Positions 1 through 64,000 of a stretch of DNA of 64,000 nucleotides are shown one piece after another (the stretch's first letter is position 1; every line of letters starts with the position of its first letter). Where the stretch lies: NCBI RefSeq assembly GCF_000376805.1, contig NZ_AQXT01000002.1, positions 744,001-808,000 on the forward strand, in the 5' to 3' direction. Position numbers and translations under genes: made by a program. The DNA is from Henriciella marina DSM 19595 (GTDB lineage Bacteria > Pseudomonadota > Alphaproteobacteria > Caulobacterales > Hyphomonadaceae). The notes under the pieces were generated by a model. That model ran no database searches. It was not told the DNA's origin and saw only the letters and a list, made by a program, of their open reading frames with translations.

Positions 1-689
1 CTCGGTACGATCTGGAAGGTATCCCCGGCGCGAGCGTATTCCACCGCCTCTCGGACCATCTCGAAATAACGCGACTTGCTGGTGTTCGACTGGAAATCGA
101 GCGCATCGCTGGACTGGTCGCGGGGCGACATGGGGGAGGGGTTCTGCAAAAGCGCCTCAATCCGGTCGAGACGGCTATTGGCGTCGGCTTCGGCGCCGGT
201 TGCATGACGCCCGATCAGGACAAGCTCCTGATAGAGGTGATCGAAGACGATCACGACACCCGGAATGACCAGAACGCATTCAGCGACATTGAGATCGTCG
301 CGTGCTTTGATCTCCACCGGTTCGACATACTGGATCATGTCGTAGCCGATATAGCCAAATGCGCCCGATGCCATTGGCGGCAGATCAGGCTCAGCGGTTT
401 CGGCTTTGGCCATCTCGACGAACTGGCGAAGGGCGCTGATAGGGTCAGCGTCAATGGCGCGTGCGTCGCTGAAATCGGATTGCGCCGAGAGCTCGGCTTG
501 GCCGTTCAGGATGCGAAACCATTGCAGAGGCTCGACACCGACAAAGGAATACCGGCCGAGTCGTTCGCCGCCATGGATCGACTCAAACAGAAATGAGCCT
601 GGCTGGTCCGGGCCGAGCTTCAGCATGGCCGACACCGGCGTTTCGATATCGCCAATCCGCCGCCTTACAATCAGCCGGTCGCGGCTCAT
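1..689 (-). CDS. trpE: Anthranilate synthase component I (TrpE), N-terminal part; truncated by window edge
   Basis: Reading the minus strand from ATG at 689 gives about 229 residues beginning MSRDRLIVRRRIGDIETPVS and containing the N-terminal TrpE segments FLFESIHGGERLGRYSFVG and ASGAFGYIGYDMIQYVE, with the start of the chorismate-binding domain (RYFEMVREAVEYARAGDTFQ) just before the edge. TrpE converts chorismate and glutamine-derived ammonia to anthranilate, the first step of tryptophan synthesis. The ATG overlaps the TGA of ppiD (ATGA, 686-689), so the two are probably translationally coupled. The ppiD-trpE order is common in alphaproteobacteria. The C-terminal half lies outside the window. 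Confidence 0.93.
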   Translation of the reverse strand, partial: MSRDRLIVRRRIGDIETPVSAMLKLGPDQPGSFLFESIHGGERLGRYSFVGVEPLQWFRILNGQAELSAQSDFSDARAIDADPISALRQFVEMAKAETAEPDLPPMASGAFGYIGYDMIQYVEPVEIKARDDLNVAECVLVIPGVVIVFDHLYQELVLIGRHATGAEADANSRLDRIEALLQNPSPMSPRDQSSDALDFQSNTSKSRYFEMVREAVEYARAGDTFQIVP

Positions 690-2587
690 GTGTCGGGGTT
701 TACCCGGGCCTTGTAGGAGGCGAGGGCACCCTCATTCACCTTGAGTTCGACGTCGCTCTGAATGTCGGTCACAAAGGCGTTGAAGAGATCATTCCCGATC
801 GATTCCTGCAGCTCTGGGGTATCTGGCGTCGCCGTGCCGTCGGTAGTCAGGGCGGACCGGTCGATCCCAACAAGTTGAACAAGCGCGACAGCATCACCGG
901 TCCGAAGGGGCGCGGTAAAGACGTTACCTTCCTCACGAAGCGAGAAGACGCCGCTTGCGAGTGCCGGCGGAATACCGCTTTCGGGCGATGGCTGACGGGT
1001 AAAGAAGACGTCGGGTGAGGTCAGTTCGACACCATACTCAGCCGCGCCTTCAGCAAAGCTCATCTCCCCGCTTTCGACCTGCCTCTTGATGGCGTCAGCA
1101 GCCTCCGAAAGAGCAGTGGAGCGACGCTGCATTTCAAGACCCGCGCGGAGATCTTCCCGAATATCTTCAAGGTCGGGCGTAAAGGGCTCAATCACTTCGT
1201 CGACACGCAGGATGTAGGCGTTTTCGTCCTCGCCAAAGCGCGATGTCTTGCTGTCGGCCGTCAGCTCGAATGCGCGCTGCAGGATCGCCGGATCCTGCTG
1301 CAGCACAGTGAGCTGCCTGCCGGTCTGCGTCGTGGCGGACCGGTCCACGGGCGCAAAACTCAAGACAGGGGTGCCCATTTCGAGGCCGATCTCTTCTAGG
1401 CTCGCGCCTGTGCCGATGAGATTATCGAGGCGCGAAATCGAGTCGTAATAGAGCCCAATCGCCTGCTCGCGCGACAGCACGTCCACGATCTCTTCACGGA
1501 CAGCTTCGAATGGCTCGCTGGCGCCCGGCGTAATCGATTCCAGACGGGCGACGGTATAGAAGCGACCAGATTCGAACGGACCAAAAATGCTTCCGGGGGA
1601 CGCCGCCTGTCCAAACAGGCGTTCTGCAAGGGATTGATTGGAAAGCGATGTCTGAAGGCCTGAGCGTTCAGATGAACTGACGAGACCTTGAATGGTCGAG
1701 GGTGCGGCGCCGCCAGCAATGCGGCCCAGCTGGGCGCGGGCGGCCTCTTCTGTCTCAAACACAAATTCCGTCCACGTCCGCGTGTCAGGCGCGGAATATT
1801 CTCGTGACTTCACGGACTCATAATAGGCGCGAAGCTCTTCGTGGGTGAATTCCGACTGGTTGACGAAATCATCGACCGTCAGATGAAGCAGGCTGACACG
1901 GCGGCGTTGCGGGTTCTCGAGCGCCGCCTTCTGTTCGTTGTAGTAGGTCGTCAGCTCCTCGTCCGTGACGGGATCAGGCTCAGGCAGATCCTCATTCGAT
2001 ATGAAGAACCACTGCGCTTTGCGTTCCTCGCCATCAAAGGCCGCCTGCAGGCGGGACATCGCATCCGGCGTGCGCAAGGCCGCCGCCACCGAGCGGCGCA
2101 GACGATTGATAGAGAGATCACGGCGCAGGAAGGTTTCAAAACTCGCAGGCGTGAAACCGGACTGGTTCAGAAGGCCACGATACAGAACAGGATCGAAACT
2201 GCCTGTATCGGATTCGAAGGCCTCATCGTTTCTGATCGCTTCGAGAACCGATGCAGTGCTAGCGCGAGCGCCGAGTTTGTCGGCATACGCAACAAGTGTC
2301 GTCTGAAGTAGCTCGCGCTGAAAAATCTGGTCGATTATCCCCCGCTCTGCGGCCTGGGCCTTGCTGATGGCGCGCCCACGATCGTCTTCAGCGGTGCGTA
2401 GCTGGCGCTCAACTTCCTGATCCAGCTGGCTCTCGGTGAGTTCGGTATCGCCTGCTACGGCAAGGTTGCCGCCGATGCCGCCTGCAAAGACGTCGGTCAC
2501 GCCCCAGGCACCCATCGCCACGATGATAAGCAGAAAAAGAAGCCCCGCCAGTTTGGAGCGGAGCATGTTCCGGATCATGGTCAGCAT
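686..2587 (-). CDS. ppiD: PpiD/SurA-like peptidyl-prolyl cis-trans isomerase, membrane-anchored periplasmic chaperone
   Basis: 633 residues. A short cytoplasmic N-terminus is followed by one hydrophobic segment (about residues 13-35, LAGLLFLLIIVAMGAWGV) and a long periplasmic part. Residues about 45-190 resemble the SurA N-terminal chaperone domain (AQAAERGIIDQIFQRELLQ), then a parvulin-like region (from about 230), then a second helical segment. This is the PpiD arrangement: an inner-membrane-anchored foldase that helps proteins leaving the Sec translocon. The parvulin domain is divergent, so isomerase activity is uncertain. A second in-frame ATG lies three codons downstream of the chosen start. 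It is divergent from tpiA and overlaps trpE by 4 bp. Confidence 0.85.
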   Translation of the reverse strand: MLTMIRNMLRSKLAGLLFLLIIVAMGAWGVTDVFAGGIGGNLAVAGDTELTESQLDQEVERQLRTAEDDRGRAISKAQAAERGIIDQIFQRELLQTTLVAYADKLGARASTASVLEAIRNDEAFESDTGSFDPVLYRGLLNQSGFTPASFETFLRRDLSINRLRRSVAAALRTPDAMSRLQAAFDGEERKAQWFFISNEDLPEPDPVTDEELTTYYNEQKAALENPQRRRVSLLHLTVDDFVNQSEFTHEELRAYYESVKSREYSAPDTRTWTEFVFETEEAARAQLGRIAGGAAPSTIQGLVSSSERSGLQTSLSNQSLAERLFGQAASPGSIFGPFESGRFYTVARLESITPGASEPFEAVREEIVDVLSREQAIGLYYDSISRLDNLIGTGASLEEIGLEMGTPVLSFAPVDRSATTQTGRQLTVLQQDPAILQRAFELTADSKTSRFGEDENAYILRVDEVIEPFTPDLEDIREDLRAGLEMQRRSTALSEAADAIKRQVESGEMSFAEGAAEYGVELTSPDVFFTRQPSPESGIPPALASGVFSLREEGNVFTAPLRTGDAVALVQLVGIDRSALTTDGTATPDTPELQESIGNDLFNAFVTDIQSDVELKVNEGALASYKARVNPDT

Positions 2588-2674
2588 ATGCGCGTCGCCT
2601 CGCTAATTGCCTTGTAAGCCGCCGAACTGCTTGCTAGGCGAGCGCGCTGGGAGTTGCAAGACATGGAGAGCGGC

Positions 2675-3430
2675 ATGGTCAGGCCCTTGATTGCTGGGAA
2701 CTGGAAAATGAACGGCTTGTCGCAGTCGTGCGATACGATTGCCTCTATCGCCAGCGGCCTGGCCACATATGACGATGTTGCCGATTGCCTTATCTGTCCG
2801 CCTGCGACGCTGCTATCCAAAGTGGTCGAGGCGGCAAGTGGATCGCGCCTGAAGACGGGTGCGCAGGATTGCCATGCATCATCTTCCGGCGCGCACACGG
2901 GCGATATCGCAGCCGAAATGATCGCAGACATTGGCGGGGAGTACGTCATCATCGGTCATTCGGAACGCCGCGCTGATCATGGCGAGACCAGCGAGATGGT
3001 TGCGGCAAAAGCCGAGGCGGCATTCCGGGCCGGGCTTACCCCAATTATATGTATAGGCGAGACCCTTGAAGAGCGCGAGGCGGGCCGCACGATCGAAGTG
3101 GTGTCTTCGCAGCTGGCTGGCTCTATTCCGGCAAGTGCCTTTGGGAAGTCCTTTGTGGTCGCCTACGAACCTGTCTGGGCCATCGGGACGGGGAAGGTGG
3201 CTTCGACCGGGCAGGTTGAAGAAGTACACGACAAGATTCGCGAAATACTGGGCGAGCGTTTTCCAGGCCAGGCAGATGAGACACCCATCCTCTATGGCGG
3301 CTCCATGAAACCCGGCAATGCAGCTGAGCTTCTCGCTGTTGAAAATGTCGATGGCGGACTGATTGGTGGCGCGAGCTTGAAAGCGGAAGACTTTCTGGCC
3401 ATCTACGCTGCCTGTGTCACCCAAAAGTGA
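2675..3430 (+). CDS. tpiA: Triosephosphate isomerase
   Basis: Interconverts dihydroxyacetone phosphate and glyceraldehyde 3-phosphate. The TIM-barrel signatures are all present: AGNWKMNG with the substrate-binding Asn/Lys, the electrophile His in IIGHSERR, the catalytic Glu in AYEPVWAIGTGK, and the phosphate-binding LYGGSMKPGN and GGLIGGASL segments. Starting at ATG 2675 (GGAG 6 nt upstream) gives 251 residues, the usual length, beginning MVRPLIAGNW. An in-frame ATG at 2663 with GGGAG 9 nt upstream and a TTG at 2654 are alternatives. It leads a plus-strand run with secG and pyrG, an order common in alphaproteobacteria. Confidence 0.96.
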   Translation: MVRPLIAGNWKMNGLSQSCDTIASIASGLATYDDVADCLICPPATLLSKVVEAASGSRLKTGAQDCHASSSGAHTGDIAAEMIADIGGEYVIIGHSERRADHGETSEMVAAKAEAAFRAGLTPIICIGETLEEREAGRTIEVVSSQLAGSIPASAFGKSFVVAYEPVWAIGTGKVASTGQVEEVHDKIREILGERFPGQADETPILYGGSMKPGNAAELLAVENVDGGLIGGASLKAEDFLAIYAACVTQK

Positions 3431-3497
3431 GCTTGAGGGCTTGGCCTGAGCAGCTGAACGGCCTATCGGGCGCGATTGATATATCTAGGGACGATCC

Positions 3498-4001
3498 ATG
3501 ACCGTAATTCTCGTCATCCACATCCTGGCCAGCCTCGTGCTGGTTGGCGTCGTGCTAATGCAGCGCTCTGAAGGCGGAGCTCTGGGCGTTGGCGGCGGCG
3601 GCGGTGGCGGCGGAGGCGGCGGTCTGATGTCGGGCCGGGGCGCCGCTGGCGCGCTGGTTCGCACCACGATGATATTCGGGGCGATCTTCTTTATCACGAG
3701 CCTTGTCCTGACCACGATCACGACGCGTAGCCTCAGCGATAACCGCACCGATGTTGAGCGCGCGCTGGATGAAGAATTTGGCGGCAGCACCGGTAATACG
3801 CCGTTCGACCCGACAGATCCGACAGCACCTCTGCTCGACGAAGAGCCGGCAACGACGGCGATCCCTATGGACGATACGCTGGACCTGCCAGACACTACGG
3901 CACCGGAAGATACGTCCGACCCACTGGCTGCTGATGTGCCGCCAGACGCTGCCTCAGACGAGGACGCGAGCGATACGGCAGACGAGCAACCGCAGCCTTA
4001 A
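3498..4001 (+). CDS. secG: Preprotein translocase subunit SecG
   Basis: 167 residues. Two membrane segments (about 1-20, beginning MTVILVIHILASLVLVGVVL; and about 55-78, TTMIFGAIFFITSLVLTTI) flank the QRSEGGALG cytoplasmic loop typical of SecG, a non-essential stimulator of the SecYEG channel. Two oddities stand out. The glycine-rich loop holds 11 consecutive Gly codons (about 3592-3624). The C-terminus carries a roughly 80-residue acidic Asp/Thr/Pro/Ala-rich tail that makes the protein much longer than E. coli SecG (about 110 residues). The tail looks disordered. The gene sits between tpiA and pyrG. Confidence 0.92.
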   Translation: MTVILVIHILASLVLVGVVLMQRSEGGALGVGGGGGGGGGGGLMSGRGAAGALVRTTMIFGAIFFITSLVLTTITTRSLSDNRTDVERALDEEFGGSTGNTPFDPTDPTAPLLDEEPATTAIPMDDTLDLPDTTAPEDTSDPLAADVPPDAASDEDASDTADEQPQP

Positions 4002-4015
4002 TCACCATAAACTGA

Positions 4016-4033
4016 CATGCGCGTGTGCGCATG
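4016..4033. promoter_or_regulatory. Perfect inverted repeat in the secG-pyrG gap
   Basis: CATGCGC, a 4-base GTGT spacer, then GCGCATG forms a perfect 7-bp inverted repeat ending 27 bp before the pyrG ATG. There is no T-run after it, so it does not look like an intrinsic terminator. It could be an operator or an mRNA hairpin in the pyrG leader; the role is inferred only from position. Confidence 0.3.
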
Positions 4034-4054
4034 TGCGCGAATCGGGCAAACTGA

Positions 4055-5695
<1,641 letters not shown>

Positions 5696-5782
5696 CGGGT
5701 TGCATTCGGCGAGTCGCGCGGATATACGCGCGGTTTGATTTTCATGCGGTGTCACGGCATCGCGCAGAACTGGAACGACATC

Positions 5783-5962
5783 ATGGCAGTCCCAAAGAGA
5801 AAAACGTCGCCGTCCAAGCGCAACATGCGCCGCGCTCACGATCGTCTGTCGACGCCGACCTTTATCGAAGACGCTGATTCCGGCGAGCTTCGTCGTCCGC
5901 ACCACATCGACCTAAAGACAGGTATGTATCGCGGTCGTCAGATCATCGAACCACAAGACTAA
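5783..5962 (+). CDS. rpmF: 50S ribosomal protein L32
   Basis: 59 residues starting [20 protein letters not shown], the unmistakable basic N-terminus of L32. The rest ([16 protein letters not shown]) fits the alphaproteobacterial form, which lacks the zinc-binding cysteines found in some other L32 proteins. The start at ATG 5783 is chosen because MAVPKRKTS is the conserved beginning; upstream in-frame codons add non-homologous residues. It stands alone between pyrG and eno and is followed by two hairpins. Confidence 0.95.
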
Positions 5963-5964
5963 AC

Positions 5965-7347
<1,383 letters not shown>

Positions 7348-7388
7348 GTTCGGGCGCCAGACGTAAGACAATATTTACCTAAATGGAG

Positions 7389-7418
7389 TCCTCTGCCGAT
7401 TCGCTCATTGACAGAGGA
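7389..7418 (+). promoter_or_regulatory. Hairpin covering the ribosome binding site of the ftsB-like gene
   Basis: TCCTCTG (7389-7395) is perfectly complementary to CAGAGGA (7412-7418), which contains most of the AGAGGAG Shine-Dalgarno sequence 5 nt before the ATG at 7425. The 7-bp stem with a 16-nt loop could mask the site in the mRNA. Only the pairing is observed; a regulatory role is inference. Confidence 0.3.
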
Positions 7419-7424
7419 GTTTTC

Positions 7425-7724
7425 ATGGCCCCGAAATATGCAGCTGCAGGTCTCACGGCGCTGATTGCCTATTTTGCGTACCATGCATTTGCTGGCGAGC
7501 AGGGCCTTGGCAGCTGGACCGATCTTCAACAGGAGCTGTCTGAAAAGCAGGCCGAACTTGATGCCATCCAGGCAGCCAATGACGTGCTGCGACGGGACAT
7601 CGCACGGCTGACACCAGGCCGGATCGATGCCGATCTTGTCGAGCTCATGGCCCGCGAAGACCTCGACCTTGTCTACCGGGATGAGATAATTGTCATAAAC
7701 GATACCTCCGGGGCTGCATTTTGA
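7425..7724 (+). CDS. Septum formation initiator family protein (FtsB/DivIC-like)
   Basis: 99 residues: one N-terminal membrane segment (about 5-23, AAAGLTALIAYFAYHAF), a coiled coil (about 35-65, LQQELSEKQAELDAIQAAND) and a short C-terminal part with the LMAREDLDLVYRDEII motif typical of alphaproteobacterial FtsB-like proteins. In other bacteria FtsB binds FtsL and FtsQ in the divisome. The start at ATG 7425 has AGAGGAG 5 nt upstream; an earlier in-frame ATG at 7383 lacks a comparable site. The eno-ftsB-pdhA order is common in alphaproteobacteria. Confidence 0.85.
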   Translation: MAPKYAAAGLTALIAYFAYHAFAGEQGLGSWTDLQQELSEKQAELDAIQAANDVLRRDIARLTPGRIDADLVELMAREDLDLVYRDEIIVINDTSGAAF

Positions 7725-7732
7725 CATAGGTG

Positions 7733-7760
7733 CTAAAACTGGACGAAGGCGGTCTAAAAC
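7733..7760. promoter_or_regulatory. Direct repeat upstream of pdhA, possible operator
   Basis: CTAAAAC occurs at 7733-7739 and again at 7754-7760, exactly 21 bp apart (about two helical turns), just before the PDH operon. A TTGACA at 7721-7726 could be a -35 element, but no good -10 is seen at the right distance. The operator role is inferred from spacing and position. Confidence 0.3.
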
Positions 7761-7793
7761 GTACATAAGTAGGTCTCGATAAAGGGAGGCCTC

Positions 7794-8813
7794 ATGGCCA
7801 AGACGCCGTCCAGAAGCAAGACTTCCAAATCCCCGCCAAAGCTCAAGCGCGACGAAGCGCTGAAATACTATCGCGACATGCTGCTGATCCGCCGTTTCGA
7901 GGAACGGGCCGGTCAGCTTTATGGCATGGGCAAGATTGCCGGGTTCTGTCACCTCTATATTGGTCAGGAAGCTGTCGTGACCGGCATGCAGGCCTGCCTG
8001 AAAGAGGGTGACCAGATCGTTACCGGCTACCGCGACCACGGACATATGCTCGCCTGCGACATGGACCCAAAAGGTGTCATGGCAGAGCTGACCGGCCGGG
8101 CCGATGGCTATTCCAAGGGCAAGGGCGGCTCCATGCACATGTTCTCGCGGGAGAAGAATTTCTTCGGTGGACACGGCATTGTCGGCGCGCAGGTGCCTAT
8201 CGGGACCGGTCTAGGCTTCTCCAACAAGTATCGCTGCACGGACAATATCTGCGTGACCTATTTCGGCGACGGCGCGGCCAATCAGGGTCAGGTCTATGAG
8301 AGCTTCAACATGGCGTCTCTCTGGGATCTGCCGGTCGTCTATGTGATCGAGAACAACCAGTACGCCATGGGCACGAGCGTTGCGCGCGCATCGGCGGAAA
8401 CCGAGCTTTTCAAACGCGGTATCTCGTTCGAGATCGAGGGCGAGGAAGTTGACGGCATGGACGTCTACGCCGTGAAGGCGGCAGGCGAGAAGGCCGTCAA
8501 ATATGCGCGGTCTGGCAAAGGGCCGTACATCCTCGAGATGAAGACCTATCGTTATCGCGGCCACTCCATGTCGGATCCGGCAAAGTACCGCAAGCGCGAA
8601 GAGGTGGACGACATCCGTACCCATCATGACCCGATTGACGGCCTCAAAGGCCACCTGCTTGAGCAGGAGATCGCAACCGAAGAAGAGCTGAAAGAACTCG
8701 ACAAGGAGATCAAGGAACTGGTGAAGGCGGCAGCGGATTTCTCCCTCGATAGCCCCGAGCCGAACCCGGAAGAACTCTGGACCGATGTGTTGCGCGAAGT
8801 GGAGTCTGCCTGA
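7794..8813 (+). CDS. pdhA: Pyruvate dehydrogenase E1 component, alpha subunit
   Basis: 339 residues. This is the thiamine-diphosphate-binding subunit of the E1 heterotetramer, which decarboxylates pyruvate and acetylates the lipoyl group of E2. The ThDP/Mg motif [17 protein letters not shown]...[11 protein letters not shown] is complete. [23 protein letters not shown] and the phosphorylation-loop-like [15 protein letters not shown] segments are also present. AAGGGAGG precedes the ATG. It shares one base with pdhB (TGATG at 8811-8815) and leads the PDH operon. Confidence 0.97.
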
Positions 8814-10243
8814 TGGCCATCGACATATTGATGCCGGCCCTTTCGCCGACCATGGAAGAAGGCACGCTTGCGCGCTGGCTCAAGAAGGAAGGCGACGAGA
8901 TTTCGTCCGGCGACATCATCGCCGAAATCGAAACCGACAAGGCGACGATGGAAGTCGAAGCGGTCGATGAAGGCACGCTCGCGAAGATCCTCGTCCCCGA
9001 GGGCTCTGAGAATGTGAAGGTCAACGCGGTCATCGCGCGCCTCGCCGAAGAAGGCGAAAGTGTCGATGATGTGGATGACGCGCCAGCGGGCGACGACGAT
9101 ACAAAGGCATCAAAGGCCCAGACCGAAGCCAAGGACGCCCCCGCCACTGAAGGCGACGGTAATGAAAGCGATGACGCATCTGAGGATGAGGGCGCGTCGG
9201 CACCGCCGCAGCCAGATGAAGATACGCTGACCGATCCCGACGTGCCCGAGGGCACGAACTTCATCGACACGAGCGTTCGCGATGCGTTGCGCGATGCGAT
9301 GGCCGAGGAAATGCGCCGCGACGAAACCGTATTCGTCATGGGCGAGGAAGTCGCCGAGTATCAGGGCGCCTACAAGGTGACCCGCGAGCTGCTTCAGGAG
9401 TTCGGCGACAAGCGCGTTGTCGATACACCGATCACCGAGCACGGTTTTGCCGGTCTTGGCGTCGGTGCGGCCTTTGGCGGTCTTCGCCCCATCGTTGAAT
9501 TCATGACCTTCAATTTCGCCATGCAGGCGATTGACCAGATCATCAACTCTGCGGCCAAGACGCTATATATGTCCGGCGGTCAGATGGGGTGCCCGATCGT
9601 GTTCCGTGGCCCGAATGGCGCCGCCTCACGTGTCGGCGCGCAGCACAGCCAGGACTACAGCAACTGGTATGCGCATGTGCCCGGCCTGAAAGTCGTCGCG
9701 CCTTATGACGCGGCTGACGCCAAGGGCCTTCTAAAGGCCGCGATCCGTGACCCGAACCCGGTGGTCTTCCTGGAGCATGAGCTGCTCTATGGTGAAAGCT
9801 TCCCGGTTCCGGACGTTGAAGATTACGTTCTGCCGATCGGAAAGGCGCGTGTGCGCCGGACGGGCAGCGACGTGACGCTTGTTGCCCATTCCCGCATGGT
9901 CGGGTTCGCGCTTCAGGCGGCTGAAAAGCTGGCCGAAGAGGGCATCGACGCAGAGGTTATCGACCTTCGCTCGCTTCGCCCGCTCGATACGGATACGGTT
10001 ATCGAAAGCGTGAAGAAGACCAACAGGATCGTCACCTGCGAAGAGGGCTGGCGGTTCATGGGGGTGGGCGCTGAGATCTGCGCGACCGTGGTGAACGAAG
10101 CGTTCGATTACCTCGACGCGCCACCAACCCGCGTACACCAGAAGGATGTGCCTCTCCCGTACGCAGCGAACCTGGAAGCCATGAGCCTTCCGGGCACAGC
10201 AGACATCATCAAGGCGGCAAAGCAGGTGTGTTATGTCAAGTGA
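8813..10243 (+). CDS. pdhB: Pyruvate dehydrogenase E1 component, beta subunit, with N-terminal lipoyl domain
   Basis: 476 residues, about 140 more than a plain E1 beta. Residues 1-80 are a lipoyl domain with the lipoylated Lys in [17 protein letters not shown]. An Asp/Glu/Ala-rich linker (about 82-140) follows, then the transketolase pyrimidine and C-terminal domains ([54 protein letters not shown]). Lipoylated E1 beta is known in several alphaproteobacteria. The lipoyl-coding DNA closely resembles that of pdhC 1.7 kb downstream. The 3' end overlaps the DUF5076 gene by 11 bp. Confidence 0.96.
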
Positions 10244-10556
10244 TCACAAGGAACTGTCGAAGCCGGACACGATCCAGCATGATGCATTCGCGCAGGAGAT
10301 GATCCGGTTCTGGATCTCCAATAATCAGGATCATGTGAGCCTGAAAGTCGGGGCGTCCGGAGATCCGGAGAAGGAGCCGCCCATGTGGGGCTTCATGCTG
10401 GCGGACATTGCCAAACATGTGACCAAGGTTCTTCGCGAGCAGAATCCGGATGGCCCTCCTGCCCAAGAGATCATGGAACAGATACTGGGCGGCATTGGCG
10501 AGCGTCTGCGGCATGCGCCGGGCCTCACTGGAACGACGCGGAAGGTCGAAAGCTAA
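10233..10556 (+). CDS. DUF5076 domain-containing protein in the PDH operon
   Basis: 107 residues with no membrane segment or signal peptide. Its body ([20 protein letters not shown]-like [17 protein letters not shown], then [20 protein letters not shown] and [14 protein letters not shown]) resembles the DUF5076 family of small alphaproteobacterial proteins. No function is known. It starts inside pdhB (11-bp overlap) and its TAA shares a base with the pdhC ATG (TAATG), so it should be co-translated with the PDH subunits. The embedding suggests a PDH-related role, which is inference. Confidence 0.8.
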
Positions 10557-11998
10557 TGGCCATCAATATCACCATGCCTGCGCTTTCGCCGACCATGGAG
10601 GAAGGCACGCTTGCCCGCTGGCTCGTGAAGCCAGGTGACACGGTTTCGTCCGGCGACATCATTGCTGAAATCGAGACCGACAAGGCGACGATAGAAGTCG
10701 AGGCCGTCGACGAAGGTACGATTGCGCAGATCGTGGTCGATGCCGGTACCGAAGGCGTGAAGGTCAATTCCGTGATCGCCGTCCTCGCCGAGGAAGGCGA
10801 AGACCCCGATAGGGTCGAAGCGCCCAAGAGCGATGCTGGAAACGGCGAGGCAGACGATAAGAAGAAGGCTGAGGCTGAAGCTGAGCCGGAGAAAGATGCC
10901 AAGCCTGACCAGACGAAGGCCGATGATAGCGCCTCCCACAAGAAGAATGCAGAACGCACAACCGACAAGTCGGAGACGGCACAAAAGCCGCGCGAGGCCG
11001 AGAGCAAGGACCTTTCGAAAGAGCTGGAAGGCACGCCGCCAAAGCTGGCGGATGTCGGCTCCGGCAAGGACCGCATCAAGGCGAGCCCGCTCGCACGCAG
11101 GATCGCCGCGCTTCGGGACGTCGATCTCTCTACACTTGAGGGGTCCGGCCCGCACGGGCGTATCGTGAAGGCCGACGTCGAAGCGGCAGAGCCCGGCAAG
11201 AAAAAGGCCGCCCCAGAAAAATCCGCCGCCGGCGCACCATCTGCTGCGCCGCAAGCACCGGACGGCCTCATCCTGCCGCAAGTGCTTGATGACCGCGTCT
11301 ATGACCCTGACAGCTATGAACTCGAACCGCTGGACGGTATGCGCAAGACGGTCGCCAAGCGCCTGACGCAAAGCTTCATGCAGGTGCCGCACTTCCCGCT
11401 CAACATCGACATCAAGCTCGACAAGCTTCTGGCGTCTCGCGCCGACATCAATGAGGCGGCGCCAGAGGGCGTGAAGATCTCGGTCAATGACATGCTGATC
11501 AAGGCATCTGCCCTGGCGCTCATGTCAGAACCAGATTGCAATGCGAGCTTCACCGACAAGGGCATCGCCTACCACAAGTCGGCGCATATTTCGGTGGCAG
11601 TCGCGATAGATGGCGGCCTCATCACGCCGGTCATCCGCGATGCGCAGACTAAGGGTCTTGCGACGATCTCAAGAGAGATGAAAGACCTCGCCACGCGGGC
11701 ACGCGAGCGCAAGCTCAAGCCTCAGGAATATTCCGGCGGGACGTTCTCAATCTCGAACCTCGGCATGTTTGGCATCAAGTCCTTTGGCTCGATCATCAAC
11801 CAGCCTGAAGGCATGATCCTGTCTGTCGGGGCAGGGGAGAAGCGTGCCGTCGTCAATGAGGCCGATGAGGTTGTGCCGGCAACGGTGATGACTGTGACGC
11901 TGTCATGCGACCACCGCGTCATTGGCGGGGCAGAGGGGGCTAAATGGCTCGCCGCCTTCAAGCGCTATGTCGAACACCCGCAGAGCATGCTGCTTTAG
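10556..11998 (+). CDS. pdhC: Dihydrolipoamide acetyltransferase, E2 of pyruvate dehydrogenase
   Basis: 480 residues. Lipoyl domain at 1-80 ([17 protein letters not shown]), a charged Ala/Glu/Lys linker (about 85-165), a peripheral-subunit-binding domain (about 175-212, [18 protein letters not shown]...[11 protein letters not shown]) and the catalytic core (about 250-480). E2 transfers the acetyl group to CoA and forms the complex core. Oddity: the catalytic motif, normally HxxxDG, reads H453-R-V-I-G457-G, so the Asp is replaced by Gly (GGC at 11924-11926). The start at ATG 10556 is set by the lipoyl-domain beginning [15 protein letters not shown]; upstream in-frame codons are shadow sequence. 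Confidence 0.95.
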
Positions 11999-12013
11999 AA
12001 CTGGAGGCCAAGA

Positions 12014-13423
12014 ATGGCTGACTATGATCTCATCGTCATCGGCTCCGGCCCTGGCGGATATGTTGCTGCAATTCGCGCAACCCAGCTTGGGTTGAAGACA
12101 GCCATTGTCGAGCGCGAGAGCCTGGGGGGCATCTGCCTCAACTGGGGCTGTATCCCGACCAAGGCGCTGCTGCGGTCGGCGGAGGTTCTGCACTATGCCA
12201 AGAACGCCGAGCAGTTCGGTCTGAAGATCGACAAGGCTGGCTTTGATCTCGACGCGGTTGTCAAACGCTCTCGCGGTGTCGCCAAGCAGCTTTCTTCCGG
12301 CGTCAGCCACCTCATGAAGAAGAACAAGATCGATGTCATCATGGGTGAGGCGACCCTGAAGAACGGCAAGCCTGTACCGACCGTGTCGGTCAAGGACAAG
12401 GGCGGCAAGACAAACGAATACAAGGCAAAGAACGTCATTCTTGCGACAGGGGCTCGGGCGCGCGCTATCCCTCAGGCAGGCCTTGAACCGGACGGCGATC
12501 TGGTCTGGACTTATCGCGAAGCCATGGTGCCGAAGGAAACGCCAAAGAAGCTGCTCGTCATCGGATCAGGGGCCATCGGGATTGAGTTTGCGAGCTTCTA
12601 TAACGAGCTTGGCAGCGACGTGACGGTAGTCGAAGCCGTCGACCGGATCCTGCCTGTCGAGGACGAGGAAATCTCGACGTTCGCACGCAAACAGTTCGAG
12701 AAGCAGGGCATCAAGTTCCATACGGGCGCGCAGGTCAAATCCCTCAAGAAGGGCAAAGGCAAAGTTACCGCTGACATATCTTCGGGCGACAAGACCGAGC
12801 AGCTAGAGGTTGACCGCGTCATCCTCGCCATCGGTATCGTCGGCAATGTCGAAGGCCTCGGCCTGGAAGAGCTGGGCGTGAAGGTCGAGAAGACCCATGT
12901 GGTGGTCGACGGCTTTGGCCGGACCGATGTTGATGGGCTGTATGCGATCGGAGACCTAACGGGCGGCCCATGGCTCGCACACAAGGCAAGCCATGAAGGC
13001 GTCATGTGCGTCGAGGGCATTGCGGGCGCGAAGGACGCGCACGCCTTTGATCCCTGGAACGTGCCGGGCTGTACCTATTCGCACCCGCAGATCGCCTCGG
13101 TTGGTCTTACTGAAGCGCAGGCGAAAGAGGCCGGTCACAAGGTCAAGGTTGGAAAGTTCCCCTTTATCGGCAACGGCAAGGCAATTGCGCTTGGTGCAAG
13201 CGAAGGTCTGGTGAAGACGGTCTTCGACGCTGAGACGGGCGAATTGCTCGGCGCCCATATGATCGGCGCGGAAGTGACGGAACTCATCCAGGGCTATGTC
13301 ATCGCAAGGGAAGGCGAGCTGACGGAAGAGACCCTGATGCACACCATCTTCCCGCATCCGACCCTCTCGGAAATGATGCATGAGAGCGTGCTGGCTTCGC
13401 AGGGCCGGGTCATTCACATGTAA
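12014..13423 (+). CDS. lpdA: Dihydrolipoyl dehydrogenase (E3)
   Basis: 469 residues. This flavoenzyme reoxidises dihydrolipoamide with NAD+. The FAD-binding GSGPGGYVAAIRATQLG, the redox disulfide motif GGICLNWGCIPTKALL, the NAD-binding GSGAIGIEFASFYNELG, the second FAD motif YAIGDLTGGPWLAHKA and the C-terminal active-site HTIFPHPTLSE (His/Glu) are intact. GGAGG lies before the ATG at 12014, 15 bp after pdhC. It is the last PDH gene; pdeM follows after 72 bp. Confidence 0.97.
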   Translation: MADYDLIVIGSGPGGYVAAIRATQLGLKTAIVERESLGGICLNWGCIPTKALLRSAEVLHYAKNAEQFGLKIDKAGFDLDAVVKRSRGVAKQLSSGVSHLMKKNKIDVIMGEATLKNGKPVPTVSVKDKGGKTNEYKAKNVILATGARARAIPQAGLEPDGDLVWTYREAMVPKETPKKLLVIGSGAIGIEFASFYNELGSDVTVVEAVDRILPVEDEEISTFARKQFEKQGIKFHTGAQVKSLKKGKGKVTADISSGDKTEQLEVDRVILAIGIVGNVEGLGLEELGVKVEKTHVVVDGFGRTDVDGLYAIGDLTGGPWLAHKASHEGVMCVEGIAGAKDAHAFDPWNVPGCTYSHPQIASVGLTEAQAKEAGHKVKVGKFPFIGNGKAIALGASEGLVKTVFDAETGELLGAHMIGAEVTELIQGYVIAREGELTEETLMHTIFPHPTLSEMMHESVLASQGRVIHM

Positions 13424-13495
13424 TCGGCTAGAGAGGCGCAGTCCGACCCGCATCCCGAAATTGACCTGTTGCGCGGCGCCCGGCATGTTCGGGTC

Positions 13496-14230
13496 ATGTC
13501 GGCACCCCTCAGAAACACCGGGTATACAGTCCAGCTGCACCTTCGCGGCGAGCTGTTTACACCGCTCGCCCAAGGCGCACTCTGGTGGGCTGCCGAGCGC
13601 ACGCTAGTCGTGTCTGACCTCCATCTGGAGAAGGGCTCAAGCTATGCCCGGCGCGGTCAGCTGCTCCCGCCATACGATACCAGCGCGACGCTGAAACTGG
13701 TTGAAGCGCTTGTCGCAGAGTTTGCACCAGATTGCGTCATTTCCCTTGGCGACAGCTTTCATGACCCGCTTGCTGAAGCGCGGCTATCACCCGCAGAGCG
13801 CGTGCGGATACGTGCGCTGACAGCGCAGACGGACTGGGTCTGGGTAGAGGGAAACCATGATCCTGATCCCCCGGCTCATCTTGGCGGCCGGGGCGTGAAA
13901 GTGTTACGAAAGGGCCCTTGCGTCTTCCGCCACGAGCCGACTGGAGAGGCGGGTGAGCTTTCGGGACACCTTCACCCAGTGGCACGCGTCAGAGGCCGCG
14001 GCCGCTCCCTGCGCCGCAAGTGCTTCGTTACCGACGGGCATCGGCTCATCATGCCGTCCATGGGTACATTTACAGGCGGTTTGAATATTCTCGACGACGC
14101 CGTCAGCCGCCACTTCACGGGTGGCCTGATGGTGTTTGCGGCGGGCGATGCCCACGTTCACATGGTCGACCGCAGGCTGCTTACGCATGATATCGCGAAC
14201 ACACAGCGGGGTGGTCACTGGCGTTTGTAA
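13496..14230 (+). CDS. pdeM: PdeM-type metallophosphoesterase (ligase-associated DNA damage response endonuclease)
   Basis: 244 residues. The calcineurin-like metallophosphoesterase motifs appear in order: VVSDLHLEKGSSYARRG, GDSFHD, VEGNHDPD and SGHLHPV, followed by a C-terminal MPSMGTFTGGLNILD segment that matches the PdeM family. PdeM genes often cluster with an ATP-dependent DNA ligase, an Lhr-type helicase and an exonuclease; none is present here. ATG 13496 is chosen over a TTG nine codons upstream. It follows lpdA in the same direction but is functionally unrelated. Confidence 0.82.
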   Translation: MSAPLRNTGYTVQLHLRGELFTPLAQGALWWAAERTLVVSDLHLEKGSSYARRGQLLPPYDTSATLKLVEALVAEFAPDCVISLGDSFHDPLAEARLSPAERVRIRALTAQTDWVWVEGNHDPDPPAHLGGRGVKVLRKGPCVFRHEPTGEAGELSGHLHPVARVRGRGRSLRRKCFVTDGHRLIMPSMGTFTGGLNILDDAVSRHFTGGLMVFAAGDAHVHMVDRRLLTHDIANTQRGGHWRL

Positions 14231-14276
14231 TCATGTGACTTTGTCCTAGGTCAGGGACTGGTAAATAGAGGTCTAC

Positions 14277-15113
14277 ATGGAACAGCTTCAGGATATCGAT
14301 CTAAACACGCTCTTTGCGGAATACTGGCCATCGTTGCTGAGCGGCGCGCTGAAAGTCATTGGCGCGCTTCTGGTGCTTGTCATTGGTCTGCGGATCGCGG
14401 GCTGGCTCTCAAGTGTTGTTCGCAAGCAGATGGCAAAGCGCAATGGCGTGGACGAGACCCTGGGCGCGTTCTTCGGCTCACTGGTTCGCTGGTTTGTCAC
14501 AGCGGCAGTTTTGATCGCGTCGCTACAGGTGTTCGGGGTGCAGGCAACCAGCTTCGTGGCCGTGCTTGGTGCGCTGACGCTAGCCATTGGTCTTTCGCTT
14601 CAGGGCGCGCTCGGCAATATTGCCTCGGGCGTGATGATCATGCTGTTCCGGCCCTACAAGATCGGTGACTTCGTGGAGATTGCGGACGCTGTAGGTACCG
14701 TCAAAGAGATCAATCTCTTCCAGACGATCCTTGCGACGCTCGACAATGTGAAGATCATCATCCCGAACACGGAAGCCATTGACGGCATCATCAAGAACTT
14801 CTCCGGATACGATACGCGTCGCTGCGATATTGTTTTCGGCATCGATTATGATGATGACATGGACAAGGCACTGGCCATCATCAAAGGTATCGTGGATCAG
14901 GACGAACGCGTTTTCAGCGATCCAGAACCGTTCGTGAAAGTTACGAATCTCGGCGATAGCTCGGTCGATATTACGTGCCGACTCTGGTGTAACGCCAGCG
15001 AACTCTGGAATTTGAAGTTCGACATGATCAAGCGCGTCAAGTCAGCGTTCGATGATCAGGGTATTTCCATTCCCTATCCGCATCGTACACTTGTTCAGAA
15101 GGTCGCGAACTAG
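14277..15113 (+). CDS. Small-conductance mechanosensitive channel, MscS family
   Basis: 278 residues. Three N-terminal membrane segments (about 18-42, 62-85 and 90-115) end in the Gly/Ala-rich pore helix FVAVLGALTLAIGLSLQGALGNIASGVMIM. The beta domain follows (RPYKIGDFVEIADAVGTVKEINLFQT, then IIIPNTEAIDGIIKNFS) and then the C-terminal alpha/beta domain. Such channels open under membrane tension and release solutes on osmotic downshock. Length matches E. coli MscS (286). GGTCT precedes the ATG with no strong Shine-Dalgarno. It is followed by a small membrane protein gene. Confidence 0.93.
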   Translation: MEQLQDIDLNTLFAEYWPSLLSGALKVIGALLVLVIGLRIAGWLSSVVRKQMAKRNGVDETLGAFFGSLVRWFVTAAVLIASLQVFGVQATSFVAVLGALTLAIGLSLQGALGNIASGVMIMLFRPYKIGDFVEIADAVGTVKEINLFQTILATLDNVKIIIPNTEAIDGIIKNFSGYDTRRCDIVFGIDYDDDMDKALAIIKGIVDQDERVFSDPEPFVKVTNLGDSSVDITCRLWCNASELWNLKFDMIKRVKSAFDDQGISIPYPHRTLVQKVAN

Positions 15114-15144
15114 GCCATGGCGAAGACAGGGAAGCTCAGTGCAG

Positions 15145-15510
15145 ATGTCAGATAGCAGCCTTGTCGAAACCCCAATCGTGACCAAAGTGGATGATGAGAC
15201 CGGACAGCCGGTCCCGCCACCTCCGCCGCCACGTCCGCTCGCCGCCAGGCTGTTTTCAGTCGGCGTCTGGGAATTTGTCCAACTGCTGGCCCTCAGCATT
15301 ATTGTTGGATTGTTCCTGCTCGCACTGGATTTCAGCCCCGAACGCGAGGGCATAAACATTGGCGGTGCGCTCTGGGAGCTCGTGCAGACGCTGTTCAGCG
15401 CCTTCCTCTGGATAGTGCGTACTTTCTGGAAGCCACTTCTCGCTGGGGCAGCCATTGTACTACCGGTGTGGCTTATCTGGAGGGTCCTCAGTTTGCCCTT
15501 TCGCAAATAG
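15145..15510 (+). CDS. Small multi-pass membrane protein with a polyproline linker, unknown function
   Basis: 121 residues. An acidic N-terminus is followed by six consecutive prolines (residues 24-29) plus RPL. Hydrophobic segments lie at about 44-61 (FVQLLALSIIVGLFLLAL), 74-91 and 96-112. I do not recognise a family. It starts 31 bp after the MscS gene, so the two may be co-transcribed and the product could work in the same membrane context; that is inference. ATG 15145 is preferred, with a GTG two codons earlier. The polyproline run could stall ribosomes and need EF-P. Confidence 0.65.
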   Translation: MSDSSLVETPIVTKVDDETGQPVPPPPPPRPLAARLFSVGVWEFVQLLALSIIVGLFLLALDFSPEREGINIGGALWELVQTLFSAFLWIVRTFWKPLLAGAAIVLPVWLIWRVLSLPFRK

Positions 15511-15554
15511 GAACACGAGTTAAGGTCGCCCAAAATATCAAAGGGAGACGAACC

Positions 15555-16457
15555 GTGGATACAGACAAGCTGATGTTCAAGCCGGGGCTCATGACCGGAG
15601 AACGCATTCTCGTGACCGGTGGTGGTACGGGGCTGGGCAAGGAAATGGCCGAGGGCTTTCTGAAACTCGGCGCCGAGGTTCACATCTGTGGCCGGCGCGG
15701 TCAGGTTTGCGAAGAGACAGCGAAAGAATTGATGGACCGTCATGGCGGCAAAGTGGTGCCGCATGCCTGCGATATCCGCGTTGCAGAAGCCATTACCGAC
15801 ATGAATGATGGGATCTGGTCGAAGCACGGGCCACTCACCGGTCTGGTGAACAATGCCGCCGGCAACTTTATTTCCAGAACCGAAGACCTCTCCATTCGCG
15901 GCTTCGATGCGATTTCGAACATCGTGTTTCGCGGCAGCTTTTACATGACCCACGACATCGGCAAGCGCTGGATCGCTGAGAAACGGCGCGGCAATGTTAC
16001 CTCCATCCTGACCACATGGGTCTGGAATGGTGGGCCTTTTGTTGTCCCGTCCGCCATGTCAAAGGCCGCAGTCAATACGATGACGCAAAGCCTCGCGGTT
16101 GAATGGGGCCGCTATGGCCTTCGCTTCAACGCCATCGCGCCGGGTCCTTTCCCGACCGAGGGCATGTCCAAGCGGCTTTCTCCGGACGCAGAAGGCGCCA
16201 AACGCATGGATTCAGGTGCAGCTAACCCGATGGGCCGCGTCGGTGAGATGCATGAGCTCGTGAACCTTGCCGTTCTTCTAATGGGACCGGGCGCCGAATA
16301 CATCAACGGGCAGACCATCGCGATAGACGGCGCCATGTACAACGCGTCTGGCGGCAACTTTGCTCAGCTCACGCAGTGGGGCGACGAAGAGTGGAAGGCG
16401 GCAAGGGATGCAATCGAAGCGACCAATGCCCAGGACAAGGCCAAACGAACAGTCTAG
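15555..16457 (+). CDS. SDR family oxidoreductase, 2,4-dienoyl-CoA reductase-like
   Basis: 300 residues from GTG 15555, chosen because AAGGGAGA lies 6 nt upstream. The Rossmann motif is VTGGGTGLGKEMAEGF and the NNAAG motif is LVNNAAGNF. The classical YxxxK is absent; the segment reads FVVPSAMSKAAVNTMTQSLAVEW, with Ser where Tyr is usual, as in mitochondrial-type 2,4-dienoyl-CoA reductases. The matching RFNAIAPGPFPTEGM segment supports that family, which acts on unsaturated acyl-CoA during beta-oxidation. Substrate is inferred from motif similarity. It converges with the ATP-grasp ligase gene, 4 bp apart. Confidence 0.8.
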   Translation: MDTDKLMFKPGLMTGERILVTGGGTGLGKEMAEGFLKLGAEVHICGRRGQVCEETAKELMDRHGGKVVPHACDIRVAEAITDMNDGIWSKHGPLTGLVNNAAGNFISRTEDLSIRGFDAISNIVFRGSFYMTHDIGKRWIAEKRRGNVTSILTTWVWNGGPFVVPSAMSKAAVNTMTQSLAVEWGRYGLRFNAIAPGPFPTEGMSKRLSPDAEGAKRMDSGAANPMGRVGEMHELVNLAVLLMGPGAEYINGQTIAIDGAMYNASGGNFAQLTQWGDEEWKAARDAIEATNAQDKAKRTV

Positions 16458-16461
16458 CTCG

Positions 16462-17454
16462 CTAACGGACCGGTTCGTCGCCCGGCGCGATGAACCGGTC
16501 CAGCGGCTCGCCTCTCCAGTTGGCGTGCGCGATCTCGATCCGCTCGTGCACGTCATCCGGTACCGATGGCAGCTTGTGGATCGGGAGGAGAAGCGGGCGC
16601 AAACCCTTGAGGTTGGCGGTCTGGATGGCGATGCCGGGGCGGGCATTGAGCTCAAGCAGGGTAGGGCCCTTATTCTCGCAGATCACGATATCGACGCCAA
16701 CATAGCCAAGCCCGACATGCTTGCCGAGGCGGCTGGCCAGCTCGAGGATTTCTGACCAGGAAGGCACCTGGAAGTCGCGGACCGGGGTTTCGAAGTCTGG
16801 GTGAACATCGACAGAATCATTGTGCTGGACGCCGCGCGTGGTGATGCCAGTCACAAGATCGATGCCTGCGCCAATGCCGCCCTGGTGAAGATTTGCCTTC
16901 CCGTCAGACTCTGCTGTCGGAAGACGCAGCATGGCCATGACCGGAATACCCCGGAAAACGATGACCCGGACATCAGGGACGCCGCCGAATGCCAGTTTCG
17001 AGAATGCCGAATGCGGTACGAGGCGTTCTTCGATCATTACCTGATCCGAGCCATCGCCCATGGAGAACATTCCGCTCAACATATTGTTGAGATGATACCG
17101 GACGTCCGGCCATGGGACAATCTGGCCATTCATCCGGCGAAGACCGGTCTTGGCAACGCCATTGAATACCATGATCCCGCCCCCGCCAGAGCCGTTTGAC
17201 GGCTTTACAACGAAGGACCGGTGCTTCTGGGCGACCTCTTCAATGATGTGCATCTCGCCGCCATAGCGAATGACGCCGTAGAGTTCAGGCACGGTCACGC
17301 CAGCCTCTATGGCCAGTTTCTTGGTGATGACCTTGTCGTCGACCAGCGGATAAAGACGGCGCGGATTATAGGAGATGATGAAGTCGAGGTTACGGCTATT
17401 GATGCCGAGCACGCCGGCCTTTGCCAGCCGCGAAACTGGACCGAGCCTCAGCAT
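16462..17454 (-). CDS. RimK-like ATP-grasp ligase (alpha-L-glutamate ligase-like)
   Basis: 330 residues. The ATP-grasp fold is visible: a Lys-rich pre-domain (LVDDKVITKKLAIEAGVTVPE), the ATP-binding KPSNGSGGGGI loop (K84), the VMIEERLV segment and the metal-binding LLELNARPG (E268, N270). RimK-type enzymes join amino acids, often glutamate, to a carboxyl group. The substrate here is unknown. It starts 2 bp after the inactive transglutaminase/7TM gene and ends the three-gene cassette. No signal peptide is seen, so it acts in the cytoplasm. Confidence 0.88.
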   Translation of the reverse strand: MLRLGPVSRLAKAGVLGINSRNLDFIISYNPRRLYPLVDDKVITKKLAIEAGVTVPELYGVIRYGGEMHIIEEVAQKHRSFVVKPSNGSGGGGIMVFNGVAKTGLRRMNGQIVPWPDVRYHLNNMLSGMFSMGDGSDQVMIEERLVPHSAFSKLAFGGVPDVRVIVFRGIPVMAMLRLPTAESDGKANLHQGGIGAGIDLVTGITTRGVQHNDSVDVHPDFETPVRDFQVPSWSEILELASRLGKHVGLGYVGVDIVICENKGPTLLELNARPGIAIQTANLKGLRPLLLPIHKLPSVPDDVHERIEIAHANWRGEPLDRFIAPGDEPVR

Positions 17455-17456
17455 TC

Positions 17457-19022
17457 TCAGTTCCGTCCCTCATTGGCCAGAACCTTGAACCGGAAATACT
17501 CGGTCACCTTGTAACCTGTATAGCGGCCAAGGAGCAGCACGCCCGCCAAGACGATCAGCAACAGCTCCGGGAAGACGATGGCGATGTGCTCGATATATTC
17601 GCTGGTCAGAATGTAATAAGCCGGTATGGCCCCCGCGAGCGAGCCAGCTGCTTTCTTGAGCGCCTCTGAAGCCCCGTCTTCTTCCCAGGTAAGCGACATA
17701 CGCTCGATCGTCATGGTGATGATGACCAGTGGGAAGAGGGAGATCGAGAGACCAGTCTGGATACCCATGGCTTCACCAGCGAGCGCAATGAACATCATCA
17801 CGAAGGTCACGATGATGAGTACGGCCGCCAGTCGTGGCACGAGCAGGAGCTGAAGCTGATTGAAGTAAGCCCGCAGCAGGAGACCCACGGCGACGATACC
17901 CACAAACAGCATTATCCCCGTAATCAGCTGGGTTTCACGGAATGCCAGCGCGATCAGGACGGGCATGAACGTGCCAAAGGCTGGCATGCCGATTACCTGT
18001 TTCAGGATGACGATGATGAGCGCGCCTAGTGGGATCAGCAGAAGGACGCGGAAGACGAGCTGCAGGTCGATCGGCAGGCTGAGGAGTGAGGTTGCATTGA
18101 CCCAAGGGGCGTATTCCTGGCCGCGCTCCAGCGCCCGCGAAAGCTGGCTCTCAAAGTTGCGCGCAACCGACCAGGAGACGCCGAGGCGGGTGAAGCCGTC
18201 ACCGGAGACAATCGGTTGACGGTCATAGACAATCGGCAAGGCGCGCGCATCATCGAGTGGCTCGGCTGTGGTGCCGCTCGCGCTGACCCAGCGGTCGCCG
18301 AGCCAGTACTCTATCCATGTCTGGAGCGGCGCCTGGCGCGTATCTGTGTCGAGAATGATGCCCTGGACGTGGCGCGCAGGTGTACCAGCCGCGTTGAGAA
18401 GAAAGACAAGCCGGTCCGACGCGTTCGAGATTTCTGGCGGACCGCCCTCAATGATGGTCGAGATGCGATCGTCGCCTTCATCAGAGCTGAGCCGGGCAAG
18501 TTGCGCGATGAAACTCCGCTCGCCCGCAGATTTCTCGAGAGCTTCTGTCAGAACCGAATCGAGAGCCACGAGTAGCGGGGTGGCATTCTCCTGGATCGCG
18601 CGCCGTCGTTCAGACCGCCGGAAATCTGAAACGGCATCCGGTGTGGGGCGGTTCTGTGACGAGTAACGCTGATCAACGGAAATCAGCTTGGCGCTGTAGA
18701 ACAGGACGGCGCTGCCATCTTGTGCGCGCCGTTCGAAGATAGCCTGGCGGCCAGCTTCACTATTGTCCGTTTCAACCCCAAAGCCGGACGCGACGAAGCT
18801 TTCATCAACGACCGTGAAAGGTCCTTCCGAGTTTGGCAGGGCAAGGCGGAGCGTAACCGGGTCACCCCGGCCACGGAAAGAAATCTTGGCTTCGATCGTC
18901 CAGGTATCGGAATCAAGGTTGGGCACCACGGGAAAGCCGAGGCGGGTCACCTTATATGAAAAGATGCCGAGCGCGGCCGCAATGAGTGCGCCCACGATAA
19001 TCAGCAATTGTGTCTGTTTCAA
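17457..19022 (-). CDS. Inactive transglutaminase-like domain fused to a 7TM region
   Basis: 521 residues. One N-terminal membrane segment (about 6-24), a periplasmic region (about 30-305) and about seven membrane helices (about 315-505: VFRVLLLIPLGALIIVIL, LLLVPRLAAVLIIVTFVMMF, others). Within the periplasmic part LVFLLNAAGTPARHVQGIIL is the transglutaminase signature helix-strand, but the catalytic Cys position upstream is occupied by SNASDR, so the domain looks inactive and perhaps binds peptides. This architecture is known to be encoded beside RimK-like ligases. It sits 39 bp downstream of the retropepsin gene. Confidence 0.87.
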   Translation of the reverse strand: MKQTQLLIIVGALIAAALGIFSYKVTRLGFPVVPNLDSDTWTIEAKISFRGRGDPVTLRLALPNSEGPFTVVDESFVASGFGVETDNSEAGRQAIFERRAQDGSAVLFYSAKLISVDQRYSSQNRPTPDAVSDFRRSERRRAIQENATPLLVALDSVLTEALEKSAGERSFIAQLARLSSDEGDDRISTIIEGGPPEISNASDRLVFLLNAAGTPARHVQGIILDTDTRQAPLQTWIEYWLGDRWVSASGTTAEPLDDARALPIVYDRQPIVSGDGFTRLGVSWSVARNFESQLSRALERGQEYAPWVNATSLLSLPIDLQLVFRVLLLIPLGALIIVILKQVIGMPAFGTFMPVLIALAFRETQLITGIMLFVGIVAVGLLLRAYFNQLQLLLVPRLAAVLIIVTFVMMFIALAGEAMGIQTGLSISLFPLVIITMTIERMSLTWEEDGASEALKKAAGSLAGAIPAYYILTSEYIEHIAIVFPELLLIVLAGVLLLGRYTGYKVTEYFRFKVLANEGRN

Positions 19023-19061
19023 AAACTGACTCCGACTCGCCCCATTGAGACCTTGGCTGGG

Positions 19062-19577
19062 CTATTTAGGGCAACGAGCACGCTTCGTATAGATTTCGCT
19101 TGAATCAACAATGATATTTGAAGTTTCAAGCATGTTGCGCCCGATGAGAGTTTCATAGTTGAAATTGCCGCGATCAGCGAGCGTTACTTCATCCTCGATC
19201 AGCAATCCGCCAAGACAGAATTCAAGTTCGACAACCGGCCGATAAAGAACGCCGCCCTGTTTGGTCTTGATGGCTGCCCAGCGGACGATCTCGGTTTCGA
19301 TTGTCCGTTCATCGCCATCTTCGTTGATGACCTTGAAGATGATGTCGCGGCTCTCATCCTCATCGTCAAACTCCTTGCGAGGTGGCGCGGACATAATCTC
19401 GGCATGAATGGAGGATGTCGTTGCCCCAGTGTCGAGCTTTGCGTCGAGTTCGATGTCGAGGTCGGCAATACGGACATGTTCCAGCCAGCCGAGCGTATGT
19501 TTTTCGTTATCGTCATCCGCAGATGCGCCGAGCGCGGCCCCTGAAAGAACGAGCAGCGAAGTAATCAGTTTGAGCAT
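19062..19577 (-). CDS. Secreted retropepsin-like aspartic protease (putative ATP-dependent zinc protease/RimB family)
   Basis: 171 residues. A signal peptide (about 1-20, LITSLLVLSGAALGASA) precedes a single retropepsin-like domain. The catalytic Asp-Thr-Gly is D49-T50-G51 in AKLDTGATTSSIHA, and the C-terminal part ends with NFNYETLIGRNML, typical of this family (often annotated as an ATP-dependent zinc protease). One DTG per chain implies a homodimer. It is the first gene of the minus-strand cassette with the 7TM protein and the ligase, and is the only one predicted to be wholly periplasmic. Confidence 0.86.
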   Translation of the reverse strand: MLKLITSLLVLSGAALGASADDDNEKHTLGWLEHVRIADLDIELDAKLDTGATTSSIHAEIMSAPPRKEFDDEDESRDIIFKVINEDGDERTIETEIVRWAAIKTKQGGVLYRPVVELEFCLGGLLIEDEVTLADRGNFNYETLIGRNMLETSNIIVDSSEIYTKRARCPK

Positions 19578-19671
19578 AATATTATTTGCCTGTCTTGCTT
19601 CGTGTTATCGGCGCGCTTGAACACGACAATTGTGAATTTCGCATGGCGAAACTCGTATCTATCCGTGACCG

Positions 19672-21243
19672 TCAGGCGCTGGTGAGATCTTTCACGAGCT
19701 GATTGACGGCGCCATAATCGATTTTCCCTGTCCCGAGGACCGGGATGTCATCGACATGGTAGACCTTTCGCGGGACAGAAAGTTCCGAAACACCGTGAGA
19801 TTGCGACCAGGCAAGTATGTCGCTGCGATTGGCAGAAGCGGCTGTCGTGAGTAGCACGACCTGCTCACCCTTGCGCGGATCGGGGATCGCGCCGGCCGCA
19901 TGCATGTCGTCCGGCCAGATGGCGCTCGCGCAGTTTTCAACGACGGAAAGCGAGACCATTTCGCCGCCTATCTTGGCAAAGCGTTTGACGCGGCCCTGAA
20001 TGCGGATGAAGCGATCCTTGTCGATCGCCACGATGTCGCCGGTGTCGTGCCAGCCTTCATCCAGGGGCTCGATCACGCCGGGATTATCCGAACGCATATA
20101 GCCCTGCATGACGTTCGGGCCGCGGATGCGGAGCTTGCCGCCATCCTCAATGCCTTCAACGGGTATAAGCTCATATTCCATATCGGCCATAAGCTGGCCG
20201 ACACTGCCGGGCCTGTTCTCTTCGATGCAATTGGCGGCGACGACGGGAGAGGCTTCGGTGGCGCCGTAACCTTCAAGGATTTCGATCTGGAATTTGCGGC
20301 GGACCAGTTGCCGCGTCTCATCGCGCACGCGCTCAGCGCCGCAGACCGCGAGACGGACGCTGTTGAGGTCGCCGTCTTCGCCGACACGGGCATATTGGGA
20401 TATGAAGGTGTCGGTCGCGAGCAGAATGGTCGCACCGGTCTTGCCAATGCGTCTGGCGATCTCGCGCGGCTGCAGGGGGGTCGGATGGAAGATCGCTTTG
20501 ACCCCAGCCATGAGCGGCAGCAGCGCGCCGACGGTCAAGCCGAAGCAGTGAAATGTCGGCAACGGATTGAAGACCACATCGGCTTGCGGATCGAGGCCGA
20601 TATGGGCGCGGACCTGCTCGACATTGGACACAATGTTCTGATGGCTGAGAACGACGCCTTTCGGCTCCCCTTCAGTGCCGGATGTGAAGAGGATGACGCC
20701 CGTCTTCTTGTGGTCCGGGCCTGCAAAGACGGTCGTTGGAAAAATCGGGCCAACGACGCCTTTCAGCTTGTCCTTGACGCTCAGATTCTCGCGAACGTCT
20801 TCAAGATAGATGATTTCAGAGGCGTCACTCAGCGTTTCAATCAGCGGCTCAAGGCTGCCCAGTTCAACAAATTTGTGCGCCGTAAGAATGCGCTCAACCT
20901 TTGCGGCCTTCATCGCTGACTTGATGTTCGCCGACCCAGCCGTGAAGTTCAGCATTGCGGGAATACGGCCAGCGGCAAGGACCGCCAGGAATGCGATGAC
21001 AGCTCCTGCGCCTGTCGGGAGCATGATGCCAACAACTTCGTTTTTTGAGGTCTTCCGCTTCAGGGCGGAGCCGAGGGCGAAAGCGGCGCGCGCAAGATCG
21101 TTATAGGTCAGCTCGCGCTCATCCCCGTCGATCACAGCGGTTGTCGACGGGCCGAATTCCCTGCGCGCTCTCAGAAAGGCGGAAAAGATGTCCGTACGCG
21201 TGCGTTTGGCATTGTAGGGAATCGGGCTCGGAATGTTTGACAT
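19672..21243 (-). CDS. AMP-forming acyl-CoA/acyl-ACP synthetase, similar to the synthetase half of Aas
   Basis: 523 residues. The P-loop-like ILFTSGTEGEPKGVVLSH, the GYGATEASPV motif, the WHDTGDIVAID motif and the C-terminal lysine in LGTGKIDYGA identify an adenylate-forming acyl ligase. The spacing (NVMQGYMR, GRVKRFAKIGGEMVSL) resembles the C-terminal acyl-ACP synthetase half of E. coli Aas; no acyltransferase domain is attached. Likely role: activating free or lyso-lipid-derived fatty acids. ATG 21243 is chosen because the polypeptide then begins MSNIPSPIPYN; upstream residues look non-homologous. Two palindromes lie 28-57 bp upstream. Confidence 0.83.
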   Translation of the reverse strand: MSNIPSPIPYNAKRTRTDIFSAFLRARREFGPSTTAVIDGDERELTYNDLARAAFALGSALKRKTSKNEVVGIMLPTGAGAVIAFLAVLAAGRIPAMLNFTAGSANIKSAMKAAKVERILTAHKFVELGSLEPLIETLSDASEIIYLEDVRENLSVKDKLKGVVGPIFPTTVFAGPDHKKTGVILFTSGTEGEPKGVVLSHQNIVSNVEQVRAHIGLDPQADVVFNPLPTFHCFGLTVGALLPLMAGVKAIFHPTPLQPREIARRIGKTGATILLATDTFISQYARVGEDGDLNSVRLAVCGAERVRDETRQLVRRKFQIEILEGYGATEASPVVAANCIEENRPGSVGQLMADMEYELIPVEGIEDGGKLRIRGPNVMQGYMRSDNPGVIEPLDEGWHDTGDIVAIDKDRFIRIQGRVKRFAKIGGEMVSLSVVENCASAIWPDDMHAAGAIPDPRKGEQVVLLTTAASANRSDILAWSQSHGVSELSVPRKVYHVDDIPVLGTGKIDYGAVNQLVKDLTSA

Positions 21244-21270
21244 GGCGGGCTTCGCTTCGTGCTGATCTGA

Positions 21271-21300
21271 ATTTTGTAACAAAATGTCACAGAAGGTGAC
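21271..21300. promoter_or_regulatory. Two adjacent palindromes between the acyl synthetase gene and lipA
   Basis: ATTTTGTAACAAAAT (21271-21285) is a perfect 7+1+7 palindrome. Immediately after it, GTCAC-AGAAG-GTGAC (21286-21300) is a perfect 5-bp inverted repeat. They lie 28 bp upstream of the acyl synthetase ATG and 88 bp upstream of lipA, where a regulator could control one or both divergent genes. The regulator is unknown. Confidence 0.45.
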
Positions 21301-21387
21301 GAAAGCAACTCGCAAGGTCAGCCGGGTCAAACCCGTCATGCGACATTGCAACTTGATGAGGCGGCCCCATCAGTCCATTTAGGGGCC

Positions 21388-22335
21388 ATGGTGACACTCA
21401 TTGAGAGCAAACAGAAATTCCGGCATCCGGAGAAGCGCAACAGGCCCGACACGCCGGTTCTGCGCAAGCCCGACTGGATCCGGGTGAAGGCGCCGACCAG
21501 CCGCGGTTTCCACGAGACGCAGGAAATTGTGCGCTCAAACGGGCTGGTCACGGTCTGCCAGGAAGCCGGTTGCCCGAATATTGGCGAGTGCTGGGAGAAA
21601 AAGCACGCGACCATGATGATCCTGGGCGAGGTCTGTACGCGCGCCTGTTCGTTCTGCAATGTTTCGACCGGCAAGCCGAAGCCCGTCGACCGCGACGAGG
21701 CGCGCCGCGTTGCCGATGCCGTCTATGAGATGGGCCTGCAGCACGTCGTTATTACCTCTGTGGACCGCGACGACCTCGAGGATGGCGGCGCGCAGCACTT
21801 TGTTGATGTGATCAACGCCATTCGGGCTGCGTCACCGGGCACGACGATCGAGATCCTGACACCTGACTTCCTGCGCAAGGATGGCTGGGAAAACATCGTC
21901 ATCGATGCCGCGCCAGACGTGTTTAATCACAATCTTGAAACAGTGCCGCGTCTCTATTTCTCCATCCGGCCAGGCGCCCGGTACTATCACTCATTGCGTC
22001 TGCTGGAGCGCGTAAAGACCCGCGACCCCAACCAGTTCACAAAGTCCGGCCTCATGGTTGGCCTCGGCGAGAGCAAGGAAGAGGTCATGCAGGTCATGGA
22101 TGACATGCGCACGGCCGGCATCGATTTCCTGACGATCGGTCAGTATCTTCAGCCGACGCGCAAGCATGCGGCCGTTGACCGTTTCGTCCATCCAGATGAA
22201 TTCAAATCCTACGAGGAGATCGCCCGGTCCAAGGGTTTCCTCATGGTCTCCGCCTCGCCATTAACGCGGTCGAGCTATCATGCCGACGAAGACTTCGCGA
22301 AGATGAAAGCGGCCCGGGTCGCTGGCAATCAGTAG
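21388..22335 (+). CDS. lipA: Lipoyl synthase
   Basis: 315 residues. This radical-SAM enzyme inserts two sulfurs into octanoyl groups on lipoyl domains, such as those of the PDH E1 beta and E2 encoded upstream. The auxiliary-cluster cysteines are in [13 protein letters not shown], the radical-SAM triad is [10 protein letters not shown], and the conserved [10 protein letters not shown] with the cluster-ligating Ser is near the C-terminus. ATG 21388 is taken as start, with a GTG directly after it as alternative; the beginning [16 protein letters not shown] fits the family. It is followed 9 bp later by the COQ10/RatA gene. Confidence 0.96.
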
Positions 22336-22344
22336 GAGCCGCCT

Positions 22345-22803
22345 TTGCCGCGTCTTTCCAAGCAGGTGATCATCGAGCATCGCGCCGATGAGGTCTTTGA
22401 TCTTGTCGCGGATGTTCGCCGCTATCCCGATTTCATCAAATGGATCCGCTCCATGAAGGTGAGCGGTGAGCGCGAAGAAAACGGCGTTCGAAAATATCGC
22501 GGTGAGGTCGATGTCGGCTTCAAAGGCTTTTCCGAGCGCTTTGCGACCGACATCACCGCCGACCAGCCGAATAACACGGTTGAAGTGAAGCTTGCGTACG
22601 GACCGTTCAAGCGGCTGCAGAACCGTTGGAAGATGACGCCGGATGGCCAGCTTGGCACGGTCATCGACTTCTTTATCGATTATGAGTTCCGCAACCCGGT
22701 CCTGTCATTCCTTGCCAAGGCGAACACGTCTCTTGCCGTCAACAAGATCATGAAATCCTTCATCGAAGAGGCCGACCGGCGATATGGTGCGCGTCGGACC
22801 TGA
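22345..22803 (+). CDS. START-domain protein, COQ10/RatA family
   Basis: 152 residues forming one START/SRPBCC fold: PRLSKQVIIEHRADEVFDLVADVRRYPDFIKWI at the N-terminus and SLAVNKIMKSFIEEADRRYG at the C-terminus. In mitochondria and alphaproteobacteria Coq10-type proteins bind ubiquinone and support respiration; the RatA name from E. coli refers to a proposed ribosome-association toxin. The Coq10 role seems more likely here. The start is TTG 22345, supported by TAGGAG 6 nt upstream and by the conserved N-terminus. It follows lipA by 9 bp. Confidence 0.83.
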   Translation: MPRLSKQVIIEHRADEVFDLVADVRRYPDFIKWIRSMKVSGEREENGVRKYRGEVDVGFKGFSERFATDITADQPNNTVEVKLAYGPFKRLQNRWKMTPDGQLGTVIDFFIDYEFRNPVLSFLAKANTSLAVNKIMKSFIEEADRRYGARRT

Positions 22804-22816
22804 CCGGAACAGCGTC

Positions 22817-23308
22817 TTACGGAATTTGCTGCCGGATCATTTCGAGCGCTGTCTCGATCGTCGCCATGCGAACCTCGTGGCGGCCAATATCCCCGAAATA
22901 GCAGACTTCGTGGAGAACGGCCTTGTTTTCACGGGCGCAGGCAATGTGAACTGTGCCCACCGGCTTCATCGGTGTGCCGCCGCCGGGGCCGGCAACACCG
23001 GTCACCGCAATGGCAAGATTTGCGCGGCTCGCCTCAAGCGCGCCTTCGGCCATTATCCGGGCCACTGCTTCAGAGACCGCGCCATTATCCGCGATTAGAT
23101 CGCCTGGCACGCCAAGCACCTCTTCCTTTGCGCGGTTGGAATAGGTGACAAAGCCGCGCTCGAAAACGTCTGACGAGCCGGAGAATTCCGTAAACAGCGC
23201 TGCGATCAGGCCACCCGTGCAGGATTCTGCCGTCGCAATCTTGATGCGGCGTTCGCGCGCTTCATCCATGGTCAGCAGGCAAAGATTTCGAAGTCGGTCT
23301 GGAAACAT
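22817..23308 (-). CDS. pncC: CinA C-terminal domain protein, nicotinamide-nucleotide amidase
   Basis: 163 residues comprising only the amidase domain of CinA: ATAESCTGGLIAALFTEFSGSSDVFERGFVTYSN, then VAVTGVAGPGGGTPMKPVGTVHIA. PncC deamidates nicotinamide mononucleotide in pyridine-nucleotide recycling. There is no N-terminal CinA molybdopterin-like domain, which matches the short PncC form. It lies 9 bp downstream of ispDF on the same strand and converges with the COQ10/RatA gene. Confidence 0.9.
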   Translation of the reverse strand: MFPDRLRNLCLLTMDEARERRIKIATAESCTGGLIAALFTEFSGSSDVFERGFVTYSNRAKEEVLGVPGDLIADNGAVSEAVARIMAEGALEASRANLAIAVTGVAGPGGGTPMKPVGTVHIACARENKAVLHEVCYFGDIGRHEVRMATIETALEMIRQQIP

Positions 23309-23317
23309 TTTATACTC

Positions 23318-24463
23318 CTAACGAAGCTGTCTCAGCGTTGCCACGGCCTGCGCCGCAATCCCTTCGCCTCGACCAGTGAAGCCGAGGCCCTCGGTGGTGG
23401 TGGCCTTGATGCTGACGGCGTCTAGCGCAAGTCCGGTCACAGCGGCTGTTTTTTCTCGCATGGCTTCGCGATGCGGTTTGATCTTTGGGGCCTCACAGAT
23501 CAGCGTCACGTCGCAATTGGTAAGCTCCCAGCCTTGTTGGCGGGTGAGGTCAATTGCGTGGCGCAGGAACATACCGGAGTCGGCATCCTTCCATTGCGCA
23601 TCAGACGGCGGAAAGTGATCGCCGATATCGCCGAGCGCCATGGCTCCAAGAATCGCGTCCGTCAGCGCGTGCCAGCCAGCGTCCGCATCAGAATGCCCCT
23701 TCAGTTTGGCATCATGCTCAATGAAGACGCCGCAAAGTGTAACGCCGGGCCCTGGCTCAAAACCGTGGACGTCGAACCCTGTGCCAACTCTGATGGGGAG
23801 GTCGCTGGAAAACATAAGAGAGCGAACTTTCTCGAAATCATCGGGGTAGGTGATCTTGCTCAATTTCTCTGATCCAGAAACCAGCTCGACAGCAACCCCG
23901 CTTGCCTCGACAGCTTCAAGATCATCGACATAAGCCTTACTGGTCTGGCTGAGCGTATCCTTGAGGACGTTCAGACGAAAGGCCTGAGGGGTCTGTATCC
24001 TGTACAAGTCGGAGCGATCGATCGTACGCAGAGCTCCATCTTCACGGCGCTTTACAGCATCCGTGATGGGCAAGGCGGGCGCTGCAGCGACATGCGCATC
24101 GAGGGCTTCGATCAGACGGTCGATAATGACCCCGTCCAGCCCGGGCCGAGCCGCATCATGGATGAAGACCAGATCATTCTCATCGGCCTCAAGCGCATCC
24201 AATCCGCTGCGCACGGAGTCAGCGCGCTCGGCGCCGCCCGCAACGCAAACAAGTCTCTGGTCGACTGGAAGGGTGGCGCGCACCGCCTCCAGACTTGATT
24301 TCGGAAGAGCGATGCAGACCGTCTTAAATCGCTCATCTGCCAGAAGCGTATCGACAGACCATCTGTAAACCGGCTTGCCGGCAAGCATTTCGAACTGCTT
24401 GGGCGAATTTCGTCCAGCGCGTTGTCCAGCGCCAGCCGCTACGATGATTGCATGCACGCTCAT
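23318..24463 (-). CDS. ispDF: Bifunctional IspD/IspF enzyme of isoprenoid synthesis
   Basis: 381 residues. Residues 1 to about 225 are IspD ([20 protein letters not shown]-binding loop; [11 protein letters not shown]), which makes CDP-methylerythritol. Residues about 226-381 are IspF ([53 protein letters not shown]), which makes the cyclic diphosphate. Fused IspDF is common in alphaproteobacteria. ATG 24463 ([11 protein letters not shown]) is preferred to in-frame upstream codons. A perfect palindrome CCATTAATGG lies 7 bp upstream of the start. Confidence 0.95.
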
Positions 24464-24573
24464 AAGTTGGCCATTAATGGGGCTGATGCGGATTGGCCAC
24501 AGCAATTCTCTGTCCGTGTGCGGCCAGCATGCTCAACTATTGTGCAGAGCAAAAATATGTTCAAACTGAGTAT

Positions 24574-25572
24574 ATGAAGTCTATGCATCATCCTTTGGCA
24601 GAAAAAGTCTGGCTTGCTCCGATGTCAGGCTCGACGGACGCCGCATTCCGCCGTCAGGCCGTGCGGTTTGGCGCTGAAGCTGTCGTCTCGGAGATGGTGG
24701 CCGGTGAGACGCTGGCCATGGCCCGGCCCGATGTTGTACGCCGCACATGTCGTCATGAGGGCAAGGGGCGCTGGATCGTCCAGCTCGCCGCAAGACGGCC
24801 CGAAGACATGAGGCGCGGCGCTGAACTGCTCGCTGAGGCGGGCGTCGACCAGATCGATATCAATATGGGGTGTCCATCCCGGCAGGTGACGGGCGGTCAG
24901 TCTGGCTCGGCCTTGATGAAAGAGCCTGATCTTGCAAAGGCCATTATCGATGCCGCTCTTGAGGGGGCCGGTGGCCTTCCGGTTTCCTTGAAAATGCGGC
25001 TCGGTTGGGACAGCGATATGCTCAACGCGCCTGAACTCGCCCAATACGCCGAACACGTTGGCCTCTGCATGTTAGCGGTCCACGGGCGCACGCGCTGCCA
25101 GTACTACAAGGGGCAGGCGGACTGGGCACGGGTATCAGATACGGTGAATGCCGTCGCGCTGCCTGTTGTGGTGAACGGCGATATAGGGTCCGTCGAAGAC
25201 GCGGATAAAGCCCTGCAGCAGTCTGGGGCTCACGGTGTCATGGTCGGGCGATCAGCCGTGGGGCGCCCCTGGATGCTGGGTGAGATCTCGGCTCACCTTG
25301 CTGGAAGAACCAATTGGAGCGAACCGAGCGCCGCCGAAAAGCATGAGAGCCTGATCGAGCAGATCGAGGATAGCATGACGCTCTATGGGACATGCCTTGG
25401 TCTGCGGATCGTGCGCAAGCACATCTCGGCCTCCATCGACTGGCTCGCGAATGACTGGTCTGACACCGAGCGCAGAGAAATCCGCAGCGCAGCGTGCAAG
25501 TTTGTCGAGCCGGCCCCGCTCTTCGATTTCCTGAACCGGGTCTATGCCGACAAGTGGAGTGTCGCTGCGTGA
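24574..25572 (+). CDS. dusB: tRNA-dihydrouridine synthase (DusB type)
   Basis: 332 residues. This FMN enzyme reduces uridines in tRNA. The FMN-binding LAPMSGSTDAAFRR, the catalytic Cys in INMGCPSRQVTGGQSGSALMK, the VHGRTRCQYYKGQADW segment and the phosphate-binding MVGRSAVGRPW are visible. ATG 24574 is chosen (ATG 24583 is an alternative); an upstream in-frame TTG would add unrelated residues. Its TGA overlaps the GTG of ntrB (GTGA, 25569-25572), giving the conserved alphaproteobacterial dusB-ntrBC arrangement. Confidence 0.92.
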   Translation: MKSMHHPLAEKVWLAPMSGSTDAAFRRQAVRFGAEAVVSEMVAGETLAMARPDVVRRTCRHEGKGRWIVQLAARRPEDMRRGAELLAEAGVDQIDINMGCPSRQVTGGQSGSALMKEPDLAKAIIDAALEGAGGLPVSLKMRLGWDSDMLNAPELAQYAEHVGLCMLAVHGRTRCQYYKGQADWARVSDTVNAVALPVVVNGDIGSVEDADKALQQSGAHGVMVGRSAVGRPWMLGEISAHLAGRTNWSEPSAAEKHESLIEQIEDSMTLYGTCLGLRIVRKHISASIDWLANDWSDTERREIRSAACKFVEPAPLFDFLNRVYADKWSVAA

Positions 25573-26621
25573 GCGAAAAAGCGAGCCTTCTTGATCTTGC
25601 GCCTTTTGCGGTCCTGCACATTGATGCGCGGCGGACGATACTGGCGGCCAATACCGAAGCTCAGATTGTACTGGGCCATTCTCTGGCCATTCTGAGGCAG
25701 AGAAATCTGGGCGAGTTCGTCTATCACGACTCGCCGTTGTTTGAGCTTCTGGACCGGGTAAGCGGCGAAGAAGGCGATGTCAGCGCCCATGGCGTTACAG
25801 TGTCCGGCCCATCGGTTCTTAAAGGTAAGCTCTACGATGTGCGGTTGCGTCCGGCCCCGCAGGGCACGACGATTGTTGCGCTCTGCGAGTCACTTGTTCG
25901 CGATGCCGCAGACAGCGCGGCAGGCATCTCCGGCTTTGGCCGCATACTCGGACATGAAGTGAAGAACCCGCTGGCCGGAATTTCCGGTGCTGCGCAGCTC
26001 CTTCTGCGCGGAGCAGATGAGACCCAGGCACCGCTACTTGATATCATCCGCAGCGAGGCAAGCCGGATCGAACGACTCGTCAGCCGTCTGTCGGCCTTCG
26101 AGCTGTTCTCAGCCCCGCGCCGCGACCGTTTCAACATCCACCAGCTTCTCGACAAGATTCTTGTCGCTGAAGAAGCCGCGCATGGTGGCAACATCATGCT
26201 CAAGCGTGCCTATGATCCATCATTGCCCGAAATACTCGGCGATGAAGACCATCTGCATGAGGCCTTCCAGAATATCGTCCGCAATGCTGCCGAAGCGGCT
26301 GGTGAAACGGGCGGCAAAGGCCAGGTTACGTTGCAGACGGCCTTCGAGACCGGCTTTGCCTTTTCCAGCAAGCGCAATGTGAACCGGCTGCAGCGCGCGA
26401 TCAGGATAACGGTCGAAGACAATGGCAAAGGCATAAGCGCGGAGACCCGCGACCAGATGTTCGATATGTTCTCATCGACGAAAGCTGGCGGGCGCGGTCT
26501 TGGTTTGAGTGTCGTCTCTGAGGTCGTCGCGGCACATGAAGGCCGCATCAAGGTCGAAAGCCGGCCCGGCCAGACAAAATTTTCGGTGTTCCTGCCGATG
26601 AAACGGGAAAACGTTCAATGA
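25569..26621 (+). CDS. ntrB: Nitrogen regulation sensor kinase NtrB
   Basis: 350 residues, with no membrane segment. An N-terminal PAS-like domain (about 5-110) precedes the HisKA box with phospho-accepting H129 in GHEVKNPLAGISG, then the ATPase motifs NIVRNAAEAA, VEDNGKGI and GGRGLGLSVVSEV. NtrB phosphorylates or dephosphorylates NtrC depending on PII and nitrogen status. The GTG start overlaps the stop of dusB; the region upstream of GTG 25569 lies inside dusB. The 3' end overlaps ntrC by 4 bp (ATGA). Confidence 0.93.
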   Translation: MSEKASLLDLAPFAVLHIDARRTILAANTEAQIVLGHSLAILRQRNLGEFVYHDSPLFELLDRVSGEEGDVSAHGVTVSGPSVLKGKLYDVRLRPAPQGTTIVALCESLVRDAADSAAGISGFGRILGHEVKNPLAGISGAAQLLLRGADETQAPLLDIIRSEASRIERLVSRLSAFELFSAPRRDRFNIHQLLDKILVAEEAAHGGNIMLKRAYDPSLPEILGDEDHLHEAFQNIVRNAAEAAGETGGKGQVTLQTAFETGFAFSSKRNVNRLQRAIRITVEDNGKGISAETRDQMFDMFSSTKAGGRGLGLSVVSEVVAAHEGRIKVESRPGQTKFSVFLPMKRENVQ

Positions 26622-27985
26622 GTCAGAAGACTGTACTGCTCGCCGAAGACGATGCCAGCATCCGGCTGGTCGTCAACCAGACCCTTGTCACCGCGGGCTA
26701 TCAGGTCCGCGCGACCAGCTCTGTGGATGCGCTTGAGCGCTGGGTGCGCAATGGCGAAGGCGACGTGATCGTCACCGACGTCTATCTCGGTGACACGGCA
26801 ATCTTCGAAGTGCTGCCGTCCATCAAGCTGGCCCGTCCTGACCTTCCCGTCATTGTGATGAGCGGCCAGAACACGATTTTGACGGCGGCGTCAGCTGCTC
26901 GCCATGGCGTTTATGACTATCTGCCCAAGCCGTTCGATATCGACCAGCTGACCAGCCTTGTCGGGCGCGCGCTCAAAGGGCCTTTGCGCAAGGATGCCGC
27001 CGCCGCTGATGCTCTGAAAGGGCAGGGCGAGAACAGCCTGCCTCTAATTGGCCGCTCAGAGCCTATGCAGGAAGTCTACCGCATCATTTCGCGAGTGATG
27101 AGTACAGACTTGACCGTCCTGATCGAGGGCGAATCCGGCACCGGAAAGGAGCTTGCCGCCCAGGCCATCCATGAGCTCGGCAGCGAGATGACCGGGCCGT
27201 TCAAGGCGCTGGACCTGGCCGCAATGCCGACCGATCGGATCAGCAAGGACCTCTTCGGGACAGCTGAAGAACCGGGCCTCGCCTTCGACAAGGGTGCAAC
27301 GCTCTATCTCGATGAGATCGGTGACTTGCCCGCCGAGGCACAGACCCAGCTTGTCAAGCTGATGCGGGAAGCAGGTGGGGCGCGCATTATCGCATCGACG
27401 CGCAAACCGCTAGGCGCCCTCGTTGAGGAAGGCCGCTTCAGAGAAGATCTGTTCTATCGCATCAATGTGGTGCGGATTTTTATGCCGCCACTGCGACAGC
27501 GCAAGGAAGACATTCCCGAACTGGTTCGCGCTTTCCTCATCCGCGCTCAACGCAAAGGGCTGCCAAGCAAGCAGCTGGAGCCAGCGGCGATGGACCTCAT
27601 CATGGCCTATGACTGGCCGGGCAATGTTCGCGAGCTCGAAAATCTCATCATGCGTCTTGCGGCGCTCAGCCCTGATGCCGTGATTTCTCAGCGCGACGTC
27701 GAGCGCGAACTGCGGGCCGAAGCGCTGAAGGACATCTCGTCGTCCGGCAGCTTCGAGAAGGAAGTCGAGACGCTGTTGCACAAATACGTAATGGCCGATT
27801 TGCTGCAGGCAGACCCGGACGATAGCGACATTCACCGCACCATCATGGAGCAGGTTGAGCGCCCGCTGATCAAGCTTGCCTTGTCAGTTACATCCGGCAA
27901 CAAGCTTCGGACAGCTGCCCTTCTAGGGGTCAACCGAAACACGCTTCGCTCCAGGATCAACTCACTCGGCCTCGCAGACGACTGA
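26618..27985 (+). CDS. ntrC: Nitrogen response regulator NtrC lacking the GAFTGA motif
   Basis: 455 residues. Receiver domain with LLAEDDASIR and phospho-acceptor D54 (IVTDVYLGD), AAA+ domain with Walker A GESGTGKE (171-178) and Walker B GATLYLDEIG (226-235), and a Fis-type HTH (TAALLGVNRNTLRSRINSLG). Between DLFG (211-214) and Walker B only about 12 residues remain, instead of about 25, and the sigma-54-contacting GAFTGA loop is missing. The protein therefore probably does not activate sigma-54 in the usual way and may act with another sigma factor or as a repressor. Confidence 0.93.
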   Translation: MSQKTVLLAEDDASIRLVVNQTLVTAGYQVRATSSVDALERWVRNGEGDVIVTDVYLGDTAIFEVLPSIKLARPDLPVIVMSGQNTILTAASAARHGVYDYLPKPFDIDQLTSLVGRALKGPLRKDAAAADALKGQGENSLPLIGRSEPMQEVYRIISRVMSTDLTVLIEGESGTGKELAAQAIHELGSEMTGPFKALDLAAMPTDRISKDLFGTAEEPGLAFDKGATLYLDEIGDLPAEAQTQLVKLMREAGGARIIASTRKPLGALVEEGRFREDLFYRINVVRIFMPPLRQRKEDIPELVRAFLIRAQRKGLPSKQLEPAAMDLIMAYDWPGNVRELENLIMRLAALSPDAVISQRDVERELRAEALKDISSSGSFEKEVETLLHKYVMADLLQADPDDSDIHRTIMEQVERPLIKLALSVTSGNKLRTAALLGVNRNTLRSRINSLGLADD

Positions 27986-28059
27986 TTGACGCCTCCCGGT
28001 CTGTTGCTCTAAAGTCTCAGTGTTGCGCTTCGACAACAGCGACACCGACGAGGTAGAGT

Positions 28060-30255
28060 TTGCGCGGCTTCCTGAAGCCTGGAAAATCCCAGACCGGCTG
28101 GACCCTGTTTCAGTGGCTGTTTCTCGTAGCTGCCTTTCTGGCGGCCATGGTGACATTTGTCGCCGTATCAGAGATGGACCCGATCGCGCCAATGAGCCGC
28201 GACGTCCAGGCAATGATCATTGCCAATACGGTTATCATTAGCATCCTCGCCCTGATTATTGTGCAGCGCTACCGGGCCTCCAGAACGCTGGAGAAGGGCG
28301 CCGAGGGCAACCGGCTGGCGCGCCGTTTCCTGCTATTGTTCAGCCTTTCCGCCGTCATTCCGGCTCTCGTCGTCTCAGTCTTTCTGTGGGCGGCCATCTC
28401 GCGTGGGTTCGACACCTGGTTTGGCGAGCGTGTCTTCACTCTCGTTGAGCAGACTGCGACAGTCGCGCGTGAAAACGTCGATGAGTATAGCGACTCCCTC
28501 GAGGAGGACACGCGCCTTGCGGCCACCGATATAAACAATGCGCTGGAAGGCCTCACCGATGAGCCGGAAGCCTTTTCCTCATATCTCGGCATGCAGGCCC
28601 TGCTGCGGAACATGCGCGTGGGTTATGTCATCGACCGCGAGGGGGATCCGCTTTCCATTGGCCAGAATGCGAGTAGTGAAGCCTACTACCGTCGGCCGAC
28701 ACCTGACATGTTCGATGAAGCCGACGACGGTGAAGTGGTCTTGTCTCTCTTCGAAAATGAAGGGTTCACGACGTCGCTTATCAAGCTGAACGGGATGACA
28801 GAGGCCTATCTCTATCTCGCCAAGCCCCTAGACCGCGATGCATTTGCTCGCCTCAGACGTGCAGAGCAGGCGCTGGAGGAATACCGGATTGCTGGCGAGC
28901 TGAGTACGCGTTCGCAGGCGCTCTTCATTGTTGCCTATGGCCAGATCGTTGCGCTCGTCCTCCTAATGGCGATCAGGCTGGCGCTTGAGGCGGCAAGCAG
29001 GATCACCGGGCCGATTGGCCGGCTGGCAAATGCGGCCCAGTCTGTGCGTGATGGAGATCTCGATATCCGCGTCCCGCTTCCGCGAGGCAAGGATGAGGTT
29101 CGCGCCCTGACGCGGTCTTTCAACGTCATGACAGAACAGTTGGGCGCGCAGCGATCTGCGCTCATCTTCGCGCGCGAAGAGGCCGAAGACAGGCGGCTCT
29201 TCCTGGAAACCCTGCTTGAAGAGGTAAGCGCCGGCGTCATCCGTATCGACGAAGGCTTTGTCGTCACTTTGGCGAACCCGTCGGCGCAGAAGCTCCTCGA
29301 CGCTGAAGCACCGGTTGAGGGGCGCCTCCTTTCGGAGATCGCGCCCGCTTTCATGCCTCATACCGAGGAGGCAATGGCATCCGGGCTGCCGATTGATGCC
29401 TCGCTTGATCTTCGCACTGTCGGCGGCCCGCGCCATTTCCGATTAAAAGCGGCCCGCGATTCAACCGGAGGGCTGGTTCTCACCTTCGATGACGCGACAC
29501 GTCTTGTAACGGCGCAGCGACAGCTTGCCTGGCGTGACGTCGCACGTCGCATCGCGCACGAAATCCGCAATCCGCTGACCCCGATTCAGCTCTCGGCCGA
29601 GCGTCTAAGGCGTCGCTATACACAGTACATTCCCGAAGACGATACGATCTTTGAGAAGTGCACTGATACGATATTGCGGCAGGTCAGCGACATTGGCCGT
29701 ATGGTCGAGGAGTTCTCCGGCTTCGCGCGCATGCCAAAACCGACCCTGGACACGTTCGACCTCGCCAAGCTCATTGATGAAATCGGCTTTTCGCAACAGG
29801 TTGTCAGCCCTGAAATCGACGTGGACATCGTGCATGCACGAAAGCCTCTGATGATATCAGCGGATGAGCGCCTGTTGGGACAAGCCGTTGGAAATATTGT
29901 AAAGAATGCTGCCGAAGCAATCGAGCGCCTGCCTGAAACGGAAGAGAAACAGGGGCTGATAGAAATCAAGATCGAAGAGAGTGATGATTCGATCGCAATC
30001 ATCATTGAGGACAATGGGCCGGGATTTCCTGAAGAGGCGCGCGAACGCCTTCTGGAACCCTATGTCACAACGCGCGAAAAGGGCACCGGTCTGGGGCTCG
30101 CCATCGTCAACAGGATCATCGTCGATCATGGTGGGGCGATACAATTACAGGAGCGCGAGGGATCGCGTAGCGGCGCGCGTGTCCGGATCATGTTGCCAAA
30201 ACATGCCGAACTGGACGAGCTTGCCGAAGTTGAGACCACGGAGGTTCTCTCATGA
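28060..30255 (+). CDS. ntrY: Membrane sensor histidine kinase NtrY
   Basis: 731 residues. N-terminal membrane helices (about 12-35, 47-68 and 90-115) and a periplasmic sensor domain (about 115-285) lead to a further helix (about 290-310), HAMP (about 310-370), PAS (about 385-490), and HisKA with H500 in RRIAHEIRNPLTPIQLSAER. ATPase motifs are NIVKNAAEAI, IEDNGPGFPE and GTGLGLAIVNRI. NtrY pairs with NtrX in nitrogen and redox signalling in alphaproteobacteria. The start is TTG 28060 with GAGG about 6 nt upstream; an in-frame TAG lies two codons before, and the next ATG would remove the first helix. Confidence 0.92.
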   Translation: MRGFLKPGKSQTGWTLFQWLFLVAAFLAAMVTFVAVSEMDPIAPMSRDVQAMIIANTVIISILALIIVQRYRASRTLEKGAEGNRLARRFLLLFSLSAVIPALVVSVFLWAAISRGFDTWFGERVFTLVEQTATVARENVDEYSDSLEEDTRLAATDINNALEGLTDEPEAFSSYLGMQALLRNMRVGYVIDREGDPLSIGQNASSEAYYRRPTPDMFDEADDGEVVLSLFENEGFTTSLIKLNGMTEAYLYLAKPLDRDAFARLRRAEQALEEYRIAGELSTRSQALFIVAYGQIVALVLLMAIRLALEAASRITGPIGRLANAAQSVRDGDLDIRVPLPRGKDEVRALTRSFNVMTEQLGAQRSALIFAREEAEDRRLFLETLLEEVSAGVIRIDEGFVVTLANPSAQKLLDAEAPVEGRLLSEIAPAFMPHTEEAMASGLPIDASLDLRTVGGPRHFRLKAARDSTGGLVLTFDDATRLVTAQRQLAWRDVARRIAHEIRNPLTPIQLSAERLRRRYTQYIPEDDTIFEKCTDTILRQVSDIGRMVEEFSGFARMPKPTLDTFDLAKLIDEIGFSQQVVSPEIDVDIVHARKPLMISADERLLGQAVGNIVKNAAEAIERLPETEEKQGLIEIKIEESDDSIAIIIEDNGPGFPEEARERLLEPYVTTREKGTGLGLAIVNRIIVDHGGAIQLQEREGSRSGARVRIMLPKHAELDELAEVETTEVLS

Positions 30256-31640
30256 GTGCCGATATTCTTGTCGTAGACGACGAGCCAGACATCCGCGACC
30301 TGATCGCGGGGGTGCTTGAGGATGAAAGCTATGCTGTCCGCACCGCGGCGACAGCAGAGAAGGCCCTTGAGGAAGTCAGGATGCGTGCGCCGGGTCTGGT
30401 CATCCTTGATGTCTGGCTGCAGGGCAGCGACATGGATGGCCTGTCGGTTCTCAAATTCATGAAGTCGATCGACCCGCTTATCCCGGTCATCGTCATCAGT
30501 GGGCATGGCAACATCGAGACAGCCGTCGCTGCCATCCGGCGCGGCGCCTATGACTTTATCGAAAAGCCCTTCAAGTCAGACCGCCTGTTGCACCTTGTCG
30601 GCAGAGCGCTGGAATCTACGGCGCTGAAGCGTGAGAATGCATCGCTCCGCAATATGGTCATCAGCAGTGATGACTGGATCGGTACCAGCCATGCGGCCGC
30701 GACGTTGCGAACGGCTATCGACAAGGTCGGCCCGACCAATTCTCGTGTTCTGGTCACAGGACCAGCTGGCGCTGGCAAGGAGCTTGCCGGACGCCTTATT
30801 CATGCGCAGTCCAATCGTCATGATGGCCCTTTTGTCGTTGTGAACGCGGCAAATATTTCTCCGGACCTTATGGAGCAGGAGCTCTTCGGTGAGGAAGACC
30901 ATGAGGGCCGACCGAAGCGGATCGGTCTCTTTGAAAAGGCCCATACCGGCACGCTTCTGCTGGATGAGGTGGCCGATATGCCCCTCGGCACACAGAACAA
31001 GATACTGCGTGTGCTGACAGAGCAGCGCTTCCAGCGTGTCGGCGGCAAATCAGACGTGCACGTGGATGTGCGCGTCATGTCCGCATCGACCAAGGATCTC
31101 AAGGAAGAGATCGCTGCAAAGCGTTTCCGGGAAGACCTCTATTATCGGCTGAGCGTCGTACCTATTCGTGTGCCATCTCTGGCAGAGCGCCGAGATGATA
31201 TCCCGGCGCTGGTCGATCACTTTACAGGCAAGATATCTGACAGTTCCGGACTGAATGCCCGCTCGTTTTCGTCCGAGGCCGTTGCTGTCCTTCAGTCCAT
31301 GGAGTGGCCAGGCAATGTCCGTCAGCTAAAGAACCTGGTTGAGCGTATTCTGATCCTGTCGCCCCATGATGCAAAGCGTCCGGTGTCCGTGGATGAGCTG
31401 CCACAGGAGAGAAGCGGTCTCGGCGGCAGCGCCCATCCGTCGGCCTCTGCTGATCTCGTCGGTCTTTCTCTTCGAGATGCCCGCGAGCAGTTCGAGCGCG
31501 AGTATCTGACTCTTCAGATTACCCGGTTCGACGGCAATATCTCCCGCACAGCCGAGTTTATTGGCATGGAACGGTCGGCGCTGCACAGGAAGCTGAAAGC
31601 GCTTGGCGTCAATGCGTCGGCATCGCGGTCGGAAGTCTAG
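30252..31640 (+). CDS. ntrX: Response regulator NtrX
   Basis: 462 residues. Receiver (VVDDEPDIRD, phospho-acceptor D53 in VILDVWLQGSD), AAA+ domain with Walker A GPAGAGKEL and Walker B GTLLLDEVADM, and a Fis-type HTH (TAEFIGMERSALHRKLKALG). As in NtrC the GAFTGA segment is missing: ELFGEEDHEGRPKRIGLFEKAHTG stands in its place. NtrX proteins without GAFTGA are known in alphaproteobacteria. The ATG overlaps the ntrY stop (ATGA); trkA starts 2 bp after its stop. Confidence 0.93.
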   Translation: MSADILVVDDEPDIRDLIAGVLEDESYAVRTAATAEKALEEVRMRAPGLVILDVWLQGSDMDGLSVLKFMKSIDPLIPVIVISGHGNIETAVAAIRRGAYDFIEKPFKSDRLLHLVGRALESTALKRENASLRNMVISSDDWIGTSHAAATLRTAIDKVGPTNSRVLVTGPAGAGKELAGRLIHAQSNRHDGPFVVVNAANISPDLMEQELFGEEDHEGRPKRIGLFEKAHTGTLLLDEVADMPLGTQNKILRVLTEQRFQRVGGKSDVHVDVRVMSASTKDLKEEIAAKRFREDLYYRLSVVPIRVPSLAERRDDIPALVDHFTGKISDSSGLNARSFSSEAVAVLQSMEWPGNVRQLKNLVERILILSPHDAKRPVSVDELPQERSGLGGSAHPSASADLVGLSLRDAREQFEREYLTLQITRFDGNISRTAEFIGMERSALHRKLKALGVNASASRSEV

Positions 31641-31642
31641 CC

Positions 31643-33016
31643 ATGCGGGTTATTATCTGTGGAGCTGGGCGCGTCGGGCAGGGCATTGCACGGCGGCTAG
31701 CCAGGGAAAACCATGACATCGTGATGATCGATCAGGACACCAAGCTGATTGATATTGTGCAGACCGAACTGGATGTCCGGGGCATTGAGGGGCACGCGGG
31801 CCATCCCGAAGTCCTGGCATCAGCAGGCGGCGCCGATTGCGACATGATCATCGCGGTCACTTATTCCGACGAAGTGAACATGGTGATCTGCCAGGTCGCG
31901 GATACGCTGTTCAACATTCCCAACAAGATTGCGCGCATCCGGGCCCAGCAATATCTCCAGGTCGGTTACCGGCAGCTCTTTTCGCGAGAAGGTCTCGGCA
32001 TTGATCTCGTCATCTCGCCAGAGATTGAAGTTGGTGATGCCATCCTTCAGCGGTTCAGCACGCCCGGTGCGCTGATGAGCGTGAACTTCGGACGCGGTGA
32101 TGTTCAACTTGTCGCGATCGAGGTGCTTGCAGACAGCCCCGTCCTTGATACGGCGCTGGATCAGATACAGGGGCTGTTTCCAAGCCTGAGTGCACGGGTT
32201 GTCGGCATTAACAGGGCGGGCCATGTTTTTGCACCCCGCGGAAACGACCACCTCAAGATTGGCGACACCGCCTATGTCGCTGTCCTGAAATCTCACAGTC
32301 ACAGGCTGAACAGCATTTTCAATCGGCCGGAGCCGGAGATGCGCCGCGTCGTGGTTGTCGGCGGCGGTAATGTCGGCCTGTACGTCGCAAAGGGGCTCGA
32401 GAAGCAATCGGGTATTCGCGTTCGGGTCATCGAAGCAGATGTGGGGCGTGCCGAGCGGGCCGCCGCTGAGCTTTCACGCACCATTGTCATCCATGGGGAT
32501 GGCCTGACACGCTATATCCTGGAAGAATCCGACGCCCCGACCGCCGATCTCGTCATTGCAACGACCCATGACGACAAGACCAACATCCTTATTTCAAAGC
32601 TCGCCAAACAGATGGGGGCCAAACGTGCGCTTGCGCTCGTCAACGCGCCTGAGCTTGCGTCTCTCGCCCGCGAAATGAAACTCGACGCGGTGCTCGACCC
32701 TAGGGCGCTCACCGTTTCGCGCATTCTTATGAAGATGCGCCGTGGCCGCATTCTCGCGCTGCAGTCGCTGGAAGATGGAGCCGCAGAGATTGCAGAAGGC
32801 GTCACACTCGATACATCCCCGCTGATCGGCAAGACGCTTGGCTATGATGATCTGCCAAAGGGCGTGACCGCTGCGGCCGTCCTACGCGATGGCGAGGTTG
32901 TCTTTGCGTCCAGCGACGTAACCGTGAAGGCGAATGATCACGTTCTGCTCTTTTATGAAGGCGCGATGACGAGCAAGGTCGAGCAATTCTTCCGGGTCAG
33001 CGCTGATTTCTTTTAG
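31643..33016 (+). CDS. trkA: Trk potassium uptake regulator TrkA
   Basis: 457 residues with two tandem RCK modules. The first NAD-binding motif is ICGAGRVGQGIARRLA at the N-terminus, the second is VVGGGNVGLYVAKGLE near residue 236; each is followed by a TrkA-C domain. TrkA is the cytoplasmic gating subunit of the TrkH potassium channel, responding to nucleotides. It follows ntrX by 2 bp and precedes trkH by 36 bp, so the complete Trk pair is here. Confidence 0.96.
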   Translation: MRVIICGAGRVGQGIARRLARENHDIVMIDQDTKLIDIVQTELDVRGIEGHAGHPEVLASAGGADCDMIIAVTYSDEVNMVICQVADTLFNIPNKIARIRAQQYLQVGYRQLFSREGLGIDLVISPEIEVGDAILQRFSTPGALMSVNFGRGDVQLVAIEVLADSPVLDTALDQIQGLFPSLSARVVGINRAGHVFAPRGNDHLKIGDTAYVAVLKSHSHRLNSIFNRPEPEMRRVVVVGGGNVGLYVAKGLEKQSGIRVRVIEADVGRAERAAAELSRTIVIHGDGLTRYILEESDAPTADLVIATTHDDKTNILISKLAKQMGAKRALALVNAPELASLAREMKLDAVLDPRALTVSRILMKMRRGRILALQSLEDGAAEIAEGVTLDTSPLIGKTLGYDDLPKGVTAAAVLRDGEVVFASSDVTVKANDHVLLFYEGAMTSKVEQFFRVSADFF

Positions 33017-33052
33017 CGTTTCCGGGTAACCTTCCTCCTTCAGGCGGATCCC

Positions 33053-34459
33053 ATGAACTATCCTGCGATCATCAGAATGCTCGCCTTCACTGGTTTTGGC
33101 TTCGTGATTGCCATGGGCTTCGCATCGCTCGTCGCACTGTTGCTCGGCGAGGGCCTGCAGTTCAGGGTTTTTCTTACCACGGCTGTTCTGCTGGCGACGG
33201 TGAGTTCGGCGACACTCGTTATGGTCGGTCGCCCCACCAGGCGCGCCCAGCCATCTGACGGTCTGGCTTTCATGGTTTTCTTCTGGGTGTTTGCGGGCCT
33301 TGCCTGTGCGCCGCCTTTTCTGCTGGGCCTGCCGAACGCCAGCGCGGCTGCGGCTATCCATGAAGCCATTTCCTGCCTGACCACGACGGGCCATTCGGTT
33401 TTCGATCCGGCAGGACCTCCGCTACCAGGGTCAATCCTCTTGTGGCGCGCCCTCCTTCATCTAGCCGGCGCCGCTGCGACGGTAACATTCGCTGCGACAG
33501 TGCTCGCGGCGCTTAGCCTTGATGGGCCGGGCATTCACCGTACGCCTCTGTTCAGCATCTCCGATGAGAGCTTTTTCGACACAATGCCCAGGGTCCTGAA
33601 GGTAACTGGATTGTTCGGGAGCATCTGCATCCTCGCCATTTTTACCATCGAAGTGGTCGGCGGAATACCGGTCGACATGGCGTTTCTCGATGCCGTGAGT
33701 GCCATTACCACAGGGCTGGTTGATCCTCTCAGCGTGTCCAGCGATGTCGTCCGAATCGCGCGGGTGCTGGGTCTTTCGCTGGGACTTATTCTGGGGTCGC
33801 TCGGGATTTTCTTCATGATTCAGATCGCGAACCGTCAGTGGAAAAAGGCGTTCATTGATGCGGAAACGCTGTCATTTGGACTCGCCCTCATTCTTTTCTC
33901 CGTCGCCGGTGTTCTACTCGGCCTGACAGGTCTCAATGCGATCGGCTGGACGCTTTCGAGCCTGTCTACGAGCGGCATTGCTCTTGTTGCTGAGGAAACG
34001 ACCGGAAATCTGCCGCTTCCACTGCAACTGGCGCCGTGCCTTGTCGGCGGCGCGGCTCTTTCAGCCGCAGGCGGTCTGAAGCTGGGGCGTCTCTATGTGC
34101 TCGGGCGACGGGTCGGTCAGGAATTCAAGCGGATGGGCTTTCGCCAGTCCCTGGTGCACTTTCAGTTCAGAGGGCGTATTCAGTCGGACAGGACGCTGAT
34201 GGGGATCTGGGTCTATCTCGTCGCCTACATCATGGCCTCCGTCATCGGCCTGCTCCTGTTTTCCTTTCTGGGACTAGGCTTCGACGATGCCCTGGCGACA
34301 ACGCTCGGTAGTCTGACAAATTCAGGACATCTCATTCCTCGGGCAGAAATCTCCGATGCGCCGCTCTATCAGGTGCTTGCAATCTTTGGTATGATATTGG
34401 GCCGACTTGAGATACTTGCTCTGATACCATTGCTTACGGTGTCATTTTGGCGTCGCTAA
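33053..34459 (+). CDS. trkH: Trk-type potassium channel subunit TrkH
   Basis: 468 residues, about ten membrane segments. The selectivity-filter-type loops are visible: HEAISCLTTTGHSVF, DAVSAITTGLVDPLS, LSSLSTSGIAL and TTLGSLTNSGHLI, one per M1-P-M2 repeat. Together with TrkA it imports potassium across the inner membrane. Length and topology fit the TrkH/KtrB family. In many alphaproteobacteria trkA is followed directly by hfq; here trkH sits between them. Confidence 0.94.
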   Translation: MNYPAIIRMLAFTGFGFVIAMGFASLVALLLGEGLQFRVFLTTAVLLATVSSATLVMVGRPTRRAQPSDGLAFMVFFWVFAGLACAPPFLLGLPNASAAAAIHEAISCLTTTGHSVFDPAGPPLPGSILLWRALLHLAGAAATVTFAATVLAALSLDGPGIHRTPLFSISDESFFDTMPRVLKVTGLFGSICILAIFTIEVVGGIPVDMAFLDAVSAITTGLVDPLSVSSDVVRIARVLGLSLGLILGSLGIFFMIQIANRQWKKAFIDAETLSFGLALILFSVAGVLLGLTGLNAIGWTLSSLSTSGIALVAEETTGNLPLPLQLAPCLVGGAALSAAGGLKLGRLYVLGRRVGQEFKRMGFRQSLVHFQFRGRIQSDRTLMGIWVYLVAYIMASVIGLLLFSFLGLGFDDALATTLGSLTNSGHLIPRAEISDAPLYQVLAIFGMILGRLEILALIPLLTVSFWRR

Positions 34460-34544
34460 GCAGCCGGGACTTGCAAAGCTTTAGCAATCCGGATAGCGCC
34501 TGCGAAAACGCATAGCGAACAGCGCCAGCATACGGATAAAGACC

Positions 34545-34799
34545 ATGTCGTCGGATAAAAAACAGAACCTGCAGGATACGTTCCTAAATGCTGTCAGGAA
34601 GTCGCGCACTCCGCTGACGATCTTCCTTGTGAACGGTGTTAAATTACAGGGGGTTGTCACCTGGTTTGATAATTTCTGCGTCCTGCTTCGCGGCGACGGA
34701 CGCCCGCCGCAACTTGTCTACAAGCATGCAATTTCGACGATCGCGCCGGGGGCACCCGTTCAGCTGTTCGACGAAGAAACCAGCGCGGACAAGGATTGA
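34545..34799 (+). CDS. hfq: RNA chaperone Hfq
   Basis: 84 residues. Sm1 motif ([28 protein letters not shown] and [12 protein letters not shown]) and the Sm2 YKHAISTI segment are intact. Hfq forms a hexamer that pairs small RNAs with mRNAs. The C-terminal tail is short, as usual in alphaproteobacteria. Its TGA overlaps the TTG of hflX (TTGA at 34796-34799), so translation of hflX is probably coupled to it. Confidence 0.97.
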
Positions 34800-36136
34800 A
34801 CACGGAGCTGATTGACCGTACGCCTGTCCCTGACAGGGCGGGTGTGATCATTCCGTGGACGCAGCCGTCCGACCGGCCGGACAGGGAAAGACTTTCCGAG
34901 ACATCGGGTCTGGTTGAGGCTTTGGGCTGCAACCTTGCATTCCTGCGCCCCGAGCAGATCCGCAAACCGAGCGCATCACATCTTCTGTCAGGCGGCATCC
35001 TGGAGCGACTGAAAGAGGATATCGAAGCATCAGGCTGCACCCTCTGCGTCGTAGATGCGGCCCTCACACCCGTGCAACAGCGAAACCTCGAACGCGCGCT
35101 CGGGTCGAAAGTTATCGACCGGACAGGCCTCATTCTCGAAATCTTTGGCCTTCGTGCCCGCACCAAGGAAGGCAAGCTCCAGGTCGAGCTGGCGCGGCTA
35201 TCCTATGAGCGCTCGCGGCTCGTGCGGACGTGGACACACCTTGAGCGCCAACGGGGTGGTCAGGGCTTCCTCAGCGGCCCCGGCGAGACCCAGCTTGAGG
35301 CAGACCGCCGCATGTTGGACCGGACGCTGGCGTCGTTGAAGTCAGACCTCGAAGATGTACGGCGCACCCGCGGGCTACAGCGCTCAGGGCGGCGCGAGGC
35401 GGGCTTCCCGGTCATAGCGCTTGTCGGCTACACGAATGCTGGCAAATCGACCCTCTTCAACCGGATGACCGGAGCGAATGTGTTCGCCCGCGATATGCCT
35501 TTCGCAACTCTGGACCCGACCATAAGGCGGCTGGAACTGCCCGGACTGGGTGACGCGGCCCTCGTCGACACAGTGGGCTTCATCACTGACCTGCCCACCC
35601 ACCTCATCGACAGTTTCAGGGCGACGCTTGAAGAGACGCTGGAAGCTGATCTTTTGATACATGTTCGCGACCGGTCAGAAGACTCTGACGAAGAACGCAA
35701 GCAGGACGTTCTGCGGGTCCTGAAACGCCTGGAAGAGGAAAGCGGCCACCCGCTTCCACCCATCATCGAGGCCTGGAACAAAATTGACCTCCTGCCAGAG
35801 GATGTGCAGGAGACGCTTCGTATCTCTGTTCGCACAGGCGTTCAGGAAACGCCCGCCGTTATCACGTCGGCGCTAACGGGGGAGGGGATCACTGAACTTC
35901 TCGCGCTGGTACAGGACTCGATCCAGGATGAGCTCAAGACCTTCAAGATCCGGCTCGATCCAAGCCAGGGCGCAGCCAGGGCCTGGCTGTTCGAATACGG
36001 CGCCGTTCACGACGAGCGCGTTCAGCCGGAGGGCAGCACTGAGCTCATCGTTGGCCTGAGCGAGAAACATGAGGGTCGTTTTGCCTCACAGTTTCCCGAT
36101 ATCGACTTTGATGTGACGGTCGCTCCCGAGGCCTAG
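34796..36136 (+). CDS. hflX: GTPase HflX
   Basis: 446 residues. The N-terminal HflX domain ([23 protein letters not shown]) precedes a coiled-coil ([19 protein letters not shown]) and the GTPase domain: G1 [14 protein letters not shown]3 DTVGF, G4 WNKIDL. HflX rescues or splits ribosomes under stress. Start TTG 34796 overlaps the hfq stop; no better start is in frame before conserved sequence. Its TAG overlaps the tyrS stop on the other strand (palindromic CTAG at 36133-36136). Confidence 0.93.
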
Positions 36137-37386
36137 ACCGCCTTCAGAAGCGCGTGCCGTTTCTTGCCGGCCGACAGTTTAACGGCATCCCCATCGCCAA
36201 GATCGGCGAGCGTCAATGACGCGTTCTCATCAGAAACAAGCGCGTCATTCACACGCGCAGCGCCCTGCTTGATCAGACGGCGAGCCTCTCCGTTCGATTT
36301 GCTGAGGCCGGCCATTGTGAAAGCGGCTGCTACCAGCAGCTCGGCTTCAAGATCGGCGCGCGCGATATCCGCCGTCGGCAGCGCATCGTCCGTGCTACCC
36401 GAGCCGAAGACAGCCGACGCGGCACGTTCAGCGTCTTTTGCTGCATCTTCGCCATGCAGCATGGTGGTCGCCGCATTCGCAAGCGCAATCTTTGCCTGAT
36501 TGATGTCAGCGCCCTTAAGCGCTTCCAGTTTCTCGATCTCTCCGATCGAAAGCTCGGTAAACAGTCTTAAAAAGCGGCCAACATCGGCGTCTTCAGTATT
36601 GCGCCAGAACTGCCAGTATTCGTAAGGCGACTTGCGGTCTGCATTCAGCCAGACCGCGCCGTCAGCCGTCTTGCCCATCTTGCCGCCTGACGCGGTCGTA
36701 ATGAGGTGCGCGGTCAGCCCATAGGCATCACCGCCATCCGCCTTGTGAACGAGATCGACGCCGCCAACGATATTGCCCCATTGGTCCGACCCGCCGATCT
36801 GCAGCTGGCAGCCATGCTGGCGATAAAGCTCAAGGAAGTCGTAGGACTGCATGATGAGGTAGTTAAACTCGAGGAAGGTGTAAGGCTGCTCATTGTTGAG
36901 GCGCCGAGCCACCGTCTCCTGCTTGGTCATCGTGTTGATCGTGAAGTGGACTCCCACTTCGCGCAGCAGGTTGATATAGCCAAGCTTGCTCAGCCAATCG
37001 TCATTATTCACCATGACTGCGTCGGTCGGGCCGTCGCCAAAGGTCAGGAAGGGCTCGAATGCTTTCTTGATGCCGGCAATGTTCTCCTCGATCTGCTCAT
37101 TGGTCAGCAAAGGTCGCGACTTCTCCTTGTCCGTCGGGTCACCAACCTTGGTCGTTCCGCCGCCCATGAGAACGATCGGCTTGCCGCCTGCCTTCTGGAG
37201 GTGGCGCAGCATCATGATCTGGAGAAGCGATCCGACATGCAGGCTGTCGGCCGTTGCATCGAAACCGATATAGGCGACAGGTACACCGTTCGCACAGTAC
37301 GCATCCAGCTCTGTCGGATGGGTGACCTGCTTGATGAAGCCGCGTGTCTCCAGCGTCGTCAGGAAGTCGGACCTGTATTGGCTCAT
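36133..37386 (-). CDS. tyrS: Tyrosyl-tRNA synthetase
   Basis: 417 residues. Class I synthetase with a HIGH-like signature (FDATADSLHVGSLLQIMML), the KMSKS-like GKMGKTADG, tyrosine-pocket sequences (YIGFDATA, QIGGSDQWGNI) and a C-terminal S4 RNA-binding domain (EARRLIKQGAARVNDALV). It charges tRNA-Tyr. The start at ATG 37386 (MSQYRSDF) has GGAG 9 nt upstream and is preferred over upstream in-frame codons. Divergent from anmK with a 50-bp gap. Confidence 0.96.
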   Translation of the reverse strand: MSQYRSDFLTTLETRGFIKQVTHPTELDAYCANGVPVAYIGFDATADSLHVGSLLQIMMLRHLQKAGGKPIVLMGGGTTKVGDPTDKEKSRPLLTNEQIEENIAGIKKAFEPFLTFGDGPTDAVMVNNDDWLSKLGYINLLREVGVHFTINTMTKQETVARRLNNEQPYTFLEFNYLIMQSYDFLELYRQHGCQLQIGGSDQWGNIVGGVDLVHKADGGDAYGLTAHLITTASGGKMGKTADGAVWLNADRKSPYEYWQFWRNTEDADVGRFLRLFTELSIGEIEKLEALKGADINQAKIALANAATTMLHGEDAAKDAERAASAVFGSGSTDDALPTADIARADLEAELLVAAAFTMAGLSKSNGEARRLIKQGAARVNDALVSDENASLTLADLGDGDAVKLSAGKKRHALLKAV

Positions 37387-37436
37387 GCCGGTTTCTCCAT
37401 TATCGAAGGGCGCTGCTAGCACGGGTCATACGACAA

Positions 37437-38567
37437 TTGGAACAGGCGACAGATCATTTTGAGCCCGTATGGGCGGCTGGTTTCATGTCCGGCACCTCTA
37501 TCGATGCCGTCGATGGCGCCCTCATCCTGACAGATGGGGAGCGTGTCTATGACATCGGGCCGGTTGCGGAGCGCAAATATGATGACGCTGAGCGGGCTGC
37601 GCTGAAGGCAGCGGTGGATGCGGCACGCAAATGGAACTGGACTGGTCCACAGCCCCAAGCGCCGTTCAGAGCTGCGGAAAATGTCCTGACGCGCACCCAT
37701 GCAGATGCCTGGCAGCAGCTCATGGCGGACTGGCGCGGCGATCCACCGGCCATCGCAGGCGTTCATGGCCAGACGGTGCTCCACAGGCCTCCTACAACCG
37801 ATGTAACCGGCCGCACGCTTCAGTTGATCGACAGCGTGAGCCTGCGAGACGCTCTCGGTGTCCCGCTCGCATATGACTTCCGGAGCGCCGACGTTGCGGC
37901 TGGCGGGCAGGGGGCACCGCTCGCGCCTGCCTTCCATGCCGCGCTCCTGCGCAATCTCGGCGATAGCCAGTCAAACGCTGTCCTCAATCTCGGCGGTGTG
38001 GCGAATATCACTTACCGGTCCGCGAACGGCGATTTGCTCGCGTTCGATACAGGTCCCGCAAATGGGCCGATCGACGAATGGATCGAGCTGCACGGCGCGG
38101 GGACGCAGGACACAGACGGCAAGATCGCGGCTGCCGGCAGGGTCGATGAGATGTCGATCGATCTCTGGATGGACAAGCCCTGGTTTGATCTGACCGGTCC
38201 AAAAAGCCTCGACCGGTTCGATTTCGACGCAAATCTCGCGCGAGGCATGACGCTGGAGGACGGCGCGGCGACCCTGACGGCGTTCTCAGCCGAAGCGGTG
38301 GCCCACGCCATCAGACAGTTCGATGACACACCTGATCAGCTCATCGTCTGCGGCGGCGGGCGCCGAAATCCGCAGCTGATGGCAGAGCTCAAATCCCGTG
38401 TCCCATGCACAGTGCGGTCAGCCGAAGCTGTCGGCTGGCTGGGCGATTCTATCGAGGCGCAGGCCTTTGCCTATCTGGCGGTCAGAACAATGCGCGGGCT
38501 GCCCGTCAGCTGGCCCGGCACCACAAATGTCCCGAAAGCGATGACAGGCGGCCTGATTGCCGACTAG
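37437..38567 (+). CDS. anmK: Anhydro-N-acetylmuramic acid kinase
   Basis: 376 residues from TTG 37437. It phosphorylates anhydroMurNAc released by cell-wall turnover, cleaving the anhydro ring. Signatures are AAGFMSGTSIDAVDGAL, VLNLGGVANITY, FDTGPANGPIDEW and VCGGGRRNPQLM, at the usual family length. No ATG precedes the conserved first strand (VWAAGF), and starting at the ATG in GFMSGT would remove it; TTG 37437 is therefore the best start. Upstream in-frame sequence overlaps tyrS and is not conserved. Its stop overlaps that of the convergent hydrolase (CTAG at 38564-38567). Confidence 0.9.
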   Translation: MEQATDHFEPVWAAGFMSGTSIDAVDGALILTDGERVYDIGPVAERKYDDAERAALKAAVDAARKWNWTGPQPQAPFRAAENVLTRTHADAWQQLMADWRGDPPAIAGVHGQTVLHRPPTTDVTGRTLQLIDSVSLRDALGVPLAYDFRSADVAAGGQGAPLAPAFHAALLRNLGDSQSNAVLNLGGVANITYRSANGDLLAFDTGPANGPIDEWIELHGAGTQDTDGKIAAAGRVDEMSIDLWMDKPWFDLTGPKSLDRFDFDANLARGMTLEDGAATLTAFSAEAVAHAIRQFDDTPDQLIVCGGGRRNPQLMAELKSRVPCTVRSAEAVGWLGDSIEAQAFAYLAVRTMRGLPVSWPGTTNVPKAMTGGLIAD

Positions 38568-39304
38568 TCGTCGTCGCCTTCGACGTCCTCATCGCTCTGA
38601 TCGGTAATCGCGGCGGCGCCGCGCTTTTTCGAGGTGTCTGATGCCAGCCGCATCTTCTGCTCGTCCTCGATAAGACGGCGATCGACATAGGTTTCGCACT
38701 TGTCCAGCAGCTCATCATGCTTGTCGACGAAGAAGTGATTGGCACCCATGATCGTATCGCGTTCGATCACTTCGCCTTTTTGCACACGGACTTTGGTCAG
38801 AGCGCGCTCGACATCTTTTGGGCCGGAGATCTTGTCATTCTCACCAGAGATGATCAGGCCCGATGCAGGGCAGGGGGCGAGGAAAGAAAGGTCATAGTGG
38901 TTGCAGGGCGGCGCGATGGCGAGAAAGCCATCGATTTCAGGCCGGCGCATCAGTAGCTGGAGCGTGATCCACGCGCCGAACGAATATCCAGCGCACCAGA
39001 CAAAGCGCGGATTTTCCGTCATGTTTTCCATGTAGTCGAGAACATAGGCGGCGTCTTCCAGCTCACCGACACCCTGATCATAAACGCCTTGGGAACGGCC
39101 AACGCCGCGCGTGTTGAAGCGAAGAACGCCAAAACCGCGCTTTTCAAACATCTGATAGAGGCGGATCGTAATCGGATCCTGCATCGATCCGCCTGCCCGC
39201 GGATGGGGATGAAGAACCAGCGCAATCGGCGCGTCTTCCTGTGCCGGTTCAGTGTAGCGGGCTTCGATACGGCCTGCCGGACCAGGAATAATGAGTTCTG
39301 CCAT
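38564..39304 (-). CDS. Alpha/beta hydrolase
   Basis: 246 residues. The oxyanion region is LVLHPHPRAGGSMQD, the nucleophile elbow is GYSFGAW (Ser), the acid Asp lies in SGENDKI and the His in GANHFF. The C-terminal tail (about 218-246) is rich in Lys then Asp/Glu and looks disordered. Similar small hydrolases, with unknown substrate, often sit beside suf operons in alphaproteobacteria. It is divergent from the first suf gene with a 122-bp gap, and converges with anmK. AGAAGAGG precedes the ATG. Confidence 0.83.
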   Translation of the reverse strand: MAELIIPGPAGRIEARYTEPAQEDAPIALVLHPHPRAGGSMQDPITIRLYQMFEKRGFGVLRFNTRGVGRSQGVYDQGVGELEDAAYVLDYMENMTENPRFVWCAGYSFGAWITLQLLMRRPEIDGFLAIAPPCNHYDLSFLAPCPASGLIISGENDKISGPKDVERALTKVRVQKGEVIERDTIMGANHFFVDKHDELLDKCETYVDRRLIEDEQKMRLASDTSKKRGAAAITDQSDEDVEGDDD

Positions 39305-39426
39305 GCTGGGCGCCTCTTCTCTATGTCGCTTTGAGCTGGGGAGTGAAGAGGGCGCTTTAGGCGAAAGCGGCAACTGAATGCAAGTTTTTGTGTAAGGATG
39401 AACCGTGTTAGCTTATCGGCCAGCCC

Positions 39427-40569
39427 ATGATCTATGCAGACTACAATGCAACAGCGCCTCTCAGGCCCGAAGCACGCGATGCGATGCTCGCGGCGCTTGA
39501 GGTGGGTGCAAACCCGTCCAGCGTCCACGGTCCGGGCCGGCAGGCGCGCAAGGTGCTGGAAACGGCGAGGCGCCAGGTCGCGGGCGCCATTTCCGGTTTG
39601 CCGCAGGGTGTCGTCTTCACCTCAGGCGGCACTGAAGCGATCGGAATGGCGATAAATGGGGTCGTGCGCCAGCTTGAGGGCGCCTGCACGCTCCTGGTAT
39701 CGGCGATCGAGCATGAAGCGGCTGCCAAGAATGCCGGCTACTCCGGCGCGCGGGTCCAGACTGTTTATGCGACACCATCGGGCAAGGCCGATCTTGCTGA
39801 TCTCTCGGAGCGGCTGACAGCGTGGGACCGCGAAGCAAATGGTCGTCCGGTCCTCGTTCTGATGCTTGCAAACAACGAAACGGGCGTCATCCAGCCGGTC
39901 GCTGAAGCGGCCGCGCTGGTGCGGGAGGCAGGTGGTCTGACGATCTGCGACGGCGTGCAGGGCCTCGGCAAGATCCCGCTCAACGTGTCACTACTGGGCG
40001 TCGATTATCTCGCGCTCTCTGCGCACAAGGCAGGCGGCCCCCAGGGTGCGGGCGCGCTCTGGCTGAAAAGCGGGGCACCATTGCGCGCCAGCTTGTTCGG
40101 TGGCGGGCAGGAACGCTCGCTGCGCTCTGGGACAGAGAACCTTGCCGGTATTGCAGGCTTTGGCGCTGCCGCCCAGGCAGCCACTGAAGATCTTTCGACC
40201 TACACGAATCTCGCAGGCCATCGCGACAGGATGGAAGCCAGGCTGAAAGCCGAAGCGGGCGTCACCGTCTTTGGCGAAACGGCTGAACGCCTTCCAAACA
40301 CGTCGAATTTTGCGTATTCTGGGTTTCGGGCGGAAACGCAGGTCATGGCGATGGATCTTGCTGGAATAGCCGTGTCATCGGGATCGGCGTGTTCGAGCGG
40401 CAAAGTGAAAAGATCGCTTGTTCTCTCAGCGATGGGCGCAGATGACGCTCTTGCAGAAAGCGCAATCCGCACCAGCTTTGGATGGAACAGCACGCCCGAA
40501 GATTTTGACCGGACGGCTGATGCCTGGTTGCAGGCTTTGCACCGGCGCAAGACGAAGGAGACGGCTTGA
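39427..40569 (+). CDS. Cysteine desulfurase, IscS/NifS-like (group I)
   Basis: 380 residues. PLP enzyme of the class V aminotransferase fold: MIYADYNATAPLRPEA, FTSGGTEAIGMAI, the PLP lysine in LSAHKAGGPQGAGAL, and the reactive Cys in SGSACSSGKVKRS. The long-loop Cys motif groups it with IscS/NifS rather than SufS. It mobilises sulfur from cysteine for Fe-S clusters. It is the first gene of the suf operon, directly abutting sufB with no gap; a SufS-type enzyme is encoded later in the same operon. Confidence 0.9.
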   Translation: MIYADYNATAPLRPEARDAMLAALEVGANPSSVHGPGRQARKVLETARRQVAGAISGLPQGVVFTSGGTEAIGMAINGVVRQLEGACTLLVSAIEHEAAAKNAGYSGARVQTVYATPSGKADLADLSERLTAWDREANGRPVLVLMLANNETGVIQPVAEAAALVREAGGLTICDGVQGLGKIPLNVSLLGVDYLALSAHKAGGPQGAGALWLKSGAPLRASLFGGGQERSLRSGTENLAGIAGFGAAAQAATEDLSTYTNLAGHRDRMEARLKAEAGVTVFGETAERLPNTSNFAYSGFRAETQVMAMDLAGIAVSSGSACSSGKVKRSLVLSAMGADDALAESAIRTSFGWNSTPEDFDRTADAWLQALHRRKTKETA

Positions 40570-42105
40570 ATGCCCGATGACATCAGGATCAAGGATAGTA
40601 TCGACAAAGGCACTGTCGCGGCAGCGAAGGCGCTCGAGTCCGAGAATTATTCAGCAGGCTTCAAGACTGACATCGAGACCGAGTACGCTCCGAAGGGTCT
40701 CAATGAGGAAGTCATTCGCTTTATCTCCGAGAAGAAGGGTGAGCCTAGCTGGATGCTGGACTGGCGCCTTCAGGCCTATGAGCGCTGGCAAACCATGGAT
40801 GAGCCCGATTGGGCCAAGGTCGACTATGAGAAAATCGTCTATAACGACATCTACTATTATGCCGCGCCAAAACAGGGCGCGAAATATGAGTCGATTGATG
40901 ACGTGCCCAAGGAAATTCTCGAAACCTATGAGAAGCTCGGCATTCCACTTCGCGAAGCAGAGGTGCTGCTTGGCGTAGAGGGCGCTGCTGAGACGGCCGC
41001 AGAGGCGCGCGGTGATCCGCAGAAGCCTCGCGTTGCTGTCGATGCCGTGTTCGACTCTGTTTCCGTCGCAACCACGTTCCGCAAAGAGCTTGAGAAAGCT
41101 GGCGTGATCTTCATGTCGATCTCCGAGGCCCTGCGTGAGCATCCGGAGCTGGTCCGCAAATATCTCGGCTCTGTCGTGCCTCAGTCCGATAACTTCTTTG
41201 CGACATTGAACAGCGCGGTCTTTTCGGACGGCACTTTCGTCTACATCCCCGAGGGCGTTCGCTGCCCAATGGAGCTCAGCACCTATTTCCGGATGAATGC
41301 CGAAAATACGGGCCAGTTCGAGCGCACGCTCATCGTTGCCGACAAGGGCTCTTACGTGTCCTATCTCGAAGGCTGTACGGCCCCGATGCGAGACGAAAAC
41401 CAGCTACACGCTGCTGTCGTCGAACTGGTTGCGCTGGATGATGCCGAGATCAAATACTCGACCGTACAGAACTGGTGGCCGGGCGATGAGAATGGCAAAG
41501 GCGGTATCTTCAACTTCGTGACCAAGCGCGGCGATTGCCGCGGCGCGCGGTCCAAGATCAGCTGGACGCAGGTTGAGACAGGTTCTGCGGTGACGTGGAA
41601 ATATCCGTCCTGCATCCTGCGCGGTGATGATAGCCAGGGCGAGTTCTATTCGATCGCAGTGACCAATGGCCGCCAGATGGCCGATACGGGCACCAAGATG
41701 ATCCACCTAGGCAAGAATACGCGCTCGCGCATCATCTCCAAGGGGATCTCTGCTGGCCGGTCCGACAACACTTATCGCGGGCTCGTCTCGATCCACAAGA
41801 AGGCTGAGAAGGCGCGCAATTTCACCCAGTGTGATTCGCTACTGATCGGCGGCGACTGCGGGGCACACACGGTGCCCTATGTCGAAAACCGCCGCGCCGA
41901 TGCCCAGCTTGAGCACGAGGCAACGACCACTAAACTGTCAGAAGACCAGCTCTTCTATGCGCGTCAACGCGGGCTCGGCGAGGAAGAAGCGGTTGCGCTT
42001 CTCGTCAACGGGTTCGTGCGCGAAGTGATGCAGCATCTTCCGATGGAGTTCGCTGTCGAGGCCCAGAGCTTGCTCAAGGTAAGTCTCGAAGGATCAGTGG
42101 GTTAG
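40570..42105 (+). CDS. sufB: Fe-S cluster assembly protein SufB
   Basis: 511 residues. The N-terminal part ([25 protein letters not shown]) and the right-handed beta-helix core ([67 protein letters not shown]) are characteristic. SufB with SufC and SufD forms the scaffold for cluster building. It starts exactly where the upstream desulfurase ends. Two small unfamiliar genes separate it from sufC, while in most suf operons sufC follows directly. Confidence 0.96.
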
Positions 42106-42119
42106 ACAGAGACCGTCAC

Positions 42120-42521
42120 ATGGAAATGCAGGAATTCGACGCATGGCTGGTCTCGCTCAAAACCTCGATTGAGGGTTGCGACGTGGATGCGTTCCTTGAC
42201 CTGTTCGCAGATGAACTTCTCTACCGCGAAAGCCCGTTCTCGGCACCGTTGAAAGACAAGCTTGCCCTGCGGGAAGCGATGCAAAAGGTCATGCCGCTTC
42301 GTGAAGATGTGGCATTTGGCTATGAAGTCATCTCGGTTTCCGGCGATGGGGGCTGGGCCCATTTTGAGCTACAGTTCACGCGGCAGGGCACCGATGATCC
42401 GGTCCGGATTGATGGCATTCTACAGGCCAGGTTCCGCTCGGCTTCGTGCATCGAACTCAACCAGTGGCAAGAGCGCCTCGAACCGGGGCAGGGCGACCTG
42501 ATGCGGGACTTTGACGCTTGA
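42120..42521 (+). CDS. NTF2/SnoaL-like protein inside the suf operon, unknown function
   Basis: 133 residues, no signal peptide. The helix-strand pattern (FDAWLVSLKTSIEGCDVDAFLDLFADELLYRESPF, then KLALREAMQKVM) and the C-terminal strand-rich half suggest a SnoaL/NTF2-like cone fold. Proteins of this fold include ligand-binding and enzymatic forms, so no function can be assigned. It starts 14 bp after sufB in the same direction, so it is probably co-transcribed with the Fe-S genes. Confidence 0.7.
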   Translation: MEMQEFDAWLVSLKTSIEGCDVDAFLDLFADELLYRESPFSAPLKDKLALREAMQKVMPLREDVAFGYEVISVSGDGGWAHFELQFTRQGTDDPVRIDGILQARFRSASCIELNQWQERLEPGQGDLMRDFDA

Positions 42522-42619
42522 AGTTGTAATTTCGCCGCGAATCCAGTCGATTAACGCTCGGCACACGGATTGCTGGTAAGCAGACCTGAGTGTGTATACG
42601 TTTATCCGATTGGACCTTG

Positions 42620-43333
42620 ATGGCCCGTCTTTGTATCATTTTGGGACTGTTCGCGCTGGTATCGTGCGCGACACCGGCAAAGCCGACCCCTTATTATATT
42701 CCCTATGACGGCTATGGCGCCACGGCGTCACATGCCGGGTTTGCGCGCGGGGAGGTTATCGGCCGCGACGATGGACGCTATGCAGCCAGCCTGTCAGTTT
42801 CCGACATCGGGCCAGCGCTCAACCGTTTCATGTCGCCTGAAGGTGACCAGCTCATCCTGCTCCCCAACCGCCTCGACCGGTCACAACTCGATTTCTCAAT
42901 CGAGAGTCTCAAGACCATCGATGACTGGCTGAAGGATGTTCACACCGTCAACAGGCTTCAAGCTGCGGAAGGCCGCGCTGGCGAATCGCTGATTGCGGAC
43001 GGGCGCGGCGATAACACCGTCTCGTTCGCAGGCCTCTATCTTGGCGAAGTGATCCGGGCGAACTCGCCGCTCAACTGGCAATGGGAACGGTTTGACCGCT
43101 TCATGGCGGCAAATCCGTACTTCACTGAGCATTACGGCTTTGACCCAGGCCTCGACAGCTTTGTCCTTGTCGGTCCTCAGGGTGTCGCAACGCCGATCAA
43201 CACGGCGCTTAAGCGTATCCTGAACGGTCAGGAAGAAAGCGTCCACTATATCGGGACGCTTCTACTGAACCCGATTGATCTCGATGCGGCTGTTTCGGGC
43301 CAGGATTTTTACGGTCTGACCGATATTCGCTGA
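42620..43333 (+). CDS. Predicted lipoprotein between sufB and sufC, unknown function
   Basis: 237 residues from ATG 42620. A lipoprotein signal (ARLCIILGLFALVSC, modified Cys at residue 16) precedes a soluble periplasmic part beginning ATPAKPTPYYIPYDGYGATA. I do not recognise the family. An in-frame upstream GTG at 42590 would place a charged stretch before the signal and is less likely. It lies about 98 bp after the NTF2-like gene and 64 bp before sufC on the same strand. A link to Fe-S metabolism is only suggested by position. Confidence 0.7.
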   Translation: MARLCIILGLFALVSCATPAKPTPYYIPYDGYGATASHAGFARGEVIGRDDGRYAASLSVSDIGPALNRFMSPEGDQLILLPNRLDRSQLDFSIESLKTIDDWLKDVHTVNRLQAAEGRAGESLIADGRGDNTVSFAGLYLGEVIRANSPLNWQWERFDRFMAANPYFTEHYGFDPGLDSFVLVGPQGVATPINTALKRILNGQEESVHYIGTLLLNPIDLDAAVSGQDFYGLTDIR

Positions 43334-43397
43334 CATTTGCTTGCGGGTGCGGCGATACGGGCTTTGAATTCGGGCCCAGCATCTCTACATCGGCTGC

Positions 43398-44159
43398 ATG
43401 TTGAAGCTTGATAATCTTACCGCCGATATTGGCGAAGGCGATAGCCGCAAAACGATCCTGAACGGCCTGTCGCTCGACGTGCCCGCTGGCGAAGTCCATG
43501 CGATCATGGGGCCCAATGGTGCCGGCAAGTCGACCCTGTCCTACGTGCTGACCGGCCGCGAAGGCTACGAAGCAACCGGCGGCACCGCGACGCTGGAGGG
43601 CGAAGATCTCCTCTCCATGGAGCCTGATGAGCGTGCGGCGGCAGGTCTTTTCCTGTCCTTCCAGTATCCGGTCGAGATCCCCGGCGTGCCCGTCATGACG
43701 TTCGTGCGCGCGGCGATCAACGCCCAGCGTAAGGCGCGCGGCGAAGACGAGTTTTCCGCGCCCGACTTCATCAAGAAGGCCCGCGAGATCGGCAAGCAAC
43801 TCAATCTGGATGCTGAAATGCTTAAGCGCCCGGTCAATGTCGGGTTTTCCGGCGGCGAGAAGAAGCGTCTGGAAATCTTTCAGATGATGATGATCGAGCC
43901 ACGCTTCGCGATCCTGGATGAAACGGATTCCGGACTTGATATCGACGCGCTCAAGACCGTTGCAGATGGCGTGAACGCGCTGCGCAGCGAAGAGCGCGGC
44001 ATGCTTGTCATCACGCACTATCAGCGCTTGCTGGACCATATCCGTCCAGACAAGGTGCATGTGCTGGCCAAAGGACGGATCATCAAGTCTGGCGGCCCAG
44101 AGCTTGCCCATCAGCTTGAGAGAGAAGGCTATGACGGCATCCTCGGGGAGGTCGCTTGA
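43398..44159 (+). CDS. sufC: Fe-S cluster assembly ATPase SufC
   Basis: 253 residues. ABC-type ATPase: Walker A GPNGAGKSTLSY, signature SGGEKKRLEIFQ, Walker B FAILDETDSGLDIDAL, switch His in LVITHYQRLL. SufC binds SufB and SufD and drives cluster assembly. Its TGA overlaps the TTG of sufD (TTGA, 44156-44159). Confidence 0.97.
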   Translation: MLKLDNLTADIGEGDSRKTILNGLSLDVPAGEVHAIMGPNGAGKSTLSYVLTGREGYEATGGTATLEGEDLLSMEPDERAAAGLFLSFQYPVEIPGVPVMTFVRAAINAQRKARGEDEFSAPDFIKKAREIGKQLNLDAEMLKRPVNVGFSGGEKKRLEIFQMMMIEPRFAILDETDSGLDIDALKTVADGVNALRSEERGMLVITHYQRLLDHIRPDKVHVLAKGRIIKSGGPELAHQLEREGYDGILGEVA

Positions 44160-45397
44160 CTTCAACCGAGCTTTTGCCAGCCCTGAAAAATCCAACCGAA
44201 GCAGAACAGCAGCTCGCTAGGCTGTTTGAAGGTTTCGATAGCGATGATGCCCATCGGTCGGCCTTTAATGTGTTTGCTGAGCGCGGCCTGCCCAATCGAA
44301 GGCTTGAGCAATGGAAATGGAGCGACGTGCGTCAGGCGCTCCCCGCGCTCCAGTCCTCTAGCGGCGCCGCCGACACCCTTGTCGATGCGCCAGCCAACTC
44401 TGTAGAGCTGACTTTCGACGGCCGGTCCTGGACCTTCCCGAAGGACCTTCCAGAAGGTCTTCGTATCTTTCCAAAGACGGGCGAACATGACTTTGCGCAG
44501 GCCGACCTGTTGCCCATGGGCGCGTTGGCCGCAGCTATGACCGGCCATGCCGCTGATGACATTTTGATGGTGGAAGTCGACGGAAAGATTGAGCGCCCCC
44601 TCGTCGTTTCGATAATGGGCGACAATCGCGAAACGGCTTTCTCCAGGCTTGTATTCGTTGTTCGCGAAAATGCGCACCTCGACCTCTTCGAGCACTATTC
44701 CGGCGGATCGGGGTTTTCCTCCTTCCTTATCGAGTTCGGTATTGGAGAAGGCGGGAGCATTAGCCGCACACTTCTGCAGGAAGGGAGTTTGGACGATGTG
44801 ACGGCCATCACGACGACCGTTCATCTCGATACCAAAGCAGAGTTCGAACAAACCGCGCTTTCATTCGGCGGGAAGCTTTGCCGCATCGAGACGCATCTTG
44901 AGCATAAGGGCGCGGAGGCCAAGGCGGCAATCAACGGCGCTTACCTCGCTGCCTCTGGCTATCACATCGACTACACGACGCACGTAACCCATGGCGCGGA
45001 ATCCTGCGTCACAACGCAGCTTACCAAGGGCGCCGTGGCAAATGGCGGCCGCGGCATCTTCCAGGGCAAGTTCCTCGTGCCTCGAACGGTCGGCCAGTAC
45101 ACCGATGCCAACATGCAGCATCAGGCATTGCTGCTCGACAACGGCGCGGAAGTCTTCGCCAAGCCCGAGCTTGAAATCTATGCCGATGACGTCGAATGCG
45201 AACACGGCAACACGTCGGGCCAGCTTGATGACGAGGCGCTCTTTTACATGCAGCAGCGCGGTATCCCGAAACCCGAAGCCCGAGCGCTTCTGACTGAGGC
45301 TTTCATCGCAGAAGCGCTTGAAGACGCGCATGATGGCGTTCGCCAGCAGCTCATCAATGCGACAAGCCGGTTTCTCCGCCAGCAACGGAGCGCATGA
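44156..45397 (+). CDS. sufD: Fe-S cluster assembly protein SufD
   Basis: 413 residues. The beta-helix core shows the SufB/D family pattern (THLEHKGAEAKAAINGAYLA, FQGKFLVPRTVGQYTDANMQHQALLL, ADDVECEHGNTSGQLDDEALFYMQQRG). It partners with SufB and SufC. The start is TTG 44156, overlapping the sufC stop; no in-frame ATG lies nearer before conserved sequence. The 3' end overlaps sufS by 4 bp (ATGA). Confidence 0.94.
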   Translation: MTSTELLPALKNPTEAEQQLARLFEGFDSDDAHRSAFNVFAERGLPNRRLEQWKWSDVRQALPALQSSSGAADTLVDAPANSVELTFDGRSWTFPKDLPEGLRIFPKTGEHDFAQADLLPMGALAAAMTGHAADDILMVEVDGKIERPLVVSIMGDNRETAFSRLVFVVRENAHLDLFEHYSGGSGFSSFLIEFGIGEGGSISRTLLQEGSLDDVTAITTTVHLDTKAEFEQTALSFGGKLCRIETHLEHKGAEAKAAINGAYLAASGYHIDYTTHVTHGAESCVTTQLTKGAVANGGRGIFQGKFLVPRTVGQYTDANMQHQALLLDNGAEVFAKPELEIYADDVECEHGNTSGQLDDEALFYMQQRGIPKPEARALLTEAFIAEALEDAHDGVRQQLINATSRFLRQQRSA

Positions 45398-46620
45398 TGG
45401 CGCGTGCCCTGGACCTTCAAGCCATTCGCGCTGACTTCCCGATTCTCAGCCGCGATGTGAACGGCAAGCCGCTCGTCTATCTCGACAATGCTGCCAGTGC
45501 GCAGACGCCTGACGCCGTGCTGGACTGCATGTCGAACCAGGCGCGAACAGCATACGCCAACGTCCATCGCGGCCTTCACACGCTCGCGAATGAGACAACG
45601 GAGGCCTATGAGGCTGCGCGCGGCAAGGTCCGCCATTTCCTGAACGCTGAAGGCGATGAGAACATCATCTTCACCAAGGGTGGCACGGAGGCCATGAACC
45701 TCGTCGCGTCCGGCATCACCGACATGATCGAGCCGGGTGACGAGATCGTCCTTTCGATCATGGAGCACCACTCCAACATCGTGCCATGGCACTTTCTGAG
45801 AGAGCGCCATGGCGCTGTCCTCAAATGGGTGCCGGTTCTCGAAGATGGCTCACTGGACATGGACGCGCTTGAGAAGGCGGTTGGTCCCAAAACCAAGCTC
45901 GTTACGCTGACCCATATGTCGAATATTCTGGGCACAAAAACCGATGCGCGCCGGGCAACCGAGATCGCGCATGCTGCTGGCGCCTATATCCTGATTGATG
46001 GTTGCCAGTCGGGGGTCCATCTCGATATCGACGTGCAGGACATCGGCTGTGATTTCTATGTCCTGACCGGACACAAGATTTACGGGCCAAGCGGTATCGG
46101 CGCGCTCTACGGCCGCATGGAGGCGCTCGAAGCGCTGCGTCCTTATCAGGGCGGCGGCGAAATGATCGAAATCGTCGAACAGGACCGCGTTACGTATAAT
46201 TCACCACCGCACAAATTCGAAGCAGGCACACCGCCCATCCTGCAGGCTATCGGCTTCGGGGCTGCAATCGACTGGCTTTCAGCTTTCGATATGGATGAGG
46301 TGCGCACGCATGAGACCTCCTTGCTGAAAAAGGCGACAGAGGAGCTTACTGCGATCAATGGCGTCCGTATTCACGGGACATCCGAAGGCAAGGGCCCCGT
46401 CCTTTCCTTCAGCCTTGAAGGCGTGCATCCACACGACATTGCGCAACTACTGGACCGTTATGGTGTTGCCATACGTGCAGGTCACCATTGCGCTCAGCCA
46501 TTGATGACCCACCTAGGGGTTAGTGCAACCGCACGCGCGAGTTTTGCGCTATACAATACACTCGATGAAGTTGACGCCTTTATCGGTGCGCTCAACAAAG
46601 CGCGCGGAATGTTGTTATAA
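45394..46620 (+). CDS. sufS: Cysteine desulfurase SufS (group II)
   Basis: 408 residues. PLP enzyme with YLDNAASAQTPDAVL, FTKGGTEAMNLVA, PLP lysine in LTGHKIYGPSGIGAL and the reactive Cys in RAGHHCAQPLM, which has the short loop of SufS-type enzymes. It supplies sulfur to SufBCD, usually with a SufE or SufU partner; none is encoded in this window. It overlaps sufD by 4 bp and precedes sufT by 9 bp. Confidence 0.95.
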   Translation: MMARALDLQAIRADFPILSRDVNGKPLVYLDNAASAQTPDAVLDCMSNQARTAYANVHRGLHTLANETTEAYEAARGKVRHFLNAEGDENIIFTKGGTEAMNLVASGITDMIEPGDEIVLSIMEHHSNIVPWHFLRERHGAVLKWVPVLEDGSLDMDALEKAVGPKTKLVTLTHMSNILGTKTDARRATEIAHAAGAYILIDGCQSGVHLDIDVQDIGCDFYVLTGHKIYGPSGIGALYGRMEALEALRPYQGGGEMIEIVEQDRVTYNSPPHKFEAGTPPILQAIGFGAAIDWLSAFDMDEVRTHETSLLKKATEELTAINGVRIHGTSEGKGPVLSFSLEGVHPHDIAQLLDRYGVAIRAGHHCAQPLMTHLGVSATARASFALYNTLDEVDAFIGALNKARGMLL

Positions 46621-46629
46621 GGGCCTGTG

Positions 46630-47025
46630 ATGCCAGACGATATGAGCCTTTCGAACACTGATCAGACGCTCGACGCCGAAAACAGCGGCGCCGGCGACAC
46701 GAAGATTCCACAGGAAGAACTCGACCGCCTGACGGACGAGCTGATCATGGCGTTCAAGTCGGTGTTTGACCCGGAAATTCCGGTCGACATCTACGAACTC
46801 GGTCTGATCTACAAGGTCGACATCGATGATGATCGCAAGGTCGATATCGATATGACGCTGACCGCGCCTGGGTGCCCGGTTGCCGGAGATATGCCTGGTT
46901 GGGTGGAAAATGCCGCCCGCACCGTCGAAGGTGTTCAGGATGTTGAGGTCCGGCTGACCTTCGATCCGCCCTGGGATCCGTCGCGCATGTCTGATGAAGC
47001 GCGCCTTGCGTTGAACATGCTGTAG
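46630..47025 (+). CDS. sufT: SUF system maturation protein SufT (DUF59/MIP18 family)
   Basis: 131 residues. The MIP18 domain is visible: FDPEIPVDIYELGLIYKVDID, then TLTAPGCPVAGDMPGWVENAA with the conserved Cys, then VEVRLTFDPPWDPSRMSDEARLAL at the end. SufT-like proteins help mature Fe-S proteins. ATG 46630 is chosen, with GTG 46627 directly before it as an alternative. It lies between sufS and sufA. Confidence 0.9.
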   Translation: MPDDMSLSNTDQTLDAENSGAGDTKIPQEELDRLTDELIMAFKSVFDPEIPVDIYELGLIYKVDIDDDRKVDIDMTLTAPGCPVAGDMPGWVENAARTVEGVQDVEVRLTFDPPWDPSRMSDEARLALNML

Positions 47026-47060
47026 TTGAAACACGAACTGACAGGTCACATCTAATCCTC

Positions 47061-47420
47061 ATGGCCAGAAGACCACGCCCACAACTTGTTACCCTGACAG
47101 ACGCCGCTGCAGAGCGCGTTGAAGAGATCATGGCTGAAAAGGGCGCCGGCTATCTGCGTGTCGGCGTCAAGAATGGCGGCTGTGCAGGTATGGAATACGT
47201 GATGGACTACGTCGAAGCGCCCGCAGATCTCGATGAGATTGTCGAGGACAAGGGCGTAAAGATCGTTGTCGACGCGAAAGCTGTCCTCTTCCTGCTGGGC
47301 TGCACCGTCGATTATGAAACGACGATGCTTCACGAGAAGTTCGTTTTCGGTAACCCGAACCAGACAGATGCCTGTGGCTGCGGCGAGAGCGTGACGATCA
47401 CTCCGGCAGTGGCCGGATAG
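47061..47420 (+). CDS. sufA: A-type Fe-S carrier protein (SufA/ErpA/IscA family)
   Basis: 119 residues. The HesB-like fold carries the three cluster-binding cysteines: VKNGGCAGMEYVMDYV and the C-terminal TDACGCGESV. A-type carriers receive clusters from SufBCD and pass them on. It is the last suf gene and converges with an orphan secreted-protein gene 6 bp away. Confidence 0.92.
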   Translation: MARRPRPQLVTLTDAAAERVEEIMAEKGAGYLRVGVKNGGCAGMEYVMDYVEAPADLDEIVEDKGVKIVVDAKAVLFLLGCTVDYETTMLHEKFVFGNPNQTDACGCGESVTITPAVAG

Positions 47421-47426
47421 GCCAGA

Positions 47427-48014
47427 CTACTCTTTTTCAGCTTCTGCTGCCCGTACTCTTTCAGCCAGTTCGGAAGCTTTGTCGCAAACTTCGATGAATC
47501 GGTGAACGGATTGGTCCGCCGGCGGCAGGTCCAAGGTTACATCGAAATAGTTGTGAGCCTTCAGTCTTATCGGCAGATTCTGCAGAAAAGCGCCCATAGC
47601 GATGGAGGCTTGTGACGCTTTCTGATTGGCGATGACCTTGTCGTGCCTGCGGACGTTATAATAGGCGAGATCGAACGCGTAGTCCCCCACCCACATGTGG
47701 ATCGGGACAGACCGCAATCTGCTTTGGCGCCTGCTATAGAAAAGCTCCATCAAATCTACGTCGTCGAAGCTGTAGAGGACGTTGAGGCCGTATTTATCAC
47801 TGCAAGAGAACATAACCCCCGGCTTGTCTGTCGCTGTCGTATGGAGAGTGTACATCAGGTAATTGATGTCATCGTCTGCTGATCCGCGCCATGTGATCGT
47901 GCGGTCCCACGAACGGATTTCCCACGCATCTGGGGCAGGTCCAGCGTCCTCCGCATTTGCGAAACCACTACCGCACGCAATTGCGATGGCTGTCGCCAGC
48001 AAACAGAATCTCAT
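47427..48014 (-). CDS. Secreted protein of unknown function
   Basis: 195 residues from ATG 48014, which has GGAGGGAG about 8 nt upstream. A signal peptide ends near residue 21 (LLATAIAIACGSGFANA). The mature part holds WEIRSWDRTITWRG and two cysteines (FSCSDKYG and FIEVCDKASE) that could form a disulfide; the C-terminus is a charged helix (ELAERVRAAEAEKE). I do not recognise a family. The gene stands alone between two operons, and it and the gap behind it look AT-richer than the neighbours by eye. Confidence 0.7.
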   Translation of the reverse strand: MRFCLLATAIAIACGSGFANAEDAGPAPDAWEIRSWDRTITWRGSADDDINYLMYTLHTTATDKPGVMFSCSDKYGLNVLYSFDDVDLMELFYSRRQSRLRSVPIHMWVGDYAFDLAYYNVRRHDKVIANQKASQASIAMGAFLQNLPIRLKAHNYFDVTLDLPPADQSVHRFIEVCDKASELAERVRAAEAEKE

Positions 48015-48058
48015 GATGAATGCTCCCTCCGCCGCACATGCATAAAGGGCCAAGTTTT

Positions 48059-48193
48059 CAGTTGCGGTCAACTGCTTCAGCTACTGATTATTGTCCGGCA
48101 TTCATGGGATTATCCAAGCCGTGGAGAATATGCGCTCACCAACATATTGGATAAGAGACGCAAATGTTTTTTCGATCGGGACGCAAGAGACGC
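48059..48193. repeat. Short repeats in the 286-bp gap upstream of yajC
   Basis: The gap 48015-48300 contains no convincing gene. It holds a perfect inverted repeat CAGTTG-CGGT-CAACTG (48059-48074) and two direct copies of AAGAGACGC (48153-48161 and 48185-48193), 32 bp apart, about three helical turns. They may be operators for yajC-secDF or for the divergent orphan gene. No clear promoter was found. Confidence 0.3.
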
Positions 48194-48300
48194 GAGTTGA
48201 ACTCCGGGCCGTACTGTAATCGCGTATTGATTGGTCTTGTTTGCAATGTAAGCCCTCCACAGATATAGCGACGAGCCTGAAATTCCGCGGAGATAAGAGT

Positions 48301-48684
48301 ATGTATTCAAGACTAACGCTGGCAGGCCTGACGGCAGCAAGCCTCGCCCCCATGGCTTCTGCGCAGGAAGCAACTGGCGGCATGGGCGGCATCGTCGGAC
48401 AGTTGATCTTCTTCGTTCCGCTGATCCTCATTTTCTACTTTCTGCTTATCCGGCCGGCCAACCAGCGCCAGAAGAAGCACAAGCAGATGATCGAGGCCGT
48501 CGGGAAGGGCGATACCGTCATCACGTCGGGCGGTCTGATCGGCAAGGTCATCAGGGTGACCGAGCAGGAACTCAGCATCGAAGTCGCCGACGGCGTCCGC
48601 GTGCGAATCGTCCGCGCAATGATTGCCGATGTTCGCGGCAAGAATGAACCGGTGCCTGCCGCTAACGATACCAAATCGTCCTGA
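48301..48684 (+). CDS. yajC: Preprotein translocase accessory subunit YajC
   Basis: 127 residues. An N-terminal hydrophobic region (LTAASLAPMASAQEA) is followed by the membrane segment VGQLIFFVPLILIFYFLLIRPANQRQKK, the YajC hallmark, and a small cytoplasmic domain (VITSGGLIGKVIRV, VRIVRAMIADVRGK). YajC associates with SecDF at the translocon. ATG 48301 has GGAG about 8 nt upstream. It is followed by secD after 21 bp. CACTC at 48686-48690 can pair with GAGTG at 48697-48701, across the secD ribosome binding site. Confidence 0.95.
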   Translation: MYSRLTLAGLTAASLAPMASAQEATGGMGGIVGQLIFFVPLILIFYFLLIRPANQRQKKHKQMIEAVGKGDTVITSGGLIGKVIRVTEQELSIEVADGVRVRIVRAMIADVRGKNEPVPAANDTKSS

Positions 48685-48705
48685 TCACTCTGAGGGGAGT
48701 GGGCC

Positions 48706-50382
48706 ATGCTGAATTTTCCGGCCTGGAAAGTCATTCTGATCCTGATCGTGCTCATCTGGGGCACGCTCATGGCTATGCCGAATGCCTTCTCCAATGGGTT
48801 CCTCGGTGTAGAACCGCGCGAGCCTGAATCTGACGCCCCGCAGGATATCGCGGCCTATCAGCAGCAGGTCGAGGCGGCAGAACAGTCGTGGTGGCCGAGC
48901 TTTCTTCCGACCAGCAAGGTCAATCTGGGCCTCGACCTTCAGGGCGGCGTCTACCTCCTGACACAGATTGAACCGGAAGAAGTGGCCGCCAACCGGCTTG
49001 AAACACTTCAGACGGACATCGTTCAGGCGCTGAACCGCGACCCGCTGATTGAACGCAACGTGCCTGAGCAGCAGGGCGTCACCCTGCCGATCCAGCTTCG
49101 CAATGCTGAAGATATGGAAGACGCCCTTCGCCGGCTCCGCCGCATCAATCCGACAATCGGGGCGACAGGCAACCAGCGTGTTCTGTCGATTGACCAGACC
49201 GGCCAGGACACGATCATGGTTCGCGTCAGCGACGACGCCCAGCAAGCACTAGCTGCGGATGCCCAAAGCACGATGATCACCATCATCCGTCGCAGGCTCG
49301 ACCCCGATGGCGTCAGCGAGGTGGCAATCACGCCACAGGGCGATACACGAATCGTCATCGAGGCTCCGGGTGAGGCCGATCCGCGCCGGATCAAGAACAT
49401 CCTCGGCCAGGCCGGTCGGCTCACCTTCAATATGGCGAATACCGACCCATCGTCGGTCAATGCGGCTCAAGCCACGCGCCCTGCGCCGGGGTTCGAGCTG
49501 CTTGAAGACGAGTTCGGTCGCCCGATTCTTGTCAATCGGACACCGGTTGTGACGGGCAGCGACATCGCCACCGCCAGCCAGGGCCGCAACCCCGATGACA
49601 ATTCGCCCGCGGTCGATTTCCGGCTGAATGGCACAGGCGCTGAGCGCTTTGGCCAGACAACAGCCAATAATCGCGGGCAGATCTTCGCGATCGTGCTGGA
49701 CGGGACCGTCATGTCTGCCCCGCGCATCAATGAGCCGATCTGGGGCGGCAATGTTCAGATCACAGGCGACTTCACGCTCGAAGAGGCTCAGGACCTAGCC
49801 GACATTATCGAAGCTGGTGAGTTGCCGGCAAAACTGAACTTCATCGAGGAACGGACTGTGGGTCCGGGCCTTGGCGCCGATTCGATTGAAGCCGGGACGA
49901 ATGCCAGCATGATAGGCATGGTGCTCGTCGGCGTCTTCATGATCCTTGCTTACGGTCTCATTGGCGGGTTTGCTGTCGGGTCGCTGATTGCCAACATCGT
50001 TCTCATCCTCGGCGCTCTGTCAGGGCTTGGCGCAACGCTGACGCTTCCGGGCATTGCGGGCATCGTCCTGACCATCGGTATGGCGGTCGATGCGAACGTG
50101 ATCGTGTTTGAGCGGATCAGGGAAGAGCAGCGGAATGGCAGATCGCCGACCACGGCGGTGATTGCCGGCTACGAACGCGCCCTCTCCACCATTCTCGATG
50201 CCAACATCACCACTTTCATTGCAGCTTCCATCCTTTATCTGCTCGGGTCCGGGCCGGTTAAGGGGTTTGCAGTAACGCTCGCCATCGGGATCGTGACGTC
50301 GGTGTTCACAGCTTTCGTTGTCACGCGCTGGTTCACGGCCATGTGGCTTCGCGCTGCACGTCCCCGCAAGCTGTCGATCTAG
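48706..50382 (+). CDS. secD: Protein translocase subunit SecD
   Basis: 558 residues. An N-terminal membrane segment precedes the periplasmic P1 region, with LGLDLQGGVYLL as the family signature, and a C-terminal RND-type five-helix membrane half (about 395-540: AYGLIGGFAVGSLIANIVLI, GMAVDANVIVFERIREE). SecD with SecF uses the proton-motive force to pull secreted proteins into the periplasm. It lies between yajC and secF, the typical order. Confidence 0.96.
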   Translation: MLNFPAWKVILILIVLIWGTLMAMPNAFSNGFLGVEPREPESDAPQDIAAYQQQVEAAEQSWWPSFLPTSKVNLGLDLQGGVYLLTQIEPEEVAANRLETLQTDIVQALNRDPLIERNVPEQQGVTLPIQLRNAEDMEDALRRLRRINPTIGATGNQRVLSIDQTGQDTIMVRVSDDAQQALAADAQSTMITIIRRRLDPDGVSEVAITPQGDTRIVIEAPGEADPRRIKNILGQAGRLTFNMANTDPSSVNAAQATRPAPGFELLEDEFGRPILVNRTPVVTGSDIATASQGRNPDDNSPAVDFRLNGTGAERFGQTTANNRGQIFAIVLDGTVMSAPRINEPIWGGNVQITGDFTLEEAQDLADIIEAGELPAKLNFIEERTVGPGLGADSIEAGTNASMIGMVLVGVFMILAYGLIGGFAVGSLIANIVLILGALSGLGATLTLPGIAGIVLTIGMAVDANVIVFERIREEQRNGRSPTTAVIAGYERALSTILDANITTFIAASILYLLGSGPVKGFAVTLAIGIVTSVFTAFVVTRWFTAMWLRAARPRKLSI

Positions 50383-50392
50383 AGGAAACGTT

Positions 50393-51364
50393 ATGCTGCT
50401 TCAGTATTGGCCCAAGAGCACGAACGTTCGTTTCATGTCGTATCGCCTGCCGGCTCTGCTGTTCTCGGCAGTGCTGATTGCGGCGTCTTTTGCGCTCATC
50501 TTCACCAAGGGCATGAATTTCGGCATCGACTTCGCGGGCGGCTCCGTCATCGAGATCGAACAGCCAGAAGGCGTGCAGGAAGAAGATGTGCGCGAAGTCA
50601 TGGCTGGCCTCGACCTCGGTGAGGTTGGCGTTAACGCGGCTCGCGGTACTGGCGTCGAAGGTATCGAAGTAATCGTGATCCGGTTTGCAACCCAGCAGGC
50701 CGAAGAGGGAATGGACCAGGACACAGCCCAGCAACAGGCGAATGACCGCGTCCGCGCTGCCCTCAACGAAGCCTTTACAGACGTCAATGTCCGAAGCAGC
50801 GCCGCGGTCGGCCCCAAAGTTTCCGGTGAATTGCTGAGAAGTGGTCTTCTGGCGCTTGGTGTCGCCCTGGCTCTGATGATGGCCTACATCTCGGTTCGCT
50901 TCCAATGGAAGTATGCACTCGGCGCCGTGGCCGCGCTCTTCCATGATGTAATCATAACGATGGGTATGTTCTCGCTGACCCAGTTTGAGTTCAACCTGTC
51001 GACCATCGCCGCGCTTCTGACCATCGTCGGTTATTCGATGAACGACACCGTGATCGTCTTTGACCGCGTGCGAGAGGAAGCGCGCAAATACAAGAAGATG
51101 GAGTCCGACAAGGTCATCGATCTTGCTGTGAACCAGACACTGTCGCGAACCTTGCTGACTTCCGGCACCACGCTGCTTGCTCTCTTCAGCATCTACCTGT
51201 TCGGCGGAACTGTGCTGAGCGGCATGAGCTTTGCGCTCATCTTCGGCGTGATTATCGGCACTTACTCATCAGTGTTCGTTGCCTCGTCGGTGCTGCTCTT
51301 GCTGGGGCTCGATCAGGGCGAGAAACAGCGCCGCGAAGTCGAAGGCTTTCAGGGCGTCTCTTAA
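50393..51364 (+). CDS. secF: Protein translocase subunit SecF
   Basis: 323 residues from ATG 50393, with AGAGGA upstream. First membrane helix (LPALLFSAVLIAASFALIF), the FGIDFAGGSVIEIEQP family signature, then five membrane helices with SMNDTVIVFDRVREEARK and QTLSRTLLTSGTTLLALFSIYLFGG. Partner of SecD. In-frame sequence upstream of the ATG overlaps the end of secD and is not homologous. It converges with nadK, 7 bp apart. Confidence 0.95.
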   Translation: MLLQYWPKSTNVRFMSYRLPALLFSAVLIAASFALIFTKGMNFGIDFAGGSVIEIEQPEGVQEEDVREVMAGLDLGEVGVNAARGTGVEGIEVIVIRFATQQAEEGMDQDTAQQQANDRVRAALNEAFTDVNVRSSAAVGPKVSGELLRSGLLALGVALALMMAYISVRFQWKYALGAVAALFHDVIITMGMFSLTQFEFNLSTIAALLTIVGYSMNDTVIVFDRVREEARKYKKMESDKVIDLAVNQTLSRTLLTSGTTLLALFSIYLFGGTVLSGMSFALIFGVIIGTYSSVFVASSVLLLLGLDQGEKQRREVEGFQGVS

Positions 51365-51371
51365 TTCCAGC

Positions 51372-52136
51372 TCAGAATGAGAACTGCTCGCGAAGGATGC
51401 GCTCATCGAGCGCGTGGCCTGGGTCGAACAGCATTGTCAGCGGTTTGCTACGGTCTTCGGTCACCGTGACCTTGGCGATGTCGCGGACTTCCTGATTGTC
51501 GGCCGATGCAGACACCGGGCGCCGGTTCGGTTCAACGATTTCGAATTCTACCTTCGCATCATGACGCAGCAGCGCGCCGCGCCAGCGTCTGGGCCTGAAA
51601 GCACTTACAGGCGTCAGTGCAAGAAGATTGGCACCGATCGGCAGGATCGGGCCATGCGCTGAAAGGTTATACGCAGTAGAGCCTGCAGGCGTTGCCACCA
51701 TGATGCCGTCGCAGGTCAGCTCACTCATCCGCTCGTTTCCGTCGACACGAATCCGCAGCTTCGCGCTCTGCGCCGTCTCTCGCAGCAATGAGACCTCGTT
51801 GATCGCCAGACGCTCGAAATGCTCGCCATGCACATCCGTGGCCGTCATCCGGAGCGGAATCAGCGAGGCCTTCGAGGCCTTGTTGATTCGCTCATAGAGA
51901 TTTTCTTCGACGAAATCGTTCATCAGAAAGCCGACCGTGCCGCGGTTCATGCCATAGACCGGCTTTCGATCGTCGAACCGGCGGCGCATTGCGTTCAGCA
52001 TTGAGCCATCGCCGCCGAGCGCCACGATAACTTCGGCGTCGTCTTCATCACACTGGCCATACTGCTTGGTCAGGCGTTGCAAGGCTTCCTGGGCTTCGGG
52101 CCGCCGGGAGGCTGTGAAAGCGATCTTTATCTTCAT
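51372..52136 (-). CDS. nadK: NAD kinase
   Basis: 254 residues. It phosphorylates NAD+ to NADP+. The [11 protein letters not shown] loop, the [12 protein letters not shown] segment and the [23 protein letters not shown] motif are intact. Length is typical of alphaproteobacterial forms, shorter than E. coli NadK (292). It converges with secF and is divergent from the aldolase gene. Confidence 0.94.
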
Positions 52137-52239
52137 AGGCCCATCTCGCTGGCTGCGCCGCTCAGGTCAAGCGTGGGCAGGGGGATGGTGCAAATCGCCA
52201 TAATTCCTGTATGATGCCGTCAAAGATCAGGAGGAAGAC

Positions 52240-53016
52240 ATGCCGGACGATATGAAATCAGTTGATGTGAAGAATGCCGTATCCGCAGAGGAGTGGCAGG
52301 CACGGGTCGATTGCGCGATGCTTTACCGCCTCGTGGCTCTGCATGGCTGGGACGACATGATCTTCACGCATATCTCACATCGTGTGCCGGGTCCGGAACA
52401 TCACTTCCTCATCAACCCTTACGGGCAGTTCTTTGACGAGATCACCGCATCCTCCCTCGTCAAGGTCGATCTGGAAGGTAATATCGTGATGGACACGCCA
52501 TACTTCATCAATCCGGCAGGTTTCACGATCCATTCGGCCATCCACGCGAATCGCGAGGACGCAAATGTCGTCATGCACCTTCATACCGATCAGGGCGTTG
52601 CTGTTTCCGCTCAAAAGGAAGGGCTAATGCCGATCTCGCAGACAGCGATGATTGTGCGCGATGATCTTGCCTATCACGACTATGAGGGCGTCGCGCTCGA
52701 CCTTGATGAGCGCGAAAGACTGGTGCGCGACCTCGGCCCTGAAAAGTCGACCATGATGCTTCGTAATCACGGCACGCTGACATGCGGCAAGACCGCATCG
52801 ATTGCGTTCACGAAGATGTTCTTCCTTGAGCGCGCCTGTAGCATGCAGGTTCAGGCCCTTTCTGCCGGGCGTGACGGCGTTCTGGAATGCGACCGCGACA
52901 TTCAGGAAAAGGTTGCTGGGCAAGGGTCTCGCGGCATGGAAACCCTGACCGAAAAGCTCGTCTGGCCTGGGCTCAAACGCAAACTCGATCGCCAGTCGCC
53001 TGGATATGACGCTTAA
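52240..53016 (+). CDS. Class II aldolase/adducin family protein
   Basis: 258 residues. The fold is shown by WDDMIFTHISHRVPGPEHHFLINPYGQFFDEITASSLVKVD-type sequence, the zinc-binding HLHTDQG pair and LRNHGTLTCG. Family members include sugar-phosphate aldolases and non-enzymatic relatives; the substrate cannot be told from sequence. Strong CAGGAGGAAGAC precedes the ATG. It stands alone, 113 bp before hemA. Confidence 0.85.
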   Translation: MPDDMKSVDVKNAVSAEEWQARVDCAMLYRLVALHGWDDMIFTHISHRVPGPEHHFLINPYGQFFDEITASSLVKVDLEGNIVMDTPYFINPAGFTIHSAIHANREDANVVMHLHTDQGVAVSAQKEGLMPISQTAMIVRDDLAYHDYEGVALDLDERERLVRDLGPEKSTMMLRNHGTLTCGKTASIAFTKMFFLERACSMQVQALSAGRDGVLECDRDIQEKVAGQGSRGMETLTEKLVWPGLKRKLDRQSPGYDA

Positions 53017-53129
53017 CCCTGTGTCTGCGACAAAAACGGTATAGCGGAAAACACCTATAGAATGCGCTGTGTGAGTTTGCCATATAGCTCCGTAACAACA
53101 GCAATCCTGCGTTCAGGAAGGCAAATGAT

Positions 53130-54347
53130 ATGAAACATATCAAAGCATTCGAAGATGCGCTGACGAATATTCGTGACGAAGGCCGCTACCGCGTCTTTGT
53201 CGATCTTCAGCGTCATCGTGGCCAGTTCCCCAAGGCAACCGCCCGGTTTGAATCCGGCGAGCGGGAGATCACCGTATGGTGCTCGAACGATTATCTCGGC
53301 ATGGGCCAGGATGAAGACGTTCTGGCCTCCATGCACGAAGCGATCGACAGCTTTGGCGCAGGCTCCGGCGGAACACGCAATATTTCCGGCACGACCCGCT
53401 ATCACGTCGAGCTTGAGAAAGAGCTTGCCGATCTTCACGGCAAGTCGGGCGCTTTGCTCTTCACATCGGGATATGTCGCCAATGAAGCGACGCTCTCGAC
53501 GCTGGGCAAGATCCTGCCGGGGCTGATTATCTATTCCGATGAGCTCAATCACGCATCGATGATCGAGGGGATCCGCCGGTCCGGCGCCGACCGCCGCATC
53601 TTCCGCCATAATGATATCGAACATCTGCGCGCACTGATCGAGAATGACGATCCCTCGCGTCCAAAACTGATCGCTTTCGAAAGCGTCTATTCAATGGACG
53701 GCGATGTCGGCCCGATCGAAGAGTTCTGCGACCTCGCAGATGAGTTTGATGCGCTCACCTATCTCGACGAAGTCCACGCCGTTGGCATGTATGGCGATGA
53801 CGGGGCAGGGGTCGCCCAGCGCGACGGTGTCATGAACCGCGTCGATATTATCGAAGGCACCCTCGGCAAGGCGTATGGTGTCATGGGCGGTTATATCGCC
53901 GGTCACGACACGATGATTGACGCCATCCGTTCGATGGCCTCGGGTTTCATCTTCACCACCTCCACCTGTCCCGTAATGGCCGCTGGCGCGCTTGCCAGCG
54001 TGCGCAAGCTGCGGTCCGATGATGGCCGCCGACTTCGCGCCGATCATCAGGCCAAGGCCGCCCTGCTCAAGGAGAAGTTCCGTCAGGCAGGACTGCCCGT
54101 CATGGACAGCGTAACCCATATCGTGCCTCTGCTGGTTGGCGATCCAGAAAAGTGCAAGGCGCTGTCCGACACGCTGCTCTTTGATTTCGGCATCTACGTT
54201 CAGCCGATCAACTATCCGACCGTTCCACGTGGCACCGAACGGCTCCGCTTCACGCCTGGCCCTGTCCATGATGAAGTCATGATGGATGAGCTTGTCGCCG
54301 CTATTCTGGCGGTCTGGAAACAGCTCGGTCTCGAAGAAGCCGCATAG
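53130..54347 (+). CDS. hemA: 5-aminolevulinate synthase
   Basis: 405 residues. It condenses glycine and succinyl-CoA (the alphaproteobacterial C4 route to heme). Signatures are [100 protein letters not shown] and the PLP lysine in [22 protein letters not shown] precedes the ATG. It ends with a strong terminator. I see no FnrL- or Irr-type site upstream. Confidence 0.97.
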
Positions 54348-54358
54348 CGCAAACAGAC

Positions 54359-54394
54359 AAGACCTGGAGTGTCCGCGCTTCAGGTCTTTTTTTT
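54359..54394 (+). terminator. Rho-independent terminator after hemA
   Basis: AAGACCTGGAG (54359-54369) pairs with CTTCAGGTCTT (54378-54388), an 11-bp stem with one mismatch and an 8-nt loop, running into eight or more T residues to 54394. It begins 12 bp after the hemA stop. One of two clear intrinsic terminators in the window. Confidence 0.9.
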
Positions 54395-54514
54395 GTCTTC
54401 GGCCCCGCCCACTTGAAGCGCGAAAACGAGCGGCAGGGTGTGCGGTCCTGCGCCTTGCTAGAGGGCGCAATGCCTCGTAAATGAGAACCAAGCACCACAA
54501 AGAGGATAGCCCCT

Positions 54515-55819
54515 ATGCCTGACACGTCTCCCGCGGCGACATTCGACCTGAACCGCTTCTTTTCGGCAGGGGTCAAGGACACCGATGCGGAACTCGCAGA
54601 CGCGTTGGCCAAGGAACTTGATCGCCAGCGGCACGAGATCGAGCTGATCGCATCAGAGAACATCGTCTCCAAAGCCGTGCTCGATGCGCAGGGGTCCGTC
54701 CTCACGAACAAATATGCCGAAGGGTATCCGGGACGTCGCTATTATGGCGGCTGTGAATTCGTCGATCTAGCTGAAAACCTCGCAATGGATCGGGCGAAGA
54801 AGCTCTTCAATTGCGACTTTGCGAACGTCCAGCCAAACTCCGGCAGCCAGGCCAATCAGGCCGTTTTTCAGGCCCTCATCAAACCGGGCGACACCATTCT
54901 CGGCATGAGCCTCGATGCCGGCGGCCACCTCACTCATGGGGCAAAACCCAACCAGTCTGGCAAATGGTTCAATGCCATCCAGTACGGCGTGCGCAAAGAA
55001 GACGACCTCATCGACTTTGATCAGGTGCGCTCGCTCGCCAAGGAACATCAGCCCAAGCTCATCATCGCGGGCGGCTCGGCCTATCCCCGCCAGATCGACT
55101 TTGCCAGGTTCCGCGAAATCGCCGACGAAGTTGGCGCCTGGTTCCTTGTCGACATGGCGCACTTTGCGGGTCTCGTGGCCGGCGGCGCGCATCCAAACCC
55201 GCTGGATCATTGCCACGTCGCGACCACGACAACCCACAAGACACTTCGCGGTCCGCGCGGCGGCATGGTTCTGACCAATGACGAGACGATTGCGAAGAAA
55301 GTGAACTCGGCCGTCTTCCCGGGCATTCAGGGTGGTCCGCTCATGCATGTTATCGCCGCGAAGGCGGTCGCCTTCGGCGAGGCCCTTACCGACGATTTCC
55401 ACGTCTACGCTGACAATGTGGTAAAGAACGCACGCGCAATGGCCTCTGCGGCCAAGGAGTCCGGGCTGGATCTGGTCTCAGGTGGCACTGACACGCATGT
55501 CGCGCTGATCGACCTTCGCCCCAAGAAAGTGACCGGCAAGGACGCCGAGGCCGCGCTCGGCCGCGCTTATATTACCTGCAACAAGAACGGCGTCCCGTTC
55601 GACCCTGAGAAGCCTGCCATCACCAGCGGTATTCGTGTCGGCTCACCTGCTGGGACAACACGTGGTTTCGGGGAAGGAGAATTCCGCCAGATCGGCGCAT
55701 GGATCGGTGAGATCGTGGATGCCGTAGCCGCCGGAGACCCATCTGCAACCGAGGCGCGCGTCGCCGAAGAGGTGAAGGCGCTCACCGCCCGTTTCCCGAT
55801 CTACCACACGCTGGGATAG
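54515..55819 (+). CDS. glyA: Serine hydroxymethyltransferase
   Basis: 434 residues. PLP enzyme converting serine and tetrahydrofolate to glycine and methylene-THF. Motifs are [74 protein letters not shown] and the PLP lysine in [21 protein letters not shown] precedes ATG 54515. Glycine made here could feed the neighbouring hemA. It precedes nrdR by 7 bp. Confidence 0.96.
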
Positions 55820-55826
55820 ACCGCCC

Positions 55827-56297
55827 GTGAAGTGCCCCTTCTGTACCGCTGAAAATACTGCCGTGAAGGACTCGCGTCCCGCCGAGGATAATACGGCTGT
55901 GCGTCGGCGCCGCTCCTGCGAGGTTTGCGGTGGCCGGTTCACGACATTTGAGCGCGTACAGCTACGAGAGATCATCGTCGCCAAGCGGGACGGCAAGAAA
56001 GCCCTCTTCGACCGCGAGAAAGTCGCGAAATCCGTCACCATAGCGCTTCGCAAACGCGCCGTCGGCGATGAGAGCGTCGAGCAGCTGGTGTCCGGCATCG
56101 TCCGCAAGCTTGAAAGCAGTGGCGAGACCGAAGTGACGTCGGCTGACATCGGTGAGCTCGTCATGGATGCGTTGAAGAACGTCGATCCGGTCGGCTATGT
56201 CCGCTACGCCAGCGTCTACAAGGATTTTCGCGATCCGACCGACTTTGCGAAGTTCATCGATTCCTCAGCGCTAGACGACCCCGGCAACGAAGAGTGA
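55827..56297 (+). CDS. nrdR: Transcriptional repressor NrdR
   Basis: 156 residues. The zinc ribbon cysteines are in [16 protein letters not shown] and [14 protein letters not shown], followed by an ATP-cone domain ([20 protein letters not shown]). NrdR represses ribonucleotide reductase genes in response to nucleotides. It starts at GTG 55827; the conserved MKCPF beginning leaves no alternative. Its TGA overlaps the GTG of ribD (GTGA). Confidence 0.95.
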
Positions 56298-56950
56298 GCC
56301 GGAACGTCACCGTCACACTGAAGCTCGCAACCTCGCTCGATGGCCGCATCGCGCTGTCGAACGGTGTCAGCCAGTGGATCACAAACAGCAAATCACGCGC
56401 CCGCGTTCACCAGATGCGCGCCGAGCATGACGCAGTCCTGGTCGGTGTCGGCACGGTGCTGGCAGATGATCCGCTTCTGACCGCGCGCACTGTTCCTGCG
56501 CCAGACACGCAACCGGCCCGTATTGTTGCTGACAGCAAACTACGCACGCCGCGTCAGTCGAGGCTGGTGGAATCAACTGGTCTCGGCAGGGTTATTCTGG
56601 CCCATGATGACCACGCCGACCCGTCACCGTTTGGAGCGACCGGCGCTGAAACCTGGGCCGTAGGCAGCGATGGAAGTCAAATCGATCTTAATGGTTTGCT
56701 CCGCCGCTGCGAAGCTGAAGGCTTCAATCGCATTTTCCTCGAGGGCGGCGGCACGCTGGCAGCCAGCTTCCTCGCTGCTGGTCTGGTCGACGTCCTCGCC
56801 TGGTTTCGCGCGCCCATTCTGATCGGCGGGGACGGCATTCCAGCCATCGGTCTGCTTGGGCTGGACCGCATGGAGCAAACCCGCCGCTGGTCGCTCACCG
56901 CACGGGAGGCATTCGATGACGACTGCCTTGAGCTCTGGACCCCGATCTGA
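56294..56950 (+). CDS. ribD: RibD C-terminal reductase domain protein (no deaminase domain)
   Basis: 218 residues. Only the NADPH-dependent reductase half of RibD is present: [39 protein letters not shown] and [17 protein letters not shown]. The zinc-dependent deaminase half (with its H-C-C motif) that precedes it in bifunctional RibD is absent, and the gene starts directly at GTG 56294 inside the end of nrdR. The deaminase step must be supplied elsewhere. The reductase role in riboflavin synthesis is supported by the following rib genes. Confidence 0.85.
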
Positions 56951-57039
56951 CGACTGCCCCCAAGTCAAATTGACCCAGCGAAAGTGATTGGTGCACCTGC
57001 AACCCATCCCTATATGGCCGTTGAGGAAGAGGAATAGAC

Positions 57040-57669
57040 ATGTTTACCGGTCTGGTTACCGACATTGGACGCGTTGAGAGCGTCGAGGACACGAACGGGC
57101 TGAGACGCCTCCGTGTGCGCTCACACTTTCCAGCAGACGACATTACGTTGGGCGCTTCCATCATGCATGCAGGGGTCTGCCTGACGGTTGTCGAGTTTGG
57201 CCCGGCCGAGGATGGTAGCTGGTTCGAGGTTGAGGCCGTCCCAGAAACGCTGTCTCTGACGACGCTCGGCGAGCTTGAGACCGGTTCACCTGTAAACCTT
57301 GAACTGTCACTCAGACTTGGCGACGAGCTCGGCGGCCATCTCGTCTATGGTCATGTCGACGGCCTCGGTGAGATCGTCTCGATTTCGGAAGAGGGTGACA
57401 GCTACCGTGTGCGCATCCGCCCGCCAACCAGCATCGCCCGCTACTTCGCGACCAAAGGTTCGGTAACAGTTAGCGGCGTGTCTCTCACCGTCGCAAAGGC
57501 TCATGAAGATGGCGACTTCGATGTCGCGATTATTCCCCATACCTGGCAAGTCACGACGCTGAGCGCATTACAGCCGGGCAGCAAAGTAAATCTTGAGGTC
57601 GACATGCTCGCGCGGTACGTCGCCCGGATGATCGGTGCAGACGCACCGGAGACCAAGGGTAAGGCATGA
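57040..57669 (+). CDS. ribE: Riboflavin synthase, alpha chain
   Basis: 209 residues with the tandem beta-barrel repeat of riboflavin synthase: MFTGLVTDIGRVESVE at the N-terminus, GASIMHAGVCLTVVE in the first barrel, and GSVTVSGVSLTVAKA in the second. It converts two 6,7-dimethyl-8-ribityllumazine molecules to riboflavin. GAGGAAGAGG precedes ATG 57040. Overlaps ribB by 4 bp (ATGA). No FMN riboswitch is seen upstream. Confidence 0.95.
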   Translation: MFTGLVTDIGRVESVEDTNGLRRLRVRSHFPADDITLGASIMHAGVCLTVVEFGPAEDGSWFEVEAVPETLSLTTLGELETGSPVNLELSLRLGDELGGHLVYGHVDGLGEIVSISEEGDSYRVRIRPPTSIARYFATKGSVTVSGVSLTVAKAHEDGDFDVAIIPHTWQVTTLSALQPGSKVNLEVDMLARYVARMIGADAPETKGKA

Positions 57670-58793
57670 GCGGCGACCTCCACCACGCAATTTCTTCCAT
57701 CGATGAAATCATCGAGGACGCTCGCAATGGGCGCATGTTTATTCTCGTTGATGCGGAAGACCGCGAGAATGAGGGCGACCTTGTCATCCCGGCAAGCTTT
57801 GCGACCCCTGAAGCGGTCAACTTCATGGCGAAGTTCGGCCGCGGCCTGATCTGCCTCTCCATGACGAAGGAGCGGGCTCGCACGCTAAACCTCGACATGA
57901 TGGCGCGTGACAACCGCGAAAGCATGCAGACGGCCTTCACCGTCTCGATCGAAGCAAAAGACGGCGTCACGACCGGTATTTCTGCGGCAGATCGCGCCCG
58001 GACCGTCGCTGTTGCAATCGACCCGACCAAGGATCACCACGATATCGTCTCACCGGGCCATGTCTTTCCACTGATCGCGCGCGATGGCGGCACGCTCGTC
58101 AGGGCAGGGCATACTGAAGCGGCTGTCGATCTCTCTCGCATGGCGGGCCTCTATCCAGCTGGCGTGATCTGCGAAATCATGAATGATGACGGGACGATGG
58201 CCCGACTTCCTGAACTGGTTTCCTTTGCCCAGCTTCATGGTCTCAAGATCGGCACGATCGCAGATCTTATCGCCTGGCGCCGCAAGAATGACCGCTATCT
58301 GGAGCGGCGCGTAGAAGCCCCGCTCGACAGTGAGTATGGCGATGGCTTCAAGACGGTCGTCTTCCGTAACTCGCTGGACAATTCCGAGCACATCGCCGTA
58401 GTCCACGGCACGATCAGCCCTGACGAGACGGTTCTTGTGCGCGTCCATCGGACCGATGTTCTGTCGGACATTCTAGGCCAGAAAGGCCCCCGCGCAAACC
58501 TTGTCGAAAAGGCAATGAAGATCATTGCTGAGTCCGATGAGCCAGGCGTGGTTGTCTTCGTCAACACGATGCGCCCCAACTCGATCGCGTCGCGTCTCGG
58601 CCTTAAAACCTCCGAGGACGATGATGGTCACATGCCGCTTCGCGAGTACGGTGTCGGCGCGCAGATCCTGCGTGAGCTCGGCGTCCGGAAAATGACCTTT
58701 CTCTCAGACACCAAGCCGACACGCGTGGCTGGCCTTGAAGGCTATGGCATGCAAATCGAAGGCTGGCGAACCCTTACGGACGGAAACTCCTGA
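57666..58793 (+). CDS. ribB: 3,4-dihydroxy-2-butanone-4-phosphate synthase with a degenerate GTP cyclohydrolase II-like tail (RibBX type)
   Basis: 375 residues. The N-terminal 200 form a complete DHBP synthase (VDAEDRENEGDLVIPA, DIVSPGHVFPLIARDGG, GHTEAAVDLSRMAG, GVICEIMNDDG). The C-terminal 170 resemble GTP cyclohydrolase II, but where the zinc-binding cysteines are expected the sequence reads VLVRVHRTDVLSDILGQKG, with no Cys. That domain is therefore not a working cyclohydrolase. Such RibBX proteins are known in alphaproteobacteria; a separate RibA is needed. The 3' end shares one base with the ribH ATG (TGATG). Confidence 0.93.
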   Translation: MSGDLHHAISSIDEIIEDARNGRMFILVDAEDRENEGDLVIPASFATPEAVNFMAKFGRGLICLSMTKERARTLNLDMMARDNRESMQTAFTVSIEAKDGVTTGISAADRARTVAVAIDPTKDHHDIVSPGHVFPLIARDGGTLVRAGHTEAAVDLSRMAGLYPAGVICEIMNDDGTMARLPELVSFAQLHGLKIGTIADLIAWRRKNDRYLERRVEAPLDSEYGDGFKTVVFRNSLDNSEHIAVVHGTISPDETVLVRVHRTDVLSDILGQKGPRANLVEKAMKIIAESDEPGVVVFVNTMRPNSIASRLGLKTSEDDDGHMPLREYGVGAQILRELGVRKMTFLSDTKPTRVAGLEGYGMQIEGWRTLTDGNS

Positions 58794-59221
58794 TGCCCCA
58801 CCGCATTCTCGTCGCGACCTCGCGCTATTACGATCACATCTCTCGCGAAATGGAAGCGGGCGTTGCCGAAACACTCGCCGATGAGGACGTCTCCCTGGAA
58901 ACCATCGAAGTGCCTGGTGCATTTGAAGTCCCAGGCATCATCGCCATGGCGGCCGACAGTGGCCGGTTTGATGGCTATATTGCGCTTGGCTGCGTCATTC
59001 GCGGTGAGACCAGCCATTATGACTATGTCTGCGGTGAGAGTGCCCGCGGTCTGATGACCCTCGCTGTCGAGCGGCGCCTCGCCATCGGCTACGGTATCCT
59101 GACGGTCGAAAACGAAGCGCAGGCGCTGGAACGCGCGGACCGCAAACGCAAGAACAAGGGCCGCGATGCTGCAATCGCCTGCCTTGAAATGTTGAAGCTC
59201 CGCAAGAAGTTTGTGGGATGA
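58793..59221 (+). CDS. ribH: 6,7-dimethyl-8-ribityllumazine synthase
   Basis: 142 residues. It joins the DHBP product of RibB with the pyrimidine from the RibD branch. Motifs are VATSRYYDHISREMEAGV, VPGAFEVPGIIAMAADSGRFDGYIALGCVIRGETSHYDYVCGES-type sequence with the catalytic His, and YGILTVENEAQALERA. It is co-translated with ribB and nusB (ATGA overlap at 59218-59221), the classical rib-nusB arrangement. Confidence 0.96.
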   Translation: MPHRILVATSRYYDHISREMEAGVAETLADEDVSLETIEVPGAFEVPGIIAMAADSGRFDGYIALGCVIRGETSHYDYVCGESARGLMTLAVERRLAIGYGILTVENEAQALERADRKRKNKGRDAAIACLEMLKLRKKFVG

Positions 59222-59694
59222 GCGACGCTCAGAAACTCCCCTTTGAAGTTATTCGCGCGCGCCGGGCTGGCGCCCGCCTGGCGGCTGTGCAGGCGCTCTA
59301 TCAGATGGAACAGACAGGCCGCGGTGCCAGCGCCGTCATCCGTGAGTTCATGGAAGACCGTCTGGGCTTCGGCCCGGATGAGGAGCCTGTCGAGGAAGCC
59401 GACCCCGATCTCTTCAAGGAAATCCTGAAAGCGACCGTCGAGCACCAGAGTGCCATCGACAGCGCGATCCTGAAGCGGCTCAACAAGGGCTGGAAGCTTG
59501 CCCGCCTCGACTCCACCACGCGCGCTATTCTTCGCGCAGCGACGGCAGAGTTCATTGCGCACCGCGAACTTTCGCGCGCCGTGGTGATCGACGAGTACGT
59601 ATCGCTCGCGCATGACTTTTTCGAATCATCCGAAGCAAATTTCGTGAACGCGGTTCTGGACAATATCGGCCGGGACGTCAGGCCAGAGGAGTAG
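59218..59694 (+). CDS. nusB: Transcription antitermination factor NusB
   Basis: 158 residues, all helical. The N-terminal RRAGARLAAVQALYQMEQTGRG and the C-terminal TTRAILRAATAEFIAHRELSRAVVIDEYVSLAHDFFESSEANFVNAVLDNI-type sequence are the NusB hallmarks. NusB acts with NusE on boxA in rRNA operons. It overlaps ribH by 4 bp and precedes thiL by 6 bp. Confidence 0.95.
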   Translation: MSDAQKLPFEVIRARRAGARLAAVQALYQMEQTGRGASAVIREFMEDRLGFGPDEEPVEEADPDLFKEILKATVEHQSAIDSAILKRLNKGWKLARLDSTTRAILRAATAEFIAHRELSRAVVIDEYVSLAHDFFESSEANFVNAVLDNIGRDVRPEE

Positions 59695-59700
59695 GGCGCA

Positions 59701-60630
59701 ATGAGCGAGTTCGACTGGATCGACCGCTATCTTCGCCCGCTCGCCACTGCTCCCGGCGCGCACAATCTCAAGAATGATGTCGCGACGCTGAGCGACAGTG
59801 TGGGCGCGACGATCGCGACAATGGATACGATTGTCGAAGGCGTACACTTTCTTTCCAGCGACCCCATAGAGACGGTCGGCAAGAAACTCCTGCGCGTGAA
59901 CGTCTCGGATATTCTCTGCAAAGGCGCTTTGCCCAAAGATGCGTTGCTGTCCGTCGCTTTGCCCAATGATTTCACCGAAGAAAGTTTTGCGACTTTCTGC
60001 AGGGGACTCGGCGCCGACCTCGTAGAATGGGGCGTTACCCTCCTGGGCGGTGACACTGTGCGAACGCCAGGTCCCCTCACGCTGACCATCACATTGACGG
60101 GCACGTGCCTCGCTGCCGGGCCCGTCGAGAGAAGCGGCGCCCAGCCAGGCGATGTTCTTTGCGTGACCGGCGAAATCGGTCATGGAGGCCTGGGGCTTAC
60201 CGATGCGAAGGCCGGGCGCCCATCGACCCATGCGGATCATTACAGGGTACCCCGGCTGCCGGGCGTAGAGGTCGCTGACCTCGTAGCCTGCTTTGCCAGC
60301 GCCTCGATCGACGTCTCCGATGGGCTTCTATCCGATACTGCCCTTATTGCTGAACAGAGCAGGGTGGCTGTTTCGCTCCAACTCAGCGATGTGCCTTATG
60401 CAGCCCCCGTTTCAACTGCAGAAGACGCGATCAATCTGGCAACCTCCGGCGACGACTATCAGACGCTTTTCACGGTGCCGCCTTCTGATTTAGAGGCGTG
60501 CTTGGAGCGGGCGGATGAAAGCGGCCTCTCTGTCACCGTAATCGGACAAGTGCGTACCGGCAGCGAGGTTGAGCTTCGTTTTCAGGACGAGATCTTCGAG
60601 ACGCCGACGCGCTCAGGCTATTCACACTAA
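59701..60630 (+). CDS. thiL: Thiamine-monophosphate kinase
   Basis: 309 residues. It phosphorylates ThMP to the active cofactor ThDP, which the PDH E1 in this window uses. PurM-like fold: ATMDTIVEGVHFLSSD (metal-binding Asp), VNVSDILCKGALPKDALLSVALP, WGVTLLGGDTVRTPG, CVTGEIGHGGLGL and ASIDVSDGLLSDTALIAEQS. Order nusB-thiL-hppA is common in alphaproteobacteria. Confidence 0.94.
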   Translation: MSEFDWIDRYLRPLATAPGAHNLKNDVATLSDSVGATIATMDTIVEGVHFLSSDPIETVGKKLLRVNVSDILCKGALPKDALLSVALPNDFTEESFATFCRGLGADLVEWGVTLLGGDTVRTPGPLTLTITLTGTCLAAGPVERSGAQPGDVLCVTGEIGHGGLGLTDAKAGRPSTHADHYRVPRLPGVEVADLVACFASASIDVSDGLLSDTALIAEQSRVAVSLQLSDVPYAAPVSTAEDAINLATSGDDYQTLFTVPPSDLEACLERADESGLSVTVIGQVRTGSEVELRFQDEIFETPTRSGYSH

Positions 60631-60718
60631 ACCGACGTTAAGCGCCTCCCGCTTCCACTCGAAGTTTCTTGCTAATCGCGGCAGGGTTTGGCACTCCTGA
60701 ATCCACAAATGGGGAGGT

Positions 60719-60737
60719 TTGATTCCGCGCGAATCAA
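60719..60737. promoter_or_regulatory. 19-bp perfect inverted repeat in the hppA leader
   Basis: TTGATTC, a 5-base CGCGC centre and GAATCAA form a perfect 7-bp inverted repeat ending 32 bp before the hppA ATG. The half-sites TTGAT and ATCAA resemble FNR/FixK half-sites, but they are 9 bp apart here instead of 4, so an FNR-type site is unlikely. It could be an operator or an mRNA hairpin. Confidence 0.35.
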
Positions 60738-60769
60738 GCTCCGAAAATATAAGGGAGGAAGGGCAAAAC

Positions 60770-62923
60770 ATGACCCTATGGTATTATATCGCACTCGCGG
60801 CGGGCATCGTCGCAGTGCTCTATGGCTGGCTTCAGTCGCGCTCGATCATGAGCGCTGATGCTGGCTCGGACCGCATGAAAGAAATCGCGTCGGCGATCCA
60901 GGAAGGCGCAAACGCCTATCTCAAACGCCAGTATACGACAATTGCGATGGTCGGCGTCGTCGTCACGATTGGCCTCGCCATCGCATTCCGTGGCTGGGAA
61001 GTGCCTCTTGGCTTTGTCATCGGCGCAGTCCTGTCAGGCGCTGCGGGCTTCATCGGGATGAAAGTCTCGGTTCAGGCGAACGTCCGCACGACGCAGGCCT
61101 CCAGCATCAGCCTCGCCAAGGGGCTCGATATGGCCTTCAAGTCCGGTGCGGTCACCGGACTTCTGGTCGTCGGTCTCGCCCTGATTGGTGTCGTTGCCTA
61201 TTACGGCCTTCTGACAGGCTTTGAAGGCTATGTGGACGGTGAGCGGACGGTCGTTGACGGTCTCGTTGCGCTCGGCTTCGGGGCTTCCCTGATTTCGATC
61301 TTCGCCCGTCTCGGCGGCGGTATCTTCACCAAGGGTGCGGACGTCGGTGGCGACATGGTCGGTAAGGTCGAAGCCGGCATTCCGGAAGATGACCCGCGCA
61401 ATGCTGCAACGATTGCTGATAATGTCGGTGATAATGTCGGCGACTGCGCAGGCATGGCGGCTGACCTTTTCGAAACCTATGCCGTGACGATCGTCGCGAC
61501 CATGGTTCTCAGTGCGATCTACTTTGGCGCCTTGCCATATATCGGTTCCATCATGCTGCTGCCGCTCGCCATCTGTGCGGTCTGCATCGTGGCCTCGATT
61601 ATCGGCACCTTCTTCGTGAGGCTCGGCAAGGGCTCCACGAACATCATGGGGGCGCTCTATAAGGGTCTCATCGTAACCGGCATCTTTTCACTGATCGGTC
61701 TTGCTGCCGCGATCTATTTCGTGCTGCCAGCAGGCTTCGGCGTGCTCGAGGGTGCGGGTGGCGCATCCATCGGTGTCGCTGTCGGCGCGCTGACCGGTAT
61801 GGACCTTTTCGTCTGCGGTGCAGCAGGTCTGGTCGTCACGGCCCTTATTGTCGTGATCACCGAATACTATACCGGCACCGCCTACCGCCCGGTTCGTTCG
61901 GTCGCCAAATCATCGGAGTCGGGACACGGCACGAATGTGATCCAGGGTCTGGCGGTCTCGCTGGAGTCCACCGCGCTGCCTGCCATCACGATCATCGCAG
62001 GTATCATCGTCACCTACAACTTCGCGGGTCTTTACGGCATCGCGATCGCGACGACCACAATGCTGGCGCTTGCCGGCATGATCATCGCGCTCGATGCATT
62101 CGGTCCGGTGACCGACAATGCTGGCGGTATTGCTGAAATGGCAGAGCTTCCACCGGAAGTCCGGGAAACGACGGACGCGCTGGACGCCGTTGGCAACACC
62201 ACCAAAGCGGTGACCAAGGGCTATGCCATCGGTTCTGCCGGCCTCGGTGCGCTTGTTCTGTTTGCGGCCTACAATGCCGACTTGCAGTACTTCACCGAAA
62301 ACGCCGTCGAAGGCAGCTTCTTTGCCAATGTCGGCGCGGTGAACTTCTCGATCGCCAACCCTTACGTCGTCGTAGGTCTGCTGTTTGGTGGCCTGCTGCC
62401 ATTCCTGTTCGGTGGCATGTCGATGATGGCGGTTGGACGTGCGGCGCAGGCTGTGGTCGAGGAAGTCCGTCGCCAGTTCCGTGAGATGCCAGGCATCATG
62501 AAAGGCGAGGTTCGCCCTGACTATGGGCGTGCTGTCGATATCCTTACCACCGCAGCGATCAAGGAAATGATTGTCCCATCACTGCTGCCAGTGCTCTCGC
62601 CGATCGTTCTGTTCCTTGTGATCTGGCCAATTGCAGGCCCAGCATCTGCGCTCGCAGCTGTCGGCGCCATGTTGCTCGGTGTCATTGTGACGGGTCTCTT
62701 CGTCGCGATTTCCATGACATCAGGGGGCGGCGCATGGGACAATGCGAAGAAGTATATAGAAGATGGCAACCATGGCGGCAAAGGCTCAGAGGCTCACAAG
62801 GCCGCTGTGACTGGCGACACCGTTGGTGACCCGTACAAGGATACTGCTGGCCCGGCCGTGAACCCGATGATCAAGATCACGAACATCGTGGCCTTGCTCA
62901 TGCTGGCCATGCTGGCGCACTAG
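60770..62923 (+). CDS. hppA: Membrane-bound proton-translocating pyrophosphatase, potassium-independent type
   Basis: 717 residues, about 16 membrane helices. It couples pyrophosphate hydrolysis to proton export. Pyrophosphate-binding loops are present: [20 protein letters not shown] and [21 protein letters not shown]-type sequence, the [14 protein letters not shown] loop, [16 protein letters not shown] and [10 protein letters not shown] near the C-terminus. GNTTK at residues 475-479 has Lys (K479) where potassium-dependent enzymes have Ala, so the potassium-independent class is expected. Start ATG 60770 has AAGGGAGGAAGGG upstream. It ends in a strong terminator. Confidence 0.95.
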
Positions 62924-62946
62924 GGCTTCGGCCACTCAAGACAAAG

Positions 62947-62979
62947 AAAAGCCCCGGCCAATCTGGCCGGGGCTTTTTT
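62947..62979 (+). terminator. Rho-independent terminator after hppA
   Basis: GCCCCGGCCA (62951-62960) pairs perfectly with TGGCCGGGGC (62964-62973) around a 3-nt ATC loop, extended by the preceding AAAA pairing with TTTT, and followed by six T residues. It begins 24 bp after the hppA stop. Because the stem is flanked by A-run and T-run it could act in both directions, also for bamE. Confidence 0.93.
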
Positions 62980-63025
62980 GTTCGGGATAAATGAAACTGG
63001 CGATCAGACGCGCCCACATCACAGA

Positions 63026-63508
63026 CTATTGGGGACGACGACCTGTCGGGTTGCCAGGCGTCGCTTCGTTTGTCTGCGGCAGCACAGAACGACCGACATT
63101 GCCGAATATCTGCTCCCAGAGGCCAAGTTCACGGCCACGGGTAGGCGTTTCGCGCGACGCATAGTTGATGACGCGGCCATCATTCTGATCGTATTCAAGC
63201 ACCTCTTCAACGACATCCTCGTCGCTGAACCGGATCGCTGTGACGGTACGTGTCGAGATTTCCGGACGATAGAAAGCAAAACGCTCCTGGACCGTCGTGA
63301 TGTACATCCAGGTGTTCTCGTCGAAGACGCTGCTTGTCGAAGGTGAACCAAGCTGGGCCAATACGGTCGAGCGCGTATCAATGCCAGGCGTGATCTGGTT
63401 GGGAGCAACTTCGTCAGGGGCATAGCCATGATAGGCTTTGACCGGGGAAATGCAGCCCGCTGTTATGCAGGCCAGTGCCACGCTCGCAAGAATGGTACGA
63501 TGTGCCAT
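63026..63508 (-). CDS. bamE: Outer membrane assembly factor BamE (SmpA/OmlA family)
   Basis: 160 residues. An N-terminal lipoprotein-type signal (ILASVALACITAGC, Cys 19, weak lipobox) precedes a single SmpA/OmlA domain: PNQITPGIDTRSTVLAQLGSPSTSSVF, TWMYITTVQERFAFYRPEISTRTV and a C-terminal LWEQIFGNVGRSVLP. BamE supports the BamA machine that inserts outer-membrane beta-barrels. It is divergent from a cytochrome bc1 assembly chaperone gene, a pairing seen in other alphaproteobacteria. The hppA terminator lies just beyond its 3' end. Confidence 0.9.
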   Translation of the reverse strand: MAHRTILASVALACITAGCISPVKAYHGYAPDEVAPNQITPGIDTRSTVLAQLGSPSTSSVFDENTWMYITTVQERFAFYRPEISTRTVTAIRFSDEDVVEEVLEYDQNDGRVINYASRETPTRGRELGLWEQIFGNVGRSVLPQTNEATPGNPTGRRPQ

Positions 63509-63578
63509 AAACAGTTCCTTTCACTCCCAATTCGCTTACAGGGCACTGCAGGCAATTGGCAAGTTACAGAGCGCAGAT

Positions 63579-64000
63579 ATGCAACGGCTCCGAAACCTTT
63601 TCACAAGCCAGAAATCGCGAGATCGCAGCGAAGCTGCAAAGCGCCTTCATAAGGATGTGACGGCCCGCTCCCGGGCTCCGCGCCTCTATGGCGGCAACGC
63701 GCTTGAGGACACGATTGAAGGCCGCACAAATTGTATAGCCTTGTTCGCCGGACTGGTGACGGGACGTCTCGCGGCCATTGGCCCGGAAGGGCAGGCACTA
63801 TCGAGCCGCCTGACAGACAGCATCTTCGACGAAATAGATGCAGGCCTCCGGGAAACAGGGGTCGGGGACGCGTCAATCGCCCGCAAGGTCCGAAAAATCG
63901 GGGAAAGATTCGTCGGGCTGGGCATCGCCGTCAACGAAGCTTTTGCTGGCAACAATATCGAGAGCGACCTTGCATCCATGATCGAGCGCAATGGCCTTGC
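63579..64000 (+). CDS. Ubiquinol-cytochrome c chaperone family protein (CBP3-like), truncated by window edge
   Basis: From ATG 63579 an open frame runs to the window end (140 residues, no stop). It begins MQRLRNLFTSQKSRDRSEAA and contains APRLYGGNALEDTIEGRTNCIALFAGLV, DSIFDEIDAGLRETGVGD and KVRKIGERFVGLGIAVNEAF, which match the helical ubiquinol-cytochrome c chaperone domain (Cbp3 in yeast, where it helps assemble cytochrome b). The C-terminal end and any following gene lie outside. Divergent from bamE with a 70-bp gap. Confidence 0.85.
   Translation, partial: MQRLRNLFTSQKSRDRSEAAKRLHKDVTARSRAPRLYGGNALEDTIEGRTNCIALFAGLVTGRLAAIGPEGQALSSRLTDSIFDEIDAGLRETGVGDASIARKVRKIGERFVGLGIAVNEAFAGNNIESDLASMIERNGL

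Follow-up and report, generated by a model that had tools for sequence, protein, structure and literature searches.

The gene neighbourhood considered here was probably first described by Iyer et al. in 2009 (Mol BioSyst). A system that works in a similar manner is the PgsBCA poly-gamma-glutamate capsule, in which a ligase, a membrane partner and a depolymerase serve a glutamate polymer, the protein families being different from those of rloABC. Exopolysaccharides, in turn, can be exported through a combination of TPR and outer-membrane barrel, such as PgaA or AlgK/AlgE.

The closest described system is rloABC of Pseudomonas aeruginosa, named in 2025. In the absence of salt this bacterium dies when it lacks its three RloA proteases, and deleting rloB or rloC restores survival; without Rlo, its cell shape, biofilm, beta-lactam sensitivity and low-osmolarity survival are all altered. 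RloA cleaves Glu stretches of 8 or 10 residues, not those of 6 or fewer, and does so whether the polyGlu is internal to a protein or at its end (PMC12239564). RimB and RimK, a retropepsin and an ATP-grasp ligase that are related to RloA and RloC and share core residues, act in ribosomal S6 glutamylation, and RimK together with RimB makes free poly-alpha-Glu of up to 28 residues in vitro (PMC11957791). Finally, Vibrio cholerae mutants that accumulate periplasmic polymers are sensitive to low osmolarity and to beta-lactams, and loss of opgH rescues them (PMC8820737).

The locus analysed lies in a 64,000-nucleotide stretch of the Henriciella marina DSM 19595 genome (the window). A first-pass annotation had placed a three-gene minus-strand run at 16462-19577, and all three ORFs were found there, on one strand in the order A-B-C, with gaps of 39 bp between rloA and rloB and 2 bp between rloB and rloC (Table 1). 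The same annotation took the cassette for a poorly described system, a view overtaken by the naming of rloABC in P. aeruginosa; an undescribed system is ruled out because rloABC is in print (PMC12239564). The cassette is a divergent alphaproteobacterial member of rloABC, whose relatives hint at its product. It shares with the P. aeruginosa genes the A-B-C order, a secreted DTGA retropepsin with a Cys pair, a dead transglutaminase plus membrane domain, and a TIGR02291-type ligase (PMC12239564), and differs from them in its alphaproteobacterial host, in having one RloA and not three, in RloA and RloB scores below the NCBIfam cut-offs, and in a genome with no RimK over cut-off. We call it a divergent member, and not an RloA3 or RloB equivalog, because its scores fall short of these cut-offs (87.9 bits against 210 for RloA3; 313.8 against 900 for RloB), which, belonging to "equivalog" or "exception" models, look narrow.

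Table 1 Features of the rlo cassette, in window coordinates
Feature	Position	Strand	Length	Description
rloA	19062..19577	(-)	171 aa	Secreted retropepsin-like aspartic protease
rloB	17457..19022	(-)	521 aa	Inner-membrane protein; TTG start
rloC	16462..17454	(-)	330 aa	Cytoplasmic RimK-related ATP-grasp ligase
Upstream gap 5' of rloA	19578..19671	(-)	94 bp	One weak promoter-like match, 19608-19581

Sequence comparison indicates that the cassette is more than a chance arrangement, because RloB is kept in Henriciella relatives (81-94% identity in ten) and in another Hyphomonadaceae (61%), and the cassette recurs across classes. The gap 5' of rloA is a possible operon promoter; six promoter-like matches, by consensus only, were counted in 16200-19900 as against 1.6 in shuffles, and the same scan of the cassette region gave no terminator-like site. 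No Rfam model matched at gathering score anywhere in the window. An acyl-ACP ligase-like gene lies upstream of the cassette in the window and in one other locus (L012); no more than 3 of the 37 diverse loci have such a neighbour. A scan of 134 loci showed an MscS-like channel gene near the cassette in the window, in 10 Henriciella loci and in three more.

The retropepsin, RloA, matches PF05618 over cut-off (89.8 bits) and is the only gene of this family in the genome. Its N-terminus, MLKLITSLLVLSGAALGASA, is signal-peptide-like as judged by eye, and the active site is D49-T50-G51 followed by A (DTGA), with the Cys pair present, which bears out the residues of the signal-peptide retropepsin proposed earlier. 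The polyGlu-contact positions K46, R92, R114 and R137, numbered by mapping from a printed protein chain, are K, R, R and R in the window protein, and the conservation of R114 (109/110) and R137 (108/110) among RloAs adjoining RloB counts in favour of the polyglutamate reading set out below. The flap is eight residues shorter than that of P. fluorescens RloA and has the commonest length (57/110). Membership in RimBK was considered and ruled out: RloA has the signal-peptide-like start and scores 45.9 bits with the RimB model (cut-off 200), RloC scores 16.6 bits with the S6-ligase model (cut-off 331), and the best RimK-family match in the genome reaches 70.3 bits (cut-off 143.4). RimB, in contrast, has no signal peptide, and the RimBK pair comes without a membrane partner.

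RloB matches both PF14400 (111.3 bits) and PF14402 (290.6 bits) over cut-off and is predicted to comprise an N-terminal anchor, a periplasmic dead transglutaminase/cysteine-protease-like domain, a multi-helix membrane domain and a cytoplasmic tail. The triad positions are I/Q/S instead of Cys/His/Asp, in agreement with the Cys-less domain described at first pass. As to the count of about seven helices given there, a hydropathy script detects one N-terminal segment and, beyond the periplasmic domain, five strong ones, "seven" resting on the Pfam model. AlphaFold, run with 12 close sequences, gave a mean pLDDT of 51 with no confident fold for the 7TM part, so there is no structural support for RloB as a translocase, and the sequence search returned no credible related structure among those solved. 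The tail carries a motif, G499-x-Y501-x-G503...E508-x-x-R511-F512 in window numbering, which is present in 126/126 scorable RloBs of the RloC-linked types I, II and IV and in 0/6 of type III, which lack RloC.

RloC exceeds the cut-offs of PF14397 (264.9 bits) and TIGR02291 (358 bits against 314.2). K41, K84, D255, E268 and N270, which we take to be the residues with ATP-grasp roles, are each invariant in all 119 aligned RloCs (119 of 123, four cut or split ORFs being omitted); the metal and ATP residues attributed earlier to the ligase are thus kept.

The reading that best explains these observations, and in which we place about even confidence, is that RloC polymerises Glu, RloB passes the chain and RloA cuts it. 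In the cytoplasm, RloC, docked on the RloB tail, would use ATP to synthesise an acidic chain, of which poly-alpha-L-glutamate is the likeliest form; an alpha linkage, as against the gamma linkage of PgsBCA, is suggested because RloC is kin to RimK. The RloB membrane domain would pass the chain into the periplasm, where the dead domain may hold or guide it and RloA would cut it. The chain would serve envelope or osmotic homeostasis and, left uncut, would accumulate in the periplasm and kill the cell at low osmolarity. The order proposed at first pass (ligase adds, membrane protein passes, protease trims) agrees with the published P. aeruginosa genetics and with polyGlu cleavage by RloA (PMC12239564), the steps before RloA being those that we infer. 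The V. cholerae phenotypes appear to follow the same pattern as Rlo loss and, by analogy, favour the make-move-trim reading. Osmoregulated periplasmic glucans offer a further analogy, and only that, as periplasmic polymers harmful in excess at low osmolarity (PMC8820737); OpgH is a glycosyltransferase whereas rloABC has an amide ligase, the comparison being one of function and not of sequence. The RimK core kept in RloC, together with the free polymer formed by RimK with RimB, also counts in favour, and against it stands the report that polyGlu from RimK was seen only with RimB present and that E. coli RimK chains are short (PMC11957791).

Linkage of the three families, set beforehand as the refutation test of their proposed genomic co-occurrence, is strong. 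The same 48 of 299 genomes carry both RloB and RloC, and in 133 RloB loci (134 scanned, less L166, a sub-cut-off match with no RloB) RloC lies directly downstream of RloB in 123 and RloA is adjacent, as counted on the DNA of the loci themselves, in 110. Two of these loci (L163 and L180) end at contig ends, the downstream filter missed an RloC in an overlapping frame (L124), and the loci are not independent, since they overlap in kinship and 12 come from Henriciella and near kin; the tree has 124 rows, two short and seven near-duplicate Henriciella rows being left out. RloB and RloC are fused in two genomes (L122 and L158), and a secreted AstE/AspA-family protein directly follows rloC in seven loci; these observations, like the near-inseparability of RloB and RloC and the tail-motif pattern, count for the make-move-trim reading. 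Against it count type III loci, which keep RloB without RloC; three genomes (G718, G675 and G822) with a dead-domain RloB and RloC and no secreted RloA; and one (G485) whose RloB bears the tail motif, yet which has neither RloC nor RloA.

A conserved fourth gene in canonical loci was ruled out: apart from A and C, the only larger group, found in 22 loci, lies on the other strand, where it overlaps rloC and looks antisense, and the next occurs in 5/37. The search for a linked small acidic substrate was likewise negative, none of the 1488 ORFs of 30-110 aa that lie no more than 2.5 kb from 37 diverse canonical cassettes exceeding 25% Asp+Glu (highest 22.9%), and no small-ORF family near the cassettes recurring in more than 5/37 diverse loci. 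This bears on protein tagging, in which RloC would polyglutamylate a protein (an RloB segment or an exported envelope protein), RloB would help in its presentation on the far side of the membrane, and the tail would be removed by RloA. RimK and RimB act in this way on RpsF (PMC11957791), and the cleavage by RloA of polyGlu stretches in proteins, internal or terminal, fits as well (PMC12239564). We nevertheless consider tagging rather unlikely: the 37 diverse loci show no linked substrate gene family, a cytoplasmic tag must still get to the periplasm, and the published proteome search reports no genome-encoded substrate, although it is silent on post-translational tags (PMC12239564). A free RloC-made polymer suits the observations no less well than a tagged protein does. 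Still less probable as the substrate that RloC amidates or glutamylates is a lipid or an envelope precursor (of peptidoglycan or a glycan, for example), which RloB would flip and from which RloA would cleave the acidic part. The cell-shape and beta-lactam phenotypes, the Pfam name of PF14397 ("sugar-transfer associated ATP-grasp") and the upstream acyl-ACP ligase-like gene would suit such a role, but that neighbour is rare among the diverse loci, and the requirement of RloA for about eight consecutive Glu is unlike a single amide (PMC12239564).

The Cys-His-Asp triad is kept in 14 of 133 RloB relatives. These form one clade (type II), with no RloA alongside, in which a TPR protein follows in 14/14 loci and a barrel-like protein in 12/14, a pattern that would be expected of an exporter and counts for the make-move-trim reading. 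The likeness to PgaA or AlgK/AlgE is confined to the TPR and barrel-like pair of these relatives, the window operon having neither. A count by locus puts the Fisher p for the lack of RloA next to active-triad RloBs at 4.8e-14, a value on which we do not rely because the set is one clade and amounts to about one evolutionary contrast; that each architecture contrast among RloB types is roughly one clade also counts against the make-move-trim reading. The active triads bear, too, on the idea that RloB is a receptor whose dead domain senses acidic periplasmic peptides and signals to RloC, which would modify a cytoplasmic target, RloA removing the ligand. A dead binding domain, a multi-helix membrane protein and a conserved tail may resemble a receptor plan, and the nearby MscS-like gene is a weak osmotic hint; the full catalytic triad in 14 loci, and two loci that have the membrane part and RloC but no periplasmic domain, make this highly improbable. 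Returning to polymer synthesis by RloC and passage by RloB, a tentative extension would see in RloBC a dedicated polyglutamate synthase-translocase of the Gram-negative inner membrane, whose non-ribosomal product would be the counterpart of osmoregulated periplasmic glucans, and would give it two lifestyles. In the periplasmic form, to which the window cassette would belong, RloA would trim the chain; in the export form, an active protease-like domain within RloB may take the place of RloA, and TPR and outer-membrane barrel proteins may carry the chain to the surface. Across the open-licence literature outside bioRxiv, no description was found of the active-triad clade with its TPR and barrel genes, the fusions, the tail-motif pattern or the AstE/AspA neighbour.

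The comparison narrows the search for the Rlo substrate to a path that would make, move and trim a Glu chain. It also provides handles for testing: the genome has just one PF05618 gene and lacks a RimK over cut-off, RloB and RloC are naturally fused in two cases, the RloB tail offers a candidate docking motif, and export of the product may be the task of a sister operon. If the model is true, bacterial envelope polymers would gain a new class.

The three cassette genes of the window, in a 3.28 Mb genome of two contigs, are closely packed, with intergenic gaps of 39 and 2 bp, and in NCBIfam they come nearest to the models for RloA, RloB and "alpha-L-glutamate ligase-like protein". RloA (87.9 against 210) and RloB (313.8 against 900) score below the curated cut-offs and RloC lies above that of TIGR02291 (358 against 314.2), which marks the cassette as a divergent rloABC member. 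It is a real, intact operon, belonging to the system described in P. aeruginosa by Lormand et al. 2025 (PMC12239564). The closest named relatives of this genome in the scan are Henriciella species, ten of them with 81–94% RloB identity. The genes, families and layout described in the first-pass annotation hold; its count of about seven RloB helices comes from the Pfam model, hydropathy giving five strong hydrophobic segments C-terminal to the periplasmic domain and the AlphaFold model not resolving them. Upstream of rloA lies a gene that aligns to NF005291, an acyl-ACP--phospholipid O-acyltransferase model, over its ligase half alone (positions 610–1134 of 1140); relatives lie near the cassette at loci L012 and L184. 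Close to rloC is what we take to be an MscS-like channel gene; homologues accompany the cassette at 10 loci of Henriciella and also at L047, L048 and L162.

Features of the window and of the compared loci (L numbers)
Feature	Location	Remarks
Retropepsin (RloA), secreted, 171 aa	window 19062-19577, minus	PF05618
Membrane protein (RloB), 521 aa	window 17457-19022, minus	PF14400+PF14402
ATP-grasp ligase (RloC), 330 aa	window 16462-17454, minus	PF14397/TIGR02291
Gene upstream of rloA	window 19672-21351	NF005291, partial
MscS-like channel gene (presumed)	window 14277-15113	named by sequence
AstE/AspA-family protein	L170:4687-6027	Pfam-confirmed
AstE/AspA-family protein	L179:8311-9738	Pfam-confirmed
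AstE/AspA-family protein	L183:4348-5730	Pfam-confirmed
AstE/AspA-family protein	L185:4555-5856	Pfam-confirmed
AstE/AspA-family protein, cut copies	L144, L145, L147	by homology
AstE/AspA-family protein near cassette	L169:9036-10250	other strand
RloB at contig end (genome G485)	L113:7442-8838	tail motif intact
RimK, RloB, secreted RloA side by side	L164:6109-9290	type III
RloB-RloC fusion, 833 aa	L122:6823-9324	type II
RloB-RloC fusion, 838 aa	L158:6475-8991	type II
Signal-peptide protein ending in F	L058:7155-8099	type IV; barrel-like, no Pfam match
Signal-peptide protein ending in F	L059:7463-8410	type IV; barrel-like, no Pfam match

RloB was found in 48 of 299 Pseudomonadota genomes, the same 48 in which an RloC-like match of at least 250 bits lies beside it; the next best match reaches 80.7 bits. 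The locus sample was widened with Alphaproteobacteria (14/289 genomes) and the classes of genomes G060 (5/78) and G098 (66/321), and flanks were retrieved. The linkage of the three families across genomes is borne out: in 123 of the 133 RloB loci RloC follows RloB immediately on its strand, in L124 it lies in an overlapping frame, and RloA adjoins RloB in 110. Among 37 mutually diverse canonical loci, RloC is present in all and RloA in 35. A linked small acidic substrate, which the first-pass annotation proposed to look for, was sought near these 37 loci and no such ORF was found. Opposite-strand ORFs over rloC, probably antisense, occur in 22 of the 37; apart from these, RloA and RloC, no neighbour family occurs in more than five.

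The window RloA has K, R, R and R at the equivalents of the reported polyGlu contacts K46, R92, R114 and R137 (numbering as mapped here on the printed chain). Of the 110 adjacent RloAs, 109 have R114 and 108 have R137. The core residues K41, K84, D161, R163, N188-L189-H190, D255, E268 and N270 are common to RloC and a RimK.

Four architectures were defined. Type I, that of the window, has the A-B-C order and a dead RloB transglutaminase-like domain, lacking the Cys-His-Asp triad. RloA is adjacent to 110 of the 117 Cys-less RloBs; of the other seven, L162 has it 4.8 kb away, genomes G193 and G613 encode a secreted RloA elsewhere, G718 and G675 have a RimB-like protein only, and G822 and G485 lack PF05618 genome-wide. 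Dead-domain RloB and RloC occur without secreted RloA in G718, G675 and G822, and the 99%-complete G485 genome has no RloC or PF05618 match anywhere. Type III comprises six loci with no RloC adjoining RloB, RloA being adjacent on the opposite strand in four; TIGR02291 has no match in four of these genomes, one of 19.6 bits in G747, and in G848 only that from its type II copy. The RimK of L164, which is over its cut-off, may stand in for RloC. Type IV, found at two loci, has only the membrane part of RloB, with RloC, after a signal-peptide protein.

Type II is represented by 14 loci (L053-L057, L122, L151-L158) spread over at least three classes; their RloB keeps the Cys, His and Asp, and RloA is beside none. 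Genome-wide, PF05618 is absent from seven of the 14 genomes, five have only a RimB-like protein with no evident signal peptide, and two have a secreted RloA adjoining a second, Cys-less RloB. Since the RloBs with an active triad group in a single clade (SH-aLRT 98, in a tree with long-branch warnings), this exclusion amounts to about one contrast, and so does type III. RloB and RloC are fused in one reading frame in two loci. Directly 3' of RloC lies a large TPR protein in which one segment is strongly hydrophobic (14/14 by clustering, 13/14 by direct search), followed in 12 loci by a signal-peptide protein of 372–412 aa; L055, whose contig ends earlier, and L158 are the exceptions. These 12 proteins are putative barrels: seven end in F or Y, and the single Pfam match, for L122, stays under its threshold (27.8 against 28.7), with none for L053 and L157. 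The operon may export the product.

After its last helix RloB carries a tail motif (G499, Y501, G503, E508, R511 and F512 in the window; in type II the second residue is W). Each of the 126 scorable RloBs of types I, II and IV has it intact, one type I row not being scorable, as does none of the six of type III, which still keep core residues such as P331, G350, F352, P431 and R441. We infer that RloC docks on this tail; the difference counts as about one evolutionary contrast, and in G485 the motif is present although both RloC and RloA are missing. In Foldseek the low-confidence RloB model comes closest to 3isr, a putative cysteine protease (E 3.9e-12, TM-score 0.29 by query length), which suggests that the dead domain was once a protease. 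On the simplest reading, the active type II domain takes over in cis the role that RloA has in trans.

The near-constant unit is the RloB membrane core with RloC; the periplasmic domain varies between dead, active and missing, and RloA is not always there. This would follow if RloBC made and moved a product that the remaining parts handle outside. A secreted AstE/AspA-family protein is directly 3' of rloC in seven canonical loci; going by the family name, such enzymes act on acyl-Glu or acyl-Asp. The tag-and-process pathway proposed at first is right in outline.

RimK, the characterised relative, is reported to make free poly-alpha-Glu of up to 28 residues in vitro, detected in P. fluorescens only with RimB present (PMC11957791). 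The secreted P. aeruginosa RloA is described as cleaving reporters that contain a run of 8 or 10 Glu and not those with six or fewer, a need for about 8 Glu that we count toward a polymer product; loss of three RloA proteases reportedly prevents growth in salt-free medium, with partial relief by sucrose and full rescue by rloB or rloC deletion (PMC12239564). V. cholerae mutants with accumulated periplasmic polymers are reported to be sensitive to low osmolarity and several beta-lactams and to be rescued by opgH loss (PMC8820737), a pattern that matches RloA loss with rloB or rloC as suppressors. Disruption of an inactive-transglutaminase gene in Shewanella vesiculosa is reported to increase vesicle production (PMC12096838). 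The novelty is carried by the comparative clues across loci more than by the window.
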